Part shown: positions 1-34,535 of the stretch, one piece after another
Numbering within the stretch: the first letter of the stretch is position 1
Layout: each line of letters starts with the position of its first letter
Source: Erysipelotrichaceae bacterium
Lineage (GTDB): Bacteria > Bacillota_I > Bacilli_A > Erysipelotrichales > Erysipelotrichaceae
DNA length: 34,535 nucleotides
NCBI GenBank assembly: GCA_017459795.1
Contig: JAFUCG010000048.1
Coordinates: 1 to 34,535 of the forward strand
Direction: 5' to 3'
Notes under the pieces: model-generated
Databases searched by the model: none
What the model was told of the DNA's origin: nothing
Seen by the model: only the letters and a program-made list of their open reading frames with translations
Program-made: the position numbers and the translations under genes

Positions 1-299
1 AATATAACGAAGTCCCTAAAAATCAATATAAGCGCGCACTCGTTCTCACTACTCGAAAATGTATCAGACTGGTTTTTGGACTGCTGCGTAGAAATCAGTT
101 GTTTGATTCTAATCATCTGGACAGCCGCTCTGTCTAGACTCCTTTCTTTCGACTTTTGATTTCTCAAAAGTTCTTTTCGTCATGCGCTTTTTTCAAAGAT
201 CTTTTTCTTGTCAACTCTCACATATGGGTTGACTATTTACCTAAAGGCTTTTTTTCAGTTTAATTATATTGAGTTTTCGTGAAAAATCTGTAAAGATGC
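1..299. other. Left-edge intergenic stretch, no gene recognised
   Basis: I see no convincing coding region here. There is a perfect 8-bp inverted repeat at 152-171 (ACTTTTGA, 4-base loop, TCAAAAGT) whose loop reads GAAA on the minus strand. The minus strand also holds TTGACA at about 210-215 followed by a CTTTGAAAA-like stretch at about 191-199, which recalls leader sequences in front of rRNA operons in low-GC Gram-positives. If that is right, a 16S gene transcribed leftward would lie just outside the window. This is only a resemblance; no rRNA sequence is visible. Confidence 0.3.
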
Positions 300-334
300 T
301 CAAGCAAAAAGAAAAGGCTGAATTATTCAGCCTT
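300..334 (-). terminator. Intrinsic terminator after the 526-aa membrane protein gene
   Basis: A perfect inverted repeat AAGGCTGAAT (314-323) and ATTCAGCCTT (325-334) is followed on the minus strand by a T-rich run (TTTTCTTTTT). It overlaps the stop codon at 333-335, so it ends the riboswitch-led two-gene unit. Confidence 0.85.
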
Positions 335-1913
335 AATCATTTAATAAGAATGTTGCACCATCTGTCTTGATGGTTACAGTCTGTCCTTCTTCAAGCAGTA
401 ACATTTCTGCCTTAAACTCACTGTAATAGATATTGTTATCGACATCAACAATGTAGACTAATGTGTTACCGTCATTGGTAATCAGTTCAACTCTCTTTAT
501 TGTGATCGTCTTTTCTGCCATGTCACCGGTAATGACATTACCCTTGGTGAATGTTGAAAGAGCCTTATCAAGAGAATCATCAACTATCATGTGGGAATAC
601 TGAGCAGCGTCAACTATTGCGTACATCTTAACCAAACCCAGGTTGTCCTTTAATACCATTACATAAGCTGGGGTACCGTTAATGTTAATGAGACTTGGGA
701 ATGAAGCACGGTAACCCTTTTCCTGAACTTCACCTTCAGCAGCTCTCATTACACTGTCTTCATCAGTTGATTCAAAGTATGAAACCTTTACTTCACCGGT
801 ACGTTCATTAGCCATCAGGTAACCAATATTACTTTCATCATTTGTTACGGCTGTAACACCTGTGTATACCAGCACATCATTGTTTTCAACGATGTAACCG
901 AAGTCATTCGTTCTGTATGATTCACCTTCACTGTCATAAAGTGTTGTTGTGGTAGATTCAATTAAGCCCTTCTGGCCAAACAGACTGTTCCAGAAACCAT
1001 TAATCAGTTTGCCATAGATGTCAAAGTACTTGGCAATGTAATTACCATTATAGACAACATCTACCCATTGCGGTAAATCATTAACACCATATCTGTTTGT
1101 TTCACCGCTTACCGGATCAACTACGATTGCCCCGGTAACCTTCTTACCGCCAAATAAGCCGATGGTATAGTCAAAGGTTGTGGCGACATAGTATGGCTTG
1201 CCGTTTTCATCGATTTCAAAGTGAATGTCGTCAAAGAATACGGTTGGATACTTAAAGAAAATGTGTCTGGCCAAATCTTCTGACAGGAAGGCACTTGGCA
1301 CATACTTCATGCCTTCACCTGTTTCAATATATTCGGCCGTCAGCTTATTAGGTTCTACCATTACATAGCCTGGTACACCATTCTTTCTGTTGGCGTTCCA
1401 TTTCCAGAAGCCGGCATACTTTAACGGTGATACCTTTACAGGAGCATCCTTGTAAGCTATTGTCATATAATCTTCAGAAACCTCAAACTGGCTGACGATT
1501 TCATTCAAGGCACCAATCTTACGGTTACCCAATACCTTACTGCTTTCAGTATCCATTAATGGAATCTTATTTAGCTTATCAACACCAGGCAATTCAACGT
1601 GTTCAACAGTTTCTATATTAAGAATCTTAGAATATGCCTTCGCATTGATCATCTGTGAAGAAATCAATGAACCTATAAGAATTGCCAGTACTAATGCAAT
1701 ATTAATAGTAGCCGTTATCTTTAATGTCTTCTTACCGTTTGGCTTATTATAAGCATAGCCATAAACTAATAAGCTTACCGCAAGGACATCAAGCAGAATG
1801 ATAAACCATAAACCGATGTTATGAATGCTCAGGGTTGGTAATGTTACATACACAATCAGAGCGTTTAATATCAATAATAATATAAGACATGTAATTAACC
1901 ATTTTTTCTTCAT
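333..1913 (-). CDS. Uncharacterised membrane protein with large C-terminal extracytoplasmic domain
   Basis: The 526-residue product is not a family I can name. Three hydrophobic segments at about residues 6-26, 33-53 and 67-88 are followed by about 430 residues with no further membrane span. The large part is rich in beta-prone stretches and should sit outside the membrane if the N-terminus is inside. It has no cysteine-based lipobox and no motif that I recognise. The start is well supported by GGAGGT seven bases upstream. It lies 14 bp downstream of the LURP-one-related gene, and both follow a candidate manganese riboswitch, so a link to metal or envelope homeostasis is a fair guess but no more. 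A terminator overlaps its stop codon. Confidence 0.8.
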   Translation of the reverse strand: MKKKWLITCLILLLILNALIVYVTLPTLSIHNIGLWFIILLDVLAVSLLVYGYAYNKPNGKKTLKITATINIALVLAILIGSLISSQMINAKAYSKILNIETVEHVELPGVDKLNKIPLMDTESSKVLGNRKIGALNEIVSQFEVSEDYMTIAYKDAPVKVSPLKYAGFWKWNANRKNGVPGYVMVEPNKLTAEYIETGEGMKYVPSAFLSEDLARHIFFKYPTVFFDDIHFEIDENGKPYYVATTFDYTIGLFGGKKVTGAIVVDPVSGETNRYGVNDLPQWVDVVYNGNYIAKYFDIYGKLINGFWNSLFGQKGLIESTTTTLYDSEGESYRTNDFGYIVENNDVLVYTGVTAVTNDESNIGYLMANERTGEVKVSYFESTDEDSVMRAAEGEVQEKGYRASFPSLININGTPAYVMVLKDNLGLVKMYAIVDAAQYSHMIVDDSLDKALSTFTKGNVITGDMAEKTITIKRVELITNDGNTLVYIVDVDNNIYYSEFKAEMLLLEEGQTVTIKTDGATFLLND

Positions 1914-1927
1914 GTGAAATACCTCCG

Positions 1928-2434
1928 TTAATGATTACTACTTGCACTTGCAGCTGCTGCTGAAGAATCAGAATCCTTATCATACTGGTTAATGGCCAGC
2001 ATAAGCAAAATTATGAGCTGCTCGTGATCTTCATCGTAAATGTTAATGTAATACCTCTTGGTTAACCTGAACAGTTCCTGATTTATTTCGGCGACAAGAT
2101 CATCATTTTCATCATAGATCTCATAGTCAAGAGCGAAGATGTCACCCTTGATGGTCCAGCCTAATTTATCAAGACTAAGTTCATGATGAAAGAAAGTAAA
2201 CTGCTGGTTGAGAGAATCAACGAATTCATCTCCCAGATAAATGTCATACTGTCTGAGAAACAGGGTAAAGTTCTTACAGACCTTACCGACATATTCCCCA
2301 TAATGTCTCAATTCTATTTCCGGTAATATCAGCGTCTTGTTTTCATAGGTATACACCGGAACATCGTTAGAGTCGTACAATTGGCCATCTGCATAGAACA
2401 GATGGAAGTTTTCTTTAAAATAATACTTAATCAT
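1928..2434 (-). CDS. LURP-one-related (LOR/YxjI-like) family protein
   Basis: This 168-residue protein fits the LURP-one-related family, a beta-barrel fold akin to tubby C-terminal domains. Visible hallmarks are the short N-terminal strands with FYADGQLYD, the central stretch around residues 90-115 (GWTIKGDIFALDYEIYDEND), and a KRYYINIYDE strand followed by a hydrophobic helix near residues 138-150. The family is widespread in Firmicutes and its biochemical role is unknown. The C-terminal tail is low complexity (Ser/Ala rich). The start has AAAGGAGG directly upstream. It is the first gene after the candidate manganese riboswitch and is followed after 14 bp by the large membrane protein. I am confident of the family, not of any function. 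Confidence 0.8.
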   Translation of the reverse strand: MIKYYFKENFHLFYADGQLYDSNDVPVYTYENKTLILPEIELRHYGEYVGKVCKNFTLFLRQYDIYLGDEFVDSLNQQFTFFHHELSLDKLGWTIKGDIFALDYEIYDENDDLVAEINQELFRLTKRYYINIYDEDHEQLIILLMLAINQYDKDSDSSAAAASASSNH

Positions 2435-2504
2435 AATAGCCTCCTTTACTAATCAACGCTGGCCAACAGGTGACCGAAACATGCTTTGCCGTATATGTGG
2501 AGAT

Positions 2505-2544
2505 TATATAAATAAAGACCCATACACAGCCTTGCATATGAGTC
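2505..2544 (-). terminator. Riboswitch-controlled terminator before the LOR gene
   Basis: On the minus strand GACTCATATGCA (2533-2544) can pair with TGTGTATGGGTC (2517-2528) over 12 positions including three G-U pairs, followed by TTTATTTATAT. Its 5' arm shares GACTCATATGC with the 3' arm of the aptamer closing helix, so the two folds exclude each other. Ligand binding would therefore favour read-through. Confidence 0.7.
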
Positions 2545-2620
2545 TCACAGTCTATAGTTTGCCGGGTTGCCCGATTGACGACATAACTGCACTTTCGTGC
2601 CTGTTACTCCCTCAGTAAGC
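2534..2620 (-). promoter_or_regulatory. Candidate yybP-ykoY manganese riboswitch
   Basis: Read on the minus strand, the leader has the parts I expect of the yybP-ykoY family (Mn2+ sensing): a GGGAGTAAC block just inside the closing helix, a hairpin GCAC-GAAA-GTGC enclosed by GTAAC/GTTAT, the conserved GTCGTCAAT, a GGGC...CCCGG element, and TGTGAGACTCA closing the structure. The closing helix pairs GCTTACTGAG (2611-2620) with CTCATATGC (2534-2542), with small interruptions. Helix arms were paired by eye. The family usually controls Mn2+ exporters or TerC/UPF0016-type membrane proteins, normally as an ON switch. Confidence 0.72.
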
Positions 2621-2622
2621 AT

Positions 2623-2650
2623 ATATTATCATATTCTGCAGAATTGTAAA
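2623..2650 (-). promoter_or_regulatory. Possible promoter of the Mn-riboswitch operon
   Basis: On the minus strand TTTACA (2645-2650) is separated by 16 bases from TAATAT (2623-2628). The predicted start falls at the 5' edge of the riboswitch. The match is modest. Confidence 0.4.
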
Positions 2651-2655
2651 TATAT

Positions 2656-3072
2656 TTAATAATGATTCTTATTGATCGTGTAAAATGCCCTGTGCAGAAC
2701 ATCCCTGCTGTTGCGGTAGTACAGAACCTTCATGGCCTCTTCATAACTCATTAAGGAAATGCTCTTGATCTCCTCAGGCTGGCATTCTGGCGTCTGCTCA
2801 TCATATCTGGCCAGGAAATAAACAACCTTCTTTAAATGGCCGTTACCAGGGATTATGTATTCAGTGATCTGCCTGAAACCAGGAAGGATCTTGACATCCA
2901 GACCCGTCTCTTCCTTTATTTCCCTGACGGCTGTCTGCCTTTCGGTTTCATATTTTTTCATGTGGCCCTTAGGAAAACCGTAAGTACCTTCAAGTGACTG
3001 AATGATCACGAAACGATACTCACCGTCAACAACTGTAAAAACTACTGCACCACACGATCTCTCTATTTCCAT
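2656..3072 (-). CDS. Nudix hydrolase (MutT/Ap4A-hydrolase-like)
   Basis: The 138-residue protein carries a full Nudix signature: G36, then REIKEETGL at residues 50-58, giving the metal-binding glutamates of GX5EX7REUXEEXGU. The N-terminus (SCGAVVF, then YGFPKGHM) resembles the bis(5'-nucleosyl)-tetraphosphatase branch, in which FPKGH precedes the box. It probably hydrolyses a nucleoside diphosphate linked to another group, but the exact substrate cannot be read from sequence. It is divergent from the GtrA gene, with 55 bp between the two starts. Upstream of its ATG a GGAAAG stretch can serve as ribosome binding site. Confidence 0.88.
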   Translation of the reverse strand: MEIERSCGAVVFTVVDGEYRFVIIQSLEGTYGFPKGHMKKYETERQTAVREIKEETGLDVKILPGFRQITEYIIPGNGHLKKVVYFLARYDEQTPECQPEEIKSISLMSYEEAMKVLYYRNSRDVLHRAFYTINKNHY

Positions 3073-3127
3073 TGTTGCTACTTTCCTGATTAAATTGTAT
3101 CATATTTTTATTCCAGGAGGCTTTTTT

Positions 3128-3523
3128 ATGTCAGAATCAAAACAGACATTTTTACAGGTAATTAAATATACCCTTATTGCCGCAAGTGCCGGCCTTATTC
3201 AGGTAGTAAGCTTTTCGCTTTTTGAAGAAGTACTTCATTTACCATATTGGCCAAGCTATCTGATAGCTTTAACATTATCAGTATTATGGAACTTCACCTT
3301 TAACAGAAAGTATACCTTCAAGTCAGCCAACAATGTTCCTAAGGCCATGTTCTTAGTATTCCTGTATTATCTGGTGTTTACCCCTCTTTCAACCTGGTGG
3401 GGTCACGCAATGACTAATGCCGGTATCAATGACTACATCGTCCTGGCCTTTACAATGATTGTTAACTTCATTACTGAATTTCTGTTTCAGAAGTTCATTG
3501 TATTCAAACCTGAGACAAAATAG
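3128..3523 (+). CDS. GtrA-like small integral membrane protein
   Basis: I start the gene at 3128, because AGGAGG lies at 3115-3120; a longer reading frame from 3002 would run through the Nudix gene and has no such site. The 131-residue product has four hydrophobic segments and the GtrA-family hallmark WNFTFNRKYTF in the second loop, repeated in weaker form near the C-terminus (FLFQKFIVF). GtrA proteins help move lipid-linked sugars or modify cell-surface polysaccharides and teichoic acids. No glycosyltransferase lies next to it here, so its partner is unknown. Confidence 0.87.
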   Translation: MSESKQTFLQVIKYTLIAASAGLIQVVSFSLFEEVLHLPYWPSYLIALTLSVLWNFTFNRKYTFKSANNVPKAMFLVFLYYLVFTPLSTWWGHAMTNAGINDYIVLAFTMIVNFITEFLFQKFIVFKPETK

Positions 3524-3531
3524 CATAATTG

Positions 3532-3560
3532 TTGACAATACTTTCTTCATATGTTTTAAT
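3532..3560 (+). promoter_or_regulatory. Sigma-A-type promoter for the lysine-riboswitch operon
   Basis: A consensus TTGACA (3532-3537) is followed after 17 bases by TTTAAT (3555-3560). The predicted transcription start is near 3567, directly ahead of the riboswitch aptamer. Confidence 0.75.
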
Positions 3561-3566
3561 AGCAAC

Positions 3567-3750
3567 TATAAAAATCAAAGTAGAGGTAGCGATGCAGATA
3601 AGTAACATCAGGAGCGGGTACGCTGAGAATGATGCGAAAGGCAATCATCGCCGAGTGGAACTGATCGACGGGTCAATTCCATGGGGTTACGGGAAATACC
3701 TGTAACACTCCCACCGTACAACCTGGTGGAGGCGCTATAACATGTGAGAT
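3567..3750 (+). promoter_or_regulatory. Lysine riboswitch (L box)
   Basis: The leader has the landmarks of the lysine class: TAGAGGTAGCGATGC at its start (3581 on), AAGTA, GAAAGGCAATCATCGCCGAG in the middle, a P5-like pair GTTACGGG/CCTGTAAC, and GGTGGAGGCGCTATAAC at the end (to about 3741). It is followed by a terminator and a basic/polar amino-acid ABC transporter, the expected target. AACATGTGA (3739-3747) can pair with TCATATGTT (3761-3769) in the terminator, giving a plausible antiterminator. I could not settle the exact closing helix at the 5' end. Ligand identity follows from the family. Confidence 0.85.
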
Positions 3751-3759
3751 TTCTCTGTA

Positions 3760-3791
3760 ATCATATGTTCTAGCATATGATTTTTATTTTT
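3760..3791 (+). terminator. Terminator of the lysine riboswitch
   Basis: Perfect 8-bp stem ATCATATG (3760-3767) and CATATGAT (3774-3781), 6-base loop, then a T-rich tract (TTTTTATTTTT). It ends 18 bp before the first ABC-transporter start codon, so it can shut off the operon when lysine is bound. Confidence 0.88.
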
Positions 3792-3809
3792 ACACAAGGA
3801 GGAAATCAC

Positions 3810-4634
3810 ATGAAAAAAGTATTATGCATTTTTGCGGCAGCTTTACTGCTGCTAAGCGGCTGCGCTAATAACACACCTGCAGCTGATGAAACAGAGGATA
3901 ACGTATTTACAGTTGGCATGGAAGTAAACTATGCCCCGTTCAACTATGAACTGGCCAGCCCAACAGACACCAGTGTTCAGATCTCAGGCGGCTACGCTGA
4001 CGGTTATGATGTAATGATCGCTAAGAACATTGCCGATCAGTTAGGCATGGAACTGGAAATTAAGAAGATTGCCTGGAACGGCTTGGGCCTGGCTCTTGAA
4101 AGTGGCGAAATCGATGCCATCATTGCCGGCATGACCGCTAATGAAGAAAGAGAAGCAGGTATCGACTTTACAACACCTTACTATGATTCTCACGGCATGA
4201 TCATCATTGTCAGAAAGGGTTCTGAAGTTGAATCATTCACTAACATTCAGCAGTTTGCCGGATATACCGTAGTTGGTCAGCTCAATACCTCTTATGATGA
4301 AGTAATCGATCAGATCAACGGCGTTATTCACGCTACACCTAAAACAGCTTACCCTGAAATGATCGTTGCCTTACAGCAGGGTGAAGTAGATGGCATTACA
4401 GCTGAAATGGCTGTAGCTGTAGGCATTCTTGCCAGTAACAGTGATCTGACAGTAGTACATTTTGATGAAGGCAAGGGCTTCGATGTAGATACAACAGTAT
4501 CAATCGGCTTAAGTGAAGGTAGCAGAGGCACTGACTTCTTCAATAAGGTTCAGGCAGCTCTTGATAACATTTCTGAAGAAGCCAGAGAAAACTACATGGT
4601 AGACAGTATCGCAAAGCAGCCGGCAGAAAATTAG
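3810..4634 (+). CDS. Amino-acid ABC transporter substrate-binding lipoprotein (probably lysine)
   Basis: The start at 3810 follows AGGAGG at 3797-3802; an in-frame upstream start at 3777 lies inside the terminator and is not used. The 274-residue product begins with a lipoprotein signal (MKKVLCIFAAALLLLSGC, lipobox LSGC). It then has a family 3 solute-binding domain, with VGMEVNYAPFNY at the start, GYDVMIAKNIADQLG, the AIIAGMTANEER block and TTPYYDS. It would capture an amino acid outside the membrane and hand it to the permease that follows. Lysine is inferred from the riboswitch, not from binding residues. The permease start is one base past its stop codon. Confidence 0.92.
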   Translation: MKKVLCIFAAALLLLSGCANNTPAADETEDNVFTVGMEVNYAPFNYELASPTDTSVQISGGYADGYDVMIAKNIADQLGMELEIKKIAWNGLGLALESGEIDAIIAGMTANEEREAGIDFTTPYYDSHGMIIIVRKGSEVESFTNIQQFAGYTVVGQLNTSYDEVIDQINGVIHATPKTAYPEMIVALQQGEVDGITAEMAVAVGILASNSDLTVVHFDEGKGFDVDTTVSIGLSEGSRGTDFFNKVQAALDNISEEARENYMVDSIAKQPAEN

Positions 4635-4635
4635 T

Positions 4636-5364
4636 ATGACGATTGATTTTACAGTATTAGTCAGTGTATTTAAGCGTAACTGGCCATTATTTGAACATGG
4701 CATAAAGATCACCTGCATCTTCGCCGTCATTGGAACAGTATGCGGTTTACTGATTGGCATAATTACCGGAGCAATCAGAACAATGAAAACGGATGAAGAT
4801 GACAGTATGCTTAAGAAGATTCTGGTTACTTTTGGAATCATGTTCACCCGTTTCTACATCTGGGTTTTCAGAGGAACCCCGATGGTAGTACAGGCTACTT
4901 TTATTTATTATTTTTTAAGACCGGTTTTCCACTGGAATACCACGACAGCCAGTTTGATCATCATTTCCGTTAATACGGGTGCCTACATGGCCGAAATTGT
5001 CAGAGCAGGCATTCAATCCGTAAACGAAGGCCAGCTTGAGGCCAGCAGATCACTAGGCATGTCCTATGGTCAGGCATTGTTTTACATCATAATGCCGCAA
5101 GCCATAAAGAACACCTTTCCATCAATTGGAAACCAGTTGATTGTAAACATCAAGGACAGTTCAATGTTGAACGTTCTGTCCGTTACGGAATTATTCTTCC
5201 AGACTTACAGTATTGCCGGAAGTAACTTCCGTTACATTGAGACATATTTCATCTCAGCCATCATTTATCTTTTTCTGACTTCAGTAGCTTCTTTCATTCT
5301 TAACAGAATGGAAAAGCGCATGGATATTGAAAACAATGCAAAACTTATGGAGTACGCAAGCTGA
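4636..5364 (+). CDS. Amino-acid ABC transporter permease (HisM-type)
   Basis: The 242-residue membrane protein has the EAA loop of polar amino-acid permeases ([20 protein letters not shown], then [10 protein letters not shown] and the IIMPQAIKN that contacts the ATPase). About five membrane spans are visible, including the first at residues 25-45. It forms the channel for the amino acid delivered by the preceding lipoprotein. Only one permease gene is present, so the pore is probably a homodimer. It begins one base after the upstream stop codon and its own TGA shares a base with the next ATG, a sign of coupled translation. Confidence 0.92.
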
Positions 5365-6092
5365 TGAACATACTTGAAGTAAGAAATCTAAGCAAGAGCT
5401 TTGATACTCAGGATGTCTTAAAGGGCATTAGTTTCGAATTAAGTCAGAATGAAGTAATAACCATCATTGGCTCATCAGGCTGTGGGAAATCAACAACCCT
5501 CAGATGCATTAACCTATTGGAAAGACCATATGATGGCCAGATTCTGTTCCATGGTACGGATATTACCAATAAGAGTGTTAACCGCAATGAATACCGTTCA
5601 AAGGTTGGCATGGTATTTCAGAACTTCAATTTATTTGATAATCTGACAGTTCTGGAGAACTGTACAATTGCTCAAAGAACCGTATTAAGAAAGAACCGTC
5701 AGGATTCTGAAGAAACAGCCAGACTGTATCTTAAAAAGGTCGGCATGGAGAATTATATTAATCATCCGGTAACCAAACTCTCAGGCGGTCAGAAGCAGCG
5801 TGTTGCCATTGCCAGAACATTATGCATGAATCCTGAAATAGTTCTGTTTGATGAACCTACCAGTGCACTTGACCCGGAAATGGTTGGTGAAGTTCTGGAA
5901 GTCATCAGATCATTAGCTAAGGAAGGAGTAACAATGATCATCGTTACTCATGAAATGGCCTTTGCTAAAGAAGTAAGTGACAGAGTAATATTCATGGATG
6001 AAGGTTTGATTGTTGAGACAGGAAGCCCGGAAGAAATATTCAATAATCCAAAAGAAGAAAGAACAAAACAGTTTTTAAGAAGATTTGTATAG
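5364..6092 (+). CDS. Amino-acid ABC transporter ATP-binding protein
   Basis: All ATPase motifs of the polar amino-acid (GlnQ/HisP) class are present in 242 residues: Walker [10 protein letters not shown] near residue 37, the Q-loop MVFQNFNLF, signature LSGGQKQR, Walker [13 protein letters not shown] and the switch histidine in IIVTHEM. It would hydrolyse ATP on the cytoplasmic side to power uptake. It is the last gene of the lysine-riboswitch operon, overlaps the permease gene by one base, and its stop codon is part of a strong terminator. Confidence 0.95.
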
Positions 6093-6123
6093 AGATTGCG
6101 GAAATCACGCAATCTCTTTTTTC
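6091..6123 (+). terminator. Intrinsic terminator of the ABC-transporter operon
   Basis: Ten-bp perfect stem AGAGATTGCG (6091-6100) and CGCAATCTCT (6108-6117) followed by a run of T. A TTGACA at 6124-6129 directly after the T run may be the -35 box of the next gene, although no good -10 follows. Confidence 0.93.
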
Positions 6124-6197
6124 TTGACATTGTGGCAATGCTCTATTTACAGTTTTTTTTGAGTGATAGAATGCTTTGAGGGGGTATTTGAATAAAT

Positions 6198-6497
6198 ATG
6201 AGATGTAAAAATTGTAATTCTAATCTTATCAGCATTACTGAAAGTTTAAAATGTTGTCCAGAATGTAAGAGAATATATGTAATAAAGGAATCTTACTTTC
6301 GGACGAGAATATATGTTACCTTACTGGTTCTGGCATTAATTTCACCACTGACGGATAACATAGTATTAAGGCTTGTTATCTTGTTTGCCTGTTGCTTTCT
6401 GTCATACCAGCTAAATGAACTGATAGTTTCAAAATTCAGTGACAGGATACTGAAAGATGTTACTGCTGAAGTAAAAGATGCTTTAACAAAGGAATAG
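6198..6497 (+). CDS. Small zinc-ribbon membrane protein, function unknown
   Basis: This 99-residue protein starts with a zinc-ribbon-like pair of CxxC motifs (CKNC at 3-6 and CPEC at 20-23, plus C19), followed by two closely spaced hydrophobic segments (about residues 37-55 and 58-74) and a short charged tail. This layout, a cytoplasmic zinc ribbon on a membrane hairpin, recurs in many small proteins of Gram-positives without known function. A GAGGGGG stretch at 6178-6184 is a somewhat distant ribosome binding site. The gene stands alone between two terminators. Confidence 0.7.
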   Translation: MRCKNCNSNLISITESLKCCPECKRIYVIKESYFRTRIYVTLLVLALISPLTDNIVLRLVILFACCFLSYQLNELIVSKFSDRILKDVTAEVKDALTKE

Positions 6498-6518
6498 TTA
6501 TCAAACAAATAATAAAGG

Positions 6519-6552
6519 ACATCATGTAAGTTCAAAATTACATGATGTTTTT
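6519..6552 (+). terminator. Intrinsic terminator after the zinc-ribbon gene
   Basis: Eleven-bp perfect stem ACATCATGTAA (6519-6529) and TTACATGATGT (6538-6548) with a T run at 6546-6552. Confidence 0.9.
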
Positions 6553-6560
6553 TAATGCAC

Positions 6561-6588
6561 TTATTCTTTTCAGAAGTTGTGTTATACT
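6561..6588 (+). promoter_or_regulatory. Extended -10 promoter giving a leaderless mRNA
   Basis: TG at 6580-6581, one base, then TATACT at 6583-6588 form an extended -10 element; the -35 region (TTATTC at 6561-6566) is poor. Initiation about seven bases downstream falls on the A of the ATG at 6595. Confidence 0.6.
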
Positions 6589-6594
6589 GTTTTC

Positions 6595-7335
6595 ATGAGT
6601 GCGTTCATTCTTAAGATCATCGCAATGTTAACAATGACAATCTATCACATAGGTGAAGTCTTTTCCATGCCTTTGACCTATCGTATCATCGGCAGAATTG
6701 CCTTTCCATTGTATGCGATGATGGTTATTGACGGTTACCTGCACTTAAGAAATGACAGGAAGAGATTAATGAAATACATGTTTTTCCTCCTGGTTTCTTC
6801 CATTGTTTCAGAACCGTTGTTTGACTTGTGTTTCTCCGGTACACCTTTTACCATGGAAACCCAGAATCAGGTTTTACAGTTTCTGACCTTCGTCATTGGC
6901 TGTTACATGTGTGATCTATTTAATAATAAGATAATCAGTGTTGTGATCTGGATATGCATTACCTACCTGAACTATGCGCTGGCCATTGGTTATTATGCAA
7001 CCGGGATCCTTTTCATGTTACTGCTTATGTTTGCCATGAAAAAAAGAGGCAACGACTATTATCCATTGCTTCTTCTGTCGGCTGTCAGCTTACTGACCTT
7101 TGGTGAACTGTTTGAACAGTTATATATTCAGTTATATGATTTCAGTAAAACCATGTACTATTTCCAGTATTACATTAAACATGGCACCGTTGTTCTCTAT
7201 ACCTTTTTAGCTTACCCGTTCATGGTCAGCTATAACGGTTCATATGGTCCGGTTTCAAAGTCTTTCAAGGTTTTCTACAGATGGTTTTATCCTCTGCACT
7301 TATTTGCCTTGTATATTATTAATAGATATATATAA
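6595..7335 (+). CDS. TraX-family multi-pass membrane protein
   Basis: The 246-residue product is a polytopic membrane protein of the TraX type (related to the acetylase of F-pilin, here without a conjugation system). Visible are the early KIIAMLTMTIYHIG segment, RIIGRIAFPLYAMMVIDGY, and a C-terminal FYRWFYPLHLFALYII segment ending in a histidine-containing span, all typical of the family. Its substrate in non-conjugative Firmicutes is unknown. I place the start at 6595 and not at an upstream frame start at 6577, because a promoter -10 box lies at 6583-6588 and no ribosome binding site exists; translation is probably leaderless. It converges on the dipeptidase gene, six bases apart. Confidence 0.83.
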   Translation: MSAFILKIIAMLTMTIYHIGEVFSMPLTYRIIGRIAFPLYAMMVIDGYLHLRNDRKRLMKYMFFLLVSSIVSEPLFDLCFSGTPFTMETQNQVLQFLTFVIGCYMCDLFNNKIISVVIWICITYLNYALAIGYYATGILFMLLLMFAMKKRGNDYYPLLLLSAVSLLTFGELFEQLYIQLYDFSKTMYYFQYYIKHGTVVLYTFLAYPFMVSYNGSYGPVSKSFKVFYRWFYPLHLFALYIINRYI

Positions 7336-7341
7336 TCTAAT

Positions 7342-8001
7342 CTACTTTTTCAATGATTCTTCACTAACCGGAAAATCAAAATAAACATCCGGGAATGGTT
7401 CATCCTTTAACTTAAAATGCCACCATTCACAATCTATCGGTTCAAAGCCATGTTTAATCATGGCTTTTCTTAATATCATTCTATTATTGAACTGCTCTTC
7501 CGTTATGCCCTTATAATCAGGATGAGATACTTCAGAAAACAGGTCAAATGGACTGCCCATATCTAATTCCTTACCTGTTTCCATGTCCAGTAAGGTAAGG
7601 TCAATGGCACTTCCCCTGCTATGGGATGATTGGGAAGCTATGTAGCCCTTGGCAAATAGTTCCTGCTTATCAAGATCAGGATAGAAGTATGGCTTCATTC
7701 TCAAATCAAGATCTTCAATTCCCCACAACACAAAATGTCTTACTGCTGTCGTCGGTCTGTAGGCATCAAATACCTTTAGGCGGTAGCCGCGTACATTAAG
7801 TTCATTACTGACAGCTTTCAGGGCTCTGGCAGCTTCCTTTGTTAAAAGGGCTATTGGTTGCTCATAGCTATCTATTCTGTCTCCTATGAAGTTATAGGTC
7901 GTGTAATAACGGATCTCCTGAACGATCTGCGGCACATAGTCTGCCAGTAAGACAAAGTCAGATGAGTCCATCGTTACTCTCTTAATAAGTTCTTTATCCA
8001 T
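7342..8001 (-). CDS. D-alanyl-D-alanine dipeptidase (VanX/DdpX-like, zinc)
   Basis: This 219-residue enzyme has the M15D zinc dipeptidase residues in VanX spacing: H127 and D134 in SSHSRGSAID, and E192 with H195 in CEWWH; R82 in the YRP motif would stabilise the transition state. It cleaves free D-Ala-D-Ala, in this setting more probably for peptidoglycan recycling than vancomycin resistance, since no VanH or VanA ligase is nearby. There is no signal peptide, so it should be cytoplasmic. It is the last gene of the Zur-led operon, nine bases after the methyltransferase gene, which suggests that this zinc enzyme is co-regulated with zinc uptake. Confidence 0.92.
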   Translation of the reverse strand: MDKELIKRVTMDSSDFVLLADYVPQIVQEIRYYTTYNFIGDRIDSYEQPIALLTKEAARALKAVSNELNVRGYRLKVFDAYRPTTAVRHFVLWGIEDLDLRMKPYFYPDLDKQELFAKGYIASQSSHSRGSAIDLTLLDMETGKELDMGSPFDLFSEVSHPDYKGITEEQFNNRMILRKAMIKHGFEPIDCEWWHFKLKDEPFPDVYFDFPVSEESLKK

Positions 8002-8010
8002 ATCAGTTCT

Positions 8011-8574
8011 CTAATCTTTTTTTCTGGTTATTAACAATATTTCCGGAGGATTGTTTTTCTGGTTGATGGTGTTAATGTAAACACTGTGGAAAACCTTACT
8101 GTCTAATCCTCTGGCATATTGTAATAAGGCTTCTCTTTCATACTTGCCTTCTTCATGACCCCAGTAAATCATGATGCTTAACAAACCGTCTTTTCTTAAC
8201 AGCTGTAAGCTTTTTTCAACTGCCTTTAAGGTTGTATCTGTTCTGGTGGTGACACTCTTAATACCGTCCGGTAAATACCCTAAGTTAAAGACAATCAGAT
8301 CTGCCTTTTCATTTATGCTCTCATCCATTTCTGAATGAGATCTTTCAAATAATTCAAAGTTATCCAGACCATGGTTTTTAAGAAGGTCTCTGGTATTATC
8401 TATGGCTTCCTTCTGGATGTCAAAGCCATAAACAAACTTACAGTTCTGTGCTAAAAACAATGTATCATTGCCATTGCCAACCGTTGCATCAATAGCAACA
8501 CAGTCACTGTTAAGATAATCCTTCCATATTTCCTTGGCAAAGGAAGTTGTCTTGGTAATCAGATTCATACTCAT
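8011..8574 (-). CDS. mnmM: Class I SAM methyltransferase, MnmM/YtqB family
   Basis: The 187-residue protein belongs to the former 'rRNA methylase' family of B. subtilis YtqB, now known as MnmM, which methylates nm5(s2)U at the tRNA wobble position to give mnm5(s2)U. The SAM-binding loop AIDATVGNGNDT (about residues 27-38), the acidic end of the second strand (GFDIQ), the NLGYLP motif and the late NPPEILL are all present. It starts within the stop codon of the lipoprotein gene (ATGA overlap), so its translation is coupled to the zinc operon. Family assignment is firm; the precise tRNA role is inferred from the family. Confidence 0.87.
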   Translation of the reverse strand: MSMNLITKTTSFAKEIWKDYLNSDCVAIDATVGNGNDTLFLAQNCKFVYGFDIQKEAIDNTRDLLKNHGLDNFELFERSHSEMDESINEKADLIVFNLGYLPDGIKSVTTRTDTTLKAVEKSLQLLRKDGLLSIMIYWGHEEGKYEREALLQYARGLDSKVFHSVYINTINQKNNPPEILLITRKKD

Positions 8575-9047
8575 TTAACGCTTATCTCAGCGTCCTTCAA
8601 TACCACCATTACCAGGTATTCATTCTCGGTAAAGGTAAATGTGCCTTCCAATACGATTTCTGTACCAGGCTCAGGAAATTCATCCGGATACTGTCTGGCT
8701 TCAGCCAGTTCAAAGCCAAGGCCCTGCTGGCAACAGGCTAAGGCATCAGGAACGATACAGCCGAAAATCGTATTGCCATTATCATCCTGGCCGGTCGCAA
8801 AGTAACCTACTACCTTTATGTGCTTACCTACATAGTCTTCAGGATTTAAGGTCATGTTATAGATTTCACTGTAAATGGCATTACTGTTCATGAAGGTAAG
8901 ATCTATTACATCGCCGTCAATGACAGGATTCTCTTCTTCTGTTTTCTTCTCAGGAACAATGGCAATAGAAGGCTCTTCCTCCTTTTTATTGGAAGAACAG
9001 CCGATCAACATGAACAGTATTAATATTAATAATAATGCTTTCTTCAT
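8571..9047 (-). CDS. Lipoprotein of the zinc operon, function unknown
   Basis: The 158-residue product has a lipoprotein signal (MKKALLLILILFMLIGC), an acidic linker (EEE and KKTEEEN stretches) and a C-terminal domain with alternating strands that looks like an OB-fold. This domain contains CIVPDALACC, which recalls the cysteine-rich part of the YcgQ/DUF1980 proteins found in zinc-regulated operons; that likeness is by eye. I use the ATG at 9047 because AGGTGAGG lies at 9051-9058; a GTG at 9056 overlaps the znuB stop and would add three residues. Its position after ZnuABC suggests a zinc-related extracellular role. Confidence 0.75.
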   Translation of the reverse strand: MKKALLLILILFMLIGCSSNKKEEEPSIAIVPEKKTEEENPVIDGDVIDLTFMNSNAIYSEIYNMTLNPEDYVGKHIKVVGYFATGQDDNGNTIFGCIVPDALACCQQGLGFELAEARQYPDEFPEPGTEIVLEGTFTFTENEYLVMVVLKDAEISVK

Positions 9048-9052
9048 TGTCC

Positions 9053-9898
9053 TCACCTGCTTCTAATAACGCTTATGACATAGAATGCCACAAAGGCAAC
9101 CAGATCTGCTGCGACGATCGTTGAGCCTACCGGTGTACCATATAATATCGCAATTAATAAACCAATTGCGGCACATACTACTGATATTACTGCTGATGAG
9201 ATGGTAACCATCTTAAAGCTCTTGAACAGCTGCATTGATGTTTCTGCCGGAAAGATTACCAAAGCAGATATCAGTAAGGAACCGACAAGGTTCATTGCCA
9301 ATACTATTATAACAGCTATTACCGTAGCTAAACCAAGATTATATAACTCGGTATTCATGCCGGTTGACTTGGCAAAGGTTTCATCAAAGGTTATCGCAAA
9401 GATTCGGTTATACATTAATACAAATATTACTACTACCAGTAATGATAATATGACACATAGCCATACTTCTCCCTTGGTAAGAGTAAGAATTGAAGTTGAA
9501 CCAAATAATGTTGTACATACGTCGGCTGAAATATTGGCTGAAAAGGCTGTTACATTTAACAGAAGATAGCCTAAGGCCAGTGAACCAACCGATATCATGG
9601 CTATTTTGGCATCACCGTTTATCTTACTGCTTTGCCCCTGCTTCAGTAATAAAATGGCTGAAATAATGGTAACCGGTAAGATGATTATCATTTTTTCCTT
9701 TATGAGATTCAATACCATGGCAATGCACATGCCGCCAAATGCCACATGTGATAAACCGTCACCAATATATGAGAATCTCTTTAAAACCAGTGTTACGCCT
9801 AACAGTGAAGAACACAGAGCAATCAATATGCCAACAATAAAGGCATACTGAACAAACGGATATTTAAAATACACGGCTAAAGTAGTAAAGATATTCAT
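9053..9898 (-). CDS. znuB: Zinc ABC transporter permease ZnuB
   Basis: This 281-residue protein is an ABC-3 family metal permease with about eight membrane spans. Family marks include LVLKRFSYIGDGLSHVAFGG near residue 38-57, the ATPase-contacting LLLNVTAFSAN region and FDETFAKSTGMNTELYNL in the later cytoplasmic loop. It forms the zinc channel with ZnuA and ZnuC. Its start codon shares one base with the znuC stop region. Zinc, as against manganese, is inferred from the Zur-type repressor and from the histidine/acid-rich loop of the partner ZnuA. Confidence 0.92.
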   Translation of the reverse strand: MNIFTTLAVYFKYPFVQYAFIVGILIALCSSLLGVTLVLKRFSYIGDGLSHVAFGGMCIAMVLNLIKEKMIIILPVTIISAILLLKQGQSSKINGDAKIAMISVGSLALGYLLLNVTAFSANISADVCTTLFGSTSILTLTKGEVWLCVILSLLVVVIFVLMYNRIFAITFDETFAKSTGMNTELYNLGLATVIAVIIVLAMNLVGSLLISALVIFPAETSMQLFKSFKMVTISSAVISVVCAAIGLLIAILYGTPVGSTIVAADLVAFVAFYVISVIRSR

Positions 9899-10581
9899 CA
9901 GATATTACCACCTTTCCATTCCTTATATTCACTTACGGTTCCATAAAAGTTCTCATGATCATTCAGCATTAAGACATGCTTTGATTCAGCTAAAGCTGTT
10001 TCAATGTCATGGGAAATCATGACAATGGCTGTTCCTTCATGATTCAGTTTACGGATGATGCTGTACATTTCCTTGGTTGTTTCATGGTCCAAAGAAGCAG
10101 AAGGTTCATCAAGAACGATCAGTTTCTTGGTAGCGCAAAGACAGCGGGCAAAAAGAACACGCTGCTGCTGGCCGCCTGATAATTCTCTGTAACTCTTATC
10201 TGCCAGTTCATAAATGTTCATTCTCTTCATGTTCTCTTCAGCCAGCTTTTTATGCTCAGCCCTATAGAAGAAACCTTTTCCAAGAAAACCCTGACAGCCT
10301 GAAAGTACGATTTCCCTTACTGTTGCCGGGAAGTCCTTCTGTACAAGGGTCTGTTGCGCCAGGTAGCCTGTTTCATGAGGTTTTAAGCCATCACCAAATT
10401 CTATGGTCCCGCTATAAGGCTTCTTTAAGCCTAACAGAACTTTTATTAAGGTTGATTTACCAACACCGTTTTCACCTATGACACAAAGATAGTCTCCTTC
10501 ATCAACCTTAAAGGAGAGCTTCTTAATTATTTCCACATTGTCATAACCGAAAGACAGTTCTTTCACATCAATAAGTGCCAT
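9898..10581 (-). CDS. znuC: Zinc ABC transporter ATPase ZnuC
   Basis: The 227-residue ATPase has Walker A GENGVGKST, a Q-loop GYLAQQ, signature LSGGQQQR, Walker B LIVLDEPSASLD and switch histidine in MISHD. The length and the short helical domain match the metal-type ABC ATPases (ZnuC/AdcC). It energises uptake through ZnuB and overlaps both flanking genes by a single base, giving a compact, translationally coupled operon. Confidence 0.94.
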   Translation of the reverse strand: MALIDVKELSFGYDNVEIIKKLSFKVDEGDYLCVIGENGVGKSTLIKVLLGLKKPYSGTIEFGDGLKPHETGYLAQQTLVQKDFPATVREIVLSGCQGFLGKGFFYRAEHKKLAEENMKRMNIYELADKSYRELSGGQQQRVLFARCLCATKKLIVLDEPSASLDHETTKEMYSIIRKLNHEGTAIVMISHDIETALAESKHVLMLNDHENFYGTVSEYKEWKGGNI

Positions 10582-11522
10582 TAATTCAATACCTTCTTCA
10601 ATACTTCCAGATTGCTGCTCATTACATCGAGATAACTCCTGTTATCTGCTAATGTTGTTGACTGTAATGAGTCAAGCGATTCAATTATCTGATTCTTGTT
10701 TACAGTACTGTTAATTACCGCATTGGCAATCTTTTCCTTACTGTTTTCCAGAACCATTACATATTTAAGATTTAATTCGTCAGTCTTTTCTGCCAGGAAC
10801 TTTATGGTTTCAAAACTGGCTTCAGATTCAGCTGAGCAACCTTTAAAGGCTGCGTAGTAGTCAATACCATAGTCGTCAACAAGATATCTGAATGGGAATC
10901 TGTCCGCAAATAACAGTACCTTCTTACTGCTGCTTGAAACAGCTTTTTCATATTCAGCATCAAGCTTGTCCAATTCATTAATATATCTGTCATAGTTAGC
11001 CTGATACTTATCCTTATTATCAGAATCTAACTTTACCAGTTCATTAAGGATGTTCTCACATGAAGCCTTTGTGTTTTTCAAAGAAAGCCAGATGTGTTCA
11101 TCAAACTCTCCTTCTTCATGTACTTGCTCGTGCTCATCTTCCTGCATGCCTTCCTTTTCTTCTTCCTGTTTCAGAAGGTCTTCAATGCTTTCCTTGACAC
11201 TGAAGGAATTAAGCTTCTTATTCTCCTTTAATATGTCTTCGATCCATTCATCGGACTCGCCACCATTATATATAAACAGATCACTGTCAGTTATCTTAAT
11301 GATATCAGAAGCAGAAGCCTGATAGTTATGCAGGTCTACACCCTTATTCATTAACAGAGTCAGTTCAATACCTTCGCTGTCACCAACGATTTCTCTTACC
11401 CAGTCATATAAAGGGAAGATGGTTACTACAACTGACTTCTTATCATTTTTAGCTGATTCATGATTACCGCAGCCACTTAATATTAACATTAATACCATTA
11501 ACAGGCAGACTATTCTTTTCAT
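10581..11522 (-). CDS. znuA: Zinc-binding lipoprotein ZnuA (cluster A-I)
   Basis: The 313-residue protein has a lipobox (LSGC, C18) followed by a cluster A-I metal-binding fold. Candidate ligands are H65 (in DLHNYQ) and H143 (in FDEHIW). Between them is a flexible acidic loop with H131 and H135 (about residues 118-142), typical of zinc rather than manganese carriers. The canonical third histidine position reads FADRFPF (205-211) and holds no histidine, a variant I know from some clostridial relatives. It scavenges zinc outside the membrane for ZnuBC. It begins within the stop codon of zur (ATGA overlap). Confidence 0.92.
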   Translation of the reverse strand: MKRIVCLLMVLMLILSGCGNHESAKNDKKSVVVTIFPLYDWVREIVGDSEGIELTLLMNKGVDLHNYQASASDIIKITDSDLFIYNGGESDEWIEDILKENKKLNSFSVKESIEDLLKQEEEKEGMQEDEHEQVHEEGEFDEHIWLSLKNTKASCENILNELVKLDSDNKDKYQANYDRYINELDKLDAEYEKAVSSSSKKVLLFADRFPFRYLVDDYGIDYYAAFKGCSAESEASFETIKFLAEKTDELNLKYVMVLENSKEKIANAVINSTVNKNQIIESLDSLQSTTLADNRSYLDVMSSNLEVLKKVLN

Positions 11523-11938
11523 AAAGCATTCTCCTTTGCCATGCAGTCTTCACAGATACCGTAAAAAACGGTCATTTTCGGAACGATAGTGAAATGATGG
11601 TCATTGCTGATGTGATTTTCCAAACTGGTTATTTCATCACAATGCAGATGAATCAATTTACCGCATCTGATACACTTGCAATGATAACAGTGATTATCAT
11701 CGCATCCTGCATATTCATAACAGGCCGGGGTATTCTCATCTACTATTGACTTAACTACCGTACCGTCCTTAACCAGTGACTCAAGGTGACGGTAGACCGT
11801 AGTTAACCCTATCTTTTCATTATTTGCCTTTAAATGCTCATAGATATCCTTTACAGTAAGATGTTCGCCATTACTGTTTTTAAGATAATCCAATACTGTT
11901 TCTTTCTGTGTTGTTCTATATATCTTTTTACTGTTCAT
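11519..11938 (-). CDS. zur: Fur-family zinc uptake repressor Zur
   Basis: The 139-residue protein has the Fur winged helix (VKDIYEHLKANNEKIGLTTV with the recognition helix LTTVYRHLESL at residues 45-55) and the structural zinc site C89-x2-C92 plus C129-x2-C132. Histidines around H83, H97, H99 and H114-H115 would form the sensory site. Co-transcription with znuACB makes Zur the likely identity rather than Fur or PerR. It leads the seven-gene operon and probably represses its own promoter. No strong ribosome binding site precedes the ATG, so its translation may be weak. Confidence 0.9.
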   Translation of the reverse strand: MNSKKIYRTTQKETVLDYLKNSNGEHLTVKDIYEHLKANNEKIGLTTVYRHLESLVKDGTVVKSIVDENTPACYEYAGCDDNHCYHCKCIRCGKLIHLHCDEITSLENHISNDHHFTIVPKMTVFYGICEDCMAKENAL

Positions 11939-11942
11939 AATT

Positions 11943-11990
11943 TGAAAACCATTTTCATTTTACTATTATAATATACCATACCTGTCAATA
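11943..11990 (-). promoter_or_regulatory. Promoter and likely Zur operator of the zinc operon
   Basis: A perfect inverted repeat TGAAAA-CCA-TTTTCA (11943-11957) lies 5 bp before the zur ATG. Just upstream on the minus strand are TATAAT (11965-11970), TGGTATATT (an extended -10 alternative) and TTGACA (about 11984-11989); spacing to TATAAT is too short for both to act together. The repeat would lie on the transcription start, a fitting place for autorepression. The repeat is not the textbook Zur box, so binding is inference. Confidence 0.5.
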
Positions 11991-12003
11991 CCACATTTTT
12001 GTC

Positions 12004-12036
12004 AAAAAAAGAAAGAATTGCTTGAGCAATTCTTTC
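12004..12036 (-). terminator. Strong minus-strand terminator without an adjacent upstream gene
   Basis: Perfect 11-bp stem GAAAGAATTGC (12011-12021), loop TTGA, GCAATTCTTTC (12026-12036), followed on the minus strand by seven T (12004-12010). The only same-strand gene upstream is NudC at 12701-13507, with the plus-strand TetR-type gene in between, so the transcript that it ends would run antisense to that gene. Confidence 0.8.
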
Positions 12037-12048
12037 AGGGGGTAGTAT

Positions 12049-12074
12049 ATTAATAAGTTTGAAAACTTATTAAT
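12049..12074. repeat. 26-bp perfect palindrome, candidate operator
   Basis: A 12-bp perfect inverted repeat with a 2-bp centre (ATTAATAAGTTT, GA, AAACTTATTAAT) lies 78 bp before the TetR-type gene. With no T run after it, it is less likely a terminator than a regulator binding site. TetR-type regulators commonly bind such palindromes beside their own gene. Confidence 0.6.
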
Positions 12075-12151
12075 GAGAATAGTATAAGGTCATTTTAGTG
12101 TCATTTACAATACAAATTTATTAAAATATACACAAAAGGAACATATGTAAC

Positions 12152-12694
12152 ATGTACAATTCATCTACAAATAAGCAAGTTATTTACTCACTGAACTCAT
12201 TATCAAATTCATTATTTAATCTCCTGCTTGACAGAGACATCAAGGACATCCCAATTACAGAAGTGTGTGCTAATTCAGACATTACCAGAAAGACATTCTA
12301 CCGTAATTGTGAAGAACTCATTGATCTCGTAAATTTCCGCATCGATACAGAAATCAATGAATCAATTAGGAACGTAAACTGGCAATCTCATGAGCCTCAC
12401 AACATCGTAACATCTTTCTACAGATACTGGCTGAATAAAAAGTCATTCCTTTCAATTCTGTATAAACGTAACCTATTCCCTCGTTTTTCCGAAAGATTCA
12501 TTGCCAGACTTTCCGCCAATCAGGAATATCTCGATATCACGAAGACTATTTTTGACCGCCTTGGGCCAGAAAAAAAGGAATATAACAATTCCTTCATCCT
12601 GGGTGGTGGCACACAGCTAATGGAAAAATGGACTTCCCGTGATTTCGATTTAACACCGGAAGAACTGTGTGAAATCTACATGCATTTCAGATAA
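12152..12694 (+). CDS. TetR/AcrR-type transcriptional regulator
   Basis: The 180-residue protein has an N-terminal TetR helix-turn-helix (IPITEVCANSDITRKTFYRN at about residues 35-55, with the usual K/R-x-TFYR recognition helix), then a helical ligand domain without recognisable signature. It lacks the long C-terminal core of classic TetR, so it belongs to the shorter DhaS-like branch. An AAAGGAA at about 12135-12141 is the ribosome binding site. The ligand and targets are unknown; the 26-bp palindrome upstream is a probable self-binding site. The gene converges on nudC six bases away. Confidence 0.83.
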   Translation: MYNSSTNKQVIYSLNSLSNSLFNLLLDRDIKDIPITEVCANSDITRKTFYRNCEELIDLVNFRIDTEINESIRNVNWQSHEPHNIVTSFYRYWLNKKSFLSILYKRNLFPRFSERFIARLSANQEYLDITKTIFDRLGPEKKEYNNSFILGGGTQLMEKWTSRDFDLTPEELCEIYMHFR

Positions 12695-12700
12695 GAACAA

Positions 12701-13507
12701 TTATATCTTACCAAGCCTGAAAGCCTCAATCATGGTGGCAGTCAGGCTTTTTAATTCCGGGCTGTATTCTATGTCTTCTCTTTTTACCCAAACTGCCTTG
12801 GCCAGTTCATTTTCATCCAGAACAATTGGATCATCGCCATCAGCTTCAACAACATAACCCAATAAGAGATTTGAATCTATGCCCCAAGGCTGCGAACCGA
12901 AATATCTGATGTTCTTTATTCTTAAACCTACTTCTTCCATAACTTCTCTTTTGCACGTTTCTTCTGGTGTTTCTCCTATTTCACAGAAACCTGCCAATAA
13001 GGCTCTGCCCTTATATGATCTGTGGGCATATTGTGACATCAGGATACTGTCGCCTTTTATCAGAGCAATTATTACTGCCGGGGCTATTACAGGATAGACT
13101 ATGCTGCCACATTTCTGGCAATACATCGCCCTTTCCTTATGATATGGGATCATCTTATTGCCACATGCTCCACAGTACTGATGTGTCCTGTACCAGTAAT
13201 TAAGATGATAACCTGTTGAAGCCGCAAAGGCTTCTCTGTTATCAACAAGTGGAAACAGTCTTCTTACTGCGATGTAGTCATTACTTTCAATGTTCTGGAT
13301 CACTGTAAAGTATCTGTCAGTACCAATAGCAAAAAGATACTGAGGTGTTTCACTTATTAAATGCTTTACTTCAGCATAGCTGGGAATTCTCCCATCCATT
13401 ACCATGATCTGTTTACGACCATCTGCGATGATCACATAGTCCTCATCCCTTATTTCTTCACATCTGTAAGTAAGATCATAAACCTCCGGTAAAATGTCCT
13501 GTAACAT
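12701..13507 (-). CDS. nudC: NADH pyrophosphatase / NAD-RNA decapping Nudix enzyme NudC
   Basis: The 268-residue protein has the NudC arrangement: an N-terminal domain, a four-cysteine zinc ribbon (C112, C115, C130, C133) and a C-terminal Nudix domain with the box starting GFCEIGETPEE (residue 173) and REVMEEVGL. After the box it reads SQPWGID at 205-211, matching the SQPWPFP hallmark of NADH pyrophosphatases only in its first four residues. The family cleaves NAD(H) to NMN(H) and AMP and removes NAD caps from RNA. A GGGG-containing site precedes the ATG. The 3' end has no terminator of its own before the convergent gene. Confidence 0.9.
   Translation of the reverse strand: MLQDILPEVYDLTYRCEEIRDEDYVIIADGRKQIMVMDGRIPSYAEVKHLISETPQYLFAIGTDRYFTVIQNIESNDYIAVRRLFPLVDNREAFAASTGYHLNYWYRTHQYCGACGNKMIPYHKERAMYCQKCGSIVYPVIAPAVIIALIKGDSILMSQYAHRSYKGRALLAGFCEIGETPEETCKREVMEEVGLRIKNIRYFGSQPWGIDSNLLLGYVVEADGDDPIVLDENELAKAVWVKREDIEYSPELKSLTATMIEAFRLGKI
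12713..12752 (+). terminator. Possible terminator of the TetR-type gene inside nudC
   Basis: AAGCCTGA (12713-12720) can pair with TCAGGCTT (12742-12749) followed by TTTTT, on the plus strand just past the stop codon. The loop is long (21 bases), so this is tentative. Confidence 0.4.
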
Positions 13508-13551
13508 GCAAACACCCCTTTTCTAACAAGATTATATCAAACCGATTTTCA

Positions 13552-13581
13552 TTGACAATTATTATGATTCTTTAATATATT
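13552..13581 (+). promoter_or_regulatory. Promoter of the 104-aa protein gene
   Basis: TTGACA (13552-13557) is separated by 18 bases from TATATT (13576-13581), close to the sigma-A consensus. Confidence 0.6.
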
Positions 13582-13604
13582 TTATATACAAAGGAGTCTG
13601 GTTT

Positions 13605-13919
13605 ATGTATATTCAGCAGTCAGTCATACATGAAAAAGATAATTTCGTAAAAGGTACCTATGTTGTTTCCAGCAATGATCCTGAATACAAGGCTGAATTA
13701 AAGAGAGACAACAAGCGGATCGGTTATGTAAACTTTTACTATGATGCAGTTAACAACAAGCTCGACTTTGATTTTAAATACTGTAAGGAATATGTATCCC
13801 GTAACTATCAGGAACTGGTAGAAATAATCTGGAATAAGATACGTCTCATAAAATCATTCTGGTATTCAAGTGAATTTGACTACCGGGCACAAATCATTGA
13901 AAATCAGTTAGTTCAATGA
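13605..13919 (+). CDS. Hypothetical protein, 104 residues
   Basis: I do not recognise this protein. It is soluble, rich in aromatic and charged residues, with an N-terminal strand-rich half (GYVNFYYDAVNNKLDFDF) and a helical C-terminal half (residues 62-85) ending in a charged tail. There is no cysteine pair, signal peptide or membrane span. Expression looks real: a good promoter, AAAGGAG at 13590-13596 and a terminator after the stop. It forms a monocistronic unit. Confidence 0.7.
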   Translation: MYIQQSVIHEKDNFVKGTYVVSSNDPEYKAELKRDNKRIGYVNFYYDAVNNKLDFDFKYCKEYVSRNYQELVEIIWNKIRLIKSFWYSSEFDYRAQIIENQLVQ

Positions 13920-13946
13920 TTTCCTTATAACATTATGGTCTTTAAG

Positions 13947-13975
13947 AAGTGATATGATATCATATCGCTTTTTTA
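13947..13975 (+). terminator. Intrinsic terminator after the 104-aa protein gene
   Basis: AAGTGATATGA pairs with TATCATATCGCTT with one G-U pair and a tight turn, followed by six T. Confidence 0.8.
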
Positions 13976-14052
13976 ATTACATGTGAATTTGAAAACATGT
14001 TGTTTACGGTAACTGAATCGTTTACAACGGAAGTGTTAAAAGGAGCATTTTC

Positions 14053-14292
14053 ATGGACACATCAAAAGCTGTGAAAGCCGCCTGCAAACTGCAGGGTGTT
14101 TCTCTGTCTGAACTAGCCGCAAGATTGGGGCAGTCCCGTCAGAATCTATATAATAAACTACGTCGAAATAAAATGTCTGGTCAGGAACTCCAGCAGATAG
14201 CTGAGGCTCTTGGCATAAGTTTTCAACAGACATTTATTCTTTCCAATGAAACAATAATACAAATTGATAATAGTAAAGAAGTGGATTCCTAA
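14053..14292 (+). CDS. Small XRE-like helix-turn-helix DNA-binding protein
   Basis: The 79-residue protein has a Cro/XRE-type helix-turn-helix: [20 protein letters not shown] at residues 15-34 followed by a third helix ([14 protein letters not shown]). It probably binds DNA as a dimer; its target is unknown. AGGAG lies eight bases before the ATG. The upstream gap has ACATGT twice (13979-13984 and 13995-14000) and GTTTAC twice, 18 bp apart (14002 and 14020), which could be operator half-sites. Its TAA overlaps the ATG of the chimeric gene, so the two are co-translated and it may have served the original kinase gene. Confidence 0.83.
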
Positions 14293-15512
14293 TGAATAAC
14301 GGAAGAAATAATCACCAGACAAGAATCGTAATTATCGGAAGTCTGGTTCTGGCCATAATTCTTGTGGCTGGAACAATGTGGATGGGCGATCATGCCAGAA
14401 AAGACACCGAAGAGGCCGTCAGAGAAGTAAAACAGGACATGGAAAGCAGTAAGCCGATGGACCGCTTATTATGTGGCGATGTAGGCTTCGGTAAGACGGA
14501 AGTAGCCATGGTTGCGGCCTTTAAGGCCATTAATGACCTCAAGCAGGTTGCCTATTTATGTCCTACAACCATTCTTTCCCGCCAGCACTACAATACCTTT
14601 GTGGAAAGATTCAAGGATTTCCCGGTAAAGATCGCTCTTATCAACCGTTTCGTGGTGGAAAGTGAACAGAAGAGAATCTTACAGGAAGAGGAAGAGATAT
14701 ATCCAAGCGACATGACCGTCTTGATCGTTGATGATGATCCGGTTGCCTGCCAGCACGCTCAGCTGGTGCTGGAAAAAGCCGGCATTGCCTCAGAAATGGC
14801 AAGTTCTGGCAAACAGGCTATTAACATGGTTAAACTGCGTCATGCCCGAATGGAGCCATATAATCTGATTCTTGTGGACTGGAAAATGCCTGAAATGGAC
14901 GGTGTGGAAACCACAAGGCAGATACGTGAAGAAATTGGAAACGAATCCGCAATCATTATTTTGACTGCATACCGTTGGGATGATGTCTTAGAAGAAGCAC
15001 TTAATGCCGGCGTTGACAGTTTCCTACCAAAGCCGTTATTCGCAACAGCTGTTCTGGAAGAATTCGAGTCCGCATTGAAACGCAAGGACATTACCTCCCT
15101 GAAACAGCACGCTAAGGCTGATCTAACAGGAAGACACATTCTTCTGGCAGAAGACATTGATGTTAACGCTGAAATCATCAGAATGGTTCTGCAGATGAGA
15201 AAAATGGAAGTTGACAGAGCAGAGAACGGTAAAAAGGCAGTTGAATTATTCTCTGAACATCCTGAAGGCTACTATGATGCCATTCTGATGGACATGCGCA
15301 TGCCGGAAATGGATGGCTTAGAAGCAACCCGTACGATCCGTGCCATGGAACATAATGACGCTATGACTACTCCAATTATTGTCCTTACAGCTAATGCATT
15401 TGATGAAGATGTACAGCGCAGCATGCAGGCTGGTTTAAACGCTCATCTTTCAAAACCGGTACAGCCGGAACTGCTGTTTGAAACACTGGAAAGCTTAATT
15501 AAAAACAAGTAA
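14292..15512 (+). CDS. Chimeric hybrid-kinase remnant: membrane anchor, Mfd fragment, two receiver domains
   Basis: The 406-residue product has three parts. Residues 1-43 are a short basic N-terminus, one membrane span (about 11-29) and RKDTEEAV, which I recognise from the start of a hybrid sensor kinase family. Residues 44-132 are a copy of Mfd residues 599-687, including its Walker [10 protein letters not shown] (62-70). Residues 141-262 and 281-404 are two receiver domains. REC1 has acidic D147/D148, phosphoacceptor D196 in [11 protein letters not shown] and K247; REC2 has E287/D288, D334 and K388. The sensor, dimerisation/histidine and ATPase parts of the kinase are all absent. With one span and an inside N-terminus the receivers would end up outside the cell, so the full-length product is probably not a working regulator. 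An internal ATG at 14712 (M141) could give a soluble two-receiver protein. It follows the HTH gene with a TAATG overlap. Confidence 0.8.
14419..14688 (+). repeat. 270-bp inverted copy of an internal mfd segment
   Basis: Bases 14419-14688 equal the reverse complement of 18564-18833 at 266 of 270 positions, with no gaps. The differences are at 14480, 14486 and 14489 (all synonymous) and 14617 (Gly codon in mfd, Asp codon here). Similarity stops abruptly at both ends except for five more matching bases on the left (14413-14417). I see no target-site duplication, terminal inverted repeat or transposase. Confidence 0.95.
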
Positions 15513-15521
15513 AACACGATT

Positions 15522-15552
15522 AAAGGTCGCCCAATGAAGCGGCCTTTTATCT
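15522..15552 (+). terminator. Intrinsic terminator after the chimeric gene
   Basis: AAAGGTCGC (15522-15530) pairs with GCGGCCTTT (15539-15547, one G-U pair) followed by TTAT. The unit 14053-15512 therefore still has a complete end. Confidence 0.75.
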
Positions 15553-15573
15553 ACTGAAATGAAAGATCACGTG

Positions 15574-15606
15574 TATAAAAAAGCACCGGATGTAATACCC
15601 GATGCT
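15574..15606 (-). terminator. Intrinsic terminator after the AcpS-like gene
   Basis: On the minus strand AGCATCGG (15599-15606) pairs with CCGGTGCT (15582-15589, one G-U pair), followed by seven T. It ends the minus-strand unit before the convergent chimeric gene. Confidence 0.85.
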
Positions 15607-15618
15607 GTCTTAAACATA

Positions 15619-15993
15619 TTATTCGCCCTGAGCGATAACAATTGCGCTGGCAATGTCACCTTCAGTTGTAATTGATACTCTGAAATCAGTAACGCCTGTT
15701 CCTTTCAACAGCTTCTTCAGATTGCCGTTAATGTTGACATATGGTGCACCATCTTCATATTCAAGAACTTCAATGTCATTCTTCTCAAGTTTTCCATCAA
15801 TGAGATGATCAACTGACTTCCAGACTGCACTCTTGGCTGCATATATGCCAGCGAAAAAATCAATTCTGTCACTCTGCTCATCAGCGAGTGCTTCTTCTGC
15901 ATCTGTAAAAATGTCCTTAGCGTATTCAGGGTTATCTAAAAAGCGCTCTACTACACTTATTGTTACTGAATCAATACCTACTCCGAAAATCAT
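15619..15993 (-). CDS. acpS: AcpS-like 4'-phosphopantetheinyl transferase with altered active-site motifs
   Basis: The 124-residue protein aligns by eye with holo-ACP synthase: GVGIDSV at the start (D8, the metal-binding aspartate), FTDAEEA, FFAGIYAAKSAVWKS and the closing strand VSITTEGDIASAIVIAQ. AcpS transfers phosphopantetheine from CoA to acyl carrier protein. Two conserved spots deviate: the usual AAKEA reads AAKSA (S55 in place of the metal-binding glutamate) and the usual SxSHE reads SITTE (T110 in place of histidine). The fold is complete, so it may be a diverged but working enzyme or one with a changed role. AAGGAG precedes the ATG. It follows the signal peptidase gene by 59 bp. Confidence 0.8.
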   Translation of the reverse strand: MIFGVGIDSVTISVVERFLDNPEYAKDIFTDAEEALADEQSDRIDFFAGIYAAKSAVWKSVDHLIDGKLEKNDIEVLEYEDGAPYVNINGNLKKLLKGTGVTDFRVSITTEGDIASAIVIAQGE

Positions 15994-16052
15994 ATTATAT
16001 ATCTCCTTTTTTTATATTATATAGTTTACTAAATATTCAGCTTATTTTGAAC

Positions 16053-16535
16053 TCATTTATTCTTTTTCTTTTCCATTAATACAGCCATTTCAATTAAAAC
16101 AATACCAACCAGCAGTCCGGATATCAGAAATATTTTCCCATTAATAGTTGTTAATGAAGCAAGAACGAATCCGATCATCGGAATATGAAAGGCAACCTTT
16201 CCAATGTAGAAGAGCCAGGAAACAGGAATGATGTCTTCCTTTTCATTGGCATCTCCCTTGGTAATGAACTGACGCTTTGTGGCATCAATTTCTATTACTC
16301 TGTGCGTTGTAGGAACAGTTGACTCTCTGTTGGCATAGAAAGTAATTATGTCTCCGGTCTTTATGTTTTCCGGCTTTTCATTACTTACATAAATGATACT
16401 GCCAACCGGCAATGTAGGTTCCATGCTGCCGGACTGTATGACATATTTATCAAACGGTAATATTAGTAAAATCGAAATAATAATTATTATGCCGATTACT
16501 ATCATTCCCAGAAATCTCATTATTTTAGCCAACAT
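16053..16535 (-). CDS. Signal peptidase I, ER/SipW type
   Basis: The 160-residue protein has an N-terminal span (about residues 8-27), the catalytic SGSMEPTLPVGS (S37), THRVI with H78 in place of the bacterial lysine, then KGDANEKED, and a second span near the C-terminus. The Ser-His dyad and the two flanking spans are those of the SipW/archaeal/ER branch, which processes TasA-like or other special secreted proteins in Gram-positives. No such substrate gene is in view. AGGAGA precedes the ATG. A terminator separates it from divIC upstream. Confidence 0.88.
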   Translation of the reverse strand: MLAKIMRFLGMIVIGIIIIISILLILPFDKYVIQSGSMEPTLPVGSIIYVSNEKPENIKTGDIITFYANRESTVPTTHRVIEIDATKRQFITKGDANEKEDIIPVSWLFYIGKVAFHIPMIGFVLASLTTINGKIFLISGLLVGIVLIEMAVLMEKKKNK

Positions 16536-16550
16536 ATATCTCTCCTATAT

Positions 16551-16575
16551 CAAAAACAGGTTTTTAAGCCTGTTT
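16551..16575 (-). terminator. Intrinsic terminator after divIC
   Basis: On the minus strand AAACAGG (16569-16575) pairs with CCTGTTT (16554-16560), followed by TTTTTG. The stem touches the divIC stop codon. Confidence 0.75.
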
Positions 16576-16888
16576 AATTACCTGGAAGTCTGTAAATCTC
16601 TTCGCCTTCCTGAACCAGCAGGAATTCACCTCTGGCCCATGATTTGACATATTCGTCATCCATAAGTCTTTCCTTCTGCAGTAACAGGTGTTCCTGTTCT
16701 TCCTGCAGTTCTGCCAGTTCCTTCTTGGCATCGTTAATGTCTGCCAGTAAGGTGAAGGTGGTGCCTACTTCTTTGGAAATCTGCCATACGAAATATATGA
16801 TTCCCCAGATCATGGCAATACAAAGGATTCCCACGACAACGGAATTCAACGGTTTCTTTTTCTTCTTATTAACCTTTTTTTCGCTCAT
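16574..16888 (-). CDS. divIC: Septum formation initiator DivIC/FtsL-like
   Basis: The 104-residue protein has a very basic cytoplasmic N-terminus (KKVNKKKKK), one membrane span (about residues 18-37) and an extracellular coiled coil (about 48-78, ELAELQEEQEHLLLQKERL) followed by a DDEYVKSWARGEFLL motif typical of DivIC. It would work in the divisome with FtsL and DivIB. Its location after rqcP matches the Bacillus gene order, which supports DivIC over FtsL. Confidence 0.88.
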   Translation of the reverse strand: MSEKKVNKKKKKPLNSVVVGILCIAMIWGIIYFVWQISKEVGTTFTLLADINDAKKELAELQEEQEHLLLQKERLMDDEYVKSWARGEFLLVQEGEEIYRLPGN

Positions 16889-16948
16889 TTCTTTTCCACC
16901 CCATCGGTAATTTTAATCATATACAAAATATTGTGAAATTTCAACTCT

Positions 16949-17221
16949 CTATATTTCACCTGACTCTTCAACGATCCTCTCTTCAATGACTTCATACATT
17001 GTGTCGGCTTCATTCTTCTTAACAACATCCTTAACTTCCATTACTCTTACAACCAGACAACGGCTGCCGAAAGTAACCTCAATCACATCACCGGGCTTTA
17101 TGTCCGTTGATGGCTTGGCAACTCTCCCGTTAACAACAACTCTCTGATTGGCTGCCAGTTCCTTGGAAACGGTTCTTCTTTTCAGTATTCTGGCAACCTT
17201 TAAGTATTTATCCAATCTCAT
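16949..17221 (-). CDS. rqcP: S4-domain protein RqcP (YabO)
   Basis: The 90-residue protein is almost wholly an S4 RNA-binding domain (MRLDKYLKVARILKRRTVSK, then VVVNGRVAKPSTDIKPGD). This small Hsp15/YabO type corresponds to RqcP, which helps RqcH add alanine tails to peptides stuck on large ribosomal subunits. Its start overlaps the mfd stop (ATGA), and it precedes divIC as in Bacillus. The C-terminal charged tail is slightly longer than usual. Confidence 0.9.
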   Translation of the reverse strand: MRLDKYLKVARILKRRTVSKELAANQRVVVNGRVAKPSTDIKPGDVIEVTFGSRCLVVRVMEVKDVVKKNEADTMYEVIEERIVEESGEI

Positions 17222-20200
17222 TTTCTTTCACCCATTCTCTCAACTATTTCCATGGCCTTGGTAAGATACTGCAGCCAGTTCTTTCGCTTAAGGAATATTA
17301 ACGCTATCTTATTATGATTATAACGCAGTTTTATGTCTGATGAGAGATTCATGATTTCCTCAAACAGCTTGACCCCGTCAACGTTCTGACTGAATTCTTC
17401 AGACAGAACCAGTCTGGATTCCTTTTCCAGTTCGTCAAAACGGTCAAAACAGTAATTATTCATCATGACTTCAACCCGTTTCTTTTCAAACAGCAGCTTT
17501 ACGGCGTTAGGCAGTTTACCGTAACGGTCCGTTATCTCTTCTTCAAGATCATTTAACTGCTTAATGGTTTTTAACTTATCAATGCGCTGATACAGGGTTA
17601 TCTTTTCATAATCCTGTGGGGCAAAGTTCTCTGGAATGTAGCCGTCTACGCCATCGATCTTCTTCTGAACAAGCTCTTCATGGGGAACATAGATGCCCTT
17701 TTTTTCATTCAATGCATCCTGTAACATTTCCAGATACATGTCCATGCCTACGGTATTAATGAAACCTGCCTGTTTCTCACCTAATAAGTCTCCCGCTCCT
17801 CTGATCGTCAGATCTCGCATGGCGATCTTATAGCCGGAACCTAATTCAGTAAAGTCCTTAATGGCCTGTAGTCTCTTGGTAGCTACTTCTGACAACTGTC
17901 TTTGCGGGTCATGCATCAGATAGGCATAGGCGATCCTGTCACTTCTGCCTACTCGGCCTCTGATCTGATATAACTGTGATAAACCGAATGTATCGGCCTT
18001 ATCGATGATGATCGTATTGGCGTTGGAAATGTCGATGCCTGTTTCAATGATGGTGGTACATACCAATACATCATAGTCACCGTTAATGAAGTGATACATG
18101 ACCTCTTCTATTTCTTCCCTGTTCATTTGCCCGTGGGCAACCCCTACTCTGGCATCCGGCAGTTCTATTTCCAGCTTAGCTGCCAGTTCATATATTGAAG
18201 TAGTGTTGTTATGGAGGTAGAATACCTGACCCTTTCTGGCCAGCTCTCTTTGGATGACTTCCTTTATGAGATACTCATTCTTTTCAACAACATAGGTCTG
18301 AATCGGCATTCTGTTCATTGGCGGGGTATCCAGTTGTGATAATGACATTACCCCGATTAGTGACATCTGAAGAGTTCTTGGAATAGGTGTAGCTGATAAG
18401 GACAGTACATCTATGGTTCTCTTTAATTCCTTGATCTTTTCCTTGGCCTGTACGCCAAAACGCTGCTCTTCATCTATTATTAATAAGCCCAAATCTTCAA
18501 ACTTTACATCTTCACTTAATAATCTGTGTGTACCAATGAGAATATCTATTTTCCCTTCCTTAACTTCCTGTAAGATTCTCTTCTGTTCACTTTCCACCAC
18601 GAAACGGTTGATAAGAGCGATCTTTACCGGGAAACCCTTGAATCTTTCCACAAAGGTATTGTAGTGCTGGCGGGAAAGAATGGTTGTAGGACATAAATAG
18701 GCAACCTGCTTGAGGTCATTAATGGCCTTAAAGGCCGCAACCATGGCTACTTCCGTCTTACCAAAACCTACGTCGCCACATAATAAGCGGTCCATCGGCT
18801 TACTGCTTTCCATGTCCTGTTTTACTTCTCTGATGGCCTTCTTCTGGTCTCTGGTGAGTTCATATTCAAAGTTCTTCTCAAACTCCTTCATTCTTTCGTC
18901 ATCTTTTGAGAAGGCAAAACCAATGTTCTTTTCGCGGTCAGAATATAGCTGGACCAGTCTGGCTGCGATGTTTTCCACATCTTCCTTCAGCTTTTCCTTG
19001 GTCTTGTTCCAGACATTGGAACCAATCTTATTTAATCTGATGCCAACTCCTTCGGAACCGACATACTTTCTGACAAGCTTGAACTGTTCCAGTGGTACCA
19101 GTAATTCATCGTCGTCCTTATACAGTATTCTCAGATAGTCACGGTGGTGTCCCCTGATTTCTCTGGTTACGATGCCCTGATATCTGCCAATGCCATATTG
19201 ATTATGAACAACATAATCTCCCTCATTAAGATCCTGATAGTCATCCAGCTGAATGGCTTCATTGAACTTACGGGAATAACGGCCCTTCTTAATGTTTACG
19301 CCAAACAGTTCTCTGGCAGTCAATACTATTACATCATCAAAACTGAAGCCTTCTTCAAAGAGTTCAGGCATGAATGTAACAACATCCTTAGCGATGATCT
19401 CACGGTTGTACATCTCTTCTGTGATCATCTTCTGGTTGTTCTCATTAAGAGCCAGTACAACTTTTCTGATCTTGGTATATCTGAGTATTTCATCAACTAA
19501 CTTGGCAATTGGCAAATTAGGGAAATACATTGGCTTAATGCCACTGGTGATCGGATGCTTGTAGTCTGAGAATAAGCCGATGTTATAAACATCATGACTG
19601 TCTATGATGCGGTGATAGTCGCCATAGACGCTGTAGTAACATAAACCATTACCTGCTTCAAAGGTTTCTCTGATGAAATCGGTTGTTTCTTCAGTGAGCT
19701 GAGTTACATTCTGTTCTATTTCACTGCCGGTAGATAGGATGATGTCTGGTTCATCAATGTAATCAAGGAAGTTACTTGTTTCATTGAAGAAGCATCTGTA
19801 ACGGTAGAGATAATGTTCAAAAATGTGGTTTTTGAGATAATCTATGTCTCTTTCCACATTGCCTCTTAATTCATCAGGATAGTCACATCTCTTCAGATCT
19901 CTTTCCAGTTGTGTTCTGATTTTCTTTTCAACTTCCTCAAAGTCTTCGCTGTAAATGAGGATACTGGCAGGAACCAGTTCAACACTGTCTACCTTTTTAA
20001 TCGTTCGCTGATCAGACAGATTAAAGAATCTGATACTGTCGATCTCATCATCAAAGAATTCTATTCTGACCGGATCATTCTCCTGAATGGTAAATACATC
20101 TATTACATCACCACGGCTGCTGAAAGTAAGCGGCTGGTCTACTCTGTTGGTATAACGGTAGCCGCTTTCGATTAACAGGTTACGCAGTTCAGACATGCTG

Positions 20201-20625
20201 ACGGTATTGCCAACCTGCAGTTTTATGATGTGCTTTTTAAATACGTTAACATCCGGCAGGTATCTTATTAAAGCTGCCGGGTGGGTTATGATTACCTTTG
20301 GATCATCGTGGAAACAAAGCTGTGCTAAAGTTTCCATCTGCCCTGCATACATGGTTGGAGTTGAGGCTATGGCCTCTACTCTTAATGATTCTTCCACGCT
20401 GAAAAGCAGCACATCGTTCTCTAACAGGGGGGTCAGCTTCCTGTATAACTGCTGTGCTGTATATAAGTTGTTCTTTACGATGACCATCATTCGTGGATCC
20501 TGTTTGAATGAGGCCGCAACCGTAAGCGTTTCTGCTGTTGGTGTTAGAGCGGATAATCCCGGTTCCCTGTTTGTAAGGGCCCATACAGCTTCATCCCGCT
20601 GTAGCACTTTCCATAAATCAATCAT
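17218..20625 (-). CDS. mfd: Transcription-repair coupling factor Mfd
   Basis: This full-length 1135-residue protein removes RNA polymerase stalled at DNA damage and recruits UvrA. Domains in order: UvrB-like N-terminus (about 1-340), RNA-polymerase-interacting domain with GDYVVHNQYGIGRYQGI (about 470-540), SF2 translocase with Walker [10 protein letters not shown] (617-625), DEEQ (718-721), the helicase C part with GRVGRSDR, and the C-terminal TRCF domain. It overlaps pth and rqcP by four bases each. Codons 599-687 are the source or sister of the segment in the chimeric gene at 14419-14688. At the one amino-acid difference this Mfd has Gly (RFKGFP), where the chimera has Asp. Confidence 0.97.
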   Translation of the reverse strand: MIDLWKVLQRDEAVWALTNREPGLSALTPTAETLTVAASFKQDPRMMVIVKNNLYTAQQLYRKLTPLLENDVLLFSVEESLRVEAIASTPTMYAGQMETLAQLCFHDDPKVIITHPAALIRYLPDVNVFKKHIIKLQVGNTVSMSELRNLLIESGYRYTNRVDQPLTFSSRGDVIDVFTIQENDPVRIEFFDDEIDSIRFFNLSDQRTIKKVDSVELVPASILIYSEDFEEVEKKIRTQLERDLKRCDYPDELRGNVERDIDYLKNHIFEHYLYRYRCFFNETSNFLDYIDEPDIILSTGSEIEQNVTQLTEETTDFIRETFEAGNGLCYYSVYGDYHRIIDSHDVYNIGLFSDYKHPITSGIKPMYFPNLPIAKLVDEILRYTKIRKVVLALNENNQKMITEEMYNREIIAKDVVTFMPELFEEGFSFDDVIVLTARELFGVNIKKGRYSRKFNEAIQLDDYQDLNEGDYVVHNQYGIGRYQGIVTREIRGHHRDYLRILYKDDDELLVPLEQFKLVRKYVGSEGVGIRLNKIGSNVWNKTKEKLKEDVENIAARLVQLYSDREKNIGFAFSKDDERMKEFEKNFEYELTRDQKKAIREVKQDMESSKPMDRLLCGDVGFGKTEVAMVAAFKAINDLKQVAYLCPTTILSRQHYNTFVERFKGFPVKIALINRFVVESEQKRILQEVKEGKIDILIGTHRLLSEDVKFEDLGLLIIDEEQRFGVQAKEKIKELKRTIDVLSLSATPIPRTLQMSLIGVMSLSQLDTPPMNRMPIQTYVVEKNEYLIKEVIQRELARKGQVFYLHNNTTSIYELAAKLEIELPDARVGVAHGQMNREEIEEVMYHFINGDYDVLVCTTIIETGIDISNANTIIIDKADTFGLSQLYQIRGRVGRSDRIAYAYLMHDPQRQLSEVATKRLQAIKDFTELGSGYKIAMRDLTIRGAGDLLGEKQAGFINTVGMDMYLEMLQDALNEKKGIYVPHEELVQKKIDGVDGYIPENFAPQDYEKITLYQRIDKLKTIKQLNDLEEEITDRYGKLPNAVKLLFEKKRVEVMMNNYCFDRFDELEKESRLVLSEEFSQNVDGVKLFEEIMNLSSDIKLRYNHNKIALIFLKRKNWLQYLTKAMEIVERMGERK
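18564..18833 (-). repeat. mfd segment also present in the chimeric gene
   Basis: This internal part of mfd codes for residues 599-687 (end of the helicase entry helix, motif I and Ia) and matches 14419-14688 at 266 of 270 bases in opposite orientation. The mfd gene around it is intact, so the segment was copied, not moved. Confidence 0.95.
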
Positions 20626-21191
20626 TTTTCTCCTCGGTTGTATTTATTCATAACAGACTGGAACGGTTCTGTCATGTACTCCTTTCCGGCTTGTGCTGCT
20701 CTTGAGATGGCTTCAAGCCAGGCTTTCTTTTCCTCGCCACCGCTTGTCCCCAAGACAAAGTCAATGGTGTCATGCTTGTTTTCACTGCCAATGCCGACTC
20801 TGATACGGCAGAAGCTGTCAGTTCCAAGATGAGCAATGATGCTCTTGATGCCATTATGACCACCGGCGCTTCCCTTTTCTCTTAATCTGATCTTACCGGC
20901 CGGTAAGTCCAGATCATCATAGATGACAAGCACATCCTTTGTCGGATCAAGGTGGTAATATCTGACGGCCTTGCCAACTGCCTCACCTGAATTGTTCATG
21001 TATGTCTGAGGTTTCATTAATACGATCTGTTCACCTCTGACATTAACCTTTTCTGTTAAGGCATTGAAGGTCTTCTTCTTTATTGATACATTGAGCAAGG
21101 AGGCTAATTCATCCATGGCTAAAAAACCAGTGTTATGTCTGGTATGTTCATATTCCTTGCCTGGATTTCCTAAACCTACTATTAACTTCAT
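20622..21191 (-). CDS. pth: Peptidyl-tRNA hydrolase
   Basis: The 189-residue enzyme has all family motifs: VGLGNPGKEYEHTRHNTGF (catalytic His in TRHN), KPQTYMNNSG, and YDDLDLPAGKIRLREKGSAG with GGHNG. It frees tRNA from prematurely released peptidyl-tRNA in the cytoplasm. It lies upstream of mfd with a 4-base overlap, as in many Firmicutes. GGGAG precedes its start. Confidence 0.96.
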   Translation of the reverse strand: MKLIVGLGNPGKEYEHTRHNTGFLAMDELASLLNVSIKKKTFNALTEKVNVRGEQIVLMKPQTYMNNSGEAVGKAVRYYHLDPTKDVLVIYDDLDLPAGKIRLREKGSAGGHNGIKSIIAHLGTDSFCRIRVGIGSENKHDTIDFVLGTSGGEEKKAWLEAISRAAQAGKEYMTEPFQSVMNKYNRGEK

Positions 21192-21244
21192 TTTCTCTCA
21201 CTCCCGTGCCCTACTATTTTACACTATTTATTCCTAGTTACAAT

Positions 21245-22519
21245 CTAAAGTTGATTTATTACCCCGCAGAACATGATCGTATTGCCCATGTATTCTATGA
21301 ATATGAATGGACGGTCAACCACCATCTTGGTGATTTCCTGTGGACCAGGACCGCCATACATCATATCAACGGTATATGCCGCTGCCTTTATGCCTTCTTC
21401 ATCAACGACAACCCGGCAGGCATGTTCAATCTGGTCAACTGCCATAGCTGTTTCCGTTAATTCACCGAAAGGTTTCTTTTCACTGTCAAAGACACTGGTG
21501 ATGCCTAACCTTGGTAAGGTTTCTTCCAATCTGAGTTTACTGTCAGTATCAAACTTAGGTAATGACAGTTCTACTCTGGCAGGGTCAAATATCGTGCCTG
21601 GAGAACAGATCAGCTCTCCAACCTCACTGCTTTCCATTAACTCTGCTACACTGACGCCTTCATTAGGCATGATGATCGCAAAGCTGCCGCCATCACCGAA
21701 TATGTCCATGCAGCTGGTAAAGTTGCTGCCTTCATGGTACAAGATGGAAGCTGCCTTATGCATCATTTCAACCTTTACGTCCTGTTCACTGCCGTGGAAA
21801 ACTTCAAGAGCAGTCTTTTCCTTTTCAAACTCAAACTGCCATCTGTTAGTATGATATACCGTACTCGCCAACATCATTAATGTTGCCGGACTGATGCTTA
21901 TTTCATTAATATGGTTACCCAGTAATTCACCGGTATTGTCATTCAGCCAGGACTTAAAGGCCTTATGATAATCCTCACTGGCCATGTCACCGGAAAATAC
22001 CGGTACATAGAAATAGTCTGATTCCTGTTTCAGAATGTCTTCATTGAAATCGACTGATTGATTTAACCAGATGGAATTGGCAAACTGTGTTGTGGTCCTA
22101 TCTGACTTAACATAGAACCTGTTCCAGATGGCCTGATAGTCAAATACCAGTGAATCTTCCTTAACACCTAAGGTATTGATTATTTCTTCCCTGGCCTCCC
22201 CTTGAGCAAGTCCAGCCAAAGCCGCCAGATTAAAGTAAATGTTAAGCGGTGAAAATACCGTATTCTTCTCAGTGGTCAGAATGTCTTTCATCAACCTTAA
22301 GGAAAAATCAGGCAGTTTTCCTTCAGTGACTGTGCCATTATTCCTGCCACTGGACTTATATGATTCCACACCTGAAACCAGGTACTGTTCATAATCAAAA
22401 TCAGCTATTTCTGCCTGTTGCTGCTCGCCCTGATGTGTTTCAAGATCAGGTTCTTTCTGACAGCCGCTGATCAATAACATCATGACGCATAATAACACAC
22501 TAATCAGTTTTCTGGTCAC
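21245..22519 (-). CDS. Serpin-family protease inhibitor, lipoprotein
   Basis: The 424-residue protein has a lipoprotein signal (LLISGC, C20), a 40-residue linker and a full serpin domain (NTVFSPLNIYFNLAALAGLA, LASTVYHTNRWQFEFE, LPKF, PFIFIEY near the end). The hinge of the reactive loop reads VDEEGIKAAAYTV (residues 372-384); the run of small residues at P12-P9 is typical of inhibitory serpins, while P14 is Ile instead of Thr/Ser. The loop (374-397) is Gly/Pro rich and the P1 residue cannot be fixed by eye. It should sit on the outer face of the membrane and trap host or microbial serine proteases. It starts with GTG after GGGAGTGG and overlaps miaA by 20 bp, so it is fixed in a housekeeping operon. 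Confidence 0.94.
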   Translation of the reverse strand: MTRKLISVLLCVMMLLISGCQKEPDLETHQGEQQQAEIADFDYEQYLVSGVESYKSSGRNNGTVTEGKLPDFSLRLMKDILTTEKNTVFSPLNIYFNLAALAGLAQGEAREEIINTLGVKEDSLVFDYQAIWNRFYVKSDRTTTQFANSIWLNQSVDFNEDILKQESDYFYVPVFSGDMASEDYHKAFKSWLNDNTGELLGNHINEISISPATLMMLASTVYHTNRWQFEFEKEKTALEVFHGSEQDVKVEMMHKAASILYHEGSNFTSCMDIFGDGGSFAIIMPNEGVSVAELMESSEVGELICSPGTIFDPARVELSLPKFDTDSKLRLEETLPRLGITSVFDSEKKPFGELTETAMAVDQIEHACRVVVDEEGIKAAAYTVDMMYGGPGPQEITKMVVDRPFIFIEYMGNTIMFCGVINQL

Positions 22520-23411
22520 AATACCACTCCCTTATGTCTTCTGTGATCTCTTCAAAATTTCCTTCCTTAAGAACATCATACCATTTTACCGGCATCTGAT
22601 TATTCCACCAGGTATACTGTCGCTTAGCAAATTGTCTGGTATGCGTCTTAATTAATTCCCTTGTTTCTTCCAGGGTCATATTTCCCAGGAAATAGTCCTT
22701 GAATTCCTTATATCCTATGCCATGCAGACCATGCATGTCCCAATCATACTTTTCGTTCAGCTTATTAACCTCATCAAGTAAGCCTGCCTCAAACATCAGG
22801 TCTACTCTCTTATTTATTCTTTCCTTTAACAGACTTCTGTCCATGGTTAAACCGATGATTTTGGCATCATAGATCATCTCATGTTTCTGTTCAGCTTCCT
22901 GTTCACTCTTAAGGTTCCCGCTTTCCGCCATCTGTAAGGCTCTAACGATTCTTCTCCGGTTATTAGGATGTATTACTTCCGTTGCCTTTGGGTCAAGTTT
23001 TAAAAGCCTCTGATACAGTTCTTCCGTATCTTCATCTTCATACTCATTTAATTCAGCATCGATCTTTGTAAAAGCATAATCATATAACAGTGCCTTAATG
23101 TACAAGCCAGTGCCGCCGACAATTATCGGCAGTTTACCTCTGGAAGCTATTTCCTCTATTTTCTTTCTGGCATCTTGTTGAAACTGTTGAACAGAGTAGT
23201 CATCACCTACATTCTTATAATCAAGTAAGTGATGCGGTATGCCCTGCATTTCTTCTTCAGTAACCTTGGCACTGCCAATGTCTAATTCCTTATAAACCTG
23301 AATACTGTCTCCGTTGATTATTTCCCCGTTAAAAAGCTGTGCGAGCCTTACTCCCACACCACTTTTTCCTACAGCTGTCGGTCCTACTACCGCAATTACC
23401 TTATAAGACAC
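22500..23411 (-). CDS. miaA: tRNA dimethylallyltransferase MiaA
   Basis: The 303-residue enzyme adds a dimethylallyl group to A37 of tRNAs reading UNN codons. Motifs seen: P-loop GPTAVGKS, DSIQVYKELDIGSAK, GIPHHLLD, VGGTGLYIKAL and the tRNA-binding TRQFAKRQYTWW. The start codon is GTG with AAGGAG seven bases before it; the gene overlaps the mutL end by 11 bp and the serpin start by 20 bp. The mutL-miaA pairing is common in Firmicutes. Confidence 0.96.
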   Translation of the reverse strand: MSYKVIAVVGPTAVGKSGVGVRLAQLFNGEIINGDSIQVYKELDIGSAKVTEEEMQGIPHHLLDYKNVGDDYSVQQFQQDARKKIEEIASRGKLPIIVGGTGLYIKALLYDYAFTKIDAELNEYEDEDTEELYQRLLKLDPKATEVIHPNNRRRIVRALQMAESGNLKSEQEAEQKHEMIYDAKIIGLTMDRSLLKERINKRVDLMFEAGLLDEVNKLNEKYDWDMHGLHGIGYKEFKDYFLGNMTLEETRELIKTHTRQFAKRQYTWWNNQMPVKWYDVLKEGNFEEITEDIREWYCDQKTD

Positions 23412-25131
23412 GTTTGAACTCCTTCTGTAGCTGTGTTTCGGAAATGGCCATCATGGTTGGTCTGCCATGAGGACAGTTAAACGGCTGAATGCACTGACCT
23501 AATCTGCTTAACAGCTTTCTGGCCTCCAAGGCATCCAGACGGTGATTGAACCTGATGGAACTGTGGCAGGCTAAGATAGCTATCTTGTCCTTCCTGATTT
23601 CCAGCATGTTCATCTTCTTTTCATTTAATATTTCATTCACCAGATCCTTGATGAATTCCGTTTCATTTATCTCGTCAAACCAGATCGGTACCTGTCTGAC
23701 TAAGGCACTCTTATTGGAGAACGCCTCTAACTTCATGCCGATGCTGGCAAAGACCTCATTGATCTTATCAAGCTGCTCAAATTCCGCAGGCGTCAATTCA
23801 ATGATCAGAGGAACTAACAGTTCCTGCATCATTACATCATTGTTCTCAACCTGCTTCTGAATGTCTTCATACATGCATCTTTCCATAGCGGCGTGCTGAT
23901 CAACGATGTAAAGATTCTCGTCGTCACAGGCCAGTATGTAATTGCCATGCAATTGAGCCAGATAGGTAAATCTTTCTACCAATACAACCGGTTCTTCCTT
24001 TTTTTCTACTATTGGTTCATAGGCCTCGACGGCTTCCTGCAACAGGTAATCCTGTTTCTGAACAGGCTGATAATTGTATCCGGCCTCAAACAAAGGTGTT
24101 TCCTCTACTTTAATGCTCTGCTTAGGCAGCTTTATCTCACCAGGCTTGAACTGTTTCTTTAATATTTCATTTATGTTGTTCTGAATGAGGGAACATAACT
24201 GTCTTTCCTTTGAAAGTCTGATTTCCCACTTTGAAGGATGTACGTTAACATCAACCAGCTGATAGTCTACACCAATGTTTAATACACAGATAGGATAACG
24301 GTCAGGCATCATGAATTCCCTGTAGGCATCAATGATGGCCTTCTGAATCAGAAAGCTTCTGACAATACGGCCGTTAATGAAACAGGTTATGAACTGCTTG
24401 CCGGAACGGTTAATGCTAGGAAGTACCAGTACACCACTTACCTTGAAGTCGTAATCACTAAACTCAACCGGAATGCTGTTCTTGGCAATTTCCAAGCCAT
24501 AGATATGCATCATGGTTTCATCTAAATTACCGTTACCAGGGGTCTGTAACTTTAACTTATCATCACTATATAATTCAAAGGCAATGCCTGGATTGCCTAA
24601 GGCAAATTTCTGCATCAGATCAATGATGGCGTTTAACTCAACATTGCCGCTTTTTAAATGCTTTAACCTTGCCGGGGTCTTATGAAACAGGTTCTGAACT
24701 CTGATCGTTGTTCCCTTACTGCTGGCGGCTGGTCCGGCCTTTACGATCTTACCGAACTCAATGTCAATTCCCGTAGAACTGTTACCGTCACTGGTTAATA
24801 AGGATGTCTTACTTACTGAGGCAATTGAAGGTAAGGCTTCACCTCTGAAACCCATGGTATGGATGTCCCATAAGTCCTCCGTACGTCTGATTTTACTGGT
24901 CGCATGTCTGTTAAACGCCTTAACGGCATCTTCCTGATCCATGCCTGTTCCATTATCAATAACCTCAATTGAATCCCTGCCTCCATTTTCTACCTTGACA
25001 ATGATCTTGGTAGCTTCGGCATCAATTGAGTTTTCAACCAGTTCCTTGACTACGCCCATTGGTTTTTCAACCACTTCACCGGCCGCAATCATGTTTGTAA
25101 GATGTTCATCCAAAACGTGTATTTTACTCAT
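23401..25131 (-). CDS. mutL: DNA mismatch repair endonuclease MutL
   Basis: The 576-residue protein has the GHKL ATPase motifs (ENSIDAEAT, DNGTGM, GFRGEALPSIASV) and a C-terminal nuclease domain with DQHAAMERCMYED and CPHGRPTM, the metal-site motifs of nicking MutL proteins. The linker (about residues 335-395) is short. It would cut the new strand after MutS recognition. No mutS lies in the window; upstream is the end of uxuB, separated by a hairpin. It is the first gene of the operon running through miaA, serpin, pth, mfd, rqcP and divIC. Confidence 0.96.
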   Translation of the reverse strand: MSKIHVLDEHLTNMIAAGEVVEKPMGVVKELVENSIDAEATKIIVKVENGGRDSIEVIDNGTGMDQEDAVKAFNRHATSKIRRTEDLWDIHTMGFRGEALPSIASVSKTSLLTSDGNSSTGIDIEFGKIVKAGPAASSKGTTIRVQNLFHKTPARLKHLKSGNVELNAIIDLMQKFALGNPGIAFELYSDDKLKLQTPGNGNLDETMMHIYGLEIAKNSIPVEFSDYDFKVSGVLVLPSINRSGKQFITCFINGRIVRSFLIQKAIIDAYREFMMPDRYPICVLNIGVDYQLVDVNVHPSKWEIRLSKERQLCSLIQNNINEILKKQFKPGEIKLPKQSIKVEETPLFEAGYNYQPVQKQDYLLQEAVEAYEPIVEKKEEPVVLVERFTYLAQLHGNYILACDDENLYIVDQHAAMERCMYEDIQKQVENNDVMMQELLVPLIIELTPAEFEQLDKINEVFASIGMKLEAFSNKSALVRQVPIWFDEINETEFIKDLVNEILNEKKMNMLEIRKDKIAILACHSSIRFNHRLDALEARKLLSRLGQCIQPFNCPHGRPTMMAISETQLQKEFKRVL

Positions 25132-25178
25132 ATCATCAGTCCCTTATAATCATTATACATTATTTGTAAGCATAAACT

Positions 25179-25202
25179 AAGGGAAGTCCTGTGACTTCCC
25201 TT
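25179..25202 (-). terminator. Hairpin between uxuB and mutL
   Basis: Ten-bp perfect stem AAGGGAAGTC (25179-25188) and GACTTCCCTT (25193-25202) with a 4-base loop. The T tract on the minus strand is weak (AGTTTATG), so termination may be partial. Confidence 0.6.
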
Positions 25203-25207
25203 ATTGA

Positions 25208-26722
25208 TTAAACGTATTTTTCCAGTGTCTTTCTGACTGCTCCCTTTTCCCTTAACATTTCGTTTAGGTAAGCAGTTATCTTATCAGCTAAGCCCTGTTC
25301 TTCAAGATCAACACCGAAGATTCTTTCATTTCTGAGAATGCTCATTATGTCTTTCTTATTAACAGTTGCACCTAATTCATAATTCATGATCGGTGTTAAC
25401 TCACTCAGCATTGGATCACTTGGTAATTCAAATCTTTCACCCAGATCATTGATTCCTGTCAGGTATCTTAACCAGCCGGCAAATACCAGCGGGATGTATG
25501 TAAGTTCATTATGATCCTTGCCCTTGGCAACATAAGCCTTTAATGTTTCACCGAATCTTACCGGTAACTTCTGAGAAGTATCCATGGCAATGCGCTGTGG
25601 TGCATCAGGCATGAATGGGTTTGTCAGTCTGACATTGATAACTGTATCCAGGAATTCTCTTGGCTTGATGATGCCCGGGTCAGTTACGACAGGTAATCCT
25701 TCATCATAGCCAATGTGTCTGGCCAGTTTATACAGAACTTCATCATTCATTTCCTCATAGATCAGATGATGGTCTAATAAGCAGCCATAAACGGCTAAGG
25801 CTGTATGTACCGGATTCAGACAGGTACATACCTTCATCTTTTCAACCTTATCAACAGTATCACGGTCGGTAAAGATGATTCCTTCCTTGTCCCATGATGG
25901 CTTACCGTTACGGAAGTCATCTTCAATGATCAGATACTGACTTTCCTCAGCGTTAACGAAACAGTTCATGTAGTAAGAAGTATCATGCAGATCTTCCAAA
26001 CCGTCGTTTCTTAACATTTCGGCAACCTTGCCATCCGGTCTAGGAGTGATTTTATCGATCATGGAAATTGGGAAGCTTACTTCATTATTCAGATATTGAG
26101 TGAAGCCATTGTCATTCCATCTTTCCGCAAACTTCATGATGCCGCTCTTCAATACGTCACCATTATGTGAACAGTTATCATGACTGCTTAAGGTTAACGG
26201 ATAAGCACCGTTTTCATATCGGTACCATAACAAAGAAGCAACGACACCAATGTAGGAATCAGTTTCAAATGGCTTCTCGCAGGTTTCAGCTACTCTGTAG
26301 CCTTTTTCAGTGATGGTAAAGCTTACAACCTGTAAGCTCTTCTTAGCGAAGATCTCCTTTAATCTTTCGATTTCATCGATTCTGACACTTTCAGCGATTG
26401 AACCGACAACTCTCTTATTAACACTGCCGTCACTCTTTAGTGTTACCGCAACATACAGATTGTCATAAGCCCTGTAATATGTATCAATGTCACTGCCCTT
26501 ACGGCCGCTGATAACGATCAGGCCCTTATTAATAATGCCCTTATCTAATAATTTATCGCAATAAACAGCTTCAAAGGCTCTGAATAAGTTCCCTGAACCA
26601 AAGTGAACCCAAGTTGGCTCCTCTGTTGTTTCAGCTATCATCTTATTTCTGTCATAGGAAAAGACTTCATAACCCTTATCAAGCCAATTCTGTTTTTCCT
26701 GTAATATATTAACTAGTTTCAT
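25208..26722 (-). CDS. uxuB: Fructuronate reductase / mannitol dehydrogenase family (UxuB-like)
   Basis: The 504-residue protein belongs to the long-chain mannitol dehydrogenase family: WVHFGSGNLFRAF (nucleotide-binding entry) near residue 38, SFTITEKGY, LSSHDNCSHNGD, and the catalytic stretch CTCLNPVHTALAVYG. It would reduce D-fructuronate to D-mannonate with NADH in the cytoplasm. The directly preceding uxuA (4-base overlap) points to fructuronate reductase rather than mannitol or altronate enzymes. It is the last gene of its unit. Confidence 0.88.
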   Translation of the reverse strand: MKLVNILQEKQNWLDKGYEVFSYDRNKMIAETTEEPTWVHFGSGNLFRAFEAVYCDKLLDKGIINKGLIVISGRKGSDIDTYYRAYDNLYVAVTLKSDGSVNKRVVGSIAESVRIDEIERLKEIFAKKSLQVVSFTITEKGYRVAETCEKPFETDSYIGVVASLLWYRYENGAYPLTLSSHDNCSHNGDVLKSGIMKFAERWNDNGFTQYLNNEVSFPISMIDKITPRPDGKVAEMLRNDGLEDLHDTSYYMNCFVNAEESQYLIIEDDFRNGKPSWDKEGIIFTDRDTVDKVEKMKVCTCLNPVHTALAVYGCLLDHHLIYEEMNDEVLYKLARHIGYDEGLPVVTDPGIIKPREFLDTVINVRLTNPFMPDAPQRIAMDTSQKLPVRFGETLKAYVAKGKDHNELTYIPLVFAGWLRYLTGINDLGERFELPSDPMLSELTPIMNYELGATVNKKDIMSILRNERIFGVDLEEQGLADKITAYLNEMLREKGAVRKTLEKYV

Positions 26723-27789
26723 TTTCTTTCTTCCTTATCAATGGCTTCCCATAAGCCACAGATATACGCTGCTCCTAATGCTCTGTCATATAATCCATAT
26801 CCAGGCATTGCCACTTCATCCCATATCATTCTGCCATGATCAGGTCTGATAGGTCCTGTAAAGCCTATGTCATGTAATGCCTTTACAATCTCATACATGT
26901 CAAAGCTTCCATCTGAAGATAAGTGAGCTGCTTCCTCAAAGTCATCTCTGCTATTGAACTTCAGATTTCTGACATGGGCAAAGTGTATCCTTCCCTTTAA
27001 TGACCTGATCATTGCCGGTAAGTCATTATCTAAGTTAGTTCCATAAGAGCCTGAACAGAATGTTACACCGTTATGTTCATCATCTACCATCTTCATCATC
27101 CTGTGGATGTTCTCCATGTTGGTGATTATTCTCGGTAAGCCAAATACGCTCCAGGCCGGATCATCAGGATGGATAGCCATCTTGATGTCATACTCGTTAC
27201 ATACAGGCATTATCTTTTCCAGGAAATACTTCAGATTATCAAACAGCTTGTCTTCATCTACATCACTGTACATCTCAAACAGTTCCTTGACATGAGCCAT
27301 TCTCTCCGGTTCCCAGCCAGGCATTACCGTACCGTTCATATCTGATGAGATGGATTCAAACATCTTCTCAGGTACTAATTCATCTACGGCCTTCTGAGTA
27401 TAGGCCAGTACTGTTGAACCGTCTGCTCTCTTTCTGGCCAGTTCCGTTCTAGTCCAGTCGAATACCGGCATGAAGTTATAACATACCAGATGGATGTCTT
27501 CCTTGCCTAAGTTCTCCAAAGTCTCGATATAGTTCTTGATGTAGAGATCTCTGTTGCCCTTTCCGGTCTTGATGTCATCGTGGATGTTTACGGATTCTAT
27601 GACTGAGATATGAAGTCCTGCTTCTTCTACTTCATTCTTAAGAGCTCTTATTTCTTCTCTTGTCCATACTTCACCAGGCTGTTTATCATACAGGGTGGTT
27701 ATTACGCCTGTTACATAGGCTGTCTGTCTTATCTGCTTTAATGTTACGGTATCAAACTTACTGCCGTACCAGCGCATCGTCATTTCCAT
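26719..27789 (-). CDS. uxuA: Mannonate dehydratase UxuA
   Basis: The 356-residue TIM-barrel enzyme converts D-mannonate to 2-keto-3-deoxygluconate. Hallmarks are MRWYG at the start, IHPDDPAWSVFGLPRI (metal ligand His), TFCSGSYG, HFAHVRN and RPDHGRMIW. It sits between the four-carbon acid sugar kinase (three-base gap) and uxuB. The downstream KDG kinase and aldolase of the usual pathway are not in the window. Confidence 0.94.
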   Translation of the reverse strand: MEMTMRWYGSKFDTVTLKQIRQTAYVTGVITTLYDKQPGEVWTREEIRALKNEVEEAGLHISVIESVNIHDDIKTGKGNRDLYIKNYIETLENLGKEDIHLVCYNFMPVFDWTRTELARKRADGSTVLAYTQKAVDELVPEKMFESISSDMNGTVMPGWEPERMAHVKELFEMYSDVDEDKLFDNLKYFLEKIMPVCNEYDIKMAIHPDDPAWSVFGLPRIITNMENIHRMMKMVDDEHNGVTFCSGSYGTNLDNDLPAMIRSLKGRIHFAHVRNLKFNSRDDFEEAAHLSSDGSFDMYEIVKALHDIGFTGPIRPDHGRMIWDEVAMPGYGLYDRALGAAYICGLWEAIDKEERK

Positions 27790-27792
27790 AAG

Positions 27793-29214
27793 CTATTCTC
27801 CAATCAATACTTTTACTGCCTTTAACAATGTATCATCATCACCGACATTACCAGGGAATATTACATAAGGTATGTCCGGAAACTTTGAATTCTCATCAGC
27901 TATCCAGACCGGTACCCCAGGCTGAATCTGTCCGGCAACCCTGGCCTTTCTGATTGATAGGCCCTTGGTTCCAACATCAGCTGAGGTAATGCCGCCCTTG
28001 GCAACGACAAATGATGGTTCTACATTTAATCTCTTAACTAACTGTAACACACAGTCAGATATTCTGGTACTCCTTTTCAGAGCTTTTTCCTTTGTATCAT
28101 CAGGTAAGCTCATTACCTGTCTTTCCGTAAAGGCAACGGCGATCTTTCCAGAATTGATTATTCTTTCCTCTTCCTCAAGACAGCGTCTTATTTCTTTTTC
28201 AATTGTTTCGTCATCTTCTAAGATCAGTGATGACTTAAAGGCTACAGGCACTGTATTTTCAAGTGTCAGTAACTGATTGAGCTGTCTGGTTGTCTTATCG
28301 GTATGAGAGCCGACAACTACTATGCCACCTTTATTTTCAGAAGTTTTCTTAACCATTTCTTCCTTCTTAAGCAGCGGTTTTTCACTTATGCCGCCAACAC
28401 ATCTGACAAAGGAAGCCGCACTTCTGTACATGAAGACTTTCCCCTGGGAAATTGCCCTGTATAAAGCCAGGCAGAATACCTTTACATCGACATAGTCGAT
28501 CGCATTTACGATTATTCTTTTATGATTAGCTGCCTTGAGCAGTTTTTCTGTGATCTTATCTACTTCAGTGTTTCTTAATTCATCTAAGGTAATACTGATA
28601 ACATCTTCCTTCTTATAGGTTCCCTGACACTTTTCCTCAATGTATTCCTTAAGATCAGAACTTACATAGCCAAAGGTCTGATCTTTCGCAAATTCCGTTT
28701 CACCGCACGGTACCATTTCATTACCGTATCTAACATAGTGAACATCATTAAGCGTAAATCTGTTTCCTTCTTTAAAGAATGGGAACAGGATGTCGCCATC
28801 TACCTTGCCATACTGACTCAGTAATCCTTTACACAGGATGTCTGTTTCCAAAGGATAATGTCCTCTTAAGGTTGAATCACCACGGGAAATGAAGAAATAC
28901 TTCTTGCCGGTTTTTTCTGCTGCTTCACTTACATTCTTAACTATCTCTTCATGTAAGGTCGTTGTTTCCGTAACACTTAGAGCTCTGGAATTTGTCAGGA
29001 TGAAAAACAGCCTGTCAGTCTTAAAAGCTTCAGTTAATGTTTCAACCTTCCAGTCTGTATAAACATTTACGTCATGAACTGTCTGAACACCAGTAGGGTC
29101 ATCGTCAAGCACAACGAAAACATGATCATCCTTTTCTATTTCCCTATTAAGAAGATCATCAACATCAATATCAGGATATCTGTATGAATTAAGAATATCA
29201 GCTGATATGTTCAT
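27793..29214 (-). CDS. Four-carbon acid sugar kinase family protein (DUF1537)
   Basis: The 473-residue protein has the two domains of the former DUF1537 family: an N-terminal substrate domain starting VFVVLDDDPTGVQTVHDVNV (about residue 32) with SRGDSTLRGHYPLE, and a C-terminal nucleotide domain ending VAKGGITSADVGTKGL and PYVIFPGNVGDD. Known members phosphorylate D-erythronate, L-threonate or D-threonate (OtnK, LtnK, DtnK). The usual partners, a dehydrogenase and a PdxA2 or OtnC decarboxylating enzyme, are missing here; instead it is joined to a racemase-family gene (one-base overlap) and uxuA/uxuB. The substrate may therefore be a different sugar acid. Confidence 0.88.
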   Translation of the reverse strand: MNISADILNSYRYPDIDVDDLLNREIEKDDHVFVVLDDDPTGVQTVHDVNVYTDWKVETLTEAFKTDRLFFILTNSRALSVTETTTLHEEIVKNVSEAAEKTGKKYFFISRGDSTLRGHYPLETDILCKGLLSQYGKVDGDILFPFFKEGNRFTLNDVHYVRYGNEMVPCGETEFAKDQTFGYVSSDLKEYIEEKCQGTYKKEDVISITLDELRNTEVDKITEKLLKAANHKRIIVNAIDYVDVKVFCLALYRAISQGKVFMYRSAASFVRCVGGISEKPLLKKEEMVKKTSENKGGIVVVGSHTDKTTRQLNQLLTLENTVPVAFKSSLILEDDETIEKEIRRCLEEEERIINSGKIAVAFTERQVMSLPDDTKEKALKRSTRISDCVLQLVKRLNVEPSFVVAKGGITSADVGTKGLSIRKARVAGQIQPGVPVWIADENSKFPDIPYVIFPGNVGDDDTLLKAVKVLIGE

Positions 29215-29864
29215 TAAAGTCCTAACTCCTTCTTAACTCTTTCTACGGCGAGTCTTGGAGAAGTTAATACCGGCTTTGTGGTTTCACCTAATAACGGTAA
29301 GATAGCAGTCATTGAACCCTGAGCCAGTACTACAACGTCATTTTCAGCTTCTGTCTTGCGGATTGCCTTGATAACAAGCTCATTATGCTTATCAACATCG
29401 CCGCTCATTAAGATGTCTAAGGCACCGTCAACCAGGTATTCAGTAACGGTTACGTCCTTGTTAGCTTCCTTGGCCTTTGTTCTTACCAAGTTACAGCTTG
29501 GTTTTACTGTAGAAGCAACTGTAGCTACGACACCGATTCTGTTACCGAGTTCAACAGCCTTTTCGGCCATTGCTTCGTCAATTTTCAGAGTCTTACAGTC
29601 AGCCTGTTTTCTGGCAATGTCAAATGCCTCGCCAACTGAAGAACACTGGTTAAAGATCAGATCAGGTTTCAAGGTCTTGGCAACCTGAACATATGCACAC
29701 ATTCTGCTGATGATGGCTGGATTGATCTGGCCATTCTTCTTTACTTCTTCCAGTAAAGAATCATCAATGATGTTTACCATTTCTACTTCCGGAACGATTT
29801 CCTTAAATAAAGCTTTCAAGTCGTTTAATGATACTGGACTTGTGTGGATTAATACTACCTTCAT
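29214..29864 (-). CDS. Aspartate/glutamate/hydantoin racemase superfamily protein
   Basis: The 216-residue protein resembles the Asp/Glu/hydantoin racemase superfamily. The first catalytic cysteine is present in FNQCSSVGEA (about residue 74), and GVVATVASTVKPS marks the mid-domain loop. The second, usually a cysteine, reads VVLAQGSM, with Ser or no thiol. A two-base racemase mechanism is therefore doubtful; isomerase, lyase or decarboxylase roles occur in the superfamily. It is first in the unit with the four-carbon acid sugar kinase. AAAGGAA precedes the ATG. Confidence 0.8.
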   Translation of the reverse strand: MKVVLIHTSPVSLNDLKALFKEIVPEVEMVNIIDDSLLEEVKKNGQINPAIISRMCAYVQVAKTLKPDLIFNQCSSVGEAFDIARKQADCKTLKIDEAMAEKAVELGNRIGVVATVASTVKPSCNLVRTKAKEANKDVTVTEYLVDGALDILMSGDVDKHNELVIKAIRKTEAENDVVVLAQGSMTAILPLLGETTKPVLTSPRLAVERVKKELGL

Positions 29865-29877
29865 ATCTTATAATTCC

Positions 29878-29906
29878 TTTCCAAAAACATATCTCTGTAC
29901 TATAAT
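29878..29906 (+). promoter_or_regulatory. Promoter giving a leaderless mRNA
   Basis: TTTCCA (29878-29883), 17 bases, then a perfect TATAAT (29901-29906). The start seven bases downstream of the -10 falls on the A of the ATG at 29913. It overlaps the ribosome binding site region of the divergent racemase gene. Confidence 0.65.
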
Positions 29907-29912
29907 ACTGAT

Positions 29913-30137
29913 ATGATTAAAACACTTATTCTTATCAGGGACATCCTGATGTACATCGGTACCTTTGCCGGTATCTTTATGATCGGTTATGTCAGAGTTT
30001 CTTTCTCTTCAAGACAACAGAAATCTCCAGGCATCGCCTTAGACTACAACGACAGGGAAAAGGCCTTGCGTAAAGCAGCCATCATAATCCTGGCGATTTC
30101 AATTGCCCTTGCCCTGATTCCTACCAAAAACCTTTAG
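29913..30137 (+). CDS. Small membrane protein, two spans, leaderless
   Basis: The 74-residue product has a hydrophobic segment near residues 5-27, a basic/acidic loop (VSFSSRQQKS, then DYNDREKALRK) and a second span (about 54-70). I do not recognise the family. There is no ribosome binding site; a good promoter points exactly to the ATG, and a terminator touches the stop codon, so this is a compact single-gene unit. It is placed between the two carbohydrate units in opposite orientation. Confidence 0.72.
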   Translation: MIKTLILIRDILMYIGTFAGIFMIGYVRVSFSSRQQKSPGIALDYNDREKALRKAAIIILAISIALALIPTKNL

Positions 30138-30158
30138 AAGCGTGATGCTTCTTTTTTT
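30136..30158 (+). terminator. Intrinsic terminator after the small membrane protein gene
   Basis: AGAAGC (30136-30141) and GCTTCT (30147-30152) form the stem, followed by seven T. The T run ends at the stop codon of the convergent dehydrogenase gene. Confidence 0.8.
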
Positions 30159-31222
30159 TATCCCTTATATTCCTCAAGCTTCAGGATGGTTTCTCTGACC
30201 ATTTCCTTGGTTATTTCATAAGGAATATGGTTGAGTTCAGGATTAATGATCGTGGCATCAAGGATGTCATCCATTGGATCATCCTTTTCCAGATCCAAAT
30301 CCTTCAGACATACCGGAAGCTGAACCTTCTTATTAAATTCATATACCTTCTTGAGGTCTTCCATCTGATTGTCAATTAATAACTGTACTAAGGTACCATA
30401 AGAAACAATTTCACCGTGTAAGTGCTTCTGTTCCATCCATTCTCTGACTGTTAAGCCATAATATAATGCATGAGCCAAGGCACTGTTATAGTCTGGATTA
30501 ACGATCAGTGATACCCCACCTGTAGCGATGATGATTGACTTGATGACATCTTCAACTTCACTAGAAACAACATGGTTCTTAACGTCTTCATAGGCCTTTT
30601 CACCCTTTTCCAGGATTGGGTCATAACATAACGCTGAAATGGTTCTGCCAAAGTCACTTTCAAAGTCTACGACATCATTTTTTGAAGAGAAAACACATTC
30701 AACGTGTTTGGCCATTGTATCACCCATGCCTGCCCAGAAATACTTGGCAGGTGCGTTAACTACTATTTCAGGGTCAATGAAACAATGTACCGGAGGATTC
30801 TTCAAACGGTATACTTCCTTAAATGAACCGTCATCATTATGTAATACGGCAATTCTGGTAACTGCGGCACATGTAGAAGCGATGCTGGCAACAGTAAATA
30901 CCGGCTTGTTCAGCTTGTCACCTACTACCTTGGCCACGTCAATACACTTGCCACCGCCTACTGCCAGAATCAGATCAGCCTGCTTTATCTCTTCAACAGT
31001 GCTCAGCTTATCAATGTTGGCATATGAAGCTTCCTTGCCATATACTGCCTGATAAACGATTTCAAAATTCTTTAAAGCAGGAAGTACCTTATCACTGGAA
31101 GCCTTAAAGGCCTTTTCACCGTATAATAAGGCAACCTTACGGCCATAGAATGACATTACGTTTTCAAAATTATCAAATGCATCTGTTCCAATCGTATAAC
31201 ATGGAAGATAATAACTTTTCAT
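30158..31222 (-). CDS. Iron-containing alcohol dehydrogenase, glycerol-dehydrogenase-like
   Basis: The 354-residue protein follows the GldA layout: an N-terminal nucleotide fold with ILAVGGGKCIDVAK (about residues 85-98) and a helical metal domain with GMGDTMAKHVEC, HALYYGLT and HLHGEIVSYGT giving the metal-binding Asp/His residues. It would oxidise or reduce a polyol or hydroxyketone with NAD. The PTS, aldolase and isomerase genes before it suggest a sugar alcohol or a short aldehyde/ketone product as substrate. GAGGAGG precedes the ATG, and a terminator-like hairpin separates it from the isomerase gene. Confidence 0.85.
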   Translation of the reverse strand: MKSYYLPCYTIGTDAFDNFENVMSFYGRKVALLYGEKAFKASSDKVLPALKNFEIVYQAVYGKEASYANIDKLSTVEEIKQADLILAVGGGKCIDVAKVVGDKLNKPVFTVASIASTCAAVTRIAVLHNDDGSFKEVYRLKNPPVHCFIDPEIVVNAPAKYFWAGMGDTMAKHVECVFSSKNDVVDFESDFGRTISALCYDPILEKGEKAYEDVKNHVVSSEVEDVIKSIIIATGGVSLIVNPDYNSALAHALYYGLTVREWMEQKHLHGEIVSYGTLVQLLIDNQMEDLKKVYEFNKKVQLPVCLKDLDLEKDDPMDDILDATIINPELNHIPYEITKEMVRETILKLEEYKG

Positions 31223-31237
31223 ACTCTACCTCCTCTT

Positions 31238-31267
31238 CAAAAAACGATGTCTTAAAACACCGTTTTA
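31238..31267 (-). terminator. Partial terminator between isomerase and dehydrogenase genes
   Basis: On the minus strand AAAACGGTGT (31258-31267) pairs with ACATCGTTTT (31241-31250, one G-U pair), followed by TTG. The short T tract suggests attenuation of the dehydrogenase gene rather than full stop. Confidence 0.55.
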
Positions 31268-31273
31268 TTTACA

Positions 31274-31930
31274 TTATAAAAGTCCTTCAACAAACTTTCT
31301 TAATTCTTCGTCCTTGCAGCCTTCGAAGAAGCATTCCAGGAATCTTGGAGTCAATGACTTCTTAACGATATCCTGATCCATTGCGCTTAAAGCCTCAACT
31401 AATGGCTTGGCAACAGCAGCTTTAACTTCTACTAACTTGGCAGCGTTTCTGTTCTGAGATTCCTTACGGCCTGGTTCATTTGGGTATCCCATGCCCTTTG
31501 GAGAACCGAAAGCGATGTTAAAGATGTTCTTCAGGTTAACGTCAGCGCCCCAGCCAAAGCCCTTAGCGTATGGGATTGATAAAGCGTTACCGTTGTTGAT
31601 CTGTAAGAACAGGTAAGCGTCAGATGGTTCAATGCAGTATCCGCATACTACACCTGGCATCATGTTACATGCCATTAAAGCACCCTGACCAGTGCCGCAG
31701 CCTGTAACAACAAAGTCTACAGCGCCTGAATTTAATAACAGAGCAGCCTGTACACCAATGTTCAGGTATGTTAAGTAACCAGGTTCACCCAGCTGTAATG
31801 GAGCTTCTGCAGTATTCATGCCTGTGTTGTATACTGTGTGTCCCATTGGTTCTACAACTTCCTTCAGTACGCTTAAAACGAGTTCGTTCTTAGCTGACTG
31901 AGAGAATTCATTAATCATTGCAATTTTCAT
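31274..31930 (-). CDS. RpiB/LacA/LacB-family sugar-phosphate isomerase
   Basis: The 218-residue protein has the RpiB fold with the catalytic cysteine in VVTGCGTGQG (C78). It is longer than plain RpiB (about 150 residues) by a C-terminal extension (from about residue 150) that includes NEPGRKESQNRNAAKLVEV, as in a subgroup linked to unusual pentose, tetrose or polyol pathways. It should interconvert an aldose and a ketose phosphate. AAGGGAG precedes the ATG. It lies between the class II aldolase and the GldA-type gene, so it probably processes the same imported sugar phosphate. Confidence 0.86.
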   Translation of the reverse strand: MKIAMINEFSQSAKNELVLSVLKEVVEPMGHTVYNTGMNTAEAPLQLGEPGYLTYLNIGVQAALLLNSGAVDFVVTGCGTGQGALMACNMMPGVVCGYCIEPSDAYLFLQINNGNALSIPYAKGFGWGADVNLKNIFNIAFGSPKGMGYPNEPGRKESQNRNAAKLVEVKAAVAKPLVEALSAMDQDIVKKSLTPRFLECFFEGCKDEELRKFVEGLL

Positions 31931-31966
31931 ATCTTTTCTCCCTTTTTCTTCTATTGAAGATTAATA

Positions 31967-31988
31967 AAGGGCGGATTTCTCCGCCCTT
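31967..31988 (-). other. Stable intercistronic hairpin between aldolase and isomerase genes
   Basis: Perfect 9-bp GC-rich stem AAGGGCGGA (31967-31975) and TCCGCCCTT (31980-31988) with a GAAA loop on the minus strand. The following sequence (TATTAATC) is poor in T, so it may act as partial terminator or as a 3' stability element for the PTS-aldolase transcript. Confidence 0.65.
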
Positions 31989-31996
31989 AATTTAAG

Positions 31997-32881
31997 CTAT
32001 TCGTTACTGCCGTTATCAGCAGCTTCAAATGTATAACGGTCATTTGAACCAATTAAGCGGATATAATTTCTAACAAATTCTTTGACAGCCTTTTCAGCTA
32101 CCATTTCAATGCCGAGATAATCTGTATTTGGTTCAGCTTCCCATTTAGCCTTCATGGCAACTTCAGCAGCATGGAAAGCATCTGTGCAAACGTTAATCTT
32201 ATTGATACCACCAGCTACAGCCTTACGGATGTTCTCATCACCTGAGCCTGAACCGCCGTGCAGTACTAATGGCATTTTCAATGCAGCCTTTAATTCAGCA
32301 AGTCTTTCGAAGTCCAGCTTAGGAACGAATCCTGCAGGATACTTACCGTGAGCTGTACCGATTGCTACTGCCAAGGCATCAACGCCAGTTTCCTTTACGA
32401 ACTGAACAGCCTGTTCAACGTTGGTATATAAGTCATCTGTACGGCCATCGCCATCAGCTGCCTGGCCAACATGTCCAAGTTCTGCTTCAACTGAGATTCC
32501 CTTTGCATGTGCTAAGTCAACAACCATGCGTGTACGTCTAACGTTTTCTTCATATGGTAATGAAGAAGCGTCGATCATGACATTTGAGAATCCCCATTTG
32601 ATAGCGTCGATTTCAGCTTCCAGAGATGGACCGTGGTCTAAGTTCAAGCATACTGGAACACTTGCTCTTTCTGCCATTGCCTTGATCATTGGAACCATTT
32701 CTGTTGGGTGAGCCAGCTTTGACATCTGACCAACACCAAACTGAACGATGATTGGAGAATGTTCTTCTTCTGCAGCTTCGATAACTGCTCTAGCCATTTC
32801 CATGTTAACACTGTTGACAGCCATAACTGCATAGCCATCACGATTAGCGTTATCAAGGATATATTTCATGTTTACATACAT
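31997..32881 (-). CDS. Class II fructose/tagatose-bisphosphate aldolase family
   Basis: The 294-residue zinc aldolase has NLDHGPSLE (D82 and zinc ligand H83), VEAELGHVG (E134), GTAHGKYP (H178) and LVLHGGSGSG (H208 and phosphate loop). It would cleave a ketose 1-phosphate or bisphosphate into dihydroxyacetone phosphate and an aldehyde. In a PTS cluster without a phosphofructokinase the substrate may be a ketose 1-phosphate made by the transporter. The first ATG is preceded by AGAGGATG ten bases upstream; a second ATG four codons later is possible. Confidence 0.9.
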   Translation of the reverse strand: MYVNMKYILDNANRDGYAVMAVNSVNMEMARAVIEAAEEEHSPIIVQFGVGQMSKLAHPTEMVPMIKAMAERASVPVCLNLDHGPSLEAEIDAIKWGFSNVMIDASSLPYEENVRRTRMVVDLAHAKGISVEAELGHVGQAADGDGRTDDLYTNVEQAVQFVKETGVDALAVAIGTAHGKYPAGFVPKLDFERLAELKAALKMPLVLHGGSGSGDENIRKAVAGGINKINVCTDAFHAAEVAMKAKWEAEPNTDYLGIEMVAEKAVKEFVRNYIRLIGSNDRYTFEAADNGSNE

Positions 32882-32962
32882 AATAATTCATCCTCTTTCT
32901 ATATGAAGTTTCAGCCTAATTCAAGTTAAGATCAAATAACCTTTAATTCTAATTTCTATTTT

Positions 32963-34078
32963 TTATAAGTCGATATCAAGATCAACTACTTCTTCTTCAA
33001 CAGTTTCTTCTTCTTCTGGAGTCTTCTTCAGAACTGCATACAGAACACCTGTGATGACAGAACCGATGGCACAAGCTAATAACCACAGACCAACCTTGTT
33101 AGAAAGTGGAGCAACTAAGATACCACCATGAGAAGCTGGAGTACCAACACCCCATACCATAGCTAAGCCAGAAGCGATAGCAGAACCGATCATTGAAGAT
33201 GGAACAACTCTTAATGGGTCTTCAGCAACGAATGGTAATACACCTTCAGTGATGAAGCATAAGCCCATTGGGATACATGTATAAGCAGCATCCTTCTGCT
33301 GACGAGTGAACTTCTTTGGAGCTAAGATTGCAGCTAAGCCAACACCGATTGCAGGTGTCATACCGCCGATGATCTTTGCTGTTTCAGCACATTCACCGAT
33401 TCCGCCAGTCTGTGGGTTGTCTGCGTATAATGCGTTAGCAGCCATTGAAGCAGTCTTGTTGATAGGGCCGCCCATGTCGAAGCCCATGCAAGCACCGATA
33501 ACAGCACCAACAACGAATAATGAACCAGCAGCTAATGACTGAATCCAACCCTGGAATGCTAACATGATAGCTGATAATGGTTTCATTAAGATACCGAAGA
33601 ATACGAATGTAGCACAGCAAGTAGCGATTACTGGAATGATTAATACAGGCATTAAACCCTGTAAAGCCTTAGGCATCTTCCAAGTCTTCATCCACTTTAC
33701 GAAGTAACCAACTAAGAAGCCCATCAGCATAGCGCCAACGAAACCAGTCTTAGTAGGACCACCAGCATAGTAACCAATTGCGAAACCAGGAACGATACCA
33801 GGTCTGTCTGAGATTGAGTATGCGATACCAGCACATAAGAATGCATAAGCCCAGTTGAAGCCGTTTCCGTTCATTTCACCTAACATATGCATGAAGTCTG
33901 ATATCTTAGTGATTGAGTAGCCAGAATATGCTAAACCACCGATAGTTGGATCTGACAGTGGTACGCCACTCCATGAATAAGCCTTCTGAATAGCACCTGT
34001 AATACCGGCCATAACAACCATAGGAATCAGGAATGAAATACCAGTCATGATGTGCTTTCTAAATTCTGAAAATTTCAT
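32963..34078 (-). CDS. PTS system fructose-family EIIC
   Basis: The 371-residue membrane protein is a fructose-type PTS transport subunit: KHIMTGISFLIPMVV at the N-terminus, PGFAIGYYAGG, GACMGFDMGGPINKTA and CFITEGVLPF, with about nine or ten spans. The C-terminal tail is strongly acidic (EEEETVEEEVVDLDIDL). It forms the pore and sugar site. EIIB is a separate gene upstream; no EIIA is in the window and may lie beyond the right edge. GAGGGG precedes the ATG. Confidence 0.92.
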   Translation of the reverse strand: MKFSEFRKHIMTGISFLIPMVVMAGITGAIQKAYSWSGVPLSDPTIGGLAYSGYSITKISDFMHMLGEMNGNGFNWAYAFLCAGIAYSISDRPGIVPGFAIGYYAGGPTKTGFVGAMLMGFLVGYFVKWMKTWKMPKALQGLMPVLIIPVIATCCATFVFFGILMKPLSAIMLAFQGWIQSLAAGSLFVVGAVIGACMGFDMGGPINKTASMAANALYADNPQTGGIGECAETAKIIGGMTPAIGVGLAAILAPKKFTRQQKDAAYTCIPMGLCFITEGVLPFVAEDPLRVVPSSMIGSAIASGLAMVWGVGTPASHGGILVAPLSNKVGLWLLACAIGSVITGVLYAVLKKTPEEEETVEEEVVDLDIDL

Positions 34079-34123
34079 ATAATAGTCTTCCCCTCTAATT
34101 TTTTATAAAACTAAATTATAATA

Positions 34124-34441
34124 CTACTGTTTTGCTGCCAGTTTCTTTTCAATCGTAGATAATAAGCTCTTTGGCTGCTTCAATGCGACTGAAATAGGAA
34201 CGTCAACAATCTTTTTGCCCTTGAAACGATCAGCGCCACGGATTGCGATATCGTGAGTGTACAGAACAACGTCAGCGTTTCTGATGTCTTCAGCTGTCAG
34301 TTCGTTCTCGATACCTGCAGAGCCCTGAGTTTCAACCTTAATATCATGGCCTAATTCTTCTGCAGCCTTTTGCAGTTTTTCGGCAACGATGTAAGTGTGA
34401 GCAATGCCTGCTGTACAAGCTGTAATTGCAACAATTTTCAT
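34124..34441 (-). CDS. PTS system fructose-family EIIB
   Basis: The 105-residue cytoplasmic domain has the phosphocysteine motif ITACTAGIAHTYIVAEKL (C9) of fructose-type EIIB and a typical TQGSAGIENELT stretch. It passes phosphate from EIIA to the sugar carried by EIIC. AAAGGAG precedes the ATG by eight bases. It is the first complete gene of the PTS unit in the window; the 94 bp to the right edge hold no further gene I can recognise. Confidence 0.93.
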   Translation of the reverse strand: MKIVAITACTAGIAHTYIVAEKLQKAAEELGHDIKVETQGSAGIENELTAEDIRNADVVLYTHDIAIRGADRFKGKKIVDVPISVALKQPKSLLSTIEKKLAAKQ

Positions 34442-34535
34442 ATAGAAACTCCTTTCATAATCTTGAATTAGCTTAACTTATTTTATAATAGTTTTTTTTC
34501 TTCCTCAATATAGTTTCATGCAAAAATTATATAAA

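Follow-up and report, generated by a model that had tools for sequence, protein, structure and literature searches.

The minus strand of the window (the whole 34,535-nucleotide stretch of Erysipelotrichaceae DNA analyzed here) carries a leader that sequence comparison indicates is real and very probably functional. The account that best explains the whole, and one that we consider probable, is that of a yybP-ykoY riboswitch homologue without helix P4, serving as a Mn2+-responsive ON switch for a membrane module. The targets of this leader are new and conserved; the usual first gene among them encodes a flotillin (SPFH) protein, which has been lost from the window's operon, and both open reading frames that remain downstream of the leader are intact. 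The span 1928-2650, to which the initial annotation assigned the system, does hold the leader and the LURP-like gene, but the 526-aa gene lies outside it. The features, all on the minus strand, are as follows.

2623-2650: promoter-like site, TTTACA (from 2650), 16 nt, TAATAT (to 2623), just after a NUDIX gene.
2532-2615: yybP-ykoY-like aptamer, a three-way junction of P1.1, P1.2, P2, P3.1, and P3.2 without P4, supported by covariation in 17 related leaders and by 94.8 bits with covariance model R1, whose training set includes the window sequence itself.
2605-2610: 5' strand of L1, GGAGUA, facing GAGA at 2546-2543; invariant in the operon-leader alignment.
2573-2578: L3, UCAAUC, assigned from the sequence and published L3 sequences (PMC6754395).
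2515-2546: terminator-like hairpin T1, then UAUUUAUAUA; the 5' arm includes the 3' strand of P1.1 (2542-2539); from consensus scan and folding.
2488-2530: alternative antiterminator hairpin GCUGUGUAUGG/CCACAUAUACGGC, exclusive with T1; from folding.
1928-2434: 168-aa LOR/tubby-like protein, with sub-threshold Pfam matches, kept in the operons of relatives.
333-1913: 526-aa membrane protein, predicted to have three N-terminal helices and a large beta-rich domain, and without a Pfam family.

Read by eye against published L1 and L3 sequences (PMC6754395), the leader can be followed helix by helix. P1.1 (UGAG/CUCA, 2614-2611 with 2542-2539) and P1.2 (ACAG/CUGU) enclose the L1 internal loop, whose GGAGUA/xAGA pattern is present in the window and invariant or nearly so across the operon leaders; the P2 hairpin follows, then P3.1 (GUCG/CGGC) and a P3.2 capped by a GNRA loop. 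Within L3, the A at 2576 (UCA, 2578-2576) occupies the position of L. lactis A41, the Mn-sensing adenosine (PMC6754395); the crystallized Mn2+ binders read UCA41AUUC in L. lactis and ACA48UACU in X. oryzae (PMC6754395). The likeness to the known class (RF00080; L. lactis yoaB, X. oryzae, E. coli mntP) thus extends to the P1.1 switch helix, L1, P1.2, P3.2, an L3 with the Mn-sensing A, a terminator competing with P1.1, and the occurrence of related leaders before mntP and P-type ATPase genes. The window leader differs in its escape from Rfam detection, in an L3 of 6 nt where crystallized members have 7, and in the SPFH, LOR-like, and 526-aa genes that leaders of its type precede. It also has no P4 helix and hence no four-way junction, a short linker standing in its place; for this reason we class it as a divergent homologue that falls outside the RF00080 model. 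Loss of P4 is not in itself new, since a passage in PMC9495176 reports a three-way junction for the S. pneumoniae mgtA yybP-ykoY riboswitch, which controls a Mn2+/Ca2+ ATPase (the passage cites Martin 2019); the likeness there is taken from that description, and the targets and expression platform are different. Energy-only folding of the bare leader does not yield the aptamer. The promoter-like site is weak by consensus scan, with 9 of 12 consensus positions matched and one site found where shuffles give 1.3.

A covariance search with RF00080, proposed earlier as a check, stayed below the cut-off in the window and listed no match even at E<10 when the leader was searched as an isolated 301-base stretch. 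Four weak matches (9 to 15.5 bits) occur elsewhere in the same genome, the window leader not being among them. This silence carries little weight, because RF00080 is nearly blind in this lineage: 0 of 60 relatives exceed the 45-bit cut-off, and the best match among them, at 33 bits, lies upstream of a gene that resembles mntP in sequence. The assignment to yybP-ykoY therefore fails by Rfam score and stands by homology, through covariance models that link the operon leaders to those of mntP and P-type ATPase genes and to the E. coli mntP leader. Seven operon leaders from the genus were aligned to build model R1. Among sequences not used to train it, R1 picks up nine leaders that precede mntP-like or P-type ATPase genes (E 5e-11 to 6e-5), and a further one upstream of a PiT gene (E 2.5e-16). 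R1 alone recovers neither the E. coli mntP nor the alx leader; the pooled model R2 misses alx and recovers the mntP riboswitch, a validated Mn2+ switch, at 19.8 bits (E 0.0013), in a match that ends 136 nt upstream of the annotated mntP start. Of 273 genomes in the family, 199 contain R2 matches at E<=0.001. In the 17-leader alignment, which was fitted to the structure under test and so favors the pairing counts, double-sided changes occur at 15 of 23 pairs, and 95.5% of cells are paired, compared with 30-48% when partners are slid. A weak R1 match elsewhere in the window (16311-16408, minus strand; 12.9 bits, E 0.48) was taken as chance.

The competition between terminator and closing helix described in the initial annotation is borne out, in that the 5' arm of T1 contains the 3' strand of P1.1. 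T1 has a folding energy of -16.7 kcal/mol (z -3.4), no shuffle being equally stable, and consensus scanning finds one terminator-like site where shuffles give 0.2; its U-tract is imperfect. By folding, the 3' arm of T1 can pair instead with 2500-2488. The fold of 2540-2470 that contains this antiterminator reaches -23.8 kcal/mol (z -5.0), and 27 of 500 shuffles equal or exceed the window's antiterminator score. In relatives (for example, L050, L048, L249, and L220), a second terminator has a 5' arm complementary to the 3' arm of the first hairpin, so that a chain of P1.1, first hairpin, antiterminator, and terminator can be drawn, from which an ON switch is predicted. A script did not see the antiterminator complementarity in L252-L255, nor, by automatic choice, in L047, and the second terminator is missing from the window's platform. 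The L. lactis riboswitch is an ON switch acting through P1.1 (PMC11087558), and this analogy, together with the arrangement of the leader, supports the earlier reading of the leader as an ON switch; we infer the ON direction, by antitermination, on the same grounds. Mn2+ is our best guess for the ligand. It would most likely bind between L1 (GGAGUA/GAGA) and L3 (UCA...) and stabilize the weak P1.1 helix (UGAG/CUCA); with P1.1 stable, T1 would be deprived of the P1.1 3' strand, and the freed 3' arm of T1 could then pair with the downstream antiterminator strand, allowing transcription to go on. High Mn2+ would in this way switch the operon on.

Homologous operons, which the initial annotation had named as the place where its reading might fail, do carry the leader. 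Close relatives here are Erysipelotrichaceae assemblies, mostly from ruminant gut, and each of the seven genus genomes with a readable locus (G000, the window's own, and G001, G002, G005, G006, G007, and G008) has the leader in front of this operon. The order in G005-G008 is leader, SPFH gene (Band_7 and Flot), LOR-like gene, and 526-aa gene, with a DUF2500-type gene preceding the last in two of the four; G002 has an 85-aa gene between the leader and the 526-aa gene. The two genes first read as targets are thus downstream as described, but the usual first gene is the flotillin, which is missing from the operon in both the window and G001. Such operons resemble those of the bacterial flotillins FloT and FloA in their Band_7 and Flot protein, and the window differs from them by having lost it. 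Leaders of this kind also precede SPFH genes in g3, g5, g26, and g49, and they are found before six of six SPFH orthologues of at least 80% identity and 0 of 15 more distant ones. Of 20 full-length 526-aa homologues in genus g49, 16 have the leader directly in front of them, and an SPFH-like gene follows in 4 of those 16 cases (one checked by Pfam). A tree of 22 homologues of the 526-aa protein places the leader-bearing ones in one group with full support, and no leaders were found before homologues outside this clade. The family includes leaderless branches, and some leaderless members found after the tree was made belong by identity with the leader-bearing group. The pairing of switch, SPFH gene, and 526-aa gene in two gene orders supports a functional link. 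Literature text searches found no riboswitch control of flotillin genes, and found no SPFH, phosphate, or exchanger targets reported for the class, whose primary papers lay outside the search.

Neither remaining protein of the window's operon is readily named. For the first, the LURP-one label is weak, both Pfam matches being below threshold (LOR, PF04525, at 19.2 bits where the cut-off is 24.5; Tubby_C_like, at 21.2 where it is 24.4), and the copy in G006 scores 18.5 bits to LOR; the reading frame itself holds. Its structure model (pLDDT 55) is too poor for use. The 526-aa protein has no Pfam, NCBIfam, or PDB match; its structure model (pLDDT 87) has the three predicted N-terminal helices and the large beta-rich part, and a fold search gave weak all-beta resemblances with TM-scores of 0.25 or lower, which were rejected. 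We infer a membrane role for the operon's proteins from the SPFH association and from B. subtilis, where flotillin FloA co-purifies with the TerC protein MeeY, which is under Mn-riboswitch control, and both FloT and FloA co-purify with MeeF (PMC10550928). The targets would then make up a membrane module, which in most relatives combines an SPFH/flotillin gene with those for the LOR-like and 526-aa proteins; where the SPFH gene is gone, as in the window's species, the switch would drive the LOR-like and 526-aa genes directly. The encoded proteins may help the envelope to withstand an excess of manganese.

The related leaders fall into two types by L3. Among 147 distinct parsed leaders, drawn from the best-scoring matches and related by descent, 92 of 99 with an ACA-type L3 precede mntP or P-type ATPase genes; the UCA type in the same set precedes SPFH, Na/Pi, PiT, Na/Ca-exchanger, or 526-aa genes, with one P-type ATPase and no mntP. 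This split is a pattern in the sequences, not proof of different ligands. The window's L3 is of the UCA type, like that of L. lactis. Some g49 leaders have ACA behind a G-C closing pair, so the border between types is not sharp. Both types co-occur within one genome, and the L3 of SPFH leaders is often 6 nt long. The manganese response proposed earlier is accordingly wider than first read, as related leaders precede phosphate transporters and Na/Ca exchangers.

Three other explanations deserve consideration. Chance resemblance, in which an ordinary attenuator without ion sensing happens to look like the class, could appeal to the missing Rfam match, yet it must then account for a conserved structure with covariation, for the models' recovery of leaders of Mn exporters and of the E. 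coli mntP leader, and for leaders across most of the family's genomes; we find it barely credible. It is also improbable, if somewhat less so, that the aptamer works while the window's operon is a remnant left when SPFH was deleted, its switch now without meaningful output. The SPFH gene is indeed gone from that operon, none being found elsewhere in the window's genome at E<=1e-60, and the window has no second terminator. Against decay, however, the leader and both reading frames are nearly unchanged between the window and G001 (protein identity 94% for the 526-aa protein, 99% for the LOR-like protein), and g49 has the 526-aa gene alone as first target.

An unlikely explanation, though the strongest of the three, is that the sub-type with a G-C-closed L3 descends from the Mn2+ riboswitch with altered specificity, for example for Ca2+ or for Ca2+ and Mn2+ together. 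That would explain the phosphate-transporter, Na/Ca-exchanger, and scaffold targets, and it is in keeping with the near-absence of UCA-type leaders before Mn exporters while ACA-type leaders cluster there, with the presence of both types in the same genome, with the frequent 6-nt L3 of SPFH leaders, and with the response to both Ca2+ and Mn2+ that the passage in PMC9495176 reports for the three-way-junction member of S. pneumoniae. Yet the Mn2+ switch of L. lactis itself has a UCA-type L3 (PMC6754395), the adenosine that coordinates the metal is retained, the leaders came from the best-scoring matches, and the split may merely reflect descent of two paralogous leaders. A Mn2+-responsive switch for a membrane module remains our preferred reading. 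A broader proposal, possible and on balance doubtful, would have one sub-type of this riboswitch fold in Erysipelotrichaceae taken over for a regulon of its own (genes for SPFH scaffolds, for the new 526-aa membrane family, for Na/Pi and PiT phosphate transporters, and for Na/Ca exchangers), possibly with changed ion preference, and controlling a manganese- or divalent-ion-responsive system that organizes the membrane.

On the preferred reading, a whole bacterial family would carry Mn-type riboswitches missed by Rfam's model, and conserved regulation would connect metal homeostasis with flotillin/SPFH scaffolds and with a family of membrane proteins that has no name. The membrane proteins of the operon probably take part in how the cell responds when manganese is in excess, and genes without a function thereby become testable members of that response. 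The flotillin link fits the report of TerC proteins, one of them riboswitch-controlled, co-purifying with flotillins, and the presence of two L3 types in one genome makes ion specificity directly testable.

Several further loci were seen along the way. The window's own genome has a second leader of the same type (contig C157, L055 1501-1593, minus strand); a short membrane ORF follows it, together with a gene for a PiT (PHO4-type) phosphate transporter. The same genome also holds an ATPase leader, at L001 1496-1593. UCA-type leaders precede Na/Ca-exchanger-like genes at L120, L127, L158, L164, L169, L173, L179, L185, L186, and L191, and Na/Pi-cotransporter-like genes at L068, L080, L093, L094, L112, L116, L119, L161, L177, and L188; by Pfam, the L093 target is Na_Pi_cotrans with PhoU. 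At L117 and L139, the leaders are followed by ORFs that resemble TetR-type regulators in sequence.

Elsewhere in the window, a lysine riboswitch (RF00168; 3573-3745, plus strand; 79.5 bits) precedes genes for a solute-binding protein and an ABC transporter, an ordinary case. Positions 14413-14688 and 18564-18839 hold a 276-nt inverted copy (98%) of a piece of an mfd-like gene, in frame within a 406-aa ORF with response-regulator-like sequence; this could reflect a genuine insertion or else an artefact of assembly. Genes resembling a metal ABC importer (binding protein, ATPase, and permease, recognized by sequence only) occupy 9053-11522 on the minus strand, and in G006 a comparable group of genes is located upstream of the leader (L048 153-2674).
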